From NCBI GenBank assembly GCA_030919125.1, contig CP121470.1, positions 1,302,001 through 1,366,000 of the forward strand: a stretch of DNA of 64,000 nucleotides. The letters run 5' to 3'. Both the position numbers and the translations under genes were made by a program. The notes below the pieces were generated by a model, which was not told where the DNA came from, searched no databases, and worked only from the letters and a program-made list of their open reading frames with translations. Of this stretch, positions 1-64,000 are shown piece by piece; the first letter of the stretch is position 1, and each line of letters opens with the position of its first letter. The DNA is from Methanoregula sp. SKADARSKE-2 (GTDB lineage Archaea > Halobacteriota > Methanomicrobia > Methanomicrobiales > Methanospirillaceae).

Positions 1-1
1 A

Positions 2-1456
2 GCTGCTGTCCTCTATGCCCAGCTGACGAGCGGCGTTCCCACAATCGTCATCTCCCGGACCGGGCCCAAGGAGTCTGCCCACCGGTTCGAGATCCAGATC
101 CAGATCGAGACGAACGAACCGGATATTCTCAAGAGTGAAGCGATCGAGTGGGACCGGATTCACGGCACCCGTGTCCAGATCGAATTTAAGAGCACGATGG
201 CGGCCCGGAAGAAGCTGATCGAGTATCTCCGGTATACTTCAATTGTCAATCCTCACGCGCGCTTCCGGGTGGAACTGGACGACGAGGCCTTCACTTTTGA
301 ACGGGTGAGTCAGGAAGTGATCGCTTGCCCGGTTGCCATCCAGCCTCATCCCCATGGGATTGAATTCGGCCAGCTCAAGCGGATGGCACAGGGGGGCAGC
401 GAGAGACTTCTGGATTTTCTGGTCAACGGGTTCAGCAGGGTGGGTAAAAAGTCCGCGCAGGAGATCTGCGACCGGGCCGGCCTCGAACCAACAATAAAGA
501 CTGACAGTCTCGATACCGACAAGCTCAAGACATTGCTTGCCGCGATGCAGGCTGCTGCTGTTCCAGCCCCCCCCTCCTCCCAGTGTCTCTCCCCCATCGG
601 TGAGGAGCTGATCCGGCGAGGGCTTGACAAGGAGTTCCAGATGGACTTTGTGGCCGCGCGGACCCGAGCAAGTTCTGTCTTTTCGGGCCATTCGTTCATG
701 GTCGAGGCAGCCATCGGTTATGGAGGAAAACTAACAGCGGATGGCAATGCGATCCTTCTCCGTTTTGCCAATCGCGTCCCCCTCATGTACCAGCAGGGTG
801 CCTGCGCGATCACTGACTGCGTCTCGCGGGTGAACTGGAAATCGTATAACATCTCCCAGCAGGGACTTCCGACAGGTCCAATCCTCATTCTTGTCCATGT
901 GGCTTCGACAAATGTTCCCTTCACAAGCGAGAGCAAAGATGCGATTGCGAGTATTCCTGAGATTGAAAAAGAGGTCGTCCTTGCTCTTCAGGATCTCGGG
1001 CGCGATCTCAAACTCTTCGTCTCCCACCGGGACAAGAACAAGCTCGCGGAGGACCGGGCCCGCGCGGTCTGCGCGATCATTCCTGAGATTGCTGAGAAGG
1101 TAAGCGAGATTGTAGAAAAACCCATTGTTGATACATCGCCGATTGAAGGCAAACTTATGCGCAAACTCATCGTCAAGAAGTCAACCCGGGCCGGGAAGGT
1201 CACTATCGAGCTTGCCAACTATAGTGGGTTCGATGGCGAGATCTCCGTGTACGAGATTTCTGCTGACAGTGCATCCGATTCTACTCCCAGGGTCGACTTT
1301 GTGAGTGAGATGGACGGCCAGTTCACGAAGGTCTGGAAGATACTTGCCCCTTCCAGGGAGGTATCCCGTATCTCGTATTCCGGAAAAGGCGGTGGGATCC
1401 TCGAGATCCGGGGAATAGACGACGCGAAGAAGATGGTGGTGGATCTCGATGTCTAG
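2..1456 (+). CDS. top6B: DNA topoisomerase VI subunit B, 3' part
   Basis: This is the ATPase subunit of the archaeal type IIB topoisomerase, which pairs with Top6A to relax and decatenate DNA. The frame is open from base 2, so the N-terminal part of the GHKL ATPase domain lies before the window; 484 codons remain. What is seen covers the end of the ATPase domain, the helix-two-turn-helix region around the [12 protein letters not shown] stretch, the transducer domain, and a C-terminal domain of about 100 residues after a [13 protein letters not shown] segment. The stop overlaps the top6A start by 8 bases, which suggests translational coupling. Identification rests on family resemblance over the whole visible length and on the adjacent top6A. 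Confidence 0.95.
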
Positions 1457-2537
1457 GGAGGAACTGGAGAAGAAATCATCGGCCACGCTGCTCCGGATCG
1501 CGGGCGCGTGGTACGACCAGATGAAGGGCGGGGAGATCCCATCGATCTCGTTGCCGACCCGGACGAAATACAACATCGAGTTCGATGACGCAAGCGAGGT
1601 CTGGAAGTACGGCGATAAGGAAAGTTTGCGCACCGCTGCATCGGCTAAGAGTGCCACCCACATCCTCAAAATGGCCTATGTAATCGGGTTCATAAAACAG
1701 CAGCTCAGGGAAAATCGATCCTCAACGCTGAGAGAGATGTATTATATCTCCGAGGGCTGGAAGAGAGCGAAGTTCGGTGCGCAGGACGAGAGTAACTTCC
1801 TTATCGAAGACCTCGAGATCCTTTCTGACGTGCCGCGCGAGGGGTTCCACCTCCATCCTGAAGAGAATGGGGCTTCCATCTATGGCCCGATGCGGATCCG
1901 CGAGGAAACGAGGCGCGGAATGAAGACCATCCACTGCCAGGACGATGTCGGGCAGGCCGGGTATACCATACCAAACAGTATCGAGAACATCGAGTTTGTT
2001 GATCACGATGCGAAGTTTGTTATCGCAATAGAGACTGGGGGTATGTACGACCGGTTGATCGAGAACGGTTTTGACGAGGAGCATAATGCTATCCTTGTCC
2101 ATCTCAAGGGCCAGCCTGCGCGGTCGACGCGGAGGATGCTGAACAAGATTAGTTCAACATGGGACCTTCCCGTTCTCGTATTCACCGATGGCGACCCATG
2201 GTCATACCGTATTTACGGGTCTGTTGCATACGGTGCGATCAAGAGCGCTCACATGTCAGAACTACTTGCTACGCCGAGAGCGCAGTTCCTTGGGCTACAG
2301 CCCAGCGACATCCGGGACTATAACCTGCCTTCCGATAAGCTGACAGACAAGGATGTCGAGGCGTTGAAATCAGAGCTGACAGATCCCCGATTTGCAACAG
2401 ACTATTGGAGGAAACAGATAAACCTTCAGATCGAGATGGGTCTTAAGTCAGAACAACAGGCGTTTGCGGCACGAGGGCTGGATTTTGTTACGAAAAAGTA
2501 TCTGCCGGAGAGACTGGCGGAGATGGGGATCCTCTGA
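1449..2537 (+). CDS. top6A: DNA topoisomerase VI subunit A
   Basis: Spo11-like DNA-cleaving subunit of topoisomerase VI, 362 aa, the usual length. The winged-helix region carries a Tyr-Tyr pair (Tyr98-Tyr99 in [11 protein letters not shown]), one of which should be the residue that attacks DNA. The Toprim domain shows its acidic glutamate (AIETGG, about residue 195) and the DGD motif in VFTDGDPW (about residues 240-247) that binds magnesium. It starts inside top6B, so both subunits should be made in equal amounts from one mRNA. It ends convergently with the glycan cluster, with a T8 run directly after the stop. Confidence 0.96.
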
Positions 2538-2538
2538 A

Positions 2539-2546
2539 TTTTTTTT
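2539..2546 (+). terminator. T-tract terminator after top6A
   Basis: A run of eight T follows the top6A stop almost immediately, as expected for archaeal intrinsic termination. It touches the stop codon of the convergent epimerase/reductase gene on the other strand. Confidence 0.55.
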
Positions 2547-3487
2547 CATTCAACCGAATTTCCCTGCGATGCGGTGAGCATATCGCGAAGAGTATCTATA
2601 AGGGGAATTTCTGGTTTCCATCCCGTCAGCTTCGTTATCCGTGAATTGTCGCTCTGCTGATAGGGGATGGGAACCTGATCTCGATTGGCCGCAACTTTTA
2701 CCTCATATTGTCTTCCGGTAACTTCTTCAATCAGGGAAATTATTTTTGAAATCCGATATGCATTTCCGGATCCAAGATTGAAGGCTTTTCCAGCGCAATC
2801 GTGGGAAAATTCCGGATGAGTCACCAGTGCCCAGTACCCGCGTACAACATCACGAACGTCAATAAGATCCCGGGAAGACGTAGTCTCTAAAAGTTCCAGA
2901 GCCGGTCTTCTTTCCTGTTCAATCTCGGTTATCTGCTTGACAATCCTGCTGCAAACGAATGAATCCGATTGGCCCGGCCCGGCAAGGTTGAACGGACGCG
3001 CAATGCACACCCGATAATCGCTTATTTTAGCATACATCAGAGCAAGCGCATCCTGTGCCATTTTACTGATCCCGTATTCGCTGAGCGGTTGTAACGGTGT
3101 TGATTCTGTGATGGTCCTTGTCCCTAGATATCCGTAGACTGAAGAAGAACTGACTACAAGGGTGCGACAGTCAGGGTTGGCTGCGTACCCTGCCTCCAGG
3201 ATATTTTTCGTACCCACAACATTGGCTAAAAGGAGTCCATCGAGTGTTCCCCGTGTGAGGCCTGCAAGGTGGATTATGGCATCGGGGCGAAATCCAGCGA
3301 CCGTTGTGAAGAGGGTAGTTGGGTCCAGTACATCAGCAACAAGAAAAGAAGCCTTTGGGTTTCCAAAGATTGCCGCAGGTGGAGTTTTACGCAGAAGGCC
3401 GGATACTGTTACGCCTTCCTGCAGAGACAGGAACTTAATCATCTGGGTTCCGGTAAATCCGGCAGCACCAGTAACAAGGACTCTCAT
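2546..3487 (-). CDS. NAD(P)-dependent nucleotide-sugar epimerase/reductase (extended SDR)
   Basis: A 313-aa extended short-chain dehydrogenase. The Rossmann motif VTGAAGFTG is at residues 5-13, an SSSSVYG active-site strand at 113-119, and the catalytic YxxxK pair is Tyr138/Lys142. It resembles GDP-4-keto-6-deoxymannose reductase and related 4-ketoreductases; the exact sugar cannot be read from sequence. It is the last gene of the glycan cluster and overlaps the upstream nucleotidyltransferase by 4 bases. With that enzyme and the 4,6-dehydratase before it, it forms an activation, dehydration and reduction set, so a 4-ketoreductase role is the best inference. Confidence 0.8.
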   Translation of the reverse strand: MRVLVTGAAGFTGTQMIKFLSLQEGVTVSGLLRKTPPAAIFGNPKASFLVADVLDPTTLFTTVAGFRPDAIIHLAGLTRGTLDGLLLANVVGTKNILEAGYAANPDCRTLVVSSSSVYGYLGTRTITESTPLQPLSEYGISKMAQDALALMYAKISDYRVCIARPFNLAGPGQSDSFVCSRIVKQITEIEQERRPALELLETTSSRDLIDVRDVVRGYWALVTHPEFSHDCAGKAFNLGSGNAYRISKIISLIEEVTGRQYEVKVAANRDQVPIPYQQSDNSRITKLTGWKPEIPLIDTLRDMLTASQGNSVE

Positions 3488-4188
3488 GGGAGGAAGCGAT
3501 CCTTGTAGCGTTCGAACTCTTCGATGGAGCGGGCGTAGTCATCCGGTCTGCCGATATCCAGCCAGTAACCGGTATGAGGATAACTATACACTGCCGCTTT
3601 TTCTCCTGTAAGGGTATACATGAGCTGGTCAAACCCGAAGGGTTCGCCATCAGGGACGTAATCCAATATTTTTTTCGAAAAGACGTACACGCCCATGCTG
3701 ACATCGAAGTGGAATGTTGGCTTTTCCTTGAATGCTACGATCTTCTGGTCCGCGCCCTTTTCAAGAACACCGAAGTCTATGTTCACGTCCCGTTGGTATG
3801 TGGCAACGGTTGCAACGGCTTTCTTCTTCTTGTGGCTCTCGATAAGGTTTCGGTAATTGATGTCCGTGAGGATATCACCATTCATTACAAGAAACGTGTC
3901 ATCGAGTTTCTCTAAAAGCCGGAGCGGACCAATTGTCCCGAGCGGGCTATCCTCATGCGAGTAAGAGAGCTCGAGGCCCAGAGACTTGTTGCTGTTCAGG
4001 TATGCATGGATCAGTTCGTGAAGGTAGCCGGTGCTGATCGTAACCCTCCCAAAGCCATAGTGTTTGAGCTGGCGAAGGATCACTTCGAGAATAGAATAGT
4101 CACCTATTGGCATCAGGGGTTTGGGGAGAACCGTTGTGTACGGCAGCAGCCTCCTGCCTTTCCCTCCCGCGAGAATGATTGCCTGCAT
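3484..4188 (-). CDS. Sugar-1-phosphate nucleotidyltransferase
   Basis: A 234-aa GT-A fold nucleotidyltransferase that activates a sugar-1-phosphate with an NTP. The signature LAGGKGRRL (residues 6-14) is followed by LPKPLMPIG (21-29), and a metal-binding Asp lies in the MNGDIL motif near residue 102. It most resembles mannose-1-phosphate guanylyltransferase-like proteins but is short and has no C-terminal beta-helix acyltransferase domain. It starts 12 bases after the dehydratase gene ends and overlaps the following reductase by 4 bases, so all three are co-transcribed. Nucleotide and sugar preference are not determined; GTP is a guess from family resemblance. Confidence 0.85.
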   Translation of the reverse strand: MQAIILAGGKGRRLLPYTTVLPKPLMPIGDYSILEVILRQLKHYGFGRVTISTGYLHELIHAYLNSNKSLGLELSYSHEDSPLGTIGPLRLLEKLDDTFLVMNGDILTDINYRNLIESHKKKKAVATVATYQRDVNIDFGVLEKGADQKIVAFKEKPTFHFDVSMGVYVFSKKILDYVPDGEPFGFDQLMYTLTGEKAAVYSYPHTGYWLDIGRPDDYARSIEEFERYKDRFLP

Positions 4189-4200
4189 TATTGCCTCCTA

Positions 4201-5190
4201 TTATACTGTGTATACCCCGGTCTTGTACGAGGCGAGATGCTCCTTCATCCATTCTATTGTGAGTCCAAGACCCTCCTCGAGTGTGTACGCAGGTTCCCAC
4301 CCCGTTAGTTCCTTTGCAAGGCAGTTATCGCAGAGCAGCTGCATCACCTCGCTTTTCTCTGGACGAACACGCTTCTTTTCACAGATAATTTTTGCTTTCG
4401 GGTTCACACTCTTGATAACGATATCAGCAAGTTCGCCTATCGTGACACCTCGGCCAGTACCCGTATTGACCGTTTTGCCTATTGTTCTGTTACTTTCTGC
4501 GAACCTGATGAACCCCCCGACGGTATCGGCGACATACGTGAGATCGCGGACAGGTGTTAGAGATCCTAGTTTGATTTTATTTGAGGTGAGGGCCTGGGTG
4601 ATTATCGTGGGAATTACGGCCCGGGTGGACTGTCGCGGCCCGAAGGTATTGAAAGGGCGGATGGTTGTTACCGGCAACCCGAACGAACAGTAAAAGGACT
4701 CGGCAATCTTATCGGCTCCGATCTTGCTCGCGGAGTAGGGAGACTGCCCTTGGAGCGGGTGTTTCTCGTCAATGGGTGTATACTGTGCTGAACCGTACAC
4801 TTCGCTTGTCGAGGTAGTAACGATGCGTGTGGTCTCTTCGTCAAGAGACGCCTGCATTACGTTGAGAGTTCCTTTGATATTGGTGTTGATGTAGGATTCC
4901 GGAGCAACGTAGGAATAGGGGATGCCAATGAGGGCGGCAAGATGGAATACCACTTCTTTGTCTGCCACGGCCTTTTTTACAAATAAAGCATCGGTGACAT
5001 CCCCAGCAATGACCTTCAGGTACGGTGTTGCATCTGTATATCGACCCTCAAGCATCCCCCAGTCATTCCGCGCATTGTAATGCACAAATGCAGTGACGTC
5101 TGCACCCCTATGTAAAAGTTCATCGACAAGATGGCTGCCGATAAAACCTCCGGCACCGGTTACCAGCACCCGTCTGTCCTGCCATTTCAT
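4201..5190 (-). CDS. LegB-like NDP-sugar 4,6-dehydratase (extended SDR)
   Basis: A 329-aa extended SDR with VTGAGGFIG at residues 10-18, TSTSEVYG at 126-133 (Thr-Ser-Glu of sugar 4,6-dehydratases) and YSASK with Tyr152/Lys156. The N-terminal stretch after the Rossmann loop (AFVHYNARNDWG) is typical of the LegB group, the inverting-family relatives that make 4-keto-6-deoxy sugars from NDP-GlcNAc or similar donors. It overlaps the preceding glycosyltransferase by 4 bases. No aminotransferase or NeuB-like synthase is present here, so a legionaminic acid pathway is not supported; only the dehydratase step is. Confidence 0.8.
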   Translation of the reverse strand: MKWQDRRVLVTGAGGFIGSHLVDELLHRGADVTAFVHYNARNDWGMLEGRYTDATPYLKVIAGDVTDALFVKKAVADKEVVFHLAALIGIPYSYVAPESYINTNIKGTLNVMQASLDEETTRIVTTSTSEVYGSAQYTPIDEKHPLQGQSPYSASKIGADKIAESFYCSFGLPVTTIRPFNTFGPRQSTRAVIPTIITQALTSNKIKLGSLTPVRDLTYVADTVGGFIRFAESNRTIGKTVNTGTGRGVTIGELADIVIKSVNPKAKIICEKKRVRPEKSEVMQLLCDNCLAKELTGWEPAYTLEEGLGLTIEWMKEHLASYKTGVYTV

Positions 5191-6281
5191 GATCGCTCTT
5201 GTCTATATGTTTTTACGAGTTCCTGATAATCTTTCTCTGCCTGTGCCATCAGGGAATTCCACTGGCCGTTTTTTACAATCATCTCGCGGGCAGCGGACCC
5301 TAGGCGAATCCGGAGGGCAGGATCTGCTGCAAGTTTCCTGAGTGCCTCTGCAACAAGTTCTGGTGATCCTGGCTGGATGAGGAGTCCGGTTTTATTGTGT
5401 TCAATCCATTCCGGAATCCCGCCAACGCGTGGGGCGATGCAGGGAAGACCGCTTGCCATTGCCTCGAGAACGGAGACGGGTGTTCCATCCGATCGCGCTG
5501 TGGTGATGAAGATATCTGCCTCGCGATAATCCTGGGGAACTTCGGTATAGTCCGTTTTTTTCCGGAATGAAACAACTTCGGACAAACCAAGACTCGCTGC
5601 GAGATTCCTGACGGACATTTCTTCCGGCCCCTCTCCCTTCAGGGTGAGCCGGAGCCGACCTTCCTCTTTGTACGCGAGGGCAAATCCCCGAACCAGGGTT
5701 GCGTTGTCATAGACCAAAAAGAATCCCCGGTTGGAAAAAACCCCGATCGTGTCCTTTGAATTCTTCCTGCTGTCAGGTTCCGGTGCAAACAGGTCCGTGT
5801 CAATACCAAAGGGAAAGTACCGGATCTTTGATGATGCGATCCCGAAGTCTCCCAGAATATGGTTCTGAATATCATGGGAAACCGCGTAAACGAGGTCTGC
5901 TGACGACAGAACTCTCTTTGTAAAATGCCGAATCATTCTACTCTTCTTTGGCAGGATCAGTACGTCGTCTCCCCATGCGGAGACTAGCTTGGGGCGGAAC
6001 CGGAGTCCCGGGAGATGGAAGCCGTATTTTGCAATAAAGTGGGCGTGGATAATGTCGGGTTTTATCTTTTTCACAAGCTGCGTGATCTCCAGATGTCGGG
6101 GGATGAACGAGAGGTAGAGGTTTTTCCAGCGCGAGGTGAGCACATGTTCGATAACTCCCGGAATCTGGCGGTCCATGGGATCGTAGGTTATGAGGTGGAC
6201 CATATGACCCTTCTGTGCGAAGTACTCCGCCCACCGCTGGGTATGGATGCTGCGGCCATCCGCAATGAGGAGGAGGATCAC
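5187..6281 (-). CDS. Glycosyltransferase, family 4 type
   Basis: A 364-aa GT-B glycosyltransferase. The N-terminal acceptor domain runs to about residue 170 and the donor-binding domain follows, with the E(x7)E-type motif at VLEAMASGLP (Glu283) and GGIPEWIE. The chosen start is a GTG; no in-frame ATG lies close upstream. It probably adds one sugar to a lipid-linked glycan on the cytoplasmic face. About 100 bases separate it from the flippase gene upstream, and it overlaps the LegB-like gene by 4 bases. Confidence 0.85.
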   Translation of the reverse strand: MILLLIADGRSIHTQRWAEYFAQKGHMVHLITYDPMDRQIPGVIEHVLTSRWKNLYLSFIPRHLEITQLVKKIKPDIIHAHFIAKYGFHLPGLRFRPKLVSAWGDDVLILPKKSRMIRHFTKRVLSSADLVYAVSHDIQNHILGDFGIASSKIRYFPFGIDTDLFAPEPDSRKNSKDTIGVFSNRGFFLVYDNATLVRGFALAYKEEGRLRLTLKGEGPEEMSVRNLAASLGLSEVVSFRKKTDYTEVPQDYREADIFITTARSDGTPVSVLEAMASGLPCIAPRVGGIPEWIEHNKTGLLIQPGSPELVAEALRKLAADPALRIRLGSAAREMIVKNGQWNSLMAQAEKDYQELVKTYRQERS

Positions 6282-6380
6282 CGTCGGTCTCCGAAAAACT
6301 TTGACATGGATATTCCTGTACTCAATGTTGTTGATTACTGCCTGGATGATTCTTTATCATTCTGTTCTTATGGCCAGATA

Positions 6381-7820
6381 TTATTTCGGAATCCACTGGA
6401 TATGCAGTGTTCTGAAAGCGTCATCCCGAAGGATTTTATCCAGCGTAAGGAGGGCAAGAAAATACACAAGAGCCCCGAATAGTACCATTGCTCCTGTCGT
6501 GAGGGCACTTTCCTGAACCGGAAGAAAGGTGCAGGCAAGAAGTGTCAGTGTCATAATTATCGTTGAGATGATGATATGTATAACCTGGGCTCTCTCGATA
6601 ACAATTGGAATTATGCCCATGAGGAAATGTCCCCCGATGATGAGGCAGATCAGAATGTTCATCAGAGATGCTATCGCAGCCCCTGTCATGCCCAGGACAG
6701 GTACAAGAATTATGGATAGAATAATATTTGCAGTGGTCCCGGCACCAAGTCCGTATACTGCCATCCGGACGTGATCGGTTGCCATCAGGTAATTGGAATA
6801 CAATTGATACACTGACTGGAATACCCGGGCCGCGATGATGATGATGAGGGCCGTTGCACCGGCAGCGAACGAGGCTCCATACACATAATACAATAATTGT
6901 TTTCCTAAGATAATTCCACCGGCAAGCATCGGAAGGGCAAGGATAAGGGAGTAGGTTGTTGCCCGTGAAAGCGATGCAGCAAGGGTACCCGTTTCCCCGG
7001 AAGCATTCCAGCGACTGACTTTGACATAGAGCGTATTACACAACGCGGTACTGACAAAGAGGGCAAATATGGAGAATGTCCAGCAGATCCCAAAGATCCC
7101 CGCTTCCGATACGGGCATGAAATGGGCAATGATAAGGATGTTTGCATTGTCGAAGAGGACCGTGCCGGAATTTATTACAAACACCCAGCCTGAAAATGAG
7201 AAGAGGCTCTTTACATGCGACCACTCAAATTTTTTCAGATGGTAATCGATATAGTTCAGTTCGAGTAAAAATTCAAGGAGAGTTCCGGCGATCAGACCTC
7301 CTACTAATCCAAACACTTCAAATCCGAGAAAAATCGCGACAACCTGAACGACAATACGGGCTGAATTATTCATCAATGTCGCCGCCGCCGCAAGACCCAG
7401 CCGGTTGCTCGCGGCAATTGACATTGCTACTGATGTTTGAAGTAGAGCAAGGCCGACTGCAATGATCAGAACCCAGAATAATCCTGATGCATTCAGATCC
7501 GCAAACCTGTCACGGAACAGGAGCAGTCCTGCAACAACAAAGATGAAGAGTCCCCCGCGAATAACCAGGCTCGCAGTAAAATACCTGTCCGGGTCTTTTC
7601 CTTCGCAAATTCGCTGCGTGGCGGCATAGCCGATACCCATATCGGTGATAACACCTAAAATGTTGAAGTTGGAGAGAAATACAAAATACGCTCCCAGGAT
7701 GCCGGCTCCAACCCCGTGTGCGTAAAAAATTGTTGCGAGAAAACCGATGAGGGTGATGCCGATGGAGGATACAAAAAACATTGTAGCATGACGCTGGACT
7801 TCCCGGTGGTTTTCACTCAT
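6381..7820 (-). CDS. Polysaccharide flippase (Wzx/MATE-like)
   Basis: A 479-aa membrane protein with about twelve to fourteen hydrophobic segments spread along the whole chain, starting with one at residues 14-34. It resembles the Wzx/RfbX group of the MOP superfamily, which moves lipid-linked oligosaccharides across the membrane. It is the only transporter of the glycan cluster, so it is the likely export step for the units assembled by the neighbouring glycosyltransferases. The start fits the ATG with an A/T-rich leader that holds a TATA-like element and a perfect inverted repeat. Confidence 0.88.
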   Translation of the reverse strand: MSENHREVQRHATMFFVSSIGITLIGFLATIFYAHGVGAGILGAYFVFLSNFNILGVITDMGIGYAATQRICEGKDPDRYFTASLVIRGGLFIFVVAGLLLFRDRFADLNASGLFWVLIIAVGLALLQTSVAMSIAASNRLGLAAAATLMNNSARIVVQVVAIFLGFEVFGLVGGLIAGTLLEFLLELNYIDYHLKKFEWSHVKSLFSFSGWVFVINSGTVLFDNANILIIAHFMPVSEAGIFGICWTFSIFALFVSTALCNTLYVKVSRWNASGETGTLAASLSRATTYSLILALPMLAGGIILGKQLLYYVYGASFAAGATALIIIIAARVFQSVYQLYSNYLMATDHVRMAVYGLGAGTTANIILSIILVPVLGMTGAAIASLMNILICLIIGGHFLMGIIPIVIERAQVIHIIISTIIMTLTLLACTFLPVQESALTTGAMVLFGALVYFLALLTLDKILRDDAFRTLHIQWIPK

Positions 7821-7838
7821 TGTTAGTATATGGTTCTG

Positions 7839-7859
7839 CAGTTATTCTTTAAATAACTG
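7839..7859 (-). promoter_or_regulatory. Inverted repeat and TATA-like element before the flippase
   Basis: CAGTTATT and AATAACTG form a perfect 8-base inverted repeat around a 5-base loop. On the minus strand this region (TTATTTAAAG) also looks like a TATA box and lies about 20-40 bases before the flippase ATG. It may be an internal promoter with an operator, or a hairpin ending the upstream transcript. Confidence 0.35.
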
Positions 7860-7926
7860 GTAAAATCAGACCATACCTTTTGAAACGATGGAATATACCG
7901 GATGAAAACCCCTGGAAATTATAAAA

Positions 7927-8781
7927 TCAGGTCCAGATTTTCGTAATACCCTGTAGTGAATAGTTCAGGGCATCCTTAAAAAATCCTGAGTCTAATGCCC
8001 GCTTTCCTGCCCGGAGTGCAATCATCACCCTCCGCCTTTTCATTTTTAAGCGTGTTCCTGCTGCAGAGGAGGGGTAATCTTCGTTGAAATGCATCATTAC
8101 TGCGGCCTCTTCGGCCAGCATCTGCCTTTTGATATTTCCGCTTGCATTTCCGCCGTGAATTCGGTACTCCCCGAGTTCTTCCTTAATACATCCCCATCGG
8201 ATCCTTTTTTTTGAGAGGCGAAGCCAGAGTTCATAATCTTCAGCGGTAACCATTTCTGGTTTTTCAGAAAAAATACCAAATTGGCTGAGATATTCCTTTT
8301 TCAGCATAACCGCAGAAGTTGCGATAGATGCGTTTCCGTTGTCAAGAAGGAAATGGTAAATGTCATGACCGGGGAGGTTTGGGATTAATGACTCCTTCAA
8401 ACCAGCCTCTCTCCGTATCCGGAGCCCATGGCATACTATGTCAGTATCGGGTCCGAGGTGGTCACGACAGGTTGCTAACTTGGATGCATACCAGAGATCA
8501 TCGGAATCCAGAAAAGCAATATACTCCCCGGCCGCCAGATGAATTCCATGATTTCTCGATGCGGCGATTATTCCCTTATTGGAAAATGGGACATACCGGA
8601 TCCTGGGGTCATTGAAGGCCTCAACAACCTCCCGTGTATTATCTCTGGAGTTGTTATCGATTACTATGGCTTCCCAGTCCTGCATTGTCTGGTTTATGAC
8701 AGAAATCAATGCATTCTGCAATAATTCCGCCTGGTTGTATGTCGGGATTATCACCGACACTTTTGAAGACTGGTCACTCAT
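7927..8781 (-). CDS. Glycosyltransferase family 2
   Basis: A 284-aa inverting GT-A glycosyltransferase. VSVIIPTYNQ (residues 8-17) is the family start and LDSDDLW contains the metal-binding Asp cluster (Asp92-Asp95). I chose the ATG at 8781, giving MSDQSSKVSV, because it overlaps the stop of the upstream epimerase gene by 8 bases and places the catalytic core at the usual distance. A longer frame starting 19 codons earlier is unlikely. It probably transfers a sugar in surface glycan assembly. Donor and acceptor are unknown. Confidence 0.87.
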   Translation of the reverse strand: MSDQSSKVSVIIPTYNQAELLQNALISVINQTMQDWEAIVIDNNSRDNTREVVEAFNDPRIRYVPFSNKGIIAASRNHGIHLAAGEYIAFLDSDDLWYASKLATCRDHLGPDTDIVCHGLRIRREAGLKESLIPNLPGHDIYHFLLDNGNASIATSAVMLKKEYLSQFGIFSEKPEMVTAEDYELWLRLSKKRIRWGCIKEELGEYRIHGGNASGNIKRQMLAEEAAVMMHFNEDYPSSAAGTRLKMKRRRVMIALRAGKRALDSGFFKDALNYSLQGITKIWT

Positions 8782-9748
8782 AGCGATCCGCGACCGAAAA
8801 ATATTTTTTGCAGAATATGAGTGTATTATCGATCTCATGATCGAGGCTCCCGGAGAGCCGGAATCCCGTTCTCTTCAGTTTCTCGATTGAATATGCCAAA
8901 GGTACACTATCCTTGGTAGTCGTAGGTTCCGGTCTTATGATGGGTGGTATAAAGCCAAATCTTGTGCTGCAGCGCTCCTGAATTAATTTTGCCAGATTGA
9001 TAATGGACATGGTCTGTTCCCCCCCCAGATTAAAAATTCCATCACCAACCACATCACCCGGTAACCGTAACATATGCGACACTGCCCGTCCTACATCCTG
9101 AAGACTGACAAAGTCCCTTTCCTGGACTCCCGGTGTCTTGAGTCGCATCTCTTTTGTTACCATCGCCTGCCGGCAGAGATCGTTTCCGATGAGGGACCAG
9201 CGGTCAACCCTTGGACTTATCGGGGCACCGATACTGTTGGAAAGCCTCAGGACAATCCCCTGAAATTTTTCCTTACGGGTGGCGGCAAGCACAAAATCCT
9301 CAGCGGTGCGGTGTGAAATTGCATAGGGGTGCACCGGGCGTGGAACAGAACTTTCAGATATGCTTCCTTCGAGAGGAGAACGATAAATATGGGCTGTCGA
9401 GAAATAGATAAACCGGGTTACTCCGGAAATTTCAGCTGATCTCACAAGTTTTTGCGTCCCCAGGCCATTGACCAGAAGAGCCTTCCCCGGATCGAGGAGG
9501 GATTCTATCTCATTCAGTGCTGCCAGATGGATGACCGTGTCAATATCTTTACAGACACTGCTGATATCGGCATCATTCATCAAATCCAGCCTGAGGCAAT
9601 GATCTTTTTCAAGCCATACCGGTAATTCCTGGGATGGAGGATCTCTTGAAGTAACAAATACTTCAAGATCCGCATCTCCTACCAGTAACTCAGCAACTCT
9701 TCCCCCGACATATCCGAGCCCACCGGTGAGAAGAACCGACTGAGTCAT
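8774..9748 (-). CDS. NAD-dependent epimerase/reductase of the CDP-sugar branch
   Basis: A 324-aa extended SDR with LTGGLGYVGG at residues 7-16 and an FSTAHIY strand at 116-122. The usual YxxxK is replaced by Tyr142-x3-His146-Arg147 (PYAISHRTAED), a feature of some 4-ketoreductase-like SDRs. It is the last enzyme after RfbF, RfbG and the cupin epimerase, with 4-base and 8-base overlaps on either side, so it probably reduces or epimerises the 4-keto sugar made by that set. The product is not determined. Confidence 0.78.
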   Translation of the reverse strand: MTQSVLLTGGLGYVGGRVAELLVGDADLEVFVTSRDPPSQELPVWLEKDHCLRLDLMNDADISSVCKDIDTVIHLAALNEIESLLDPGKALLVNGLGTQKLVRSAEISGVTRFIYFSTAHIYRSPLEGSISESSVPRPVHPYAISHRTAEDFVLAATRKEKFQGIVLRLSNSIGAPISPRVDRWSLIGNDLCRQAMVTKEMRLKTPGVQERDFVSLQDVGRAVSHMLRLPGDVVGDGIFNLGGEQTMSIINLAKLIQERCSTRFGFIPPIIRPEPTTTKDSVPLAYSIEKLKRTGFRLSGSLDHEIDNTLIFCKKYFSVADRYE

Positions 9749-10194
9749 CTGTTGATGAGCTCCCAGTTATAGGGAATGCTTGGATCCTGATGATCTTTCC
9801 TTTCAATTTCAGTGGGATCATGGGGAATAGTCGAACAATTTGCAACGATCGCAACTGAAGTTCCTATCCCTTTAAACCCATTCCAGATATGGGGAGGAAT
9901 CCGGACCAGACAATAATTTTCCGGGCCCACGAATATTTCCTGCAGTTCTCCGCGGGTGGCACTGGAAGGCCGGTCATCGTAGAGGACGAGTTTGATGGTG
10001 CCGTAAGGAACCGCATAATTCAGGATCATTTTGGTGTGAAGATGCCAACCTTTGATGACGCCGGGGTAAACGGTTGAGAAATAAATCTCGCCAAAACTGA
10101 GAAAATCCGGATCATCCTTTCGCATCATGTGCATTACTTTTCCTCGCTCGTCAACAATCTGGCGAAGGGATCTGATGGTTACACCTTCAATCAT
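9745..10194 (-). CDS. dTDP-4-dehydrorhamnose 3,5-epimerase-like cupin
   Basis: A 149-aa single-domain cupin of the RmlC superfamily. The GVIKGWHLH segment (about residues 45-53) corresponds to the GxxRGxH active-site strand of RmlC, and RIPPHIWNGFKG to the second strand. RmlC-type enzymes invert C3 and/or C5 of a 4-keto-6-deoxy sugar. Position directly after rfbG (3 bases apart) and overlapping the SDR gene by 4 bases implies that its substrate is CDP-4-keto-6-deoxyglucose rather than the dTDP sugar. It is shorter than typical RmlC (about 180 aa), so reaction specificity is uncertain. Confidence 0.75.
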   Translation of the reverse strand: MIEGVTIRSLRQIVDERGKVMHMMRKDDPDFLSFGEIYFSTVYPGVIKGWHLHTKMILNYAVPYGTIKLVLYDDRPSSATRGELQEIFVGPENYCLVRIPPHIWNGFKGIGTSVAIVANCSTIPHDPTEIERKDHQDPSIPYNWELINR

Positions 10195-10197
10195 GTT

Positions 10198-11271
10198 TTA
10201 GATCTCCATAAATTCGGTAATCTGTTGATCTGTGACGGATTCCACACTTATACCCGACTTTACCGATTTGTACCATTGTGCAGTTTTTTCAATCGATGTT
10301 TTGAAGTCCCACCGAGGGTACCAGCCAAGAACTTGGTGTGCTTTATCACAGTTCAGATGCAGGAGACCGGATTCAGGGGGATCGTTTTTCTTGTTCGTGA
10401 TCCTGATCTCGCCAGAACCCCATACCGAGATCAATTCCCGGGCAACATCTTGGACTGTGTGCATCTCCCGGCCATCGGGCCCGAAGTTATACGATCCACG
10501 GTTTTTCTCCGGGGCTTCATATAGCCGTGAAGCCAAGTGAAGATAGCCAGATAAGGGATCCAGAACATGCTGCCATGGTCTTGTGGCATGGGGGTTTCTT
10601 AATTCAATAGGACGGTCGTTCTCTAGAGCTCTGATGCAGTCAGGGACGATTCGGTCGGCAGACCAGTCCCCCCCACCGATTACATTTCCTGCCCTAACAC
10701 TGGCTGCTCCGAATTTCGGCCTCTGGATAAAAAATGATTCCTGGTATGCAGCGAATACCATTTCAGCAGCGGCTTTTGAGGCACTATAGGGATCTTTTCC
10801 GCCCAGTTCATCGTTCTCACGATATCCCCAGCACCATTCCTTGTTCTTGTAACATTTGTCCGAGGTTACAGTAACCAGAACTTTCACAGATGCCGTAAGT
10901 CTCACCGCTTCAAGAATGTTGACCGTACCCCCGATATTGGCGTCAAATGTCTTTTTGGGATCAGTGTATGACTTCCGGACAATAGGCTGGGCTGCCAGAT
11001 GGAAGACAAATTCCGGTTGAACCGTTTTCATATACTCGAAGATGCAGGAAAAACCCTGAATATCTCCATCCTTGTGGCGGATACGCTTTTCCAGACCCAA
11101 TGTCACATAATGGTCATAGTCTCTCTCCGGAGGGAGGGCAAATCCGTACACATCGGCTCCTATGTGGTGGAGCCAGTATGCCAGCCATGAGCCCTTGAAC
11201 CCGGTATCCCCGGTTATCAGTACCTTTTTCCCGTTGAAGATCTCGTAACTACTCTTCACCAGATCACCCAA
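10198..11271 (-). CDS. rfbG: CDP-glucose 4,6-dehydratase
   Basis: Converts CDP-glucose to CDP-4-keto-6-deoxyglucose. The 357-aa length is normal. The Rossmann motif ITGDTGFKGSW is at residues 19-29, TSDK at 136-139 and the catalytic PYSASK at 161-166 (Tyr162/Lys166). The GDTGFKGSWL form and the CYKNKEW stretch are characteristic of RfbG rather than of dTDP- or GDP-specific relatives. The start overlaps the end of rfbF by 16 bases, so both enzymes are made together. Confidence 0.93.
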   Translation of the reverse strand: MGDLVKSSYEIFNGKKVLITGDTGFKGSWLAYWLHHIGADVYGFALPPERDYDHYVTLGLEKRIRHKDGDIQGFSCIFEYMKTVQPEFVFHLAAQPIVRKSYTDPKKTFDANIGGTVNILEAVRLTASVKVLVTVTSDKCYKNKEWCWGYRENDELGGKDPYSASKAAAEMVFAAYQESFFIQRPKFGAASVRAGNVIGGGDWSADRIVPDCIRALENDRPIELRNPHATRPWQHVLDPLSGYLHLASRLYEAPEKNRGSYNFGPDGREMHTVQDVARELISVWGSGEIRITNKKNDPPESGLLHLNCDKAHQVLGWYPRWDFKTSIEKTAQWYKSVKSGISVESVTDQQITEFMEI

Positions 11272-12038
11272 GGTGCTTTCTTCTGGTCGTACATCTGGTT
11301 GAGGAGCTGGTATTCTCGGGCCGTATCCATCGGCTGCCAGAATCCGTCATGCCGGAATACCATCATCTCCCCATCAGCGACAAGTTTCTTCATGGGTTCC
11401 TGTTCAAATACTGCACTTTCGTCCTTGTCAAGATAATTAAAAATCTCCTTACGGCAGACAAAGAACCCGCCCGATATCCGGCCCCCGGTTGTCTGGGGCT
11501 TTTCATTGAACTCTGTGACCCGTCCCCCCTCACTACACTGTAATTCGCCGAATCTGCCAGGGGGCCGGACTCCCGTCACCGTAAGAATCTTTCCATGGCG
11601 TTTATGGAACTCAAGAAGTTTTCCGATATTGATATCCCCCACACCATCGCCATATGTCAGCATAAAATTGTCCTCACCGGAAAAATATTTTTCAGCTATT
11701 TTGATCCGGGCACCTGTCATTGATTTCATTCCGGTTTCCACAAGGGTAACCGTCCAGTTTTCTGAAGATTTTCCATTATGATAGCTTATAGGTATTTTTC
11801 CGCTCAAATCAACAGTAAAATCCGTTGTGTGAGAGCGATAATTCATAAAAAAATTTCTTATAATATCTCCTTTATAACCGAGCATGAGGATGAACTCGTT
11901 GTGTTCCCAACCGGCATAATATTTCATGATATGCCACAGAATAGGATAACCCCCAATAGGGATCATCGGTTTCGGAATGCTATCTGCAACGTCCCGTATT
12001 CGGGTTCCAAATCCTCCACACAGTATTCCCACTTTCAT
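11256..12038 (-). CDS. rfbF: Glucose-1-phosphate cytidylyltransferase
   Basis: Forms CDP-glucose from CTP and glucose-1-phosphate. It is 260 aa, as usual, with the nucleotide-binding signature CGGFGTRI (7-14), the SIPKPMIPIGG segment (19-29), and the YGDGVGDI metal site near residue 135. It is the first gene of a run that continues with rfbG, a cupin epimerase and an SDR. A clear TATA element lies about 35-45 bases upstream and a GAAGAGG ribosome-binding sequence directly before the ATG. Confidence 0.94.
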   Translation of the reverse strand: MKVGILCGGFGTRIRDVADSIPKPMIPIGGYPILWHIMKYYAGWEHNEFILMLGYKGDIIRNFFMNYRSHTTDFTVDLSGKIPISYHNGKSSENWTVTLVETGMKSMTGARIKIAEKYFSGEDNFMLTYGDGVGDINIGKLLEFHKRHGKILTVTGVRPPGRFGELQCSEGGRVTEFNEKPQTTGGRISGGFFVCRKEIFNYLDKDESAVFEQEPMKKLVADGEMMVFRHDGFWQPMDTAREYQLLNQMYDQKKAPWVIW

Positions 12039-12069
12039 AATAGCCTCTTCATCACCGTCTGCATCATTT

Positions 12070-12084
12070 GTGATATATTATTCC
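12070..12084 (-). promoter_or_regulatory. TATA-box promoter of rfbF
   Basis: On the minus strand the sequence reads GGAATAATATATCAC, a strong archaeal TATA box. It lies about 32-46 bases before the rfbF ATG, so transcription should start just before the ribosome-binding site. It sits between the gene and the inserted element, so rfbF does not depend on readthrough from the glycosyltransferase upstream. Confidence 0.6.
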
Positions 12085-12130
12085 TACAGTTCAGAAAAAT
12101 CATTTTCCCCGATTATACTAAACTCTGATA

Positions 12131-12147
12131 TGATATAGGACTTACGC
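12131..12147. repeat. Left target duplication and terminal inverted repeat
   Basis: TGATA (12131-12135) followed by TAGGACTTACGC (12136-12147). The mirror copy is at 13269-13285. Confidence 0.8.
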
Positions 12148-13280
12148 GGTTGAAGGTAGATTCGAACAAGAAATCTTCATCACAGCACTACAAAAATAAT
12201 CAGATTAGAACGCCGTGGAAGCGATAAAGAGAGAAGAAGCGGATCGATGAATCGAGCGTTTCGACTCGTACCAGCTGGAACCTGTATTCAATCGATGGGT
12301 TTCGAGGCGAAGAAATGCCAGCAACGAGAGCAGAATATGTCCTCGTTGAACAACCTCTTTTGGGACCCTGGCATCTCTCGATGCCACAACCTTGCTTGAT
12401 GCCACGGTGATCCTCTTCGATATTCCATCCAAGTTCCTTGAACGTTTTTCTGTCGGTTTCCGATGCATCGAGAATATCGGTAGCCCAATGTTCGGGTTCC
12501 TTATCAGAGTGAACGATCCTAAATAGCTTGATGAAACCGTATTGTCTCAGATGAACAACTCTTCCTTCGGGAGGAATCTCAATCTCAGAAACTGAACGGT
12601 TGTACGTATTATCAGGATCAACCAACCGGTTGGATTTGAGACGGGTACACCAATGCCACTTCAGCGTGCGGATCAATTTCAGGTTGGCGATACTCGAATA
12701 CCACGAATCAAAGATGACACATCCCGGCTGAAACTTTCTTTCTTCGGCTGCTCGTAGCATATCCCGGAAATGATCATTTTTGTTTTTCCCGTCTTTGTCT
12801 GGACAATAGATCCGGAAATCTACCGAAACTATCGCAGAACCATCAGTCCAAATGGTTGAGATTAGGTTGATTCCCTGAACTATCCGATGATGCTTCCCAC
12901 TCCAGTGCCGGGTCACCAGTTCAATCTGATGGGAATACGGTTTGTCGAGGGTACTATCATCGATTACCAATACTCCTTCGTTAGCCCGGAGCAACCGTTG
13001 CGCTTCCTCATACAGCGCCCCCGTGTGGTGAGGCTGGCTGCCTCTCTAACAAACGCTTGACGGAAGCGTGAGCTATTGATACTGGTTCAGCGGGAAAACA
13101 CCAGGATACCTCTGTACACGAGCAAACCTGATACGTCGATATCAGAAAGTTTACAAAATTGCCGCTCGTGCATTTCGGAGGATTCACTCTCGTTCGATCT
13201 CCATCCCGGGTTTGTCTAACCCTTGGATGGGCGCTACTAACTCTTAGATCTTTCGGTCCAAACCAAGGGCGTAAGTCCTA
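12136..13280 (-). mobile_element. Decayed insertion sequence with DDE transposase (IS4/IS701-like)
   Basis: The 1145-bp element is bounded by a perfect 12-base inverted repeat, TAGGACTTACGC at the left and GCGTAAGTCCTA at the right. The same 5 bases, TGATA, flank both ends and look like a target-site duplication. Inside is a single transposase gene on the minus strand that is broken at both ends of its coding region. The element therefore inserted intact and decayed afterwards. It separates a glycosyltransferase from rfbF within the glycan cluster. IS family assignment comes from transposase resemblance only. Confidence 0.85.
12205..13173 (-). pseudogene. IS4/IS701-like DDE transposase, broken
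   Basis: The central part, open from 12994, carries the first catalytic Asp in VLVIDDSTLDKPYS and the conserved RHWSGKHHRIVQGIN block, then the VIFDSWYSS motif with the second Asp and a WNIEEDHRGIKQ motif with the final Glu. The N-terminal piece MHERQFCKLSDIDVSG reads from an ATG at 13173 but hits a stop after about 28 codons and lacks the expected following 60 or so residues. Near 12370-12395 the frame changes: the C-terminal tail (AFLRLETHRLN and WYESKR) continues in another frame down to 12205. At least two lesions make it inactive. Confidence 0.85.
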
Positions 13281-13285
13281 TGATA
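13269..13285. repeat. Right terminal inverted repeat and target duplication
   Basis: GCGTAAGTCCTA (13269-13280) followed by TGATA (13281-13285), matching the left end exactly. Confidence 0.8.
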
Positions 13286-13362
13286 ATAAATAAAAAGACA
13301 TCCTGTTTGTTAATTTGTTGCCTCCTCTTGACCCTTGGAAGACTTGTTTGGTATTCTAAAAT

Positions 13363-14583
13363 TTATGCACGTTCACATTCATCCAGTAATTTTGCAAAGA
13401 GGTGGTTAGGATTATAATTCTGTTCAAACATTTTTCTACTATTCTGTGAAACACGGGAATAGTGTTCGTAATCCTCAATCAGTTCGCGCAGAAATCTGAT
13501 CAAATCATCAGGTTTTTCCTTTGTAAACATGAATCCATTGCACCCCTCTGTCACCATCTCCGGAATCGAGCCGGCCGGAGTAGCAAGGATCGGTTTTCCA
13601 TACGCCATCGCTTCGATTAATGTTAAGGGCATGCCCTCGATATCAGAACAGAGGGTAAAAATATCAATTTCCTTCATTATTTCACGAATGTCTCTAAAGG
13701 TCGAAATAAATTTTACCGAAGTAATTACACCAAGGGTTTCAGCCAGTTTTTTCAGTTCCTTGTCTTGGGGCCCAGAACCAACAAGGACAAGACGAACTGA
13801 TGGATTGCTGTTTTTTATCTGTGTCAGCGAACGGATTAAAAAATCTAGGTTTTTCTCTGGAGATAAACGCGCAATAATTCCGAATGTGACTGCAGGATAC
13901 TGAGGAACCAGATAGGTCATTTTGGGTAGATCTACGAAGAAAGGAATGACGAAATATTCTTTCTTCAGATTCTCATACACCTCAAGTTCTTTCCCAATTA
14001 TCGATGATGGTACGAAAATTTTATCAAACCTGTTAATGTCAATTTCTTGCCTTCTGGGTCCGGCAGAAGTCACCCTGCCCTTAGGGGACGAGATTTCAGT
14101 ATAATAAACCGGGATTGAAACATTTTTCTTCAATTTTGATAGTACTGGGTATATGCTATAATGATATCCGGAGATCCAAGAAAATTTTTCTTTTCTCTGG
14201 TCGACTAAAATCCGATAATAAAGGAGCTCTTGGTATACCGGATCGATCAGGGATCTTTCAATGAAATGGAAGATATACTCGTAGAATTGGGAAACTCGCT
14301 CCCGGTTGAACCGAGAATAAAAAGGATACAGCACCAGTAAAGGGGTGGCGAGCAGCAATCCAAGAAGAAGGAGAATCGATCTAGGAAATGAGGGTGGTGT
14401 TTTGATGACAATTCCTTTCGCCCGGAATGCTGAAATAAAGACGCTGCCTTCTTTTGAAGGGTATGCTGCATAGATGGTAACGGAATATCCCTTTTTCACA
14501 AAACGGGAGTATATGCTATCAAGTAGGCGGTCTGATCCACCCGTAATCAAAAGTGCAGTGATGACACCTATGGATTTCTTCAC
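13363..14583 (-). CDS. Glycosyltransferase, family 4 type
   Basis: A 406-aa GT-B enzyme. The acceptor domain contains a hydrophobic, possibly membrane-associated stretch at about residues 49-70 (SILLLLGLLLATPLLVLYP), as in several GT4 enzymes acting on lipid-linked acceptors. The donor-binding domain starts near residue 230 (FGIIARLSPEKNLDFL) and has the IEAMAYGKPILATPAGSIPE motif split over residues 320-340. It follows the methyltransferase gene by 34 bases and is cut off from the rest of the cluster by the decayed insertion sequence. Confidence 0.86.
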   Translation of the reverse strand: MKKSIGVITALLITGGSDRLLDSIYSRFVKKGYSVTIYAAYPSKEGSVFISAFRAKGIVIKTPPSFPRSILLLLGLLLATPLLVLYPFYSRFNRERVSQFYEYIFHFIERSLIDPVYQELLYYRILVDQRKEKFSWISGYHYSIYPVLSKLKKNVSIPVYYTEISSPKGRVTSAGPRRQEIDINRFDKIFVPSSIIGKELEVYENLKKEYFVIPFFVDLPKMTYLVPQYPAVTFGIIARLSPEKNLDFLIRSLTQIKNSNPSVRLVLVGSGPQDKELKKLAETLGVITSVKFISTFRDIREIMKEIDIFTLCSDIEGMPLTLIEAMAYGKPILATPAGSIPEMVTEGCNGFMFTKEKPDDLIRFLRELIEDYEHYSRVSQNSRKMFEQNYNPNHLFAKLLDECERA

Positions 14584-14617
14584 AATACGTGACCTCGGTA
14601 TCGCTCGCCCACTTTAT

Positions 14618-15388
14618 TCAAGCCTTCCTGTATGCCGCCATCAAATAACTGGAGCACCATTCTGCATTTATAAACCGGCAGAATCGGTTATGGAACATTA
14701 TGGTACACAAATAAAATATAATTTTCACCCATAAGGGTGAATTCGAAATGTCGAATAATGCAGGCTCGAATGCACCGATGCAGGATATTTTTATCGGGGT
14801 TAACACAAATACGTCACTAATTCGGATGAAAAACCGACGGTTCATAATATCCAAATTGTGGCGGGGTAATAATCTATTTTTTATCGTCTTATCAACTTGT
14901 TGAGCAAAAAAATAATTCAGACCTGTGAGTTTGGGGATTCCAATGAGAAGGAATCCCCCTGGCTTTAGTATACCCATCATCTTTCGGATCACAATGTCCG
15001 GATCATTGAAGTGTTCAATAAAACCTAATGATATAATAAGGTCGTATTTTTGCTCTCCGAAATCGCAAGTCAGAAAATCGCCTTCATACACCCGTGAGTG
15101 CGACAGACCGTTCATGGCAAGATTTTTTTCCGTGGTGATGACCGCCGAATGCAGGTATTCACACCCATCCATGAGGTAACCCCGTTCTTTTTCCAGAAAG
15201 ATCATCCACTTGCCAGGTGCGCATCCAATTTCAAGGGCTTTTTTTTCCGAAAAACCGGGAGGGACATGCTCCTTAATAAAATCCGCTATGTACCTATCAT
15301 TGGAGAAGTCATAATCGACTGTATGAGGAAGTGTTGTCCCTTCCCAAAAATCATCCCAGTATTGTTTTTCAGTGATGTGATCTTTCAT
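14618..15388 (-). CDS. SAM-dependent class I methyltransferase
   Basis: A 256-aa protein with motif I ALEIGCAPGKW at residues 51-61, a motif II/III region at YDLIISLGFIEHF (about 115-127) and a LKPGGFLLIGIP strand. This is the Methyltransf_11-like fold used for small-molecule or sugar methylation. A C-terminal hydrophobic stretch (WVKIIFYLCTIMF) could associate with the membrane. As the first gene of the glycan cluster it may methylate a glycan residue, but this is inferred from location only. Confidence 0.8.
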   Translation of the reverse strand: MKDHITEKQYWDDFWEGTTLPHTVDYDFSNDRYIADFIKEHVPPGFSEKKALEIGCAPGKWMIFLEKERGYLMDGCEYLHSAVITTEKNLAMNGLSHSRVYEGDFLTCDFGEQKYDLIISLGFIEHFNDPDIVIRKMMGILKPGGFLLIGIPKLTGLNYFFAQQVDKTIKNRLLPRHNLDIMNRRFFIRISDVFVLTPIKISCIGAFEPALFDISNSPLWVKIIFYLCTIMFHNRFCRFINAEWCSSYLMAAYRKA

Positions 15389-15696
15389 AACCCTCGTGCC
15401 AATTTGCGGGTTGATTCGTTAGATCCATATTGAGGCAAATGCCGATATTGGATCTTCGTTCCCGTTGCTCTTCTTTAACCCATTTGGTTAAATGTGAATA
15501 AATGCATTTTTACTGCCCTTGGTCGGCATACAATCCATCAAAAAATTTGACAAAAACATTGTGGTCTATTTTAACAACCCGCTACATGAAACATGTTGAA
15601 TTGTCCCCGGCTGGAATGTTAATGCAAACTATTATTTTATAGAGAATTCTGAAAAATTCCCCCTGTAGCCGGTAGTACTTTATCTTAGTACGATCA
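15389..15696. other. Gap between glycan cluster and transposase
   Basis: This 308-base AT-rich stretch holds the promoter region of the methyltransferase on one side and the left flank of the transposase gene on the other. I could not find an inverted repeat pairing convincingly with the sequence after 17097, so the left end of the element is not defined. Confidence 0.4.
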
Positions 15697-17097
15697 ATGA
15701 CGAGTATGGAAAATCTGGTTGATTTTGCGTTCGAGAAGCGGTATGAGAGTATCAAACGACTCGGGGATCGGCTTGACGGATTTTCGACATTAATCAATTG
15801 GGAGAGGTTTCTGACGGTAGTGGGAGGTCTGTATCGAAACCAGACCGAAGAGGGCGGTCGACCGAATATTGATATCGTTCTCATGGTTAAGATGCTGGTA
15901 CTCCAGTCGATGTACAGCCTGTCCGATCCCGAACTTGAGCGTCAGGCCAATGATCGCATATCATTTATGAAATTCCTCGGGTATCCTAACAAGGTCCCGG
16001 ATCAGACCACCGTCTGGTATTTCCGGGAGCGGTTGGCAAAGACCGGAAAGGATAAGGCTATTTGGGATGAGCTCCAGCGACAACTCGATGCACAATGTCT
16101 GAAAATCAAAAAAGGCACCATTCAGGATGCGACTTTCATCACCTCAGAGCCCGGTCATGCTTCAACGAATACACCCCGGGGTGATGCTGCAAAAACTCGA
16201 AGAAGCCGGGATGGAACATGGGCGATAAAGGGCAAGAAATCTTATTTTGGATACAAACTCCATACCAAAGAGGATTGTGACTTCGGACTGATCCGGGCTC
16301 TCGAGGTTACAACTGCCTCAACCCACGATTCGCAAATCGACCTGTCGAACGAAGGAGAGGTGATCTACCGTGACCGAGGATATTTCGGTACCAAAACAAA
16401 AGGTTTCAACACCACCATGCAACGGGGTGTTCGTGGGCATCCGATCGGTATCCGCGATGTTCTCAAAAACGCTCGAATCTCTCGAATCCTATCTCCCGGG
16501 GAACGCCCATATGCCATCATCAAGAATGTGTTCCATTCTGCTCATACCAGAGTCACAACCGTTCTCAGGGTGCATACCAAAATGCTGTTCTCGGCCTTCT
16601 GCTTTAACCGGTTTCAACTCGCAACCCTCAAGGTTCATGTTGCCATTGATCGGAAATCCCGTAATATCCTGGCGATGGAAGTTACTAACGAGACCATTCC
16701 GGACGAGAAGTGTTGTATTCCTCTTATCGATTCTGCACAAAACTCTCTCCAGTCTGGTACTGTCAGGAAGGTACTCGGAGACGGAGCGTACGATCATATT
16801 TCGATTTTTAACGACCTTGAAAAGCGGCACATTTCTTCGGCGATCAAGATTCGATCGAATGCTTCGAGAAGATCGAAGGGTTCCTCCTATCGGGCTCAAT
16901 GTGCCCGGGAGTTCCTTGATGCGGGATACGAGGAATGGGCTCAAAGACACAACTATGGTTCGAGATGGGCGGTCGAAGGCGTTTTCTCTTCAATGAAACG
17001 GATTTTTTGGGAATCAGTCAAAGCTACCAGCATCAATGGAATGTTTCATGAGTTCCCACTGAAATTCAGTCTTTACAATATCCTCATCAATTGTTAA
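15697..17097 (+). CDS. Two-part IS5-superfamily transposase ORF
   Basis: A continuous 466-codon ORF made of two transposase pieces. Residues 1-311 look like a nearly complete IS5-type transposase: an N-terminal DUF772-like domain (LVLQSMYSLSDPELERQ), DATFITSEPGH with the first Asp, GKKSYFGYKLH, YRDRGYFG with the second Asp, and an end at FCFNRFQLATL. Residues 312-466 (from KVHVAIDRKSRN) match the C-terminal half of a different IS5-group transposase, with VLGDGAYDHISIF and RWAVEGVFSSMKRIF, which carry its own second Asp and Glu. The join lies at base 16630. The product is unlikely to work as a single normal transposase. It probably arose by insertion or deletion between two elements. Confidence 0.75.
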   Translation: MTSMENLVDFAFEKRYESIKRLGDRLDGFSTLINWERFLTVVGGLYRNQTEEGGRPNIDIVLMVKMLVLQSMYSLSDPELERQANDRISFMKFLGYPNKVPDQTTVWYFRERLAKTGKDKAIWDELQRQLDAQCLKIKKGTIQDATFITSEPGHASTNTPRGDAAKTRRSRDGTWAIKGKKSYFGYKLHTKEDCDFGLIRALEVTTASTHDSQIDLSNEGEVIYRDRGYFGTKTKGFNTTMQRGVRGHPIGIRDVLKNARISRILSPGERPYAIIKNVFHSAHTRVTTVLRVHTKMLFSAFCFNRFQLATLKVHVAIDRKSRNILAMEVTNETIPDEKCCIPLIDSAQNSLQSGTVRKVLGDGAYDHISIFNDLEKRHISSAIKIRSNASRRSKGSSYRAQCAREFLDAGYEEWAQRHNYGSRWAVEGVFSSMKRIFWESVKATSINGMFHEFPLKFSLYNILINC

Positions 17098-17287
17098 TAC
17101 GCCCAGATTTCTAAACCGGGGGATTTAGTACGGATTTGCGCAACACAGCAGCCCGGGCCAGAACACCCGGCATCAATTTACCGCGAAGAAAATGGGGCTC
17201 GCTTCTCATTTGCGATGGTAAAAATTTACCGAGCGGGGAATTTTCCCGGTTCGATGTTTTCAACGCTTTTTGTCCCTATGACGAAAT

Positions 17288-17542
17288 CTAAACCAGATCA
17301 TTACCCTCTGATATCTTCTTTTGCTGAATATGGCACCATTGACATTCGCGCTTAACTTCCGTTCTCTCTTGCCAGTCAACATATGCCCATCTACCCCAAT
17401 CATGCATGCCCGGCAAACACTTGAATAATGGGAAGATTGATTGTATTTTACGAGGATGGGAGCACATATACCCTGAAGCCTTCACATCAGCAGTTTGCTC
17501 ATCGGGCGTGTTTTTAGCCACCCACTCCTCCATTTCACCCAT
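17288..17542 (-). CDS. Small hypothetical protein with Cys pairs
   Basis: An 84-aa protein that I do not recognise. It contains scattered Cys residues: a CSHPRK segment near residue 27, FKCLPGMHDWGRWAYVDW in the middle, and a CQWC pair near the C-terminus. The HDWGRW...CxxC arrangement recalls small one-finger zinc proteins, but the evidence is thin. A TATA-like element about 30 bases before the ATG supports real transcription. It lies between the transposase and the repair genes and has no clear operon partner. Confidence 0.5.
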   Translation of the reverse strand: MGEMEEWVAKNTPDEQTADVKASGYMCSHPRKIQSIFPLFKCLPGMHDWGRWAYVDWQERTEVKRECQWCHIQQKKISEGNDLV

Positions 17543-17568
17543 AAACGGTCTTATTCAGATTTACCAAT

Positions 17569-17583
17569 TTAATAGTATAAAGT
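17569..17583 (-). promoter_or_regulatory. TATA-box promoter of the 84-aa gene
   Basis: The minus strand reads CTTTATACTATTAAA, a good TATA box about 27-40 bases before the ATG at 17542. The mRNA would have a very short leader or none. Confidence 0.5.
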
Positions 17584-17634
17584 TTAAGGGTAAGCAATTC
17601 CGCTTCTTCTCGATAGATTTTCAAAAAACCCGGT

Positions 17635-18090
17635 TCACAAACTCACCAGTTTCTTCCTGCTCCCCTTCCTCTCCATCTCCAGTAGCGCAACCTTGATCTC
17701 CCGATCCGGGGAGAAACCCCCGATCCCGTTCGCCGCAACAATCCGGTGGCACGGGATGATCAGCGGCGTCGGGTTCCGGGCCATAGCCTGCCCGACAACC
17801 CGGGGGGAGGTCCGGGCAATGGCCGCAATCTCCCCGTACGTGGCGGTCGCACCGTACGGGACCTCGCGAACTATTTCGTAGATCCGGCTGTACGCCGTAC
17901 TATCGTGGATGGCGACCGTCTCAAAGGGTGAGAGATCGACCGGCCGGCCGGCACAGTACTGCCGGATCAGGGCCGGGACATCGCCGTCGATTCCGGTGGT
18001 CGCAAACCGGACCCGGTGGATTGTATTCCCGCCCCACGCGACCCGGACGAACCAGAGCCCGAACCGGCAGGATCCCTCGACTACTTCCAT
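17635..18090 (-). CDS. ogt: Methylated-DNA-protein-cysteine methyltransferase
   Basis: Suicide repair protein that removes alkyl groups from O6-alkylguanine. The 151-aa protein has the active-site PCHRIV motif with Cys114, preceded by the helix-turn-helix region VPYGATATYGEIA and the RVVGQAMARNPTP segment that flips the base. A short N-terminal domain (about 60 residues) precedes it. The gene starts 4 bases after the helicase gene ends, so both are in one repair operon. Confidence 0.95.
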   Translation of the reverse strand: MEVVEGSCRFGLWFVRVAWGGNTIHRVRFATTGIDGDVPALIRQYCAGRPVDLSPFETVAIHDSTAYSRIYEIVREVPYGATATYGEIAAIARTSPRVVGQAMARNPTPLIIPCHRIVAANGIGGFSPDREIKVALLEMERKGSRKKLVSL

Positions 18091-18094
18091 CCCG

Positions 18095-20101
18095 TCACTT
18101 CCACTTCCCCACGATCTCCCTGAATTTTACCGCATCGCACGCGATCATCTCCTCCTGGATCCATGTGGGGAGTGCGTGCTGGACCCGGTTTTCAAGGAAC
18201 CGCTTCTCGCCGAGCAGCAGCACGCCCCGGTCCTCTGGAGTCCGGAGGACGCGGCCGAGCGCCTGGAGCGACTTGTTGATCGCGGGGAGCGTGTAGCAGA
18301 GGAACTCGCCCTCCTCCCCGAACTTGTGGAGGAAGTACTCGATCATCATCTTCCGGACCCGGTTGAAGGGCGCAAGCGGGAGGCCGACCACCATCGCGCC
18401 GTTCAGCATCTCGCCCCGGTAGTCGAGCCCCTCGCTCCACTTCCCTCCGCAGACCGCGAACATGACCCCCGACCGGCCCTGGGACGGGAGCGAGAGGAAG
18501 GTCGAGAGCTGTGCACCCGCATCGGCTGCATCCCGGGGCTCGATGAAGATCTCTCTTCCCCGGAGGTGCGGGACGGAAAGGTTCGCGAAGGATTCGAGGA
18601 TCTGGTAACTCGGGAAGTAGATCGCCCGGTTGCCCCGGAGCGCGGAGAACGCCCTGATGTAGTCCACGACCTTGTTCGTGTTCTCCTTATTCTGCCGCAT
18701 CGAGTACGCGGTCGTGATGTCGTTCGCTCCGCAGATGAGCCGGTTCTCTCTCGGGAATGTGTTCGGGAGCGAGAGCGTGGTGACGGCGAGGTCGCCAAAG
18801 TAGAGTTTCCGGAAACTCTCCACGGGCGAGAGCGTGCCGGATATCAGGAGGGAGCACGCGTGTGCCGAGCAGATCTCCCGGAGCGGGGCGGATGGGTCGA
18901 TGTTCCGGACCTCGAGCGTGACCCCGAGATCCCCTTTACGGTACACGGTGAGGAACGCCGGGTCCGTCGAGGACTGCGAGAGCCGGAGGAGGAAGGTCGT
19001 CAGCCGCTCGATAGCGGTCTCCCGGAACTCCCCGGCCTTCTGGTTCTTCTCCCGGATCGTCTCTGAGAGTCCGAGGAGCTCCTCCACGATCTCGTCCATA
19101 TCCTTGTAGAGCGAACCCCGGACAATCATCCGGTCAAAGATCTGCGGGTCGAACCAGTCCTCGGCTTCGGGCGAGTTCGCAAGTCCCCGGATGAACTCGG
19201 TGAGCCGGGGGAGGACGTGCATGACCGCGTCCGCTCCCTTGTGCCGCTTGCGCATCGTGGTGAGATCGCGGGCTGCCTGGTCGAAATCCCTCTCCTCTAA
19301 GGAGACGCTCTCGATGTTCGTGATGACATCGCCGCAGTTGTGGGCCTCGTCGATCAAGAGGAAGACATCGTGTGCCTCTACGCCAAGATTCGCGTACAGC
19401 TGCTCGCGGATGTCCCGGTTGAAGAGGTGGTGGTAGTTGAGGATGACGACATCGGTGTTCCGGGCCGCGTGCATCATCAGCTCGTACGGGCAGATCTCGC
19501 CGCAGAACTCCGAGAGTTCCCGGGGCCCGACCTGCTGCGCGATGACCCGCTCGGCCTTCGAGCGGAGCGCAGTCGAGGGGACCATCTTGAGGCCGACGGC
19601 GTCGCCGGGCACGAACATCTTGCTCTTGATGAAGTACGGGCAGATGAGCGGATGCTCCCGGTCCATCCTCCGGATCTGCTGGATGATGAACGGATCCTTG
19701 GACGGGATGAGGGCTCCCTTCTCGGCCCGGTCCCGCATGAGCGAGGTCGAGAATGCCTTGACACCCTCGCACCTGCGGTACACATCTCCTTCACCGCCGA
19801 GCGGGCACATGCTCCGCTTGCCCACAAGGTAAACCGCTTTCAGCTCCGGCTTCTTCTTCCGGACGAGTTCGAGCTCGCGGATGAAGGTGGTGAGCTGGCT
19901 GACGGTCCGGACCGCGACCACGACTTTTTGTCCCTTCCGCTCGGCGAGGAGCGAGGCGATCACACTCGATTTGCCGGAGCCGGTCGGGGCATCGATCATC
20001 GCGATCTCACCCTCGCGTGCGACCCCTGCCGCGACCTCGAGCATGTGGCGCTGGCCGGGCCGGTATTCCGTGTACGGGAAGTAGGTGTCGATGCTCTCCA
20101 T
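18095..20101 (-). CDS. XPD/Rad3-like Fe-S DNA helicase
   Basis: A 668-aa superfamily 2 helicase. The Walker A motif DAPTGSGKSS is at residues 37-46 and the DEAH box at 251-254. Four cysteines between them (Cys99, Cys111, Cys154, Cys204) fit the 4Fe-4S cluster of XPD/DinG helicases. The C-terminal RecA domain shows SGTLSPVESF near 420 and the arginine finger region QALGRVLRTPEDRG near 626-639. It should unwind DNA 5' to 3' in repair. It is co-transcribed with ogt. DinG-like naming is equally possible. Confidence 0.9.
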   Translation of the reverse strand: MESIDTYFPYTEYRPGQRHMLEVAAGVAREGEIAMIDAPTGSGKSSVIASLLAERKGQKVVVAVRTVSQLTTFIRELELVRKKKPELKAVYLVGKRSMCPLGGEGDVYRRCEGVKAFSTSLMRDRAEKGALIPSKDPFIIQQIRRMDREHPLICPYFIKSKMFVPGDAVGLKMVPSTALRSKAERVIAQQVGPRELSEFCGEICPYELMMHAARNTDVVILNYHHLFNRDIREQLYANLGVEAHDVFLLIDEAHNCGDVITNIESVSLEERDFDQAARDLTTMRKRHKGADAVMHVLPRLTEFIRGLANSPEAEDWFDPQIFDRMIVRGSLYKDMDEIVEELLGLSETIREKNQKAGEFRETAIERLTTFLLRLSQSSTDPAFLTVYRKGDLGVTLEVRNIDPSAPLREICSAHACSLLISGTLSPVESFRKLYFGDLAVTTLSLPNTFPRENRLICGANDITTAYSMRQNKENTNKVVDYIRAFSALRGNRAIYFPSYQILESFANLSVPHLRGREIFIEPRDAADAGAQLSTFLSLPSQGRSGVMFAVCGGKWSEGLDYRGEMLNGAMVVGLPLAPFNRVRKMMIEYFLHKFGEEGEFLCYTLPAINKSLQALGRVLRTPEDRGVLLLGEKRFLENRVQHALPTWIQEEMIACDAVKFREIVGKWK

Positions 20102-20722
20102 TGGGACTAAGATTGGCGCTCGATGATATTATGGGCGTCGGAAGGGAAGGTGAAAGTGTCGGGAAATCCGGATACTATTGCATGTATCGTTCTGTCCAGG
20201 GACGTGGATTCTGCGGGTTGGATCTCCGAAAAATTTGGCCGACTGAGTATCATGTTCTCCCGTTCAGAAGTGACCGGATGATGGTCAGAAAATTTTGGCG
20301 CACGTGGCGAACTTTATCGTCGTACACTTTCAGGATGTGAGAGAAACAGAATCAAGCGATTAATGATCATAAAACTTCTCTGAGAAATGAAATATCACCG
20401 CCTGCCCCGGGAAGATGCCCTTCCCCGAGAAGAAGAGATTCCTGTTCTTGGATCTCTTTTCGGATTGCGGGCGTTGCAATCATCATTTACGTCCATTCCC
20501 AATTTTTCGCAATTTCGGATCTTAACAACTTCTTTTTCTCCGAGGGACCTGGCTCGTTCAACATCTATTCCATCGGGTTGCAGGGATTTTGCGGTTTTTG
20601 GATTGTTCATGATCCGCACAAACAGAACCCCGCCGGGGAATGGGGCAGGATCGAACGGGATCCTCCCGGAGAGGTAACACCCCGTATACCTGCCCCTCCG
20701 TGCAGGGCCAGGATCATCAACC
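20102..20722. other. Intergenic region before purB, no recognised gene
   Basis: About 620 bases between the divergent helicase gene and purB. Open frames occur on both strands, for example 20395-20724 minus, but none resembles a known family or has a clear ribosome-binding site. I see only promoter-like A/T-rich patches. Confidence 0.4.
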
Positions 20723-20730
20723 ACTATATC
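20723..20730 (+). promoter_or_regulatory. TATA-box promoter of purB
   Basis: ACTATATC lies 23-30 bases before the purB ATG, which places the transcript start at or next to the start codon (leaderless or nearly so). Confidence 0.5.
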
Positions 20731-20752
20731 CCCTTACAACCAATCTGATCCC

Positions 20753-22093
20753 ATGGCAGTCCACCCCATCGAGGAGCGTTACGGCACTGCGGAGATGCGT
20801 GCCGTCTGGAGTGAGAAGAACCGGTTCTCGTGCATTGTCGCCGCAGAAGTCGCGCTTGCACATGCCGAGGCATCGCAGGGGATGATCCCGGCAGAAGCAG
20901 CGCTGGAGATCGACCGGTGCGCCCAAGAGGCTTCGCTCGAACGGGCGAAGGTGATCGAGGGCGAGATCAGCCACGATATGATGGCCATCGTAAAGGCGAT
21001 CTCGGAGGTCTGCGGGGATTCAGGGAGGTGGATCCATTACGGTGCGACCAGCAACGACATTCTCGACACCGCGACCGGGCTCCAGCTCCGGCACTCGCTC
21101 GATTTGATCGACGAGAAGCTCCGGCGTCTCCTTGGCGTCCTCCTGAAGCGATCGGAAGAGACAAAATCGCTGGTCTGCATCGCACGGACGCATGGTCAGC
21201 ACGGGGTCCCGACAACGTACGGGCTCCGGTTTGCGATCTGGGCAAGCGAGATCGGGAGGCACATCGAGCGGCTCGAACAGCTCCGGCCCCGGGTCGTCGT
21301 CGGGCACCTGACCGGCGCGGTCGGGACGCAGGCAGCGCTCGGCCCGAAGGCGATGGAGGTCCAGGAAGCCATGATGCGAAACCTTGGCATGGGATCGGTG
21401 GATGTCTCGAACCAGGTCATCGCCCGGGACCGGTACGCCGAGTACTTCATGTTCCTTGCCAATGTCGCGACCACGCTCGACAAGATCGGGATCGAGATCC
21501 GCACGCTCCAGCGGACCGAGATCGGGGAGGTCGAGGAGGCGTTCGGAAAGGACCAGGTCGGGTCATCGACGATGCCGCACAAGCGCAATCCCATCAAGTC
21601 CGAGCAGATCTGCGGCCTTGCCCGGATCATCCGGTCCGCGGTCGAACCGGCGCTCGGCAACAACACGCTCTGGGACGAGCGCGACCTGACAAACTCCTCC
21701 TGCGAGCGGATCCTCTTCCCCGAGGCATCGATCCTCACCGACCACTGCCTCCGGCTAGTGGCAAACGTGCTTGAGGGGCTGGTCATCAATAAGGCGGCAA
21801 TCCGGAGGAACCTTCTCTTCCTCCACGGGATCAATATGGCCGAATCGGTCATGATCGAGCTCACGAGAAGGGGGATGAACCGGCAGGAGGCTCACGAGCG
21901 GATCCGGATGGCGAGCATGCAGGCGCTTGCAGAGGACCGGTCTCTGGCAGATCTTCTCTCTGGAGACAGGGAGGTCGTGCGGTACTGCTCGAAGACCGAC
22001 ATTCTCGAGCTCCTCTGGCCCGATGCGTACATCGGGACCTCGGTGGAGCAGGTCGACCGGGTCAATCGGAAGCTCTCCGGCTGCAGCCTCTGA
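20753..22093 (+). CDS. purB: Adenylosuccinate lyase
   Basis: Catalyses two fumarate-releasing steps in purine synthesis: SAICAR to AICAR and adenylosuccinate to AMP. The 446-aa protein has the three family regions: TSNDILDTA (99-107), ARTHGQHGVPTT (144-155, with the catalytic His) and the signature SSTMPHKRNP (271-280). Length and motifs match archaeal PurB. It stands alone; both neighbours are divergent or convergent. Confidence 0.96.
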   Translation: MAVHPIEERYGTAEMRAVWSEKNRFSCIVAAEVALAHAEASQGMIPAEAALEIDRCAQEASLERAKVIEGEISHDMMAIVKAISEVCGDSGRWIHYGATSNDILDTATGLQLRHSLDLIDEKLRRLLGVLLKRSEETKSLVCIARTHGQHGVPTTYGLRFAIWASEIGRHIERLEQLRPRVVVGHLTGAVGTQAALGPKAMEVQEAMMRNLGMGSVDVSNQVIARDRYAEYFMFLANVATTLDKIGIEIRTLQRTEIGEVEEAFGKDQVGSSTMPHKRNPIKSEQICGLARIIRSAVEPALGNNTLWDERDLTNSSCERILFPEASILTDHCLRLVANVLEGLVINKAAIRRNLLFLHGINMAESVMIELTRRGMNRQEAHERIRMASMQALAEDRSLADLLSGDREVVRYCSKTDILELLWPDAYIGTSVEQVDRVNRKLSGCSL

Positions 22094-22918
22094 ATCACCC
22101 CCCAGTCTTTCCTTTTTTGCAGGTTGGCAGTCCGGTTGTCTTTCTGGCAATGGACCCTGGAATCATTTTCCGGGAAGACCCGGACTCTCCGGTTTTTCTT
22201 CGGAGATCACCCTGCACGTTTCTTTCTCCCGCCCCCAGCATTTTCACTCTCCGGGCCGGGATCTCGCAGGCTTTGGGGAGACTCTTGACTCATACCACCT
22301 TCGAGCTTCCGTCAAGGTGTATCTGAAACAGGTATTTGGCAGACTTTGAAGAGTACTTAGGCTTCCCGGGGGATCGTACCTGCGCATCGCAGGAAGGTTT
22401 TCCCTGTCCATCCGGCTGATATTTCCATCTGTGGAGGCTACGGTTACGATAAGGGAAGGAGGGCTCGTTTTCAGGAGGGGGGTGAAGGAGGCTTGCGAGA
22501 GGGAAGGGTCCGGGATAATTCACAGCAGAGGTCATCTCCCTCCTCCGTCCGCGAGCCGGTGCCGTCTTGCGGACGTGCCGAGGGTATTTGGGAGAAGATG
22601 GAGCCGGGAGGAGGGCGAGGGGATCTCCTGCACCCTCTCCCGGGGTTCGCGCTGGATTGCGCTCCTTCGGTCACGCGAGCGCCCGTGCAGGATCCCGTCG
22701 CACCCCGATAGAGAAGAGCCTCCGCAGATGCCCCCCGCGGTGCCATGGTGTGATCAGGATGAGAGGTTCTGCCCGGGTTCGCTCCATTCACACAGGGAAG
22801 GATGAATCTTTGGCGTTGCCGGTCGGGAAAAACGGGGGAGGTACAAAGAGATTGTGGGGGATTTTGTCGTGAGAGACCAGTTCTTCGAGACGCGATCTCG
22901 TATGGATCCGTACCCGGC
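22094..22918. other. Long purine-rich gap, no recognised gene
   Basis: An 825-base region between convergent purB and thrS. Open frames exist on both strands (for example 22431-22805 plus), but their translations are low-complexity, Pro/Arg/Ser-rich and resemble nothing known to me. The part at 22440-22640 is rich in G and A on the plus strand. I found no tRNA, rRNA, SRP or RNase P signature. Confidence 0.4.
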
Positions 22919-22933
22919 ACAAAAAAGAAAAAC
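22919..22933 (-). terminator. T-rich terminator after thrS
   Basis: On the minus strand GGTTTTTCTTTTTTGTG follows the thrS stop by about 25 bases. Confidence 0.55.
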
Positions 22934-22958
22934 CGGTCTTTGGGTTTCCCGGGAAAAA

Positions 22959-24794
22959 TCAGATGTACCGCGCTTTCCTTGACATTTTGCGTGGGGTATA
23001 GAGCGGCCGGAAGGGCATATCTTCGGTCTCCTTGTGGACTAAAGCGATCAGCGCCTCTGTGCTGAGGCTCTCCTTGTGCGGCTTGTTCGGCTGCGACCTC
23101 TTCCGGATGGTCACGGTGAGGTTTTTGCTTGCGCACTCATCATCACCGACAACGATAACGTAGGGAACCCAGTCCATGCCGGCTTCGCGGACTTTCTTGC
23201 CAACGCTCTCCTCGCGATCATCGAGATTGCACCGGATCCTTGCCGCATTGATCGCATCGCAGACCTCTGCCGCGAAAGCCCCGTGGCGCTCGGCGACCGG
23301 TACGACCCGGACCTGCACGGGCGAGAGCCATGTCGGCAGCGTCGGGACTGTCTGGGTGGAGATGTTTTCGAGGATCGCACAGATAACGCGCTCGACGCTG
23401 CCGGTAGGGGAACAGTGGAGGATCGGTGGGTGGACAAACGTCCCGTCTTCGGTGTGGTACTTGATGTTGAACCGGGCGGAGGACTCGACATCGATCTGGA
23501 CGGTCGGGTTCTCGATCGGGCGCATCTGCCCGTCAATTGCCGCGAGATCGATCTTTGCGATCCAGTAGTGGACCCGGTCGGAGAGGATCTCAATGAGCAT
23601 CGGGCAGTCACCATCCTTCACGATCTTCTTGACCCATGCCTCGTGCTGGGCATAGAAGTCCTTCGTGCACCGGAAGGCTGCAACAAGTTTTGTCTCGAAG
23701 TCCCGGCCGGTCTGCCATCCCATCGCAAGCTGCTCCTCGAAGCACTTTAACGCCTCCGTCATATCGGTACAGAGCGAGTGCATGTCCGGCATCGTGAACG
23801 CCCGGAGGCGTTTCAAACCGATCACCTCCCCCTTCTGCTCGTGCCGGAACGAGTAGGTGGAGAGCTCGTACATCTTCATCGGGAGGTTGTTGGGCGAGAT
23901 GTGCATGTCGCGCATGATCGAGAACATGCCGAAACAGGCCGCGAACCGGAGCATCATCTCCCGGTTGTTGGACTTGAACCGGTACTGTCGCTCGCCAAAC
24001 TTTTCGGCGTGCTCGTAGATCGCCTTGTCGCCGAGGTCGTACATAACCGGGGTCTCGACGGGGGTACCCCCGTATTCGAGAACGAGCCTGAGCACGTAGT
24101 CCGCAAGGAGATCGCGGATAAGTTTGCCCTTCGGCATCCACCGGAGGCAGCCGACATCGCTCGCCGGCTCGTAGTCGACAAGCTCTTTTGAGCGCATCAG
24201 GTCCACGTGGGCGGGCTCCCCGCCGACCGGGACCGCTACCCCGAGCTCTTTCTTGACAAGGCAGCCGAAGGCTGAATCGTCAGTGTAGTCCTTCCAGTCG
24301 TGCTGTTCTCCGTCCGGTGTGAGCACGAACCAGTCGTGGGTGACCTCTTTCTTCTCCTTCTTCGGTGCGGATTCGTCACCGGGAAGAATGGTCTTCGAGA
24401 GCTCCGAGAGCGGGTGGCCCTTGCAGGAGAGTTTGAAGGATTTGTACCATCCAAAAGGCGCCCGCTTTACGGTGAAACCTTCTGCGGCGAGTTCGGTCTC
24501 CAGTGCCTTTAAGACGGTGATCGCCAGTTCCGGTGAAGCCAGATCGCTTGAGAGGTGGGCGTACGGATAGATGACAATATTGTCGACCTTCACCTGGTCG
24601 GCGACTTTGTCGATCTCGGATACCGCCTGCCTCACGACATTTTCAGGATCGTCCCCGTCAACTGATTCCACGGCGCAGAAGACCGTGAGGGCTTCGGTCT
24701 GTGAGTCAGCAAGGACTGTACTCTCCTCAGCCATCTTGGTCTTCTTCTTTGCCTCGTATTCGATGTAGTCCGAATGTATCAAAAGAAGTCGCAT
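22959..24794 (-). CDS. thrS: Threonyl-tRNA synthetase, archaeal type
   Basis: Charges tRNA-Thr. The 611-aa protein starts with the archaeal DTD-like editing domain ([19 protein letters not shown], about residues 1-140), which removes mischarged serine, instead of the bacterial TGS/N2 domains. The class II catalytic core follows, with zinc-ligand segments around [12 protein letters not shown] (Cys) and [10 protein letters not shown] (His), and the motif 3 region [20 protein letters not shown] near 475-495. The anticodon-binding domain occupies the last 110 residues. Monocistronic, with its own terminator. Confidence 0.95.
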
Positions 24795-24881
24795 CTATTC
24801 ATCTCCACATGAATCCGGTCATCCGTATACCATGGGATTTACCACTATTTACCCTCATTGCCTTTTCCGGTCTTTTTAGGA

Positions 24882-25115
24882 TCAGGTTCCCGATCTCCTG
24901 GTTGCGTGATAGCGCAATAAGGTAGCATTCTTCTGGCCGAGATACTTTGGATCGCCCTTCTGGTCGTCAAGATCGATGACCCGGTTTGTACCTTACGAAG
25001 TGGTTGCCAAGCCGGATATCCACCGAGTTGGGCTGCACGAGTTCTGGATTGTAGGGGTCGATCCGGACAGGGCCCCTTGCGATGCTATCGAGGAGATGTC
25101 AGTCAGAAGAATCAT
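24882..25115 (-). pseudogene. dcd: dCTP deaminase remnant
   Basis: The minus strand begins with MILLTDI from an ATG at 25115 with a GAGGGAG ribosome-binding sequence. After a one-base frameshift, dCTP deaminase-like sequence follows: [16 protein letters not shown] and [15 protein letters not shown], the conserved N-terminal region. A second shift leads to DQKGDPKYLGQKNATLLRYH, which matches the C-terminal end of the family. About 110 central residues, including the catalytic Glu and the triphosphate-binding loop, are missing. It lies 17 bases after the TrmJ-like gene, so it was probably the third gene of that operon. The enzyme normally makes dUMP precursors; this copy cannot work. Confidence 0.75.
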
Positions 25116-25132
25116 CTCCCTCAGGAAAGCGT

Positions 25133-25891
25133 TTATTCCTCTTTCGGGCTCCCGTCCTTCAAAGACCCCTCGCGGGCGAGCTCCCGGTCGAGGAGGGCCG
25201 GGTCCATATGCCACTCACTCCTGCGCAGGATCCCATGAAGCGTGCTCGCCTCCCGGATCGTCAGGTTCGCCCGGCCGAGAACCCTCCGGATAAGGATCAT
25301 GGTGTTCTCGCGCTTGAACGCCTGGTGGTGGATCGCGTCCAGGTACCGGTCGATGTGCCGGTACAGGTAGTTCATATCGGTCGGCGAGGCGAGCTGGTAG
25401 GAGGGAAGCGGGAGGTTTGAGAGCTCGTAACAGAGAACGCCAACCGCATGCGAGAGGTTGAGAATCGGATATTCTTCTGCGGTCGGGATGGTGCAGATCA
25501 TATCGCTTTTCTTTACCTCTTCGTTGTTGAGCCCCCAGTTCTCCCTTCCAAAGAGGATGGAGATACGTCCGTCAACATCTTTTATCCGTTCCCGCAGCTC
25601 TTTTGGCGAATAAAACGGCATCCGCATCGAGTGGCAGACCGATTTGCTGACAAGGCCCGTGGTCGCAATGACGATGTTGCTCCGGGCAAAAACGTCCTCG
25701 ATTGTACAGACTTCGGCTCCCCTGAGTACATCCTCCCGCGCATGGGAGGCGCGGGCATCGGCCTCGTTCCCCAGTTTGCAGGGATCCACGAGAACGAGGC
25801 GCGTGAACCCGAAGTTCTTCATGACCCGGGCTGCAAAACCGACATTCCCCTCGTACAGGGGGGCAACGAGGACGATATCGATCTCGGGCAT
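25133..25891 (-). CDS. TrmJ-like SPOUT RNA 2'-O-methyltransferase
   Basis: A 252-aa SPOUT-class RNA methyltransferase of the TrmJ/TrmH family, which in archaea typically methylates the ribose at position 32 of tRNAs. Motif 1 is NVGFAARVMKNFG (15-27), motif 2 is ISILFGRENWGLNNEE (about 109-124) and the knot motif 3 is YPILNLSHAVGVLCYEL (about 140-156), which bind SAM. A C-terminal extension of about 90 residues follows. It starts 10 bases after the GGGP synthase gene, so the two are in one operon. Confidence 0.88.
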   Translation of the reverse strand: MPEIDIVLVAPLYEGNVGFAARVMKNFGFTRLVLVDPCKLGNEADARASHAREDVLRGAEVCTIEDVFARSNIVIATTGLVSKSVCHSMRMPFYSPKELRERIKDVDGRISILFGRENWGLNNEEVKKSDMICTIPTAEEYPILNLSHAVGVLCYELSNLPLPSYQLASPTDMNYLYRHIDRYLDAIHHQAFKRENTMILIRRVLGRANLTIREASTLHGILRRSEWHMDPALLDRELAREGSLKDGSPKEE

Positions 25892-25901
25892 AAGAACACG
25901 T

Positions 25902-26585
25902 TTACTGGACCGCCTCTACCGTTGCCTTCAGGATGGCTGCGCCCTGGTCGTAGACAGCGTTTCCCACCACAATGGTGTCGGCGTACTCTGCCATCTGTGC
26001 CGCTCTCTCCGCGGAGTTGATCCCTCCCCCGTAATAGAGAAGGGACTCATCGAGTACCTCCGAGGCAGCCTTGACGAGAGCAGGATCGCCGAAGATCCCG
26101 CTGTATTCGAGATATATTATCGGGAAATGGAAGTAGTGATCTGCGATGGAAGCATATGCAGCGACCTCATCGGCTTTGAGATCGCAGCGGGCTTTGGTAA
26201 CCCTGCCTACGGAAGAGTCCGGGTTGAGGACGATATAGGCCTCAGGAACGATAAACTCCCAGGGAATTTTTCCGTGCTGCATCTGGACCCAGGCCTTATG
26301 CTTCCCGACAAGCCACTGGACATCGGTCGTGTTCATGACACTGGGGACAAAGACATAGTCCACATCCAGGAGGACGGCATCGGGGCCGGCCGGCTCCATT
26401 ACCAGGGGAAGGCCGTACGTCTTTACCTGCTTCTGCAGTTCGGTGAGATTCTCCCGGGTAACATTGAGTGTCCCCGAGAGCATCAGAGCATCGGTGCCGC
26501 TGGTCGCGATCGCCTCGATATCCCCAAATTTTAGCTGTTTGTCGGGATCGAGTTTGGTCACGTGCACCCAGTCTTTCCATCTCAT
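25902..26585 (-). CDS. Geranylgeranylglyceryl phosphate synthase
   Basis: Forms the first ether bond of archaeal lipids, joining geranylgeranyl diphosphate to sn-glycerol-1-phosphate. The TIM-barrel motifs are visible: HVTKLDPDK near the N-terminus, SGTDALMLSGTLNVT, YIVLNPDSSVG, YLEYSGIFGDP and LLYYGGGINS with the C-terminal phosphate-binding segment TIVVGNAVY. I place the start at ATG 26585 (MRWKDWVHVTKLDP) because family members begin there. The frame stays open to a GTG at 26633 preceded by GGAGGT, giving 16 extra residues, which cannot be excluded. Confidence 0.92.
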   Translation of the reverse strand: MRWKDWVHVTKLDPDKQLKFGDIEAIATSGTDALMLSGTLNVTRENLTELQKQVKTYGLPLVMEPAGPDAVLLDVDYVFVPSVMNTTDVQWLVGKHKAWVQMQHGKIPWEFIVPEAYIVLNPDSSVGRVTKARCDLKADEVAAYASIADHYFHFPIIYLEYSGIFGDPALVKAASEVLDESLLYYGGGINSAERAAQMAEYADTIVVGNAVYDQGAAILKATVEAVQ

Positions 26586-27211
26586 GTTGTTCAGTACATA
26601 CGCCCTTCTTGCCAATAAACCGGAGACCTTCACGCTGATTATAACAGACCTCCAGCCATTCCCCGGCTCAATGGCCTCAGCAGATTCGCGGCTTTCATCG
26701 TTCTTTCAACCTATTCCGCGCTTGAGAAACAATACGGGTCAGGGATCCCGACCGGGTGGTCAAAAACTCACCGATGAGGAAATACCGTATCGGCGCTCGT
26801 GTATTTGGCCTCGGGGCAGAAAAGACGATTCCTCCAATTTTGTTCAGGGATAAAAACCTGATTTCGTGGATGCGAATCCTCTTTCCGATCCGTACAACAA
26901 TCTCCTCCTTACATCTTTTTCCGGGAGATCCTTGGCATTACCCGGATAGAGATCGTCGGGAACGGGATTCCTGGCGAGGGCGCGAGTTGATGGTTCTTCC
27001 CCAAACCTCCAGGTTTTCGCATTGACGGGGCTGTATCGCTCAGGATACAATCTGAAGACCGTGACCTTACTTTACCAGGTGCTGACCACATATGAGGTAT
27101 GCATAACTCCTTGTCAAAGGTGTTCGACCGTCCAGAGAAACCGACCCTGATGGTTTTCCGGTAAAACCATTCGAGGAGGATGATCTCCGGGTCCAATCGA
27201 GCACGCACTCA
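26586..27211. other. Gap between topA and GGGP synthase, no recognised gene
   Basis: About 600 bases, minus-strand upstream region of GGGP synthase and downstream region of topA. Short open frames on both strands have no recognisable similarity. Confidence 0.4.
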
Positions 27212-27229
27212 GGAAAAAATATAAAAAAA
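27212..27229 (-). terminator. T-rich terminator after topA
   Basis: On the minus strand GGTTTTTTTATATTTTTTCC comes just after the topA stop. Confidence 0.6.
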
Positions 27230-27235
27230 CCGCCA

Positions 27236-30064
27236 TCAGATCCTGAGAATGGCGTTATCCCTCTTTTTCCTGGCGAGCACCTGATACTCCCGGATCTTGT
27301 CTGCCGGAATACCGGTCTTTCCAGCAAGCTCCTGAAGGTCTGCTTCGAGGAGCGTGGAGTCGTCGAGGATACCGGCTTCGATAAGTTTTGTTGCCCTCAT
27401 TTCGGTGAGCCCTTTGAGGCTTAACAGATACTTTTTTGCCCGCTCAATCCGTGGTTTTGATAGTTTCTTCGGTACTGCTCTGTTGAGGGCTGCACAGACA
27501 ATCCCCCGGTGTTTCTCTACTGTTGCGATGCTCATGCCGGTTCGTTTGCTCATCGCAACCGGCTCCAATTCGCAGAACATCTCCGGAGTGATTATTCCCG
27601 AAGCAAGGTATTTTTTCAGGCTGACTGTCGGGATGCCGATCTCCTTTAAGACCTGCCCGTGGTAGGTGACCCGTGCATCGGCGAGGAGCTCCTCGGCTTC
27701 CCCTTCGCCAACTCCTGCAGCTCTCAGTTTTGCCAGATCGGCTCTTGCGAGATCCGCCATCTCCAGGATCCCCGCATCTTTCAGGGCCGTGAGGATCTTG
27801 CTGTAACTGCGTCCCTTTCGCGGGATCAGGTGCTCCCGCATGAACTTCCTGCATTCGGAGCGCCTCCGCAATCTCTCCAGAACGGATGCAGCTTCGCAAG
27901 TGAGTGCCCGCCCTTCTTTTTCGGGTATCCCAAGTTGCAGCGCGAGCGCATCGGGTTCGCTGCGTGCCAGCTCCGCGACGGTGTAGATGTGCCGGGCGTG
28001 AAGGCTGCTGATGAGGGAAGCGGTCATCGTGGGGATCTCCTGGAGCGACCCGATATTGGAGTTGATCTGCTGGCAGAGCGGGCAGCCGATATCCCAGGGC
28101 CGGGCCCCTTTCCTCACAAGGCGGACGAAATGGAGGTGGTGTCTGTCGCAGACCTCATCGGCCCTGACCGCAAATCCCCACTGGGCCGCGGGAAGCCCGA
28201 TGTTGAAGCTGCAGACAGGATAGCAGGAGCAACCGATGAACTGGATGTTCCCCCGCATATGCTTGATGGCAAGCGTCCCATTGCAGACCGGGCATCTCCC
28301 GAGGTTCAGCTCCTCGGCGGTCCTTCCCCGGATGTCACCCCCGATGACCCCCTCGTTCGGTTCGAGCTGGTCGAACGCCCGGTGGAGCATCTCCCGCGAC
28401 TCCCGGATAACGTCTTCCCGGGTCCTCACGTTCTCCTTGATCTGCTGCATGTGGGCCTCGATCGTCTGGGTCATGTCCGGCCGTGTTATGGCATCGGCAT
28501 GGTGCTCCAGCGACTCGGTGACGACCCTCCCGACAAGGGTCGGCCGGAGGGGGTTGCCCTCAACATATTTTCGCGATACGAGCTTTGCGATGACCTCATG
28601 CCGGGTGCTCTTTGTCCCAAGGCCCAGCTCTTCCATCATCTGGATGAGTTTGCTCTGCGTGTACCGGGCAGGGGGCTGGGTCTCCTTCTCTTCCAGATCC
28701 AGCTGCCGGATCGGGAGCTCTTCACCGGTCTCGAAGTGCGGGAGGATGACCTCCTTGGCCTCGCTGAACGGGTAGACCGCGTGCCACCCGGGTTCGATGA
28801 GCTGCCCGCCCGTTGTCGTGTACTCCTCCCCGCCGGCTTTAAAGAGGATCTTCATCGTCTTCCACTGAGCATCGGGTGCGAGCGTTGCAAGGAATCTTCG
28901 CAGGACGAGTTCGTACACTTTGAAGGCATCGTCCTCGATCCCTTCCCGGGTGGCGACGCCGGTCGGGTGGATCGGCGGATGGTCGGTCGAGGATTTCTTC
29001 CCCCGGGTCGGGACCAGTCGCCGGTTTGCGAGGACCCAGTCCACGTCCTTTCGGAACAGAGAGTTGCGGAGCGTCTTTAAGATCCCGTCGATATCGAGGG
29101 ACGGGGGGTAGACCGTGTTGTCGGTCCTCGGGTAGGAGATGTACCCGTTCATGTACAGGTCTTCTGCGATCCGCATCGCGTTTGCAGCTGAGAGCCCCAG
29201 CCGGGCCGCGGCGACGATGTAGGTCGTGGTATCGAACGGCGAGGGAGCCCGGTCCTGCTTGGCCCCGGTCCTGATCTCGGAGACGACCAGCGGGGGCTTT
29301 GTGTGATCCCGGGCGATCTCGGCGAGCGCTTTCTCGTGGAACCGGCCGTTGGTATGCCGGGCCTCGATCGTTTCGCCCCCTTTCTCCGTGGCGAGCGAGA
29401 GCTGCCAGTACTTCTCCGGGACGAAGGCCTCGATCTCCTTTTCCCGGTCTACGATCATCGAGAGGGTGGGGCTCTGGACCCTTCCCACCGAGAGGATGTT
29501 CTGGCCGCCCCGCCGGGCTGCAAGGGAGATGAACCGGGTGAGGGAAGCGCCCCACATCAGGTCTATGGACTGCCGGGCCTCGCCCGCTGCCGCGAGGGCG
29601 AAGTCAAGGTCCGTCGTGTTCAAAAAGGCTTGCCGGAGTTCCTGGGACGTGATCGCCGAGAATCGCGCCCGGTCGATCGCAACCTTCGGGTTGACCGCCC
29701 GGACCAGCTCGTATGCCTCCTTCCCGATCAGCTCCCCCTCGGTATCAAAGTCCGTTGCTATGGTGACCCGATCAGCCTGCTTTGCAAGTTTCTGGAGAAG
29801 AGAGACTATCCTTGGCTCTGTCGGTCGTTTGATCGTTTTGGCATCGATGAGGCTGCGGGGTGTAGCGTGCTCGCTCCGCCAGTTCTGGTACCCGGGTTCG
29901 AAGTCGATCTCGACCACGTGGCCCCGGAGCCCGAAGGTTGTTCTCTCGCCGAAACTGTAGGTCGAGACACCGGCGTCCTTCCGTTCGGTGAGTTTCCTGC
30001 CTTCCCCAAGAATCTCTGCGATACGCCGCGCTGATATGTTCTTCTCCGCAACGATCAGGTGCAC
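27236..30064 (-). CDS. topA: DNA topoisomerase I, archaeal type IA
   Basis: Relaxes negatively supercoiled DNA by nicking one strand. The 942-aa protein has the Toprim domain with the acidic DFDTEGE (105-111), the strand-passage domains, and the catalytic Tyr311 in YISYPRTD. Near residue 580 a zinc-finger pair is seen (CPVCNGTL and CSCYPVC), then a long C-terminal part (about 680-942) with several helix-hairpin-helix-like repeats (for example LRAAGVGEGEAEELL and LAGKTGIPADKI). The start is a GTG. It is the last gene of the gatC-gatA-gatB-topA run, 5 bases from gatB. Confidence 0.95.
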   Translation of the reverse strand: MHLIVAEKNISARRIAEILGEGRKLTERKDAGVSTYSFGERTTFGLRGHVVEIDFEPGYQNWRSEHATPRSLIDAKTIKRPTEPRIVSLLQKLAKQADRVTIATDFDTEGELIGKEAYELVRAVNPKVAIDRARFSAITSQELRQAFLNTTDLDFALAAAGEARQSIDLMWGASLTRFISLAARRGGQNILSVGRVQSPTLSMIVDREKEIEAFVPEKYWQLSLATEKGGETIEARHTNGRFHEKALAEIARDHTKPPLVVSEIRTGAKQDRAPSPFDTTTYIVAAARLGLSAANAMRIAEDLYMNGYISYPRTDNTVYPPSLDIDGILKTLRNSLFRKDVDWVLANRRLVPTRGKKSSTDHPPIHPTGVATREGIEDDAFKVYELVLRRFLATLAPDAQWKTMKILFKAGGEEYTTTGGQLIEPGWHAVYPFSEAKEVILPHFETGEELPIRQLDLEEKETQPPARYTQSKLIQMMEELGLGTKSTRHEVIAKLVSRKYVEGNPLRPTLVGRVVTESLEHHADAITRPDMTQTIEAHMQQIKENVRTREDVIRESREMLHRAFDQLEPNEGVIGGDIRGRTAEELNLGRCPVCNGTLAIKHMRGNIQFIGCSCYPVCSFNIGLPAAQWGFAVRADEVCDRHHLHFVRLVRKGARPWDIGCPLCQQINSNIGSLQEIPTMTASLISSLHARHIYTVAELARSEPDALALQLGIPEKEGRALTCEAASVLERLRRRSECRKFMREHLIPRKGRSYSKILTALKDAGILEMADLARADLAKLRAAGVGEGEAEELLADARVTYHGQVLKEIGIPTVSLKKYLASGIITPEMFCELEPVAMSKRTGMSIATVEKHRGIVCAALNRAVPKKLSKPRIERAKKYLLSLKGLTEMRATKLIEAGILDDSTLLEADLQELAGKTGIPADKIREYQVLARKKRDNAILRI

Positions 30065-30069
30065 GGGGG

Positions 30070-31518
30070 TTACACCCCCCGCTCTTGGAGAACTTCGGCA
30101 AGCATCCGGTTCAGCTCAACGGGATCGGCTCTTCCCCGGGTCTTCTTCATGACCTGGCCTACCAGGAAGTTGAGGGCGCCCGCCTTTCCGCTCCGGTAAT
30201 CTTCGAGGGCCTTTGGGTTCTCGTTGATCGCTTCGGTAATCGCCGAGGCGATCGCTCCGGTCTCGCCCTTTGTCATCCCGAGGTTGAGCCGGGCAACGAT
30301 GGCGGACGGGGCCTGGGCAGGTTCGCCTTGCATGCGCAGATCGAGCATGACCCGCAGAACCTCGACCCCGCTCTTGTCGGTGATCGTCTTATTCCGGAGG
30401 AGCCCTGCGAGTTTGGTTACGCTCTCTGGATCGACGAGATCGAGGCTCATGCCCCGGTAGTTGAGCTCGCCGAGCAGGGTGTCGGCGATCCAGGTGGAGG
30501 CCAGCATCGAGAGCCCCCTGGGATCGCATGCAACCACCTCTTCGAAGAAGTTTGCGAGTTTCAGCTCCCCGGTCAGGGTCCGGGCATGGTTGAGCGAGCA
30601 TCCGTACTGGGCGATGAACCGCTCGCGCCTGGCGTCAGGCAGCTCGGGGAGGATGATATCGTCAACCCATGACCGGACGTGGAGCGGGCGGAGGTCAGGC
30701 TCTGGGAAGTACCGGTAGTCGTGCTCCTGCTCCTTCGACCGGGACGCCTGGGTGCTCCCCTGTGCTTCGAGGAAGTGCCGGGTCTCCCGCACCACTCTCT
30801 GCCCCCTGCGGATGAGATTCTTCTGCCGGGCGATCTCGAAGGTGAGCGCCTTCTCGACGCCCTTGTACGAGGTGATGTTCTTCACCTCCACGCGCTCGCT
30901 GCCCCGGATCGATATATTTGCATCGACACGGAGGGACCCCTCTTTCTCGCTGTCGAAGACGCTGAGATACTCGAGGGTGGCCCGGAGCTTGTTCAAGAAC
31001 TTCCGGGCCTCCTTGGGCGACCGCATATCCGGCTCGCTGACGATCTCGATGAGGGGAATGCCCGCACGGTTGTAATCAACGAGGGAGTATTTTCCGCGTT
31101 CGTTATTGCCCATATGGACGAGCCTCCCGGGATCTTCCTCTACGTGGATCCTTGTCAGGAGGATCTTCCGCTCGCCCCCTTCGTCGCTCTCGATCTCAAG
31201 GTACCCGCCTTCCGCGAGCGGCTTGTCGTACTGGGTGATCTGGTACGCCTTGTCGAGATCAGGGTAGAAGTAGTTCTTCCGGGAGAACTCGGCCTCCTCG
31301 CGAACCCCGCAGTTGAGGGCTTTTGCGACCCGCATGGCGTACTCGATGGCACGCCGGTTGAGGACCGGCATCGCGCCCGGAAGGCCGAGGCAGACCGGGC
31401 AGACGTGGGTGTTAGCTCCGTCGTCCCGGTAGTCGGTCGAGCACCCGCAGAAGAGCTTGCTCTTCGTGTCGAGCTGGCAGTGCACTTCGAGGCCGATGAT
31501 CACCTGATCTTCCGCCAT
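30070..31518 (-). CDS. gatB: Asp/Glu-tRNA amidotransferase subunit B
   Basis: Kinase and tRNA-binding subunit of GatCAB, which turns Asp-tRNA(Asn) (and in bacteria Glu-tRNA(Gln)) into the amide. 482 aa, normal length. Signatures: VIIGLEVHCQLDTKSKLFC at residues 6-24, the PGAMPVLN segment, DYNRAGIPLIEIVSEPD near 148-164, and a C-terminal YqeY-like tail (about 340-480). In archaea that also have GatDE, GatCAB is thought to serve mainly Asn-tRNA. The gene lies 1 base after gatA. Confidence 0.96.
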   Translation of the reverse strand: MAEDQVIIGLEVHCQLDTKSKLFCGCSTDYRDDGANTHVCPVCLGLPGAMPVLNRRAIEYAMRVAKALNCGVREEAEFSRKNYFYPDLDKAYQITQYDKPLAEGGYLEIESDEGGERKILLTRIHVEEDPGRLVHMGNNERGKYSLVDYNRAGIPLIEIVSEPDMRSPKEARKFLNKLRATLEYLSVFDSEKEGSLRVDANISIRGSERVEVKNITSYKGVEKALTFEIARQKNLIRRGQRVVRETRHFLEAQGSTQASRSKEQEHDYRYFPEPDLRPLHVRSWVDDIILPELPDARRERFIAQYGCSLNHARTLTGELKLANFFEEVVACDPRGLSMLASTWIADTLLGELNYRGMSLDLVDPESVTKLAGLLRNKTITDKSGVEVLRVMLDLRMQGEPAQAPSAIVARLNLGMTKGETGAIASAITEAINENPKALEDYRSGKAGALNFLVGQVMKKTRGRADPVELNRMLAEVLQERGV

Positions 31519-31519
31519 A

Positions 31520-32824
31520 TCAGTTCACCGCCTGCTCGTATGCGTACGCGACATCGATGACGCGCTCGTCCTCAAACGGCCTGCCCATGATCTGGAGCCC
31601 GACCGGCATCCCCTCGGATCTCCCGCACGGCACCGAGATGGCCGGGATACCGGCAAGGTTTGCCGGGACGGTGAGGATGTCGGAGAGGTACATCGGGAGC
31701 GGGTCGCTCTTCTCGCCGAGTCTGAACGCGATGGTGGGCATGGTCGGCCCGGCGATGACATCGACCCCGGAGAAGATTTTCGCAAAGTCTTTCTTGACGT
31801 TCTCGCGTGCGACCTGTGCCTTCGCGTAATATTTCCCGTAGTACCCTGAGGAGAGGGCAAAGGTCCCGAGCATGATCCTGCGCCGGACCTCAAGCCCAAA
31901 GCCGGCCCTGCGCACATCCTGGTATGCATCGTGCCAGGACTTCTTCGTCTCTGCTGCCGGGCCGTACCGGACCCCATCGAACCGTGCGAGGTTGGAGCTC
32001 GCCTCGCAGGTACAGGTGACATAGTACGCGGCCAGCGCGTAGTCCATGGAGGGGATCGCGCAGGACTTTGTTGTAGCACCGAGCTCTTCGAGCCGGCCGA
32101 TCGCGGCTCTCACTACTCTGGTGACGCCCGGGTCTACCCCCGGCCCGAAATACTCTTCCGGAATCCCGATTCGGAGTCCCTTGATCTCTTTACTGGGGGT
32201 ATGTGCGTAGGGTCTCTCCCGGGAGGTGGAGTCCCGGCGATCGTATCCCGCGATGACCTGCATGAGGGACGAGACATCGCTGACGGTCTTTCCCATGGGA
32301 CCTATCTGTTCGAGCGAGTTTGCGTACGCGATGAGGCCGTACCGCGAGACCCGGCCGTACGTGGGCTTCAGGCCGACGATCCCGCAGAATGCCGCAGGGC
32401 ACCGGATCGATCCCCCGGTGTCGGTGCCGAGCGCGAGCGGAACCATTCCCGCGGCGATCGCAGCCGCGCTGCCCCCGCTCGAACCCCCGGGAACGCGCCC
32501 GGTATCGGAAGGGTTGAGGGTGGGGCCAAACGCCGAGTTCTCGGTCGTTGTCCCCATCCCGAACTCGTCCATGTTCGTCTTCCCGACAATCGCAGCGCCG
32601 GCCTGCTTGAGGAGCCCGACCGCATGAGCATCGTACGGGGGGACGTACCCTTTCAGGATCTTCGACGCGCAGGTCGTTTCGATACCCTGCGTCGAGATGT
32701 TGTCCTTTACGGCAACTGCAACTCCTGCAAGTCTCCCGTCGCCATGCGAGGCCCTTGTACAGGTCGTGAGGAAAGCGTTATACCGGTCGTCCGGCTCGAA
32801 ACGGATCTCGTGATACCCCATCAC
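31520..32824 (-). CDS. gatA: Asp/Glu-tRNA amidotransferase subunit A
   Basis: Amidase subunit of GatCAB that releases ammonia from glutamine or asparagine. The 434-aa amidase-signature protein shows the Ser-cis-Ser-Lys triad: Lys40 in VAVKDNIS, Ser115 in [10 protein letters not shown], Ser139 in TDTGGSIR. The start is either GTG at 32824 or the following ATG at 32821; either overlaps the gatC stop, which implies coupled translation. Confidence 0.96.
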
Positions 32825-33090
32825 ATCACCCTCGGGGCTTTGATGAAACCGTCTTCCTGTCCTCCTGCATTTCTCAAAACAGCGTCGCGCGGAAGGGACG
32901 GTTCCACGATATCGTCCCGCATCACGTTGATGAGATCGGAGGCGACTGCCGGTTCGCCCGAGACCCGGTCGAGAATGTCAAAATACTCTAAGATTACATT
33001 GAACTGGTGAGTAAATGCGACCAGTTCTTCCCCGTCTATCCCGATATCGGCGAGCTCACCGATATGCTTTACCTCGTTTTCACTGACCAT
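32821..33090 (-). CDS. gatC: Asp/Glu-tRNA amidotransferase subunit C
   Basis: Small stabilising subunit of GatCAB, 89 aa. The pattern [17 protein letters not shown] (8-24), [18 protein letters not shown] (26-43) and [13 protein letters not shown] is typical of GatC, which wraps around GatA. It starts 11 bases inside the end of the upstream asparagine-synthetase-like gene. Confidence 0.93.
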
Positions 33091-34114
33091 GTTCCACCCT
33101 GCTGATGTGGTCTATGTACCCTTGTACCGACGTTTTATAACCATTGCGGCGTGCAATCTTCTGGAGCTCCTTTGCAATCCCGCTCCCGTACTGCATCGCT
33201 CTCTTCTCGTACCATGCGAATTCCCGGGGAATATAATGTTCTGCTACTTCCCGGAGGCAGACTTTCCTGCGGCCTTCTCTCACTTTCTCCCAGCAGGGAA
33301 TATCGCGTGCAGCGCGCACAACCCGCACATCAAGGTACGGCATGGAGAGGTACGTCCCGTGGAGCGCGGCGATCACCTGATCGCGGGAGGCCTGCTCTTC
33401 GAGCCCGGCAAAGTCCCGCCCAAGATCCTCTTCAAGCGTGGCTGTTTCGAGATACCGAAAATACCCTCCGAAGAGCTCGTCAGCTCCCTGCCCGGTAAGG
33501 ATCCGCCGGTATCCCTGCTCGCCTGCCCATCGGGTGAGGAAGAACTGGGTGAGGGCGATACCGGTATTGACCGGATCTTTCTTCGGGATAGTACCGATGA
33601 CAACGGGAAGAGCGGCCTCCACTTCGGCCGGCCGGATCGTAACACGTGCACATTCGAGTCCAAGCACCTGGGCAGCCCGCCCCGCCCGGTCGAGGTCGTG
33701 GGAATCCTCAAGACCCACCGCCACACATCCCAGGCCGGCAAGGGCAGCGACCAGCGTTGAGTCAACCCCACCGGAGAGGGCAGTAACTCCTTCATCGCTG
33801 CGCAGTTTCACTGCTTCAACGATGGCATCCCTAAGGGGGAGGGCAGGGGGCGACGGCAGGATCCTCTTTTCGGGTTCGGCGTCGCAGATGAGGGTCCCTT
33901 TTGGACAGTCTCCCGGAATAATGCCAAAATGATCGCGTGCCCTGCACGCTCCCCAGCGGAGAAAGAATTCCCCCCCGAATCCGGAAATACAGTCGCGCCT
34001 TCTCTCCAGAATTTCCTCAAGCGCCGGCCGCGAGAGCCTCGTCCCGTCGAGTTCTACCCAGCCGGTCAGTTCAAAAGCCCCACCCTCACTGCATTCCGCG
34101 GCGGTCATCCACAT
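33080..34114 (-). CDS. Asparagine-synthetase-like protein without active glutaminase domain
   Basis: A 344-aa protein with the ATP-pyrophosphatase domain of asparagine synthetase B: the PP-loop SGGVDST at 114-120 and the TGQGADELFGGY motif near 205-216. Full AsnB is 480-630 aa and needs a Cys at position 2 for glutamine hydrolysis. Here residue 2 is Trp and the N-terminal part is only about 90 residues, with a faint trace of the glutaminase fold (GFGGEF and ARDHFGIIP). It may therefore use free ammonia or amidate something else. It heads the run with gatC, gatA and gatB and overlaps gatC by 11 bases, which suggests a link to Asn supply. Function is inference. Confidence 0.75.
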   Translation of the reverse strand: MWMTAAECSEGGAFELTGWVELDGTRLSRPALEEILERRRDCISGFGGEFFLRWGACRARDHFGIIPGDCPKGTLICDAEPEKRILPSPPALPLRDAIVEAVKLRSDEGVTALSGGVDSTLVAALAGLGCVAVGLEDSHDLDRAGRAAQVLGLECARVTIRPAEVEAALPVVIGTIPKKDPVNTGIALTQFFLTRWAGEQGYRRILTGQGADELFGGYFRYLETATLEEDLGRDFAGLEEQASRDQVIAALHGTYLSMPYLDVRVVRAARDIPCWEKVREGRRKVCLREVAEHYIPREFAWYEKRAMQYGSGIAKELQKIARRNGYKTSVQGYIDHISRVEHGQ

Positions 34115-34254
34115 TCTGTACCGATCCCGCTCCTAATTTAACCTTTGGCGATGATCTCCGGATATCTCCGGGATCCCTCCGGGGAATCAACCGGCAACCC
34201 GGTCTCCCTTTAGGACGAAGTCTTTTTTGAGTTGGAGGTTCAACTATCTGGAGC

Positions 34255-34339
34255 GCGAGGGTAGGAAAGCCCGGCCAACTCCGGTGGACTTAAGATCCAC
34301 TCCTGCAGAGGTTCATGCGTTCGAATCGCATCCCTCGCA
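34255..34339 (+). tRNA. tRNA-Leu (UAA)
   Basis: 85 bases. The acceptor stem GCGAGGG (34255-34261) pairs with CCCTCGC (34332-34338), followed by discriminator A. The anticodon stem GTGGA/TCCAC encloses loop CTTAAGA with anticodon TAA. A long variable arm (class II, as expected for Leu) and the T loop GTTCGAATC are present. CCA is not encoded and there is no intron. Confidence 0.95.
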
Positions 34340-34353
34340 TCCTCTATTCTCTC

Positions 34354-34367
34354 TTTATTTTTTTTTT
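34354..34367 (+). terminator. T-tract after tRNA-Leu
   Basis: A T-rich run including ten consecutive T follows the tRNA by about 15-28 bases. Confidence 0.6.
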
Positions 34368-34877
34368 AAATATGCACAATAATCCCCTTGGGATCCGGTG
34401 CGTAGCAGCGTGCACGTCAAGTCACGTACTGTGACCTGTGCCTTTCCTGTCGTGTCGCTCTCTTGCTACGGGATGCCGGCCGGCTCATCGCATACCGGTT
34501 CGCGAGGTACGGTGCGGGTGTCAGCTCTTAAGTCCTACAATTAGCGGATCCCCTCCCTCCTCCCAACCCCCCAGATGAGGTATTTCAATCGGTATTTTCG
34601 CATATTTCACCTCAGAGAAAAATTTCGGGAAAAGCGAGGGGCCGGGGTTCCCTCACACACCGTACTGAAGCCGCCAGCCCCCTTTCGTTTTTTTGGCAGG
34701 GGGTTACCCCCACCCGGTTATAACATTGTGGTTGGATCCGCTGATTGCTCTGTTCAGACGCAAAGCTCCATCGATTTGCTGATGGGTGAGGGTTTGCACC
34801 CCGTCAAAAAGAATGGTCCCCCTCCCCCCTTCGCCACTCCGCGTCGTTTCTCATCAGCAGATTCCCTCCGGAAGTTT
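34368..34877. other. Gap after tRNA-Leu, no recognised gene
   Basis: About 510 bases, unusually mixed in composition. Frames such as 34575-35084 plus run into the YwbE-like gene on the other strand and look non-coding. I see C/G-rich short runs (for example around 34700-34720) but no convincing RNA or repeat structure. Confidence 0.4.
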
Positions 34878-35090
34878 TTATTCCGGGTCACTGATGATTG
34901 CGGCAACTCTTCCCACCTGCCCGTCTCTCAGCCTCACTTTGATCCCATGCTGGTGGGTGCTCGAATTGGTCAGGATCTCAGCAACGATCCCCCGGCTCTT
35001 CTTTTCGGTTTTCTGGTCCTCCTTACGAATAATCTCAACCGTACAGCCCGGCCGGATCGCGGCCCGGTCTTTTCCGTTCCCTGAAGTCAT
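34878..35090 (-). CDS. YwbE-like protein (DUF2196)
   Basis: A 70-aa protein matching the YwbE family: IRPGCTVEIIRKEDQKT, RGIVAEILTNSSTHQHGIKVRL and DGQVGRVAAII are the family's conserved segments. The family is a small beta-rich fold of unknown function found in bacteria and archaea. It lies alone on the minus strand between tRNA-Leu and a hypothetical gene. Confidence 0.85.
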   Translation of the reverse strand: MTSGNGKDRAAIRPGCTVEIIRKEDQKTEKKSRGIVAEILTNSSTHQHGIKVRLRDGQVGRVAAIISDPE

Positions 35091-35189
35091 TGCTGAGAAG
35101 TACTAGTGTCGTGGGGATGTAAAGCCGGGCTGTTCTGCAACGCTCTGGTACGCAAACGCTCCGGGGTTCATTTGTTAAAAAAAAGCGGA

Positions 35190-35933
35190 TCAGATAAGGG
35201 GTTTTGGGAGATCGTAGGATCCCATCCCGGTGACGAGTGTTCCCTTTTCAGTCGTCCAGCCGTGATTCTCCCCGAACAGCAGGACGCTTTGTTTTGTATG
35301 GTATTCGTTGGCTTGCGGCTCAAGGATCTTCCAGTTGTTTATGCCGTCAAGCGTTGACGAGAGGGTAACCGTTGCACCGGGTGCAGCCGAATAGTCGGCA
35401 AGCACCGGAGTTATGTATTCAGCACAGGTGGGTGACCCGGAGGGGGATGAAGTTTCCTCCGTGCAGGGTACCACCCGGAGGTTCTGGACCGGGCGGAAGA
35501 TGACACCATTCGTAGCAGGATCCAGGGTCTCGATGCTGTTCTTTGAGGAAATATTCACCCGGAAGGTGACGGTATAGGGATTCCCGGCTGTTGTTCCTGC
35601 GGGCGGCCGGATAGAAACCATCGTAATCTTGAGCATCGTCGCTTTCCCGGTAGCAAAAAGGGCCGTCTGCCAGTCTGCCGGAAGTCCCGACACATCCTTT
35701 GCGCTGATCCTGCTTACAATCGGTGAATTCCCGGAAGGATCCTCCTGTACCTGGATGAAAAAGGTCACGTTTGTGAGTTCAGAATCGGTTGTCACGCTGA
35801 ATGAGTATGCATACGACCCGGACAACGAAGAGTGGTATCTCTCCATAAGAAATCCATCATAAGAGATAATTCCGACAAAACCTGCAAGGATGACGATAAA
35901 CCCGCAAAGGGTAATTTTGATAATTCTGTCCAT
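35190..35933 (-). CDS. Hypothetical membrane-anchored extracellular protein
   Basis: A 247-aa protein with one N-terminal transmembrane segment (about residues 7-25, ITLCGFIVILAGFVGIIS), then a region rich in Thr/Ser and hydrophobic strands (VTFRVNISSKNSIETLD, GATVTLSSTLDGI) that looks like an extracytoplasmic beta-domain. No lipobox Cys is present, so it should stay attached as a type II-like anchor or signal anchor. A GGGGGT ribosome-binding run precedes the ATG. I do not recognise the family; similar proteins are common in Methanomicrobiales surfaces. Confidence 0.6.
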   Translation of the reverse strand: MDRIIKITLCGFIVILAGFVGIISYDGFLMERYHSSLSGSYAYSFSVTTDSELTNVTFFIQVQEDPSGNSPIVSRISAKDVSGLPADWQTALFATGKATMLKITMVSIRPPAGTTAGNPYTVTFRVNISSKNSIETLDPATNGVIFRPVQNLRVVPCTEETSSPSGSPTCAEYITPVLADYSAAPGATVTLSSTLDGINNWKILEPQANEYHTKQSVLLFGENHGWTTEKGTLVTGMGSYDLPKPLI

Positions 35934-36142
35934 CCGATGAAACCCCCGTCAGCACTAAAGTCCCTGAAAACAATAATAGAGTTTTCCCGGTGAATCGGGA
36001 CCGGCTATAGCTGAAGCATTGACTAATCCGGGTTGAATAACTATTCGGTATTAAGACCGGAGAAGACCGGAGGCCGAAGCGAACCCGGAGGACTTTTGGA
36101 GTATCGCCATGCCTTTATGGTTTCGGAAGAAAATTACTCTAC

Positions 36143-37405
36143 ATGGAGTCCCGGCCCTCTCTCATCCTCTGCAATGTCCAGCTTCCGGAAGGTCGGGTTG
36201 TTGACCTGTCAATCCGAAAAGGCGTAGTTGTCCACGCGGGATCCTCCGGAGCCTCGGAGGTGCGGATTGACTGCGCCGGGATGTTTGTCCTGCCGGCAGC
36301 AGTCGACATGCACGTGCACATGCGGGGCGGCCTGCAGTCGGGCAAGGAGGACTGGACCACCGGCAGCCGGAGCGCCCTTGGGGGGGGGGTGACCGTCGTT
36401 GTCGATCAGCCCAACACCATCCCCCCGATCGATTCTCCCGGTGCCCTCCGGGACCGGGTCCGCGATGCACAGGAACATTCGCTCTGTCATTTTGCCATCA
36501 ACAGCAGCGTGACTGCCGATATCCCTTTCGATGAGATGGGGAGGGCCGGGGCGATGGCCTTTGGCGAAACCTTCTATGCGCCCTCAAGTTACGGGGAGGC
36601 TCTCGGCAGGGATGCACTCTCCCTTGCCCTTGAACGCATCCATGCTGTGGACGGGCTTGCAACCATCCATGCGGAGGAGATATCTACCGGCCCTGACCTC
36701 GATCTCGCGCTGCACGACGAACGGCGATCGGTTGACGGGGAAGTGCGGGCGGTAAAGGAGGTGCAGAATCTCAACGGATCGCACTGCCGGTTGCATCTCT
36801 GCCACCTCAGCTCGGCGCGATCGATCGACGCCGCCAGCGGTTCGGTTGAGGTGACGCCGCACCACCTCTTCCTCTCGCGGGATCAATTCCGGAAGGATGA
36901 CCCCCGCGGGAAGGTGAACCCCCCCTTGAGATCGGAGAAGCATCGAAGAGAACTCCTGAGCCGGTGGGATGGGATCGATGTCATCGCATCAGACCATGCC
37001 CCGCACACGATTGCCGAGAAGGGAGAGGACTTTTCGGATGCACCCTCGGGAATCCCGGGCGTGGAAACGATGGTCCCCCTTCTTCTGGGAAAGGTACTTG
37101 ACGGAACTCTGAGTCTCCCGTCCGTTATCGAAAAAACCTCTTCAACACCTGCCCGGCTTCTCGGGATTCCACCCGCCGGGTTTGCGGTTGGAGATCGCGG
37201 GGACTTTGCCCTGTACCAGAAAAAAGCTGTACGGATTCGGGCTGATATGCTCCACAGCAAATGCGGCTGGACCTCCTACGAGAATCACCCTGCAGTTTTT
37301 CCCGAGATGGTGATCCTGGGGGGAGAGGTTGTTTACCATGAGGGAGAGTTCCCCCGGGGAAAACCTTCGTGGTTCCCGGGAAAGGGATTTGTTCCGGGCT
37401 CCTGA
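36143..37405 (+). CDS. pyrC: Dihydroorotase
   Basis: Closes N-carbamoyl-aspartate to dihydroorotate in pyrimidine synthesis. The 420-aa amidohydrolase has the metal-binding DMHVHMRGG (His57, His59), the later His in HAEEIS (about 175) and LCHLSS (about 220), and the SDHAPH motif near 281-286 that carries the catalytic Asp. This matches class I (long) dihydroorotases. A G10 run within the ALGGGVT coding region (36380-36389) is notable for possible sequencing or replication slippage. Confidence 0.92.
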   Translation: MESRPSLILCNVQLPEGRVVDLSIRKGVVVHAGSSGASEVRIDCAGMFVLPAAVDMHVHMRGGLQSGKEDWTTGSRSALGGGVTVVVDQPNTIPPIDSPGALRDRVRDAQEHSLCHFAINSSVTADIPFDEMGRAGAMAFGETFYAPSSYGEALGRDALSLALERIHAVDGLATIHAEEISTGPDLDLALHDERRSVDGEVRAVKEVQNLNGSHCRLHLCHLSSARSIDAASGSVEVTPHHLFLSRDQFRKDDPRGKVNPPLRSEKHRRELLSRWDGIDVIASDHAPHTIAEKGEDFSDAPSGIPGVETMVPLLLGKVLDGTLSLPSVIEKTSSTPARLLGIPPAGFAVGDRGDFALYQKKAVRIRADMLHSKCGWTSYENHPAVFPEMVILGGEVVYHEGEFPRGKPSWFPGKGFVPGS

Positions 37406-37712
37406 TTCCGTGCCCCTCATTTTCCGGTTTTTAGGGCGCGGTTCCGGTCTCCCTTCCCCAAGGGATAAATATCCTGACCGCTGATGATGAATGGTGCCGA
37501 TACATGCGCATCCATAGGTCCCCGGGTGATCGAACTGACATGTGTCCTGAAGTGATCCATGGGACAACCCGGATGCGCGACAGGCATCGCCCGGCAGGGT
37601 TAAAACACCGGTGAAGAACGGCAGCACGCCACTGATGATCCAGGTGCGTTAATGCCGGGCGACATTTCCCCAAAAGGGATTTTGCCGGCCCAATTTTACC
37701 TGCCTGATTGCC
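37406..37712. other. Gap before DUF167 gene, nothing clear
   Basis: 307 bases with no ORF that I can support. An A/T-rich palindrome-like GGATAAATATCC lies at 37463-37474 but at no useful distance from either gene. Confidence 0.35.
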
Positions 37713-38036
37713 ATGTCCTCGCTCTGCGATGCTCTTTCTGAAGACCGTTATGGGACGATCCTTGCCATTGAAGTTTCAGCAGGGGCAAAATCAGATGCGT
37801 TCCCCTGTGGTTACAATGAGTGGCGAAAGACGATCGGTTGCCGGGTATCAACACCTCCCGTGGAAGGGCGGGCAAACAAGGCGGTGATTACCCAGATCGC
37901 GTCGGTAATCCAGATCCCTGCTTCCCGGGTAACTATCCTCTCAGGATCTACCTCCTCGCAGAAAAAAGTGCATATCAAAGGCACGAAAAAAGAGGATCTT
38001 CTGGCAATCCTGGTCCCGCTCTTCGGGAAAGAATGA
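37713..38036 (+). CDS. DUF167 (YggU) family protein
   Basis: A 107-aa protein with the DUF167 core: VSAGAKSDAF, EWRKTIGCRVSTPPVEGRANKAVI, and SRVTILSGSTSSQKKVHIKG. The conserved PPVEGRAN segment is diagnostic. Members are small alpha/beta proteins of unknown function, often near tRNA- or membrane-related genes. Its stop overlaps the start of a 40-codon ORF (ATGA). Confidence 0.9.
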   Translation: MSSLCDALSEDRYGTILAIEVSAGAKSDAFPCGYNEWRKTIGCRVSTPPVEGRANKAVITQIASVIQIPASRVTILSGSTSSQKKVHIKGTKKEDLLAILVPLFGKE

Positions 38037-38155
38037 ACGTGGCATCTGACCCGGAAAAACGGGAATATCTCAAAAGAATTTTCCGGCACCTCTGTACCAC
38101 GACTTGGGAACCTCTCTTCCCCGCTTCAGGTAAAGGTAAGCAACATACTTTTTAA
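38033..38155 (+). CDS. Possible 40-aa ORF overlapping DUF167
   Basis: ATG at 38033 shares ATGA with the DUF167 stop and reads MNVASDPEKREYLKRIF, then HLCTTTWEPLFP, to TAA at 38153-38155. The coupled start is typical of operon genes, and the end falls just before the dnaG TATA box. There is no recognised family, so coding status is uncertain. Confidence 0.25.
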   Translation: MNVASDPEKREYLKRIFRHLCTTTWEPLFPASGKGKQHTF

Positions 38156-38163
38156 GTAAAAGT

Positions 38164-38177
38164 GTATTATATAAATA
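38164..38177 (+). promoter_or_regulatory. TATA-box promoter of dnaG
   Basis: GTATTATATAAATA at 38164-38177 is a strong archaeal TATA box. It lies about 58-71 bases before the GTG start, giving a leader of roughly 30-40 bases. Confidence 0.6.
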
Positions 38178-38234
38178 TCTTATACCTATGATCAGGCCTT
38201 ACCAGCATTGCATGATACATGGGGGTGCGTTTAC

Positions 38235-39464
38235 GTGTATTCACCAGATACTACCAAGTACCTTATTCACATTAACCTCGCAGCAGAGGGGGTGGTCGAG
38301 AAACCCGACGTAGTTGGTGCCATCTTCGGGCAGACTGAAGGGTTACTCGGCGAAGACCTCGACCTGCGGGATCTTCAGAGGACAGGCCGTGTCGGGCGCA
38401 TCGACGTCCAGATAACGAGCAAAAAAGGCGAGACAAGGGGGGAGATCCTTATCTCTACATCCCTTGATCGTGCGGAGACCGCGATACTTGCGGCCTCCAT
38501 CGAGACGATCGACCGGGTCGGCCCGTGCGTGGCGCATGTAACGGTCGAATCGGTTGAGGATATCCGGGTCAGCAAGCGAAAGAAGATCGTAGAGCGTGCA
38601 AAAGAGCTCCTTCTTGAACGATTCGATGACGGGACGATCGACAGCGACGAACTGCTCGATGATGTCCGGCAGACGATCCGGGTCGAGAAGATCGGATCCG
38701 TTGGCGAAGAACGGATCCCGGCCGGACCCAATGTGCTCGATTCGGATGCCATCATCGTCGTCGAAGGCAGGGCGGATGTTCTGAATCTGCTCCGCTACGG
38801 GATCAAGAATGCTGTCGCGGTCGAAGGGACAAACATCCCCAAGACCGTGATCGAACTCTGCGAGAAGAAGACCGCTACGGCATTCTTCGATGGCGACCGT
38901 GGCGGGGAACTGATCCTTCGCGAGCTCTTGCAGGTCGCAGACATCGACTCGGTGGCCTTCTCCCCCCGGGGAAAGAGCGTCGAGGATATGACCCGGAAGG
39001 AGGTTATAAAGACCCTCCGGAACAAGGTGCCGGTCGAGTACATCCGGGATCAGTACTTCGAGACCTCCTCGGAACTCCCGGCAGATCTCCGCCCCCCCCG
39101 GGTAGTTGAAGAACCGGAAGCGCCGGAACGGAAGGGGAGGGGCCATGCCGCTCCCGCGAGGACCCGGGAGAGCAATGCCGGGCCGCTGACGCTCCGCGAT
39201 CATATCGATGAGGTAAAAGGACACAGCTTGGCCCGTTTCCTGAGTGTCGATCTCGCCATTGTGAAAGAGACCAAAGTCGATGAAGTCGAGAAGGCGATCG
39301 AGACGATGGATGAGGCGGTAACCGGCCTTGTTGTCGATCGCCCGGTGGACCAGAAACTTCTCGACCGGCTTGTCTGGAAAGGGTTCTCCTACGTGGCAGC
39401 ACGGGATTTCAAGGGAATCATCAAACGCCCGTTATCGATACGGATCATGAAAATGGGCACATAA
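38235..39464 (+). CDS. dnaG: Archaeal DnaG-type primase
   Basis: DnaG-like Toprim protein; in archaea it associates with the RNA exosome and may also have primase activity. The start chosen is GTG at 38235 ([14 protein letters not shown] follows), because family members begin there and GGGGGTG lies 8-14 bases upstream. An in-frame ATG at 38208 gives 9 extra residues. The 409-aa protein has the N-terminal family domain ([17 protein letters not shown]), a Toprim domain with [17 protein letters not shown] (about 173-189) and FFDGDRGG (about 216-223), and a C-terminal part after a linker rich in Glu/Pro/Arg (about 285-325). Confidence 0.94.
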
Positions 39465-39474
39465 ATCCCGCACA

Positions 39475-39486
39475 AATTTATTTATG
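39475..39486 (+). promoter_or_regulatory. TATA-box promoter of the UPF0058 gene
   Basis: AATTTATTTATG lies 36-47 bases before the ATG, with GGAGTGG as ribosome-binding sequence in between. Confidence 0.5.
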
Positions 39487-39521
39487 CTGTATGCTACCAA
39501 TTTACTGTCTGGAGTGGTTGT

Positions 39522-39803
39522 ATGCACAAAGAGGAACTGATCAACCTTCACCAGATGCTCTATGACGTAAAAGATTATTTCGAAGAGATCAATCCCGATT
39601 TGAAATTCTCACAGTATGGTGCTCTGAAAATAACGCCTTCCCAGCAGCATAAAAGTAAAATGGAGCACAAATATGCGATTTTTGTGCTGGGAAACGAGAT
39701 CGCAAATGCCATGCGGGAAGTGGATTACTCTTCTTCGTCAAGGATATCGGCAAGAATGAAGGAGCTTGCGGATAAAACCTTAAAAGAGATGGACTGCTCG
39801 TAA
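39522..39803 (+). CDS. UPF0058 family protein
   Basis: A 93-aa archaeal protein of the UPF0058 (MTH_224-like) family, seen in MHKEELINLHQMLYDVKDYF, YGALKITPSQQHKSKMEHKYA and VLGNEIANAM. The family is small, alpha-helical, conserved in Euryarchaeota and has no known function. It has its own promoter; the IS481-type element inserted 56 bases downstream. Confidence 0.9.
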   Translation: MHKEELINLHQMLYDVKDYFEEINPDLKFSQYGALKITPSQQHKSKMEHKYAIFVLGNEIANAMREVDYSSSSRISARMKELADKTLKEMDCS

Positions 39804-39859
39804 TTTTTCCGCCGTTTATTGTAGAGCGTTTTTACTTTGTTTCTCCCTTCGTTTGGATT

Positions 39860-40829
39860 TGTCCTATCCCGAAATCATTTGACATCAGATGTAAATACCG
39901 ATTTGAGCAACTTATCGAATGGGGATATCCAGAGGATCATTCAGCAATGCGTCAATGATAAACCCGTTGTTGAGATTGCCCGGTATTTCCAGATTACCCG
40001 TCAACGAGTGTATCAGTTCATCAACCCGTTCAGAGAATCGGGGGAATATCCGGTACTCAGGCAATCTGGAAGAAAGCCCCAAGCCATCGATGATCGAGCA
40101 GAAGAGTTGATCCTCGCAACCTATCAATCCAACAACATTGGTCCAATCCATCTGGAGAAGAAGATTGAGGAAACACACGGGATCCATATCCCGCATAATC
40201 GAATCTATCGGGTATTGTTGAACCACGGTCTGGTGGAGATCAACATGAAAAAACGGCAACAGCGGAAATATGTTCGGTATGAACATACTCATTCCATGTC
40301 GATGGGGCAGGGAGACTGGAAAGAGTTCGAACTTAAAGGATCGAAGAAATGGCTGATCGCATTCATGGATGATTCATCCCGCCTCATCACCTGCTACGGG
40401 GTATTCGATTCTCCAACTACCGAGAACACTCTCACGGTGCTGAATCAGGGATTCCAGATGTACGGTACGCCCCGCAAGATCCTCACTGACAACAGTACAC
40501 AATTCGTTTCAGCTCGGAACCGTGAACAGGCCCATCATAAATTCGGAGAGTTCCTTGTTCATCACAACATAAAACACATCCCAACCAGGATAAAACACCC
40601 TCAAACGAACGGCAAAATTGAACGGTTCTTCAGAGAAGTCGAACGAAGGATCGCGAAGTTCGGTTCTGTCGATAAAATTCTTCACTGGCACAATGTCATC
40701 AAACCTCACATGAGTGAGTCTCGATTTCGATGAGCCTTATAACGCATTCTGGTACCGTCTACCCCAGGAGAGGATTCTGAAATATGCGCAGAAATGGTTA
40801 TATGTGTAAAATCAATTCGGGATATCACA
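39860..40829 (+). mobile_element. IS481-type insertion sequence
   Basis: A 970-bp element with imperfect terminal inverted repeats: TGTCCTATCCCGAAATCATTTGAC at the left pairs with the right end TGTGATATCCCGAATTGATTTTAC (read from 40829 inward), 19 of 24 bases matching. IS481 elements begin with TGT in this way. The transposase stop lies inside the right repeat. No target duplication is visible. The element carries one transposase gene, frameshifted near its 3' end. Confidence 0.85.
39903..40809 (+). pseudogene. IS481-type transposase, frameshifted near 3' end
   Basis: The frame has an N-terminal helix-turn-helix (VVEIARYFQITRQRVYQF) and an integrase core with the DDE triad: Asp in WLIAFMDDSSR, Asp in ILTDNSTQF, Glu in TNGKIERFFREVERR. 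After MS at about 40713 one extra base shifts the frame; removing it restores LDFDEPYNAFWYRLPQE and WLYV up to TAA at 40807-40809. The main ORF instead ends at 40733. The TTG at 39903 is the first plausible in-frame start inside the element. Catalytic residues are intact, so partial activity cannot be excluded. Confidence 0.8.
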
Positions 40830-40857
40830 GCACAGGAGAATGCCTGAAAAAACCTGC

Positions 40858-40870
40858 GTTTAAAAAAAAA
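40858..40870 (-). terminator. T-tract terminator after hisB
   Basis: On the minus strand GGCTTTTTTTTTAAACG lies about 20 bases past the hisB stop. Confidence 0.6.
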
Positions 40871-40888
40871 GCCGGCTGATGAAAGGGA

Positions 40889-41470
40889 TCAGAACGTCCC
40901 TTTCGTGCTTCTGACAATCTCCGGATTTTTGTCCATTTCAAGCGCTCTCCCAAGAGCAATCCCGAAAGCCTTGAATGCCGCTTCGCACTGGTGGTGATCG
41001 TTCTTCCCGGTGAAGGAGATGTGGGCAGTGATACCGGCCCGGGCACAGACGCTGTAGAAGAAATGCTCGAAGAGATCGGTAGGGATCGTCCCGATGGTCT
41101 TGTTCCCAAACGTCCCGTGCCAGACCAGGAAGACCCGGCCCCCGCAGTCGAGGGCAACGGTTGCGATCGACTCATCCATCGGGATTATCGCATGGGAGAA
41201 CCTGCGGATCCCCCGGCCATCTCCCATGACCTTTCTGAGCGCATCGCCAAGGACGATCCCGATATCCTCGATCGTATGGTGGCAGTCAACGGCGAGATCT
41301 CCCGCAGCGGTGCAGATAAGGTCAAAGCCACCGTGTTTTGCCATTGCGGTCATCATGTGATCGAAAAACGGTATCCCGGTCTCGATCAAAAGCTCTCCGG
41401 ACCCGTCAGGATCCAGGATTATCCGGATCTTCGTCTCTTTTGTCTCCCGTGCAACTTCCACGCTTCTCAA
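40889..41470 (-). CDS. hisB: Imidazoleglycerol-phosphate dehydratase
   Basis: Dehydrates imidazole glycerol phosphate in histidine synthesis. The 193-aa protein is the single-function form. Metal-binding motifs: [13 protein letters not shown] (35-47), [10 protein letters not shown] (62-71) and [13 protein letters not shown] (about 157-169). It overlaps hisA by 4 bases and is the last gene of the metK-hisG-hisA-hisB run. Confidence 0.96.
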
Positions 41471-42177
41471 AGGCTCTCCTCCAGTGCTTCCCTAAGTCTG
41501 ATCTTCCCGCTGTACAAGGCGGAGCCAAGCACCGCCCCGAACGCCCCGGCAGTGCGGAGCCCGGCTACATCTGCCCGGGCAGATACGCCACCGGCAACGA
41601 CAACCGGGATCCTGACGTGATCGATCAGCCGCTTTACCGGTTCGAACCTGACCCCCTGCTGCAGCCCTTCGACATCAACGTTCGTATAGAGCAGGAAGCC
41701 TGCACCGAGCTTCTCGAACCGGGCTGCCCATTCGAGGTAATCCCCAGCGGTCTCCTGCCAGCCGCTGACCGCAAGCTGCCCGCCTTTTGCATCGACCCCT
41801 GCCATGATCCGTTCGCCGCCAAACTCATCGGCAAGGCGGCCGATAGATGCCGGATCCTGGGTTGCAAGGGTCGAGATGATGATCCGGGAGACGCCGAGAT
41901 CGAGCCACCGGGTTGCATCCTCGCTATTCCGTATCCCGCCGCCCAGCTCAATCTCGAAGCCGGTCTTTTTTACGAGGTCCGCGATGAGATCGGCATTCTT
42001 CGCGGAACTGCCAAATGCCCCGTCGAGGTTAACAACGTGGAGCGCATCGGCACCGAGATCAAGCCACCGGGTGGCACAGGTAAGGGGATCGCCAAACGAG
42101 GTCGCGCTTTCCCGCTTCCCCTGCACGAGCTGGACACATCTGCCTCCAAGAATGTCAACGGCGGGAAAGATGCGCAT
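41467..42177 (-). CDS. hisA: Phosphoribosylformimino-AICAR ribotide isomerase
   Basis: TIM-barrel isomerase of histidine synthesis, 236 aa. [17 protein letters not shown] at residues 4-20 includes the catalytic Asp8; the second Asp is in the VDVEGLQQG segment (about 129). The C-terminal phosphate-binding part [22 protein letters not shown] is normal. It starts 13 bases after hisG. Confidence 0.95.
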
Positions 42178-42190
42178 TATTATTTCTCCT

Positions 42191-43108
42191 TTACCGGATC
42201 ATCCGCTGGATCGCCATGACGAGGATGTCCTTTGCTCCGGCACGTTTCAGCGAGTTGATCAGGGAATAGACGCGTTCCTCGCTGACGACCGCGTGGACAG
42301 CAACGAGATCCTCGCTCGAGGCAACGTCCATGACGGTCGGTCCCGAGAGGCCGGGCAGGACGCCCCTCACGGTCTCGAGGCACTCGCGTTTAACGTTCAT
42401 CATCAGGTAACACTGGCCGCGTGCCCGGATCACGCTCTCGAACGCGAGGTGGATCTCGTCGATCTTCTCCCGCTTTTCTTTCAGGGAGTCCTTGTTTGCA
42501 ATAAGGTACGTCGACGTCACAAGGACCTCATCGATAACCCGGAGCCGGTTTGTCTTGAGGGTAGTTCCGGAGCTGGAGAGATCGATGATCGCGTCCGCTA
42601 TCCCGAGGTGCGGTGTCGCCTCGCATGCTCCCCCTACCTGTACGATCTCTGCACGGATTCGGTGTTTCGCAAGGAACCTCCGGGCGATGATAGGAAATTC
42701 CGTTGCAATCTTCTTACCAGCGAGCTGTTTCACCGTTGTCACCGGGGAATCTTCCCGGACTGCAAGGACCAGCTTGGCTTTGCCGGTCTGGATGTCAAGG
42801 AGCTCCTCGACATCCGCCTCCCGCTCGATAACCATATCGTGACCGGTGATCCCGAGATCGGCTGCCCCGATTGCCACATATTCGGGTATATCGATCGGCC
42901 GGGCGAAGAGGATTTCCACGTGAGCGTCGAGCGTCGGGCAGATGAGCAGGCGCTCCCCGAACTCGGAGAGGTGGAGCCCGCTCTGCTCGACAAGTTCGAG
43001 GACCGGTTCGGCAATCCTTCCCTTATTGGGAATCGCGAGCCGGACAACGCCGGAAAAAGAGGGGGTGCGGGTTTTTGTTCTTTCCTGCGAAGGTTTTTTG
43101 TTTGCCAT
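42191..43108 (-). CDS. hisG: ATP phosphoribosyltransferase, long form
   Basis: First enzyme of histidine synthesis, 305 aa, long form with a C-terminal ACT/PII-like regulatory domain (about residues 215-305), which in other organisms binds histidine for feedback inhibition. LAIPNKGRI (24-32) begins the catalytic domain; [13 protein letters not shown] and [18 protein letters not shown] are further family motifs. About 22 extra basic/polar residues precede the core; a later start cannot be excluded. It starts 7 bases after metK ends. Confidence 0.95.
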
Positions 43109-43115
43109 ATTCGTA

Positions 43116-44318
43116 TCAGAATGTCTTGAGCTGGCCGGAGATAACCTTCTCGGTTATGCAGGTCACATTTGCGAGCTGATCGTTGACGATCGCCTCGATC
43201 TGGGGGTTGATGTCCTTTACGGAGTACCCGTGCTTTGGCAGGACCTGAACGCTTGCGACAAGCGGGAGATCGATCGGTTTTCCGATCTGGGAGAGGAGGC
43301 GGACGTACATCTCTTCGATGCCGTTGACTTTTGCGACACAGTCCTGTGCGATCTGGGTCGAGAGGAGGTTATAGATCTTGCCGATATGATTGATCGGGTT
43401 CTTCCCGCTCGTTGCTTCCATGCTCATGGGCCGGTTCGGGGTGATAAGCCCGTTGCACCGGTTGCCACGGCCGACAGAACCGTCGTCGCCCATCTCGGCT
43501 GAGGTTCCGGCCACGGTGAGGAAGACGCTGTTTGCGCCGAGGTCGTCGGCTGTGTTCACGTGCACGTCAACGTGGCGGTTCGTGTGCTTCTTTGCGATAT
43601 CAGTGATCTTCTCCTGCAGGAGGTCACGGTAGTGGATGTACTCGGTAATTCCGGAGCAGTGCTTGTCGACCATGGCGCAGGCGATGGTGAGGGTGATATT
43701 GTCCCCATCACGGAGGCCCATGATCTTGATATCCTGACCAATGACCGGGTATTTCGGCCGAAGTTTCTCGTCAATGACTTCTGCGACACTCTTGGTGATC
43801 GTCTCAATCTCCGAGAAGGGTGCATGGCCGACACCGAACGAGGTGTCGTTGGACCGGGGGGCAGTTCCCTGGCAGGGCCTGAAGACATCCCGGAGGTCTG
43901 TTGAGCCGACACCGAGCCGGCAATCGACAATAGCATCCCGGTTGAGGTTGAGGTCGGGGAGGATCTTGTGCAGGTAGGTGTGCGCGGCCTCGACCGCGAT
44001 AGCATCGGTTGATATAGTGACGCCATCGAACTGCTTGGTTGCACGTCCGTCAAGAAGGATGTACATCGGCCGGACGATCTTTCCGCCGCCATACTTGGGG
44101 ACGGACTCACCAGCCACGACTTCACCCTGATCGGTGTTGTGGTGGAGGACGACGCCGAACTCATCGAGATATGCCTTGCAAAGGGCCTGGCTGATCGACT
44201 CGGCGATCCCATCTGCAATACTGTCCGGGTGGCCGAGGCATTTGCGCTCTACGAGTTCGATCCGCTGCTTTTCGAGGGGTATCTGGTCTAAGGCTTCAAT
44301 CTGGATATTTCTCTTCAT
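43116..44318 (-). CDS. S-adenosylmethionine synthetase, archaeal type
   Basis: Makes SAM from methionine and ATP; SAM is needed by methyltransferases and for many cofactor pathways. The 400-aa protein belongs to the archaeal family (AdoMet_Synthase), with [14 protein letters not shown] (31-44), [10 protein letters not shown] (about 141-150) and the [10 protein letters not shown] segment near 283-292, and it is not similar in length pattern to bacterial MetK. It has its own TATA box. The histidine genes follow with a gap of only 7 bases, so transcription probably continues into them. Confidence 0.95.
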
Positions 44319-44360
44319 TGGTATCCTCGTGACAGTTGGTAGTAGTACAAGGGGCAGGAG

Positions 44361-44370
44361 TGAATATAAC
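44361..44370 (-). promoter_or_regulatory. TATA-box promoter of the SAM synthetase gene
   Basis: On the minus strand GTTATATTCA lies about 45-52 bases upstream of the ATG at 44318. Confidence 0.55.
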
Positions 44371-44502
44371 CATTTCTGAAATCGTATAGTCGGATACTAA
44401 TTTTATCACCAGGAGTAATTTTAGAGCGGGTTTGCAGGGATTTTGCCGAGGGAGAGGAGGAGGAGCTGCACGTAAATAGTGAGTGAACGGGTATTCGGGT
44501 TT

Positions 44503-44511
44503 AAAAAAAAA
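44503..44511 (-). terminator. T9 terminator after the zinc-ribbon gene
   Basis: Nine consecutive T on the minus strand, about 77 bases after the stop at 44588. Confidence 0.5.
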
Positions 44512-44587
44512 CAACCGGAACAGCCAATTGTCGGTGCAATCTGAAAACAACGAGAAAAGAGACGAAGGAGATAAGAATTCGGCCGTT

Positions 44588-45991
44588 CTACCGGCGCAGG
44601 AACTTGTGCAGGATAGTCATCTCGCTACCCTTCGGCGCTACCTTTTTCACCGGGGGTTTGGTCGGGACCGGCTTCTCTGCTTCCAGCTCCTCTTCTTCGA
44701 TGTCGGCCCGGGGGGCGACTCGTTTTTCGTGGTGAGCCTGCGCGGGATGATGCGATGCCGGTGCGGGTGCCGGGATCTTGTTCTGGCCGAGGCGTGTGCC
44801 GCAGCCGGGGCAGAAATTCGCTGCATGGGGTAGTTTCTTCCCGCAGTGATGGCAGAACTGCGGGGTTCCGGTCTCCTCCGGTTCCTCCCGCTCGACATGG
44901 GTATAGGTCCGTTCAGCCTGCCGCTCGTACGCCGGAACGGCAGGTTTCTCCTGAACAAACGACCTGCGCACCGGTACCCGTTCCGGTTCGGGTTCCGGCT
45001 CAGCTACCGCCTCGATCACCTGCCTCCGGACCGGTTCAACCGGTCTTTTCGACTGCTGCATCGGGGACTGCCGGATCGGCTGCATGGCACCCTTCATCGC
45101 GACTTTCATTGCAGAGGGTGCCTCGTGCTTCCGGACCGGGGGCTCTCCAGCCACCCGTGAGACCTCAGTCTCCCGGTCATATTCCTGGTTTGCAACCGGT
45201 CTTTTCGCCGGCTCGGGCACCTGCCGGATCTGTGCACGCCGTACCGGCTCTTCGACCGGTGGCTGCCGTTCCATTTCCACCCGCTGGCGGGGCACCGTGT
45301 AAGGGGTCACCAGCCGCTTCACCGGGGGCTGTTTCTCGTGATCCTTGGACGGCTTCCGTGCCGGGTGAAGCTCCTGATTCTGGACGGCTCGTTCGGGACG
45401 GCTCACCGCTGGCTTGACAAATTCCAGTACTTCTTCGGGCTCCGGCTTCTCCTCTTCCGGCTCTTCCACCCGGCGCTTCTGGCCCTTCTTTGGTCTCTTC
45501 TCTTCGTTGAGAAGGGCGACCCATTCATCGATCTCAGCCGAACGGTCCATCCCGTTCTGCGCAAAGACGATCTTCATGGTCTTGATCTCGTCATCAGTCG
45601 ACCTGATGGAGAGGACGAGGACGGGATCGGAATTCTCGGAAAATTCGATGATGCTCCCGACAATGGTATCCCGCTGGATATCCTTTGCCGTGACCTTGAG
45701 CTTCTTCTCCTGCGTATCTATCAGGAAGATTCTCTGGTTGGTGAGGTAAGCATGGAAAAAGAACTTCTTCACCGAGATATTGAGTGAACCTATCAGCACC
45801 TGTTCCCCGGGCTGCAGGATCTTGGAGAGCCCGCCTTCCTCTTCCTCCTCGCCTTCCGGTTCGTCACCAGAGAGATCCGCCCTGCCGCTGCTGACACCCT
45901 TCTTCTCCTCGCGTCTCGTAATTTTATTGCCGCAATAGCCGCATTCTACCGTATTATCGCGAACTTCTATCCCGCAATGAGGGCATTTCAT
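44588..45991 (-). CDS. Zinc-ribbon protein with PH-like domain and long disordered linker
   Basis: A 467-aa protein of unknown function. An N-terminal zinc ribbon (CPHC at 3-6, CGYC at 17-20) is followed by a Glu-rich linker and a beta-rich domain (about 55-165; GEQVLIGSLNISVKKFFFH and LTNQRIFLIDTQEK), which looks like a bacterial PH-like fold. Residues 165-378 are low complexity, rich in Pro, Glu, Arg and Lys, with repeated PVRR/RPVE-type words. A second ribbon, CHHC-x10-CPGC, starts at 380, and a short tail ends in SEMTILHKFLRR. It may bind lipid or partner proteins. The next gene upstream has a comparable make-up. Confidence 0.6.
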   Translation of the reverse strand: MKCPHCGIEVRDNTVECGYCGNKITRREEKKGVSSGRADLSGDEPEGEEEEEGGLSKILQPGEQVLIGSLNISVKKFFFHAYLTNQRIFLIDTQEKKLKVTAKDIQRDTIVGSIIEFSENSDPVLVLSIRSTDDEIKTMKIVFAQNGMDRSAEIDEWVALLNEEKRPKKGQKRRVEEPEEEKPEPEEVLEFVKPAVSRPERAVQNQELHPARKPSKDHEKQPPVKRLVTPYTVPRQRVEMERQPPVEEPVRRAQIRQVPEPAKRPVANQEYDRETEVSRVAGEPPVRKHEAPSAMKVAMKGAMQPIRQSPMQQSKRPVEPVRRQVIEAVAEPEPEPERVPVRRSFVQEKPAVPAYERQAERTYTHVEREEPEETGTPQFCHHCGKKLPHAANFCPGCGTRLGQNKIPAPAPASHHPAQAHHEKRVAPRADIEEEELEAEKPVPTKPPVKKVAPKGSEMTILHKFLRR

Positions 45992-46100
45992 GGATAGGCA
46001 CTGCTCCAGGGTATCCCGTGTGGATAAGTATAATCTTTTATTGGAAGATGAAAAATTCTCTGATCAGTCTCACGCAGGATCCCCGACGTATTCAGCCGGT

Positions 46101-47507
46101 TCAGGCCATTGCCTCTTTTTTAAGGGCTTCGGTAATCTGTACCCGTTCTTCGTTGTTCCCGGTTGCGTAGATGTACATCCCTGATTCCCTCCGGTACATG
46201 CAGAGCAGCGCGTTGATCCGGCAGTTCAGACCTGCGTGTTCGAGATAGCAGTCTTCCGCGGTGATCCTGCCGAGCGAATCGTTGATAACAGCCCGGAACG
46301 AGTCCTGGCAGTCGAACGCTGCATAAATACCCCGGTTTGCAACTGCGATAAGAACTCCCCTTCGCCCCATCTCGTTTGAATCCTCAGCCTTGAACGTCCC
46401 GTACCGTTCGTCACCGTGCCCGTTCAGGAACTGGCGGTAGAACGGGTCGTGCCGTTCTTTCAGCTGTCCCAGAAAGAGACCCGCTTTCATGGGAAGGTAC
46501 TGCGGGTACTTCGCGTTGACCGGGTCCCGGAGGTGAGCGTAGACGGGTTTTTCCAGGAGATCCTGCACCAGCTTGAAAGACCGCGCAAAAAGGTCTTCTT
46601 TTGCACTCCCGAAAAAGTTGAGTTTCACCGGTTTGAAATAGAGGATCTTCTCGCCATAGGGCACCGCAACCGAGCCGTCTTTACCCTGGGTGAGAGCGCC
46701 GGTCTTTAAAGCCTGGGCTGCCGGATGGGTGGGAACAGTCGAGGTCAGGAGTGCGGGACCCGCGCCGGTTGCCGTTGTTGACGCAGCGGGCTTTGTTCCC
46801 CTGGGCAGGAGGGAGCCACCAGGATTTGGTCCGCGCGCGATATCGGCCCAGGCATCGGGGGAATACGTCTTGTCAAGCTGCTTTTTCCAGAGCGGATCCT
46901 TGATAGTAGCTATCGAAACTAAGCGGTACTGGGTCCCGACCGGGATGAACTTGGCCCCGCAGTGGGTACATTCGATGATGTAATCCGCGTGCGGGATACC
47001 GAAGAGCTGTTTACCGATAACCTTGTTCAGGATCCCGGTCCGGCAGACCGGGCAGATCTTCATCCACGCAAGGTCCAGGGCATCGTTACCCGAAGGGGGA
47101 AGGCTCAGGGTCGGAGATGCGATGTGCCAAGTATACGCCGGGAGGAGCTGGATCGCCTTCCTTGGCCGGTGGATCTGCTTGTCGAGGAGCTCTATCTGCT
47201 CGGCAATTCCCGCACTGCACAGAACATCAGCAATGACAGGCACGACAGTCTTCCCCGAAACCGGCAGCCGCTCTTCAAGGCAGTGGTCGAGTCCTTTTGC
47301 GATATGATCAGGGGCATCCTTCGGGGTCATGAGAGGGAGGGCCTTTTTGAACTCGACGTTTAGGCACTCCATGGTAACGCCGATAAGTTCACCGGTAACA
47401 TTGATCCCGTTCCGCAGGAACGGCAGGCGGGAGACGCGGCGGCTCACCGTCTCGGTGACGAGCGCAAACATCCCGGGAGGAAGAGGTAAAAACGGGGAAT
47501 CGGACAT
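46101..47507 (-). CDS. Zinc-ribbon protein of unknown function
   Basis: A 468-aa protein from the ATG at 47507. A four-cysteine zinc site is formed by CPVC (near 169) and CTHC (near 198). The C-terminal half (about 260-468) is a globular domain with KILYFKPVKLNFFGSAKE and GVLIAVANRGIYAAFDC, and a final YIYATGNNEERVQITEALK segment that resembles a PH-like fold. A linker with Thr/Ala/Pro lies between. A TTATCC-type TATA element at 47541-47550 (CTTTATCC on the minus strand) fits this start. The frame stays open to 47795 but only from a TTG. Function is not recognised. Confidence 0.55.
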   Translation of the reverse strand: MSDSPFLPLPPGMFALVTETVSRRVSRLPFLRNGINVTGELIGVTMECLNVEFKKALPLMTPKDAPDHIAKGLDHCLEERLPVSGKTVVPVIADVLCSAGIAEQIELLDKQIHRPRKAIQLLPAYTWHIASPTLSLPPSGNDALDLAWMKICPVCRTGILNKVIGKQLFGIPHADYIIECTHCGAKFIPVGTQYRLVSIATIKDPLWKKQLDKTYSPDAWADIARGPNPGGSLLPRGTKPAASTTATGAGPALLTSTVPTHPAAQALKTGALTQGKDGSVAVPYGEKILYFKPVKLNFFGSAKEDLFARSFKLVQDLLEKPVYAHLRDPVNAKYPQYLPMKAGLFLGQLKERHDPFYRQFLNGHGDERYGTFKAEDSNEMGRRGVLIAVANRGIYAAFDCQDSFRAVINDSLGRITAEDCYLEHAGLNCRINALLCMYRRESGMYIYATGNNEERVQITEALKKEAMA

Positions 47508-47968
47508 GGTTTTTGCTTCATACCGATTGTAACCGGAAGAGGATAAAGCCAAGGGTAACAGGTCACGGGCCAGAGAAAAATTACCGGAAAAAACCTCAGG
47601 ACAGGTAGGACCTGACCCGGCTCTCCGGTTTACATTGTAAAGTAGCGGGGGATTGCCGATCCGAACCGGGGAGGGATCATCGGGCAGAGCTAGGGGGGGT
47701 ACATGGCAGCCTGGGCAATAACCCGGACTGACCGGTTCAAGGGTGCAGTCGTCATCGATGGCATTACGGATCATATCAGCAATGACGGAACCCAACGCTA
47801 TTCCCTACGATGAGCCGGAGAACCTGGGATGGAATTATAAGGCCTTGCCTTAATTCTGAAAAGATCGGCTCGGAACCAGCATAAGGATGAGCGGGATTTT
47901 GGAAATCCACGGATCAAAAACCGGAAGGAAAAAAGAGAGAACAGGGATTACCGGTCTGTTAAAGAGAC
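47508..47968. other. Gap between sucD and the zinc-ribbon gene
   Basis: 461 bases that contain the TATA-like elements for the minus-strand gene (47541-47550) and another A/T-rich site (TTATAATT, 47832-47842), plus a T-rich stretch on the minus strand near 47930 that may end the sucD transcript. No gene is supported. Confidence 0.4.
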
Positions 47969-48847
47969 CTAGCAATGGCACCGGAACAGGTCGCGGATCA
48001 TATCCGGGATCTCTGACACCCGTGAGGCGACCGGGACCCCCTGCTTCCTGAGCCTCGCGATCTTCGAACGGGCATCACCCTCGCCTCCCTCGACAATTGC
48101 GCCGGCATGGCCCATGCGCTTGTCGGGCGGGGCAGAGACGCCGGCGATATAGGAGACTATCGGAAGATCGGTCGACTTTGCACCCTCCTCTTCGAGGTTG
48201 CCTCCGACCTCGCCAATCAGGACGACGGCCTTTGTCTGGGGATCGTTTGCGAATTCTTCGAGAACATCCACAAAGGTCTGGCCGATGACCGGGTCGCCGC
48301 CGATACCGAGAACCGTGCTCTGGCCGATCCCTGCCCGGGTGAGCTCGTCCACGACCTCGTAGGTCAGGGTCCCGCTCCGGGAGATGACCCCGACATTGCC
48401 CCGGGAGAAGAGGGCGGCGGGCATGATACCCATCTTGACCTCGCCGGGCGACAGGAGGCCGGGGCAGTTGGGGCCGATAACGCGGCATCCATCCGTCCGT
48501 GCGTACGAGATCGCCGTCATTGTGTCGTGGACCGCGATATGCTCGGTGATGCAGACGATCGTCTCGATCCCCGCGTTCGCCTCTTCCATGATCGCGTCCC
48601 CAGCGGCAGAGGCCGGGACGAAGATGACGCTCGCACCGATGTCGTGGTCCCGCATCGCTTCCTTCACCGTGTTGTACACCTGGACGCCGTGGACCTGCTG
48701 GCCGCCCTTCCCGGGCGTGACCCCGGCGACAACCCCCTTCCCGCCGACCTGCCGGGCATAGGTGTTCATGAGCCCGATGTGGAACTCCCCCTGTCTCCCG
48801 GTTGCGCCCTGCACGAGGATGCCGGTATTCCTGTCACCGTAGATCAT
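47969..48847 (-). CDS. sucD: Succinyl-CoA synthetase alpha subunit
   Basis: Forms or breaks succinyl-CoA with nucleotide coupling. The 292-aa protein has the CoA-binding VQGATGRQGEFH (12-23), the GPNCPGLL motif near 125-132 and the phosphorylated His247 in RMGHAGAIVEGGEGDARSK. It overlaps the sucC stop by 4 bases and ends the eight-gene run. In this context it probably activates succinate for reductive carboxylation to 2-oxoglutarate. Confidence 0.96.
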   Translation of the reverse strand: MIYGDRNTGILVQGATGRQGEFHIGLMNTYARQVGGKGVVAGVTPGKGGQQVHGVQVYNTVKEAMRDHDIGASVIFVPASAAGDAIMEEANAGIETIVCITEHIAVHDTMTAISYARTDGCRVIGPNCPGLLSPGEVKMGIMPAALFSRGNVGVISRSGTLTYEVVDELTRAGIGQSTVLGIGGDPVIGQTFVDVLEEFANDPQTKAVVLIGEVGGNLEEEGAKSTDLPIVSYIAGVSAPPDKRMGHAGAIVEGGEGDARSKIARLRKQGVPVASRVSEIPDMIRDLFRCHC

Positions 48848-49929
48848 GATGTCGCCTCCACCGCTCTCTTCACCACGAGATCCATGGTGTCGAGCATCTC
48901 GTACCCTTCCCCGGAGAGGAGTTTCCTGCCCTCGGCCTCGTTGGTACCCGCGAACCTGGCGATCACTTTCTGCGGGATGTCGGCATCGATGATCCCCTTT
49001 GCGACCTCGTCACACTTCGTGATCCCGCCGAGGAGGTTGACTACGATGACCTTGACGGTCGGAACGCTCGCCACGAGCCGGACCGCGTGCCTCACGCGCT
49101 CACTCTCAGCTCCTCCACCCACGTCGAGGAAGTTTGCCGCCTTCCCGCCGTAAAACTCTATGAGGTCGAGGGTCGCCATCGTGAGCCCCGCGCCATTCCC
49201 GATGACCCCGATCGAGCCGCCGAGCTCGACGTACGAGAAGCCGTGCTTCTCCGCCTCGGCCTCGCGCTCGGTGAGATCGCGGTTGACGGTGAAGCCCTGG
49301 CGCCCGAGAGCGTTGTCGTCGACAATGATCTTGGCGTCCGCGGCAAAGACCCCGCACGGCGTCATGACTAGCGGGTTGATCTCGGCGAGGAGGGCGTCCT
49401 TCTCGCAGAAGACCCGGTAGAGCTTGTTGATCACTGCACCGATCTCTTTTGGTGCGGTGCCGAGGAGATCGCGAAGCATGAACGGGGGAATGTCACGCAT
49501 AAGAGGGAGGAGAACGGCCTTCCGGATCGCGGCCGGGTTATCCCGTGCGGTGATCTCGATCTCGACCCCGCCCTCTTCGGTGAAGAGGATGAGCGGCTGC
49601 TTGCTCGAACGGTCGACCGTGATCGAGAGGTAGTATTCATGCTGGATATCGAGCCGCTGCTCGGCGAGGATCTCCTGAACCGGGAGACCTTTGATCTCCT
49701 TTTTGAAGAGAGAGTGGGCGGTCGGGACTGCCGTAGCCCGGTCCGCCATCAGGATCCCGCCGGCCTTGCCCCTGCCGCCGACATCGACCTGCGCCTTCAG
49801 CACGATCCGGTCCCCGAGTTCGTCAAGGTGCGCCGGAAGTTCGTTCTCCGACCGGATCAGAAAGCCTGCCGGAACCGGGATACCGTACTCCCGGATCACG
49901 TTCTTTGCCTCGTATTCCCGTAATTTCAT
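48844..49929 (-). CDS. sucC: Succinyl-CoA synthetase beta subunit
   Basis: 361-aa ATP-grasp subunit that binds the nucleotide and succinate. MKLREYEAKNVIREYGIPVP at the start, LKAQVDVGGRGKAGGI (about 45-60) and NPLVMTPCGVFAADAKI (about 185-201, metal site) match SucC; GGSIGVIGNGAGLTMATLD and VVNLLGGITKCDEVAKG are family signatures. Gap of 38 bases to korC. Confidence 0.95.
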   Translation of the reverse strand: MKLREYEAKNVIREYGIPVPAGFLIRSENELPAHLDELGDRIVLKAQVDVGGRGKAGGILMADRATAVPTAHSLFKKEIKGLPVQEILAEQRLDIQHEYYLSITVDRSSKQPLILFTEEGGVEIEITARDNPAAIRKAVLLPLMRDIPPFMLRDLLGTAPKEIGAVINKLYRVFCEKDALLAEINPLVMTPCGVFAADAKIIVDDNALGRQGFTVNRDLTEREAEAEKHGFSYVELGGSIGVIGNGAGLTMATLDLIEFYGGKAANFLDVGGGAESERVRHAVRLVASVPTVKVIVVNLLGGITKCDEVAKGIIDADIPQKVIARFAGTNEAEGRKLLSGEGYEMLDTMDLVVKRAVEATS

Positions 49930-49967
49930 GATCTTCCCCCTGGTATTCCCTCAAGCATTCCCTCCGG

Positions 49968-50507
49968 TTATTTTCCGGATGCCCCTTCTGCAAGTTCGAC
50001 GCCCAGCTTCATGGCCTTCTGGTTGAGCGTCCCCGTCCCCTTCGGGACGGAGTCGAGGATAGCTTTTTCGAGCGCAACCTCGCTCACGACATGAGTCGTA
50101 GCGACCAGTGCCCCGAGCATGACGATATTTGCGACAATATCCTTCCCGAGAGCCTGCTTCGCTTCCCGGGTCGCCGGGATCTCGATGCAGGGGCATTCCG
50201 GCCGGGAGTGGACGAGCGTGGTGTCGATGAGCATGATCGCATCTTTCGGTGCGTTCGCCCCGTACTTCTCGAACCCCTCCTGCGACATGATGACGTAGAT
50301 CTTCGGGTCCGTCACTTTCGGGAAGAGGATGGGGTTGTCGTCGATGATAACTTGGCTCATCGACGCACCGCCCCGGGCCTCGGGGCCGTAGACCTGAGTC
50401 TGGACCGCGTACTTGCTGTCGTACATGACGGCTGCCCTCCCGAGGATGACGGCCGAGAGGATGATCCCCTGCCCGCCGAACCCCGAGAGCCTGACTTCGT
50501 GCCTCAT
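49968..50507 (-). CDS. korC: 2-Oxoglutarate:ferredoxin oxidoreductase gamma subunit
   Basis: 179-aa gamma subunit with the family start RHEVRLSGFGGQGII (residues 2-16) and the conserved TQVYGPEARGGAS segment near 42-54. The start at 50507 overlaps the korB stop by 4 bases; the frame continues upstream (to 51008) only as an antisense or out-of-frame read of korB. Together with korA, B and D it forms the enzyme that carboxylates succinyl-CoA using reduced ferredoxin. Confidence 0.95.
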   Translation of the reverse strand: MRHEVRLSGFGGQGIILSAVILGRAAVMYDSKYAVQTQVYGPEARGGASMSQVIIDDNPILFPKVTDPKIYVIMSQEGFEKYGANAPKDAIMLIDTTLVHSRPECPCIEIPATREAKQALGKDIVANIVMLGALVATTHVVSEVALEKAILDSVPKGTGTLNQKAMKLGVELAEGASGK

Positions 50508-51328
50508 GACTTTTCCCCCGGTTTTGCCTCGGTTTTCGCAACCATTTTCGCACCCAGATATGGCCGGTTCCTCTTCGCAAGTTCCCCGACGACGAACAGG
50601 CCTTCGGGCACGGTCTCTCCGGCCCCGGTCATCCGGTCGACTTTCGCCTTCAGGATGGAGTGGGCCCGGAGGTATTCGACATGGTCTGCGACCTGCTTGA
50701 ACTTGTTCCTCCGGCCGAACGCGGTCGGGCACTGGACCATCGCCTCGATGAACGAGAATCCTTTCGTCTCGAGTCCGACTTTGACCGCCTTCTCGAGTTC
50801 TTTGACATGGTACGAGGTCCAGCGGGAGACGTAATTCGCTCCGGCTGCGATGGCGAGCTCGCAGAGGTCGAACGGGATCTCGGTGCACCCGTACGGGGTC
50901 GTGGACGAGGTGCACCCCATAGGCGTTGTCGGGCTTCCCTGTCCCCCGGTCATGCCATAGATCTGGTTGTTCATACAGACCACGGTGAGGTCGATGTTCC
51001 GCCGGCACCCGTGGATGAAATGGTTCCCGCCGATCGCCGCGAGGTCACCATCGCCAGTGAAGACGACGACATTCAGGTCAGGGTTTGCCATCTTGACACC
51101 GGTTGCAAACGCGATCGCCCGCCCGTGGGTGGTGTGGAGCGAATCAGTGACGATATACCCGGGAGCCCGGGAGGAGCACCCGATGCCGGAGACAAAGACC
51201 GTCTCCTCCTTCTTCCATCCCATCTGGTCAACGGCTGCGAGCGTGCAGTTGATGATCGTACCGTTGCCGCAGCCTGCGCAGTAGATGTGCGGGAGCCGGT
51301 CCTGGCGATACCACTCGTCGAAGCTCAT
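50504..51328 (-). CDS. korB: 2-Oxoglutarate:ferredoxin oxidoreductase beta subunit
   Basis: 274-aa thiamine diphosphate-binding subunit. CAGCGNG at 17-23, the GDGDLAAIGGNHF motif (92-104) and NNQIYGMTGGQ (120-130) bind TPP and magnesium. It overlaps korA by 4 bases. Confidence 0.96.
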   Translation of the reverse strand: MSFDEWYRQDRLPHIYCAGCGNGTIINCTLAAVDQMGWKKEETVFVSGIGCSSRAPGYIVTDSLHTTHGRAIAFATGVKMANPDLNVVVFTGDGDLAAIGGNHFIHGCRRNIDLTVVCMNNQIYGMTGGQGSPTTPMGCTSSTTPYGCTEIPFDLCELAIAAGANYVSRWTSYHVKELEKAVKVGLETKGFSFIEAMVQCPTAFGRRNKFKQVADHVEYLRAHSILKAKVDRMTGAGETVPEGLFVVGELAKRNRPYLGAKMVAKTEAKPGEKS

Positions 51329-52422
51329 CGCGCCTCCAGGACCGCGACCAGCTCATCGGGGGTGTGGAGTTCCCCTCCCAGTTTCGGGATGCTGATGACC
51401 GAAACCTTCGTGTGCCGCTCGAATTCCCGGGCCATCTGCCCGAGGTTCATCTCGGGAACGAGGACCCGTTTGGCGTTTTTGAAGAGGGAGAGCGCCTTCT
51501 CCGGAAACGGCCAGACCGTCCTGAGCCGGAGGAATCCGATCTTCTCTTTGGGCCGGTCGTGCATCACCTGCTGGACCGTCCGGACCGGCGCACCGTACGC
51601 TATGAAGAGATCCTCTGCGTCTGGGTTAATGATATCATAATCGGCAATCGTGTCGCGTGCGAGCTCGATCTTGTCGACGAGGCGCTGGACAAGGGCGGCA
51701 TGCAGCTTCGGGTTGGTCGCTGCCGGGTAGCCCCGCTCATCGTGGGTGAGCCCGGTCACGTGAACGCTGTAACCTCTCCCGAACTGCGGGAAGCCGGGCG
51801 CGAGATCTCCGCCGGTATGGAAGGGAAGGGTTCCCCGGGCAAGCTCGCGCCGGGGAACCCGCTCCACGGCATCGGGGATGATGATCTTCTCCCGCATGTG
51901 CCCCACGACCTCGTCTGCCATCAGGAAGACCGGGACCCGGTACGTATCGGCGAGGTTGAAGGCCTTCACCGTCATCTCGTACATCTCCTGAACGGTTGCG
52001 GGACAGAGGGCGATGATACTGTAATCGCCATGCGAGCCGAACCGGGCCTGCAGCATGTCCCCCTGTGCGGCCATGGTCGGCTGTCCTGTAGAAGGACCGC
52101 CCCGCTGGACGTTGACGACAACGCAGGGGGTCTCGGTCATCGCCGCAAACCCGATGTTCTCCATCATGAGGGAGAAGCCGGGCCCGCTCGTCGCAGTCAT
52201 CGCCCGGGCTCCCGTCCACGAGGCGCCGATGATCGAGGCCATGCTCGCGATCTCGTCCTCCATCTGGATGAAGACCCCGTTCCTCTTTGGGAGCTCTGAG
52301 GCCATATGCTCCGCGACCTCGGTCGAGGGGGTGATCGGGTACCCGCCAAAGAAGTTACAGCCGGCCGCAAGCGCTCCTTCAGCACACGCGGTATTTCCCT
52401 GCCAGAATTCAGTCCGCGTCAA
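51325..52422 (-). CDS. korA: 2-Oxoglutarate:ferredoxin oxidoreductase alpha subunit
   Basis: 365-aa subunit with the pyrimidine-binding TPP domain: GNTACAEGALAAGCNFFGGYPITPSTEVAE is split over residues 9-38, then the SGPGFSLMMENIGFA segment near 80-94 and the core-domain region (VLVPEMNLGQMAREFE near 320-335). It overlaps the ferredoxin subunit gene by 4 bases. The GYPITPSTE motif is typical of KorA. Confidence 0.95.
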   Translation of the reverse strand: MTRTEFWQGNTACAEGALAAGCNFFGGYPITPSTEVAEHMASELPKRNGVFIQMEDEIASMASIIGASWTGARAMTATSGPGFSLMMENIGFAAMTETPCVVVNVQRGGPSTGQPTMAAQGDMLQARFGSHGDYSIIALCPATVQEMYEMTVKAFNLADTYRVPVFLMADEVVGHMREKIIIPDAVERVPRRELARGTLPFHTGGDLAPGFPQFGRGYSVHVTGLTHDERGYPAATNPKLHAALVQRLVDKIELARDTIADYDIINPDAEDLFIAYGAPVRTVQQVMHDRPKEKIGFLRLRTVWPFPEKALSLFKNAKRVLVPEMNLGQMAREFERHTKVSVISIPKLGGELHTPDELVAVLEAR

Positions 52423-52691
52423 TATTCAATCGCCACCTTCTTCCGCTCGTATGGTTCCTCTTCCACCCACGAGATCGCCTGGTCGGGGCAGGTGAGCTGG
52501 CAGACCCCGCAGAGCGTCCGGCCGTACAGGTTCCGGAGCCGGCAGTTCGTGCAGCGCTCGGGACGATCGAGCGCGGGCACGATAGTTCCCTTCCGGTTGG
52601 GCTTCCTGCCTTCCCGGAAGATCTTATAGGGGCAGACTTTCGTACAGAGGTTGCAGCCCTTGCACCGGGTCTCGTCGATGGCGAGCTTCAT
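52419..52691 (-). CDS. korD: 2-Oxoglutarate:ferredoxin oxidoreductase ferredoxin subunit
   Basis: 90-aa iron-sulfur subunit. The first cluster motif is canonical: Cys10, Cys13, Cys16, Cys20 (RCKGCNLCTKVCP). The second region has Cys47, Cys50, then a 10-residue insertion, then Cys61, Cys64 and Cys68 (CGVCQLTCPDQAI). The last three fit the end of a CxxCxxCxxxC motif, so the first ligand must come from the loop. It starts 47 bases after the fumarase beta gene. Confidence 0.9.
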   Translation of the reverse strand: MKLAIDETRCKGCNLCTKVCPYKIFREGRKPNRKGTIVPALDRPERCTNCRLRNLYGRTLCGVCQLTCPDQAISWVEEEPYERKKVAIEY

Positions 52692-52737
52692 GGGAAAAAT
52701 CCTGTCGTATTATATTACCCGTCCACGTGAAAAAAAC

Positions 52738-53328
52738 CTATTCTTTTCCACAAGGCCCGAAACTGCACGCAGTCTCCTTATATTTCCGAAGTTCGGATCC
52801 CGCCCGGTCAATGACCGTGCTGAAGATGTCGTTCCCGTGCGCATCGATGCCAACGACGAGCGGAAGGTGATCAAGCTCGATCGCCCAGATCGCTTCGGCC
52901 ATACCGAGATCCTTGAAGTACATATCCCTGAGCTTCATCCGGGCTGAGGCAAGCGCTGCACACCCGCCGGTGAAGGCAAAATAGACGCCCCGGCCCCGGA
53001 TCTGGTCCCGGACGGTCTTTCCCATCCCGCCTTTTCCTATGAGCCCCCGGACGCCAGCATCGAGAAGAAACCCCGAGATCTCGTTCATCCGGGCCGATGT
53101 CGTTGGCCCGGCGGCGACAACCATCCCGTGCTTGATGACCGGTCCGCAATGGTAGATGACTGCACCACGGGACGGGAAGGGGATCCCGTCCTCCATCATC
53201 CGGATGTGCGCTTCGTCGCGTGCGGTATAAACCATTCCCGAGAGCTCGACGCAGTCCCCCGCCTTCAGCGGAAGGATTTCATCACTAAGCGGTGTTCTGA
53301 GCTGGACGCACGAGACCGTCCCGGTCAT
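52738..53328 (-). CDS. fumB: Fumarase class I beta subunit
   Basis: 196-aa subunit matching the C-terminal domain of class I fumarase. ELSGMVYTARDEAH (29-42), YHCGPVIK (about 57-64), AAGPTTSARMN (about 71-81) and FTGGCAALAS are family motifs. It overlaps the alpha subunit gene by 4 bases at 53325-53328. Symbol follows common archaeal use; fumarate hydratase subunits may be named differently. It interconverts fumarate and malate. Confidence 0.92.
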   Translation of the reverse strand: MTGTVSCVQLRTPLSDEILPLKAGDCVELSGMVYTARDEAHIRMMEDGIPFPSRGAVIYHCGPVIKHGMVVAAGPTTSARMNEISGFLLDAGVRGLIGKGGMGKTVRDQIRGRGVYFAFTGGCAALASARMKLRDMYFKDLGMAEAIWAIELDHLPLVVGIDAHGNDIFSTVIDRAGSELRKYKETACSFGPCGKE

Positions 53329-54155
53329 CGTTTCACCTCGACCGTTGCGTGACGGTTGGCCCAGCACTGGACGTTTACAGCGACCGGGAGCGACGCGGTG
53401 TGGCACCAGGCGATTTGTATCTTTACGGCAAGTGCAGTGGTATTCCCGCCAAGGCCCATCGGCCCGATCCCGAGTTTGTTGATGGCAGAGCAGACCCGCT
53501 CCTCGTCCTCGTCCATGGTATCGACCGGGAGGAGGAGGGCTTCCTTTGCAAGCGCTGCGGCGCTGTCGAACGTCCCGCCGATCCCGACTCCGACGATGAC
53601 CGGAGGGCACGGCTTCCCTCCCGCAAGGAGCACGGTCTCCACAATGAAACTCTCGATCTGGTTCTTTTGTGACGGGAGGAGCATGGCGATCCGGGACATG
53701 TTCTCTGCACCGGCTCCCTTCGGGAGGACCGTGACCGTGAGCCGGTCACCCGGCTTCACGTGGACCGCCGGCATACCGAGGCCGGTATTGTCACCGGTGT
53801 TCTTCCGGGTAAGCGGGTGTACAACGTTCGGGCGGAGCGGGACCTCCTCGGTCGCCCGCCGGATCCCGTCTGCGACTGCATCGTACAGCTCCTGCGTGAA
53901 CGGGAGATCGGGAGGTACCGTGAGGTAGACCACCGGGACGCCGGTGTCCTGACAGAGCGGGACCCCGAGCCGTTCAGCCTCTTTGAGGTTGACAAGGATA
54001 TTGGCAAACTCACCGCGGGCGACCGGGTTTGTCTCGGCAGCAGCGGCCCGTTCGATGACCCGCATGACATCCGGAGGAAGCCGGATCACTGCCTCGAGGT
54101 AAGCCTGAAAGGCGGCATCCGCAAGCGCTGACCGGAGGGAGGTGGCATTCTGCAT
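53325..54155 (-). CDS. fumA: Fumarase class I alpha subunit
   Basis: 276-aa subunit that holds the 4Fe-4S cluster. PLCQDTGVPVVYL (66-78) contains the first cluster cysteine (Cys68); further conserved segments are VVHPLTRKNTGDNTG, KPCPPVIVGVGIGGTFDSA and GLGGNTTALAV. It is the first gene of the eight-gene run fumA-fumB-korD-korA-korB-korC-sucC-sucD. A TATA element is about 25-32 bases upstream, so the message is nearly leaderless. Confidence 0.93.
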   Translation of the reverse strand: MQNATSLRSALADAAFQAYLEAVIRLPPDVMRVIERAAAAETNPVARGEFANILVNLKEAERLGVPLCQDTGVPVVYLTVPPDLPFTQELYDAVADGIRRATEEVPLRPNVVHPLTRKNTGDNTGLGMPAVHVKPGDRLTVTVLPKGAGAENMSRIAMLLPSQKNQIESFIVETVLLAGGKPCPPVIVGVGIGGTFDSAAALAKEALLLPVDTMDEDEERVCSAINKLGIGPMGLGGNTTALAVKIQIAWCHTASLPVAVNVQCWANRHATVEVKR

Positions 54156-54177
54156 TTATTTATACTGAGGTGAAGAG

Positions 54178-54190
54178 GGTAATATAGAGA
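54178..54190 (-). promoter_or_regulatory. TATA-box promoter of the fum-kor-suc operon
   Basis: On the minus strand CTCTATATTACCC lies 23-35 bases before the fumA ATG. A second A/T-rich stretch (TATAAATA) directly adjoins the ATG and is too close to be the active TATA box. Confidence 0.55.
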
Positions 54191-54211
54191 TCGGGGGATC
54201 AGGACGGGAGC

Positions 54212-55020
54212 TTACCCGTTCCTCTCAACCTGATCGGTGACGAGCCGGCGTTTTGCGAACAATACCTCATGGCCTTCATCCATCACGCCGGGGAGCCGGG
54301 ACGCGATGAGCCTGACTCCTTCCTCCGTGCTGCCTCCCGGTGTTGCCACCCGTTCGATGACCGTATCAAATGTCATTCCTTTGTCCGCAAGGATGCGGGC
54401 CGTGCCGTCCATGGTTTCCCGGAGAAGATATTCGGCAAGCTCCGGTTGTATGGCCCCGGTCCTGACCGCGGCACTGCCGAGCTCCTTCCTCATCGCTGCG
54501 ATCAGCGCCGGGCCGCAGCTGGTGAGGTTCGTGCAGACCTCAAGATCCTTCTCCTCCAGTTCTACCGCTGTTCCGATGGCATGGAGGAGACCGAGGACCC
54601 GGGTTTTGTCCTCCGCAGAACCCGGCGGCCCCATGCCACGAGCGAGATCCCGGCATTCTCTTCAGCGGTCACGCTCGGGATAATCCGGACACACCGGGCC
54701 TCGTCCCCACCCCATGCTTCCAGGTCTGCTAGGCTCACGCATGCCGCAATGGAGACGAGCAGGCTATCCCGGTCCAGTTCGCTCCGGATCTCCTGGAGAA
54801 CGCCCCGGACCTCAAGGGGTTTTACGCAGATGAAGAGGAGATCGGCCTCTTCCGCTACCCTCCGGTTTGCAGGAACCGCTATGATGCCGGTCTCATCTGC
54901 GAGTGCCCCGGTCTTTGAACTTGCGGTTCTCTCTCCCGGTGTCACAAGGCCAGTTTGGATGAACTGCCGGACCAGCATGCTCCCCATCGATCCGGTGCCG
55001 ATGAACCCGTAGCGTGTCAT
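54212..55020 (-). pseudogene. proC: Pyrroline-5-carboxylate reductase, frameshifted
   Basis: The gene is split between two frames. The first part (55020-about 54630) has the NAD(P)-binding FIGTGSMGSMLV and the motif CVKPLEV and reaches the IIPSVTAEENAGISLVAWG segment. The rest (about 54630-54212) continues in another frame with DKTRVLGLLHAIG, SCGPALIAA and VIERVATPGGSTEEG, which are the family's C-terminal dimer motifs. The total length, 809 bases, is one base short of a multiple of three, so a single missing base in the GGGGCCGCCGGG stretch near 54627 would explain it. It is a recent lesion or a sequencing error. Confidence 0.85.
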
Positions 55021-55410
55021 TCTTTCTCAGGTACAATCTTAGCCGGAGAAGAATAAAAGGGAAGTGCGGGTGACGGGCCACTGGCTTTGCGGAGATCCGG
55101 ACCCGGCATCCTCCAGGGGCTGACCATTGGACAGTACGGCCTTCAATCATTTCTGGACTGAAAGGAGTGTGTCTCCGAAAACATTTTGGACGGGAGGTCC
55201 GGTTTTTAATTTTGTAGGGGGGCTACCCAATGTCCGAATACTATACTCCGAAGTAAAAACGGTTTTTTTCCGATTGGCTTCCGGAGGGGGACTTGGTTTT
55301 TTGTAAAAATTTTGGTCTCAACCAATAAGTGACGGGTTGCTCCCAGAAAAAAACCTGAACGGGAAGGCTTTGAAAAGAGCCGCGAAAAAATATCGTAGAA
55401 AAAAGGAGAG
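55021..55410. other. Gap before the L10e gene, with T-rich terminator
   Basis: 390 bases with no supported gene. On the minus strand T-rich runs at 55385-55405 follow the L10e stop and should end its transcript. Near 55247-55288 an imperfect inverted repeat pairs CTCCGAAG with CTTCCGGAG. Confidence 0.4.
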
Positions 55411-56094
55411 TTACTTCTTGCCGCCCTTTGAAGGGGCTGCGCCTTTCTTCTCATCCTTTGCGGGGGCTGCTGCCTTGCCGGCATCCTTCGCGCCCTTTGC
55501 AACCTCTGCTGCTGCTTCTTCGGTAACGACCGGTGCCGCAACGATCTTCTCACCGACGAGCTTGGGGGCAGCGATGATCTTGCCGCTGACCTTCAGCACA
55601 CTGGTCTTCAGATGGGACGGGGACGGGAGCTTGTATCCCGCGTGGTTCAGGGCATCCTTGATCTTCTCAAGGTACTGGGGGGTGGAATAGACGGTCATAA
55701 GTTTCTGGCCGGCCTCGACACGGGCTGCCGTGCCGACTGCCTTGCCGAATGCAAGGCGCATACCTTCCGAGACACGGTCCGCACCAGCGCCGGTTGCCTG
55801 CTTGTTCTCCCGAAGAACGTGGTGGGGGAAGACCCGTACCTTGAAGTGGAAGTTTGACCTGCCGACATCCTTCATCAGCCTCCGGTTCGCGGTAATGCGG
55901 GCCGCTTCAAGGGCGCTGTGCCGGATCTGGCATGCTTCTTCAACAACGAGATCAACTTCTGTCGGGAACTCCTGCGAGAGGTTGCCCATCTCGAACTGTA
56001 CAATCTTGCTTCCCGGAACACCGCCCATGTATTTCCTTCGGGTATAGGCTTTCTTCGAGATGTTCCTGTACATCTTTGCCGGTTTTCTGACCAT
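55411..56094 (-). CDS. rpl10e: Ribosomal protein L10e (uL16 family) with long C-terminal tail
   Basis: Large-subunit protein that contacts the A-site region. The 227-aa protein has the full L10e core of about 165 residues: [20 protein letters not shown] at the N-terminus, the [22 protein letters not shown] segment split over residues 92-113, and [27 protein letters not shown]. After residue 165 comes an extra tail of about 60 residues made mainly of Ala, Lys, Val and Glu (for example [33 protein letters not shown]). Such a tail is unusual for L10e. Confidence 0.93.
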
Positions 56095-56230
56095 CGCGTC
56101 CTACTCCTGTGTACTATTGGCAAAAGCGGGCATAATTATCGATGAAATTGATAGGTAACCATGCCGGTACGCTTCACAAACTGCTTTAATAAAATGGAGA
56201 TGCGGCCTATTAAACCTTACTGGAGCATCC

Positions 56231-56974
56231 TTACTGGTTAATAAGATCGAGAACAAACCGCCGGACTTTTGCAAAGTCCACACTGGTCCGATCCCGGGGC
56301 CGGTCCTCTTCGATAGTTACGATCTCGCGGATATGCCCGGGCCGGGGCGAGAGGACGACAATCCGGTCCGCAAGGAAGACCGCCTCGTCCACACTGTGCG
56401 TGACAAAGATGATGGTCTTCCGGGTCTTGACCCAGATATCGATGAGATCGAGCTGGAGCTTGTTCCGGGTCTGGGCATCGAGCGCCCCGAAGGGCTCGTC
56501 CATTAAAAGGACCGATGGCTCCACGGCAAGTGCCCTGACAACCGCCACACGCTGGCGCATCCCTCCTGACAACTCATACGGGTAACTGTTCCCAAAACCG
56601 GAGAGCCCGGCAAGTGCAAGGTACTTTTCGACAACAGGCTGGATCCCGGTTTTTTTGACACCCTGCAGCTCAAGACCGAACGCAATATTCTCGTTCACCG
56701 TGCGCCACGGGTACAGGGAGTAGTCCTGAAAGATCATCCCCAGTTTCGGGTTGGGGCGGTCAACGGTCATTCCGTCCATCAGCACACAGCCGGATGTCGG
56801 GTGATCGAGACCCGCAATAATCCGGAGGAGGGTCGTCTTCCCGCACCCGCTGGGGCCAAGCAGGCAGATGAACTCCGAATCGCCGACTTCGAAGTTGATA
56901 TCCGAGAGCGAAGTCACCAGTTCCCGCCCACCCTTGACAAACTGTTTCGAGAGATGATCAATTCTCAGGGTCAT
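56231..56974 (-). CDS. ABC transporter ATP-binding protein (nitrate/sulfonate/taurine type)
   Basis: 247-aa ATPase of an importer. Walker A GPSGCGKTT is at 40-48, the signature LSGGMRQRVAV near 139, Walker B VLLMDEPFGALD near 158-169 and the switch His in VTHSVDEAVFLADR near 193. The sequence is closest to SsuB/TauB/NrtC-like ATPases. It overlaps the permease gene by 4 bases and follows the binding protein and permease in one operon. Confidence 0.9.
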   Translation of the reverse strand: MTLRIDHLSKQFVKGGRELVTSLSDINFEVGDSEFICLLGPSGCGKTTLLRIIAGLDHPTSGCVLMDGMTVDRPNPKLGMIFQDYSLYPWRTVNENIAFGLELQGVKKTGIQPVVEKYLALAGLSGFGNSYPYELSGGMRQRVAVVRALAVEPSVLLMDEPFGALDAQTRNKLQLDLIDIWVKTRKTIIFVTHSVDEAVFLADRIVVLSPRPGHIREIVTIEEDRPRDRTSVDFAKVRRFVLDLINQ

Positions 56975-57771
56975 CGTTCCAGCTCCCTCCAGGCAAACGA
57001 GTGGCTGTCAACGAGCTTGAAGAGGTAGTCGCAGCCGATGCCGATGATCCCGATGACGATCATTCCTGCGATGATGACCGGCACCTGACCGAAGTTATAG
57101 GACGAGATGATGAGGTATCCGAGGCCGGAGTTCGTCCCCGGCATCATCTCTGCCGCGACTACGCACATCCATGCGATACCGAACCCGACCCGGAGGCCGG
57201 TCCAGATCGTCGGGGCGGCTCCCGGCAGGATGACCCGGGAAAGGATCTGCCGTTCCTTTGCTCCGAGGATCTGCGCGGCCTCGATCCAGGTCTTCTTTAC
57301 CCCTTTGACCCCGTCGAGCGTGTTCAGGAGGATCGGGAAGAAGGCGCCCATGCCGATGATAAAGATCATGGAGACCAGACCGATCTTGAACCACGCGAGC
57401 GTGAGCGGGACCCATGCAAGGGGCGGGATGGGCCGGAGGAGCTGCATCAACGAATCGAAGAGGTCGTGCACAATCTCCGACCTTCCCATTCCGACTCCGA
57501 GGGGGATTGCGAGGCCCGCGGCAGCGAGGAAACCGGCAATGACCCGCTCAAGGCTGATGATCGCGTTGTCGAACAGGCTTCCGGAACCAAACGTCAGTTC
57601 CCCGCTGAACGGGTTCAGGAGCACGGCAAAGACGGTCTCGAGCCGGGGGAGGATGAACGTTTTATTGAGCAGGATCGCGGCAACTTCCCATCCGACGATG
57701 ATGGCAACGGGAAGGAGGATCTTGAGGAGGGAGCGCGACGGGATAGCATGCCTGAAGGAGCTGCGGTTCAT
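56971..57771 (-). CDS. ABC transporter permease (SsuC/TauC-like)
   Basis: 266-aa inner-membrane protein with about six transmembrane segments. The cytoplasmic EAA loop is visible in EAAQILGAKERQILSRVILPGAAP (about 163-186, split over helices 4 and 5), the contact site for the ATPase. Resembles permeases for sulfonates, taurine or nitrate, whose substrate here is unknown. It lies 63 bases after the binding-protein gene. Confidence 0.9.
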   Translation of the reverse strand: MNRSSFRHAIPSRSLLKILLPVAIIVGWEVAAILLNKTFILPRLETVFAVLLNPFSGELTFGSGSLFDNAIISLERVIAGFLAAAGLAIPLGVGMGRSEIVHDLFDSLMQLLRPIPPLAWVPLTLAWFKIGLVSMIFIIGMGAFFPILLNTLDGVKGVKKTWIEAAQILGAKERQILSRVILPGAAPTIWTGLRVGFGIAWMCVVAAEMMPGTNSGLGYLIISSYNFGQVPVIIAGMIVIGIIGIGCDYLFKLVDSHSFAWRELER

Positions 57772-57834
57772 GAGACGTGAATTCCTGTATTGATGTACGA
57801 CCGCGGGAAGAAAAAGATAATTGTAGGATCGGTT

Positions 57835-59082
57835 TTACGAGGACTCCTTAAAGGAGAGGCCGCTGTCTTTGAGGGCGAACTGGAGCAGGACGTCCTGGAT
57901 TGAGCCCTTTCCGGGCGCTGCGATCTTCAGCGGGTTGCCGGCTGCAGATCTCTGCTGTGCCCATGCGACGAAGCTCTTCCAGTCAGTTACCGGTGCATTT
58001 GGATCGACAATCAGACCGGATCCTTCGGTGTTGACCGGGTTGATGATCTTGATCGGGGTTCCCTTGTCTATCGCTGCGATCGCGGGGGGCACACCGAGGT
58101 AGCCCATCTGGACGATATCGGTTGCCGCCATCTGCATGACCTGGGGGCCTGCATCGCCACCGACAAGCCTGACTTCCGCTACCGGTACGCCGTTCACGAT
58201 CAGGTCAGCCATATCCGGGCGGGCCATTGTTGCATCGCGGGGCTTGAGGGCAATGCCGTACGTGTTGTTGAAGTACTGCCATTTCTTGAGCGCGATATGG
58301 AGCGCAGCAGAGTGCATGTCCCCATTCAAGTACCCGATGGTGATCGGCTCGATCATCTTTGCCGGTGTCCTGAAGGAGTTTCCTGCAACCATCGCTTTTG
58401 CACTCTGGTAGGGTGCGAAGTTGAAGAGCTGGGCGTCGAGCCGGGCAGAGTCCGAGGTCTTCAGCTGGTTTGTAACGTACCCGAGCTGGATCTGGGTGTT
58501 CACGAACTGCTTGGTCGCATTGACCCATGCAGGAGTCGGCTCGTTGGTGTACTTCACGGTGGGAAATGCATCTTCAAGAACGTCGACCGAGGGGACGGTT
58601 ACATTGCCGTACGTGAAGTTGCTGCCGCCGACAAGGAACGCCGCATCGAGCTGGGAGGCCTCCTCCGGGTGGTCAATGATATATTTGCTTGAGAGCTGGG
58701 TGAGGGCACTCACCGAGGAGACGATCCCGGGGTTCTGGGCAATGAGCGAATCGCTTGCAAAGAGGATGCAGCAGGGGTGGTTGGCATTGCTCGCAATCGG
58801 GGGGAGGTTCCCGGAGTAGGCAACCACTTTCCCAAGCTTGCTCTCGCTGCCGATGGAGACGAAAGGCTGCCATGCGATATACCCGTCGATCTGTTTTGTG
58901 GCAAGGAGCATCGGCATCGGGCCGACACCTTTGCTGTACAGGATTCCTACGGTCGCTCCGGCTTCTGCCGGGGCGGTCGTTGTTGCTGGTGTTCCGGATC
59001 CGGCCGGCTGCGTGCAGCCGGCGATGAGCAGCAAAATAATGGCTGCGACAAGCACAAGTGCCGTGAATCGAAGAGATCTCAT
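57835..59082 (-). CDS. ABC importer substrate-binding lipoprotein, apparently circularly permuted
   Basis: 415 aa from the ATG at 59082. The signal peptide with lipobox (LLLIAGC, Cys near residue 23) is followed by a Thr/Ala/Pro linker. Then comes the C-terminal lobe of a nitrate/taurine-type binding protein: IDGYIAWQPFV and NHPCCILFASD, which normally follow the N-lobe. The N-lobe comes afterwards: VPVAEVRLVGGDAGP, VPPAIAAIDKGTPIKII, GSGLIVDPNAP and APGKGSIQDVLLQFALKDSGL, and the protein ends there. So the usual N-lobe/C-lobe order appears swapped around a new start. A longer start at 59154 is unlikely, because the lipobox would sit too far in. Confidence 0.75.
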   Translation of the reverse strand: MRSLRFTALVLVAAIILLLIAGCTQPAGSGTPATTTAPAEAGATVGILYSKGVGPMPMLLATKQIDGYIAWQPFVSIGSESKLGKVVAYSGNLPPIASNANHPCCILFASDSLIAQNPGIVSSVSALTQLSSKYIIDHPEEASQLDAAFLVGGSNFTYGNVTVPSVDVLEDAFPTVKYTNEPTPAWVNATKQFVNTQIQLGYVTNQLKTSDSARLDAQLFNFAPYQSAKAMVAGNSFRTPAKMIEPITIGYLNGDMHSAALHIALKKWQYFNNTYGIALKPRDATMARPDMADLIVNGVPVAEVRLVGGDAGPQVMQMAATDIVQMGYLGVPPAIAAIDKGTPIKIINPVNTEGSGLIVDPNAPVTDWKSFVAWAQQRSAAGNPLKIAAPGKGSIQDVLLQFALKDSGLSFKESS

Positions 59083-59180
59083 GGAGGAAATGTTGTTCAG
59101 TCCGTAATAAAAAAGTGCTCTATAGGAGAGCAATCCCTTCTCCAATTGTATCATTTTTTCTTTAAATTCTCCAAAAAGTA

Positions 59181-59206
59181 TTCTGGATTGATATTAATGT
59201 CCAGAA
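59181..59206. promoter_or_regulatory. Inverted repeat between the regulator and the ABC operon
   Basis: TTCTGGA (59181-59187) and TCCAGAA (59200-59206) form a perfect 7-base inverted repeat with a 12-base A/T-rich spacer. It lies between the divergent binding-protein gene and the regulator gene, so it is a candidate operator. No similar site was searched for elsewhere. Confidence 0.4.
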
Positions 59207-59304
59207 CAGGATGCCGAAAAATATCGTAAAACCTGGTTCTTTGCCCGGGTTCGGGGACAATTCAGGAAAATATTTTGTGAATTTAACCCAATTGCATCTC
59301 TATT

Positions 59305-59832
59305 ATGGTACAGGTCGACCCGATCGACAAGCTCATACGCGCTGCTCTTATCTCCGATGAAGAGTCTGTCTTAACCCTTACCCATCTTCTCCACCACCTC
59401 CGTATCAGCGTCCGGGAATTGTCCGAGAAGAGCGGGATCGCACAGAGCTCACCCTATAAGATATTGCATGGCAAGGGATCGCCCAACTTTGCCACCCTCA
59501 GGGAGATCATCAATGCCCTCCGCCAGTTCTATCATGGGGGCGAGGAAGACTTCATCCGCTTGATTGCTGCCCGGCAAGTCCTTGAGAGCGTGGAGGACCG
59601 GGTCATCGATATTGAGGGGCATCGGCGGAGGGTCCGGGAATACCCGGTTCATACCATGGAAGATGCGATCGTTGCTGCAGTCCGGGCCGGGAGGGGGGCG
59701 CCCGCGATCGTTTGTGCACCCATCGTTTCCAGTGTCATCGAGCAACTCGTCCACATCCCGGTTGCAACCATCATTCCCAGTGAATCGGTCAAGAGAGCTA
59801 TCGAAGGTGCGGCTCGCAAGGTGTGGTTTTAA
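59305..59832 (+). CDS. Transcriptional regulator, HTH plus ligand domain (COG1709-like)
   Basis: A 175-aa protein. An N-terminal XRE-like helix-turn-helix is visible: RISVRELSEKSGIAQSSPYKILHGKGSPN (split; about 34-62). The remaining 100 residues (DIEGHRRRVREYPVHTMEDAIVAAVRAGRG, and IPVATIIPSESVKRAI) form a small ligand or dimer domain found in archaeal predicted regulators. It lies divergently from the ABC operon, with an inverted repeat between, so it may control that operon or argH, which follows 57 bases later. Confidence 0.75.
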   Translation: MVQVDPIDKLIRAALISDEESVLTLTHLLHHLRISVRELSEKSGIAQSSPYKILHGKGSPNFATLREIINALRQFYHGGEEDFIRLIAARQVLESVEDRVIDIEGHRRRVREYPVHTMEDAIVAAVRAGRGAPAIVCAPIVSSVIEQLVHIPVATIIPSESVKRAIEGAARKVWF

Positions 59833-59889
59833 TCGATGCGCGACCAAACATTGAGCAGGTAACTACCAATAAACCAGGGAGGTTAACGG

Positions 59890-61383
59890 ATGCGAACGGA
59901 CGTAGTAAGGCTGGGGCGCCTTTCCGGCGAGAGGACGGGAGAGATGATGAAATTCCTCTCATCTATGCGTGCTGACCGCTGCATTGCCGATGCCGATATC
60001 CTTGTCGATATTGCGCACGTGCTGATGCTGGATAAGCAGAAGATCATCGACCGCGAGATAACGAAAGAACTGATCCCCCCGCTGCTCGAACTCTTCGATG
60101 AGGGAATTCCCGAAGAGGTCTTCGACGACCGGTTCGAGGACGTCCACGCGGGGATCGAGTCGCTGATAATCGAGGCGATCGGTGCCGAGGCCGGGGGACG
60201 GATGCACATGGGACGCTCCCGGAACGATGAGGTCGCAACCTGTATCCGGATCAAGCTCCGGGAAGACCTCCTCAAGCAGATGTCAGCACTCTTAAAGGTC
60301 CGGGAGGTCCTGGTCGCCCTCTCGGAGCAGCACATCGAGACGGTGATGCCGGGATTCACCCACCTGCAGCATGCCCAGCCGACCGTCCTTGCCCATCACC
60401 TTCTCGCGTACGAGCAGCTCTTCTCCCGGGATTTTGACCGGCTGAAAGAGGCCTATGCCCGGGTCAACCTCTCCCCGCTCGGGGCCGCAGCGTTCGCCTC
60501 GACCGGCTATCCGATCAACCGCGAATATACCGCGACTTTGCTCGGTTTTGACGGTGTTGCGGCAAACACCATGGACGCGGTCGCCTCCCGCGACTTCGCA
60601 CTGGAGACACTCGCATCCCTCTCCATCCTCATGACCAACACGAGCCGGCTCTGCGAGGAGCTGGTTATCTGGAGCACCTCCTTTGTGAAATTTGTCAGTC
60701 TCGACGATGCATTCTGTTCGACTTCTTCCATCATGCCCCAGAAGAAGAATCCGGACACTGCCGAGATCATGCGGGCGAAGACCGGCTCGGTCTTCGGCGC
60801 GTTCACGGGAGCTTTCGTCACGGTCAAAGGCCTCCCGATGAGCTACAACCGCGACCTGCAGGAGCTCACCCCCCATATCTGGCGCGGGATGCGGGATGCA
60901 AAGGAAAGTCTCCGGCTCCTCGTAGACATGCTCTCCAGCGCCACGTTTGACACTGAACGGATGAGGGAAGAAGCGGCAAGAGGGTTCTCGACGGCTACGG
61001 AGCTTGCCGATACCCTGGTCAGGTCGTACGGCCTGCCGTTCAGGACGGCCCACAATATCGTAGGGCGGGCGGTCAAGAAGGGCGATCTCTCGCTCACTAC
61101 CCTTGAAGAGGCGGCAAAGGAACTGGATCCAGGCCTCTCTCTTATGGGAAAGGCACTCACTCAGGCTGCTATCGATGAAGTTCTCGAAGCTCAGTACTCG
61201 GTCTCCCTGCGGAAGGCAACCGGGGGCCCGGCCCCGCTCGCGATCAAGATCGCGATAGGAGAACGCAAGAAACAGCTCGACGCGGACTCATGCGTTATCG
61301 ATGAGAAGCTCGCAAAACTGAAGAGAGCAAAGGAAGATCTTATTGCCGATGCACGGAGGCTGGTACCATTACAAGCGGAATAG
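59890..61383 (+). CDS. argH: Argininosuccinate lyase
   Basis: Releases fumarate to make arginine, the last step of arginine synthesis. 497 aa. The three family regions are SRNDEVATCIRIKLR (110-124), THLQHAQPTVLAHH (157-170, catalytic His) and SSIMPQKKNPDTAE (279-292, with the catalytic Ser). A GGGAGGT ribosome-binding sequence lies before the ATG. The last 60 residues (about 430-497) are a helical tail. It starts 57 bases after the regulator. Confidence 0.96.
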   Translation: MRTDVVRLGRLSGERTGEMMKFLSSMRADRCIADADILVDIAHVLMLDKQKIIDREITKELIPPLLELFDEGIPEEVFDDRFEDVHAGIESLIIEAIGAEAGGRMHMGRSRNDEVATCIRIKLREDLLKQMSALLKVREVLVALSEQHIETVMPGFTHLQHAQPTVLAHHLLAYEQLFSRDFDRLKEAYARVNLSPLGAAAFASTGYPINREYTATLLGFDGVAANTMDAVASRDFALETLASLSILMTNTSRLCEELVIWSTSFVKFVSLDDAFCSTSSIMPQKKNPDTAEIMRAKTGSVFGAFTGAFVTVKGLPMSYNRDLQELTPHIWRGMRDAKESLRLLVDMLSSATFDTERMREEAARGFSTATELADTLVRSYGLPFRTAHNIVGRAVKKGDLSLTTLEEAAKELDPGLSLMGKALTQAAIDEVLEAQYSVSLRKATGGPAPLAIKIAIGERKKQLDADSCVIDEKLAKLKRAKEDLIADARRLVPLQAE

Positions 61384-61394
61384 AATCAAGCGGC

Positions 61395-62618
61395 GTGAAA
61401 TCCGGTGACATCGTCCGGTGCGAATACGGCGGGACGTCCCGGAAGGGTACGTACATCACGAGCAGGAACGGGATGTCGGTCATCAAGCTGGACTCAGGAT
61501 ATAATATCGGAATCCCCCCGCAGTCATGCAGCTCTGTCGAACGCCCGGTCATCGAACCCGGAAAGAAACTTGAGCTCGTGCAGGACAAAAACCTGCCTGA
61601 ACTCGCCATCGTCTCGACCGGCGGCACGATCGCAAGCCGCATCGATTACCGGACCGGGTCCGTAACCAGCCAGTCGGATGCTGCGGCGATCCTGCACGCG
61701 ATCCCCGAGCTGAAGAAAGTCGCGAATTTTACCACCAGGTCGCTCTATACGATCCTCTCGGAGAACATGACCCCCCGGATCTGGCAGGAGCTTGCCCGGG
61801 CGGTCTTTGAAGAGATCCAGCGGGGAGTTACGGGGGTTATTGTTACCCACGGTACGGATACGATGACCTACACGGCCGCGGCGCTCAGCTTTATGATCGA
61901 TACACCGGTCCCGATCATTCTTGTAGGATCCCAGCGGTCGGCCGACAGGCCATCAAGCGATAATGCTATGAACGCGGTCTGCGCTGCAAGAGCAGCCCGC
62001 AGTGATCTCGGGGAGGTTGCTGTTGTGATGCATGCCTCAACGAACGACGACGCCTGCTCCATCCACCGGGGCACCCGGGTCCGCAAGATGCACACCTCGC
62101 AGAGGGATGCCTTCCGGAGCATCGGGATCCCCCCGATTGGGACGGTTGCTTACCCGTCGCTCGAAGTGAAATTGAGCTGCGACGCTGCCCGACGCAATTC
62201 CTGCAAGCCTGCGCTTCACGATAAGCTCGACGAGCGCTGCGCTCTGATCGCGTTCCACCCTGGGATATCACCGGATATCCTCGAGGCGTACGAAAGGTAT
62301 CACGGAATCGTCCTTTCTGGAACGGGGCTCGGGCATGTGTGCACGGAACTCATCCCAAATCTCAAAAAACTCATCGACAATGGGACAACGATCATGATGA
62401 CCTCGCAGTGCCTGAACGGGAAGGTATGCGATCGTGTCTATGACACCGGCCGCGATCTGCTGGAGGCCGGCGTCATCGAAGGGGGGGATATGCTCCCCGA
62501 AGTTGCGCTGGTAAAGATGATGTGGGTGCTGGGGAACGAGAAGGATAAGGGGAGGGTGCGACACCTTCTCCTGACGGATCTCAAAGGGGAATGCAACCGG
62601 AGGAGGACCCATGGCTGA
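61395..62618 (+). CDS. gatD: Glu-tRNA(Gln) amidotransferase subunit D
   Basis: Asparaginase-like subunit of the archaeal GatDE enzyme that makes Gln-tRNA(Gln). 407 aa. An N-terminal beta-barrel (about 1-70) precedes the asparaginase fold: STGGTIASRIDYRTG (74-88, first catalytic Thr), VIVTHGTDTMTYTAAALSFM (about 150-170, second catalytic Thr/Asp/Lys region) and VVMHASTNDD. The gene overlaps gatE by 8 bases, so both subunits are coupled. A G7 run near 62486 is within the coding region. Confidence 0.95.
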   Translation: MKSGDIVRCEYGGTSRKGTYITSRNGMSVIKLDSGYNIGIPPQSCSSVERPVIEPGKKLELVQDKNLPELAIVSTGGTIASRIDYRTGSVTSQSDAAAILHAIPELKKVANFTTRSLYTILSENMTPRIWQELARAVFEEIQRGVTGVIVTHGTDTMTYTAAALSFMIDTPVPIILVGSQRSADRPSSDNAMNAVCAARAARSDLGEVAVVMHASTNDDACSIHRGTRVRKMHTSQRDAFRSIGIPPIGTVAYPSLEVKLSCDAARRNSCKPALHDKLDERCALIAFHPGISPDILEAYERYHGIVLSGTGLGHVCTELIPNLKKLIDNGTTIMMTSQCLNGKVCDRVYDTGRDLLEAGVIEGGDMLPEVALVKMMWVLGNEKDKGRVRHLLLTDLKGECNRRRTHG

Positions 62619-64000
62619 AGGACCCCGGCTGACTGCGGGGATAGAGATCCACCAGCAGCTCAACACGAAGGAGAAACTCTTCTGCCACTGTCCCACTACG
62701 CTTCGCGAGGTGACCGAGCACTCAGGGGAATTCTTCCGGTACCTCCGGGCAACCGAGAGCGAGATAGGGGAGATCGACAGGGCCGCAAAAGAGGAGATGA
62801 AGCGAGACCGGAAGTTCCAGTACTACACCTATGACACCACCTGCCTTGTCGAGAACGACGAGGAGCCCCCGGCCCCGATGAACAGCGAGGCGCTCTCGGT
62901 CTGCCTGACCATTGCAAAGATGTTTGGCATGACCCCGATTCCCCAGATCCACACCATGCGGAAGCTGGTCATCGATGGCTCGAACACGAGCGGGTTCCAG
63001 CGTACAGCATTCGTAGCCCTGAACGGATGCCTCCCGAATGGCGGACAGATCGAGACGATCTGCCTCGAGGAGGAAGCGGCGCAGCGGGTGAAGGACGACC
63101 TCTTCTCGCTCGACCGGCTCGGGATCCCGCTCGTCGAGATCACGACATCTCCCTGCATGCATACTCCCGAAGAGGTCCAGCAGGTGGCCGAGTATATCGG
63201 GATGGTGCTCCGCTCGACCGGAAAGGTCAAGCGTGGCATCGGGACCATCCGGCAGGATGTCAACATCTCTATCACAGGGGGAGCACGGGTCGAGATCAAG
63301 GGCGTCCAGGAACTCGGCCTCATCGCAGAAGTCGTCCGTCGCGAGATGCTCCGGCAGCAGAACCTCATCGCGATCCACGACGAGCTGGTGTGCCGGGGAG
63401 CCTCGGTCGATGCGAACGACGGCACAGACATCACCGATCTCTTCCGGGAGACCAAATCCACCGTCCTTAAAAAGGCGAAGAGGATTCACGCAATCCGGCT
63501 GGGGGGATTTACCGGGCTTGTAGGCAGGACGATCCAGCCGGACCGGCGCTTGGGAAGCGAGATGTCCGACTATGCCAAGAAGTGCGGGGTAGGCGGAATC
63601 TTCCATACCGATGAACTGCCGGCGTATGGGGTCACGCAGGAAGAGGTCGACCGCCTCCGTACCCGGATGCATGCGGCAGAAGGTGATTGTATTGTCCTCG
63701 TCGCAGGGGCAACCGACAGGCAGGTCGAATGTGCACTCGGTCAGGTCGTTACCAGGGCAAAGATCGCTATGTCGGCAATGCCGGTCCCGGAGGAGACCCG
63801 GAAGATGGTCGAGGAGGGAAGCACCGCGTACATGCGCCCGCTTCCGGGTGCGGCGAGGATGTACCCCGAGACCGATGTCCTCCCGGAAGTTATCGATGAG
63901 GTCCGGTGGAACTGCATCGAAGTTCCCGAATTGCTGAACGAGAAAGCCTCCAGATATGCAGAGAAATACGCGATCGATCTGTCCTATGCTACCCAGCTGG
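62611..64000 (+). CDS. gatE: Glu-tRNA(Gln) amidotransferase subunit E, 5' part
   Basis: The tRNA-binding and kinase subunit of GatDE; 463 codons are inside the window and the C-terminal part is cut off. It begins with the GatB-related motif LTAGIEIHQQLNTKEKLFC (7-25) and has RLGIPLVEITTSP near 170-182. It also contains the AspRS-like insertion (GGFTGLVGR to GITQ-type region, about 300-425, with FTGLVG and GATDRQVECALGQVV), which separates GatE from GatB. It is translated from an ATG within the gatD end. Confidence 0.95.
   Translation, partial: MAEGPRLTAGIEIHQQLNTKEKLFCHCPTTLREVTEHSGEFFRYLRATESEIGEIDRAAKEEMKRDRKFQYYTYDTTCLVENDEEPPAPMNSEALSVCLTIAKMFGMTPIPQIHTMRKLVIDGSNTSGFQRTAFVALNGCLPNGGQIETICLEEEAAQRVKDDLFSLDRLGIPLVEITTSPCMHTPEEVQQVAEYIGMVLRSTGKVKRGIGTIRQDVNISITGGARVEIKGVQELGLIAEVVRREMLRQQNLIAIHDELVCRGASVDANDGTDITDLFRETKSTVLKKAKRIHAIRLGGFTGLVGRTIQPDRRLGSEMSDYAKKCGVGGIFHTDELPAYGVTQEEVDRLRTRMHAAEGDCIVLVAGATDRQVECALGQVVTRAKIAMSAMPVPEETRKMVEEGSTAYMRPLPGAARMYPETDVLPEVIDEVRWNCIEVPELLNEKASRYAEKYAIDLSYATQL

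Follow-up and report, generated by a model that had tools for sequence, protein, structure and literature searches.

Natural permutation of the receptor of an ABC importer is rarely described, and the one precedent that was found has a different fold. This is TpMglB-2 (Tp0684) from Treponema pallidum, a permuted ligand-binding lipoprotein for which the designation 'Type Ic / Cluster Bc' was proposed and whose topology its authors tie to membrane tethering (PMC4990184). No report of a permuted substrate-binding protein (SBP) of the type II fold, or of one in methanogens, was found in the literature searched, outside of which most subscription journals lay. In Methanosarcina acetivorans, SsuABC was named as the transporter for coenzyme M, starvation for which induces it together with cysteate synthase and comDE (PMC12068725). 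SsuABC is stated to be present in nearly all methanogens, a distribution mirrored by bromoethanesulfonate sensitivity (PMC10658910).

The window analyzed here is a stretch of 64,000 nucleotides from contig CP121470.1 of Methanoregula sp. SKADARSKE-2. It encodes an SBP whose halves are swapped, adjoined by the genes of a permease (PF00528) and an ATPase (PF00005), as anticipated in the initial annotation. The features of the locus are as follows; the identities of the flanking genes are those we take them to have from sequence knowledge.

53325–54155, minus strand: flanking gene, presumably fumarase-like (sequence knowledge; synteny)
55411–56094, minus strand: flanking gene, presumably for ribosomal protein L10e (sequence knowledge; synteny)
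56231–56974, minus strand: ATPase, gene overlapping that of the permease by 4 bp (PF00005)
56971–57771, minus strand: permease of a clade seen only with permuted SBPs (PF00528; permease trees)
57835–59082, minus strand: circularly permuted substrate-binding lipoprotein of 415 aa (ORF; swapped Pfam/NCBIfam segments; start and order as in L001–L003)
57838–58347, minus strand: aa 246–415, canonical first half, now last (hhalign to canonical positions 35–170)
58348–58392, minus strand: aa 231–245, linker bridging the former C- and N-termini (gap between the two aligned blocks)
58393–58956, minus strand: aa 43–230, canonical second half, now first (hhalign to canonical positions 173–337)
59014–59082, minus strand: signal peptide and lipobox (IAGC, Cys23), the N-terminal anchor (sequence; Cys23 invariant in A1)
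59305–59832, plus strand: divergent HTH regulator, found at the locus in its canonical and its permuted form alike (weak HTH_26/HTH_3; synteny)
59890–61383, plus strand: flanking gene, presumably argH (sequence knowledge; synteny)
61395–62618, plus strand: flanking gene, presumably gatD-like (sequence knowledge; synteny)

The start of the SBP at 59082 agrees with that of homologues L001–L003, from Methanoregula / Methanomicrobiales; the start of an alternative 439-aa ORF is not backed by the homologues. By synteny, the gene belongs to a conserved locus of the arrangement gatD-argH-HTH / SBP-permease-ATPase / L10e-fumA, which is occupied in one of two ways: by a permuted SBP together with a permease of a clade of its own, or by an SBP in canonical order accompanied by a different permease.

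The swapped order is evident from several kinds of profile comparison. Positions 145–278 of TIGR01728 (SsuA family) match aa 59–207 of the window SBP and positions 36–149 of PF13379 (NMT1_2) match aa 303–410, which puts the family's second half ahead of its first. The protein scores 51.7 bits against PF13379, above the gathering cut-off of 24.7, and thus belongs to this family by score but not by the order of its segments, which match in two swapped stretches; after rotation they match in one, with 59.3 bits. TIGR01728 yields 55.3 bits in native order and 61.1 bits upon rotation, both under its curated cut-off of 163.5. In a rotation scan with a profile of 18 canonical relatives, the best single domain of the window SBP rises from 77 bits in the encoded order to 159.5 bits when rotated near aa 230–245. 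As a control, the canonical paralogue L007, encoded in the window genome, reaches 139 bits without rotation, and no rotation improves this by more than about 1 bit. In profile-profile alignments, the rotated permuted family is continuous with the canonical SsuA/NMT1-type family over positions 40–337 (294 columns, E 2e-57), whereas the native order aligns in two complementary pieces, 173–337 followed by 35–170. No canonical segment is missing or duplicated, and the scan and the alignments together indicate that each is present once in a rotated order. The initial reading of a rearranged yet full-length protein is thereby borne out. The permuted family carries in addition an insertion of about 25 aa in the first half, in the RPDMADLIVNGVPVAE region, and its members are about 25–30% identical to canonical relatives.

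The permuted order lies far beyond chance. Half-profiles run on all fetched loci found 73 distinct proteins with the second half first and 18 relatives in standard order, so homologues of the same order do occur in other Methanomicrobiales. An artefact of assembly or annotation is ruled out by the many independent genomes, some of them on single contigs. The possibility raised at the outset that a local deletion created this gene among homologues of standard order is excluded, as every full-length close homologue is permuted. Two proteins retrieved in the genome scan (L004 and L005) were rejected as relatives; they are SBPs of the tricarboxylate type, and their match is short and resembles a chance one.

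The transporter most likely takes up coenzyme M (2-mercaptoethanesulfonate) or a closely related sulfonate. Coenzyme M import is the best-supported predicted role, and on genomic context and literature we hold it to be rather likely, because com genes neighbor operons of this kind, a role of SsuABC in this import is published, and the operon is kept where the biosynthesis genes are absent. In L085, a locus of another order, the permuted operon comes after comDE, comB and comA, and comDE adjoins the canonical operons L098 and L101. In the window genome, cysteate synthase (603 bits against TIGR03844) and comDE are located about 3–4 kb from a paralogous pair of genes (L007), one for an HTH protein and one for an SBP-like protein without signal peptide. 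The conserved HPCC cysteines of the permuted SBP could, as a speculation, touch a thiol. It is somewhat unlikely that the same architecture serves a different sulfonate or small anion (taurine, sulfoacetate, nitrate-like). The literature searched yielded nothing of relevance on the Sao system. Similarity of the SBP, the permease and the ATPase extends to the Tau, Ntr and Sao families, with SaoA, ntrCD and TauB as the best NCBIfam matches of the window ATPase, all under cut-off, and the operon itself adjoins com genes in another order only and not at the window locus. Against a different ligand stand the physical linkage to coenzyme M genes at two separate places, the published assignment of SsuABC (PMC12068725, PMC10658910), and the retention of the operon in genomes that lack coenzyme M biosynthesis genes.

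This retention is seen as follows. Cysteate synthase is encoded in 116 of the 232 genomes of the order, and 30 genomes without it were examined, chosen by us and mostly near-complete, though partly drafts. None of these 30 has comA, and 29 lack comDE, the remaining one having a weak match below cut-off; mcrA is present in 28. All 30 carry one version of the operon, 17 of them the permuted one only. These 17 permuted-only genomes are without cysteate synthase, comDE and comA, and 16 have mcrA. The pattern suggests that coenzyme M auxotrophy is widespread among methanogens of the Methanomicrobiales. If coenzyme M is the substrate, the transporter bears on the life of methanogens that do not make the coenzyme and on sensitivity to the inhibitor bromoethanesulfonate.

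A pair of HTH and SBP-like genes of the kind described above was noted at L152 (G000:C1:168000-187000). It consists of a canonical-order SBP-like gene without signal peptide (L152:5853-6899, minus strand) and an HTH gene (6877-7365, minus strand) that is a paralogue of the window regulator; the adjoining cluster encodes cysteate synthase and comDE along with an ABC-type ATPase and a HypB-like GTPase. The signal-less protein appears to be a ligand sensor in the cytoplasm that serves coenzyme M metabolism.

Permuted full-length matches were found in families f1, f2, f3 and f5 among the 232 Methanomicrobiales genomes; families f1 and f6 also contain a second group of permuted proteins, which are more distant and score about 200 bits. 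In the phylum sample, one permuted operon lies outside the Methanomicrobiales (G369/L085). A scan of viral contigs found no permuted SBP. The operons of the second group (L069–L084) lie at other loci and have a distant ATPase; their SBPs have an N-terminal hydrophobic anchor, mostly without lipobox, and they are found in genomes of either operon type at the argH locus.

The permuted SBPs all fall into a single clade (SH-aLRT 99), and the same holds when each half is analyzed separately. This disfavors the alternative given in the initial annotation, namely that the C-terminal part of one paralogue was fused to the N-terminal part of another, which we consider improbable. The first-half tree places the permuted set nearest to L089/L095 and the second-half tree brings no canonical group clearly nearest, as a fusion might leave it, positions that are imprecise for each half at about 25–30% identity to canonical relatives. 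A fusion is opposed by the single clade obtained with either half, by halves that are exactly complementary, and by the existence of tandem copies of one gene. Such tandem SBP duplicates occur in the permuted version at L086:519-3194 and L087:4074-6643, and in the canonical version at G069:C155:181-2411. Tandem duplication is the usual route to circular permutation, and these copies are the kind of intermediate from which it can arise. A genuine and ancient permutation is the best explanation of the gene.

At the argH locus, the two operon versions exclude each other. A permuted SBP of the first group is present in 100 genomes (2 of them counted from partial matches), a canonical one in 116, neither in 16 and both in none (n = 232; Fisher p 9e-49, a value that ignores phylogeny). 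The tree of the flanking genes requires about 9 switches of SBP type, at least 8 of which are forced by well supported branches, while the SBP, permease and ATPase trees show 1 switch each; the flank, permease and ATPase trees were computed with a 'quick' method from 40–42 loci of our choice. Some switches separate sister species of the same genus. Between the sister loci L124, with a canonical SBP, and L126, with a permuted one, identity is 91% in argH, 90% in L10e and 81% in the HTH regulator, but only 23% in the SBP, 36% in the permease and 59% in the ATPase. At L114 and L128, the regulators are 92% identical despite the different operons.

The simplest reading of these comparisons is that the whole operon has been replaced repeatedly between conserved flanks, presumably by recombination through them. 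Such replacement implies that the two versions are functionally interchangeable, and most likely they do the same job. The operon would thus be one of two alternative transporters in the slot beside argH, both of them probably under the same divergent HTH regulator. An ancestor that had both operons, followed by differential loss rather than replacement, is less probable still than a fusion: it would equally be expected to leave a patchy distribution, but not a single one of 232 genomes has both versions in spite of switches between sister species, and both fill the identical slot.

The permuted SBP is linked to a permease of its own. The permeases of the first group, the second group, the tandem locus L087 and L085 cluster in a single clade (99), to which no permease paired with a canonical SBP belongs. 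Identity to the permease of the window is 55–87% at permuted loci and about 33–40% at canonical loci. In L085, a permuted-type SBP and permease are combined with an ATPase that groups with the canonical-type ATPases of its own family (f10), which suggests that the SBP and permease are a matched unit and the ATPase is exchangeable. The permuted SBP would accordingly be expected to pass its ligand to its clade-specific permease, with the adjacent ATPase supplying the power. This site (L085:998-2521, minus strand) has the permuted SBP and permease, the resident-type ATPase and also remnants of a second permease in two overlapping frames, and is possibly a snapshot of a transporter swap.

The structural consequences of the permutation were deduced from the positions of the aligned segments. 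The breakpoint would fall between the helix SIQDVLLQFALKDSGL, after which the chain of the window SBP ends, and the strand TVGILYS. Type II fold knowledge assigns this terminal helix to lobe 2, and the breakpoint would then lie inside lobe 2 and away from the cleft, so the altered ligand access suggested initially finds no support. The chain is predicted to start in the middle of lobe 2, to run to the old C-terminus and over a short linker to the old N-terminus, and to end in lobe 2. Lobe 1 would thus be continuous and lobe 2 discontinuous, and the N-terminal lipid anchor should sit on lobe 2 and not on lobe 1. A PDB search with the canonical profile matches NrtA/CmpA/TauA/SsuA-type chains, and searches of PDB sequences with the window protein or A1/A2 gave nothing convincing. 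A compact type II fold is probable for the permuted SBP. That each half folds on its own, or that halves of two chains pair, is the least probable alternative of all. The pLDDT of 37 that AlphaFold2 gave the window SBP and L001–L003, on a too shallow alignment, is in its favor; against it, both halves and the junction are conserved in 73 proteins and every profile segment is present once.

Taken as a whole, an ancient permutation, interchangeable operons, a permease of the receptor's own, and coenzyme M or a close sulfonate as ligand make up an explanation that we regard as likely. A more far-reaching picture is tentative and, in our judgment, doubtful: two coenzyme M importers would be swapped at one slot throughout the order, the permuted receptor would need its matched permease, its topology would set the docking, and selection on the exposed receptor (for example by toxic coenzyme M analogues or viruses) would sustain the swaps. 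The permuted receptor is spread across a major methanogen order and tied to its own permease clade, and its repeated swaps under a shared regulator amount to a natural experiment in domain reordering, run many times. Since canonical and permuted versions replace each other at one site, the effect of topology and tethering on docking, affinity and selectivity can be tested.

The comparison with known systems defines what is particular to this locus. The window SBP shares with TpMglB-2 the natural circular permutation of an ABC-transporter lipoprotein, with all segments present once. TpMglB-2, in contrast, has a type I/cluster B sugar-binding fold whose permuted strands belong to the N lobe, features that the window SBP does not share; the latter belongs to the NMT1/SsuA type II family, has its breakpoint probably in lobe 2, and alternates with a canonical version. 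The operon has the composition of SsuABC of Methanosarcina acetivorans, namely an SsuA-type SBP, a single permease and an ATPase; canonical relatives occur in further families of the phylum, where some are likewise accompanied by an HTH regulator of this type, and the window operon shares its slot with a canonical SsuA-type operon and excludes it. It differs from SsuABC in the order of the halves and in its own permease clade, and its role in coenzyme M import is predicted from context. All segments of the SsuA/TauA/NMT1 families (TIGR01728, TIGR01729, PF13379; PDB 2x26, 6ssy, 3un6) are common to the window SBP, which is set apart by the permutation and the insertion. In-situ displacement of operon genes by xenologues, with the locus unchanged, is a known concept, for which the literature searched offered no direct match; here, by comparison, it concerns a three-gene transporter with about 9 alternations, one version of which carries a permuted receptor.
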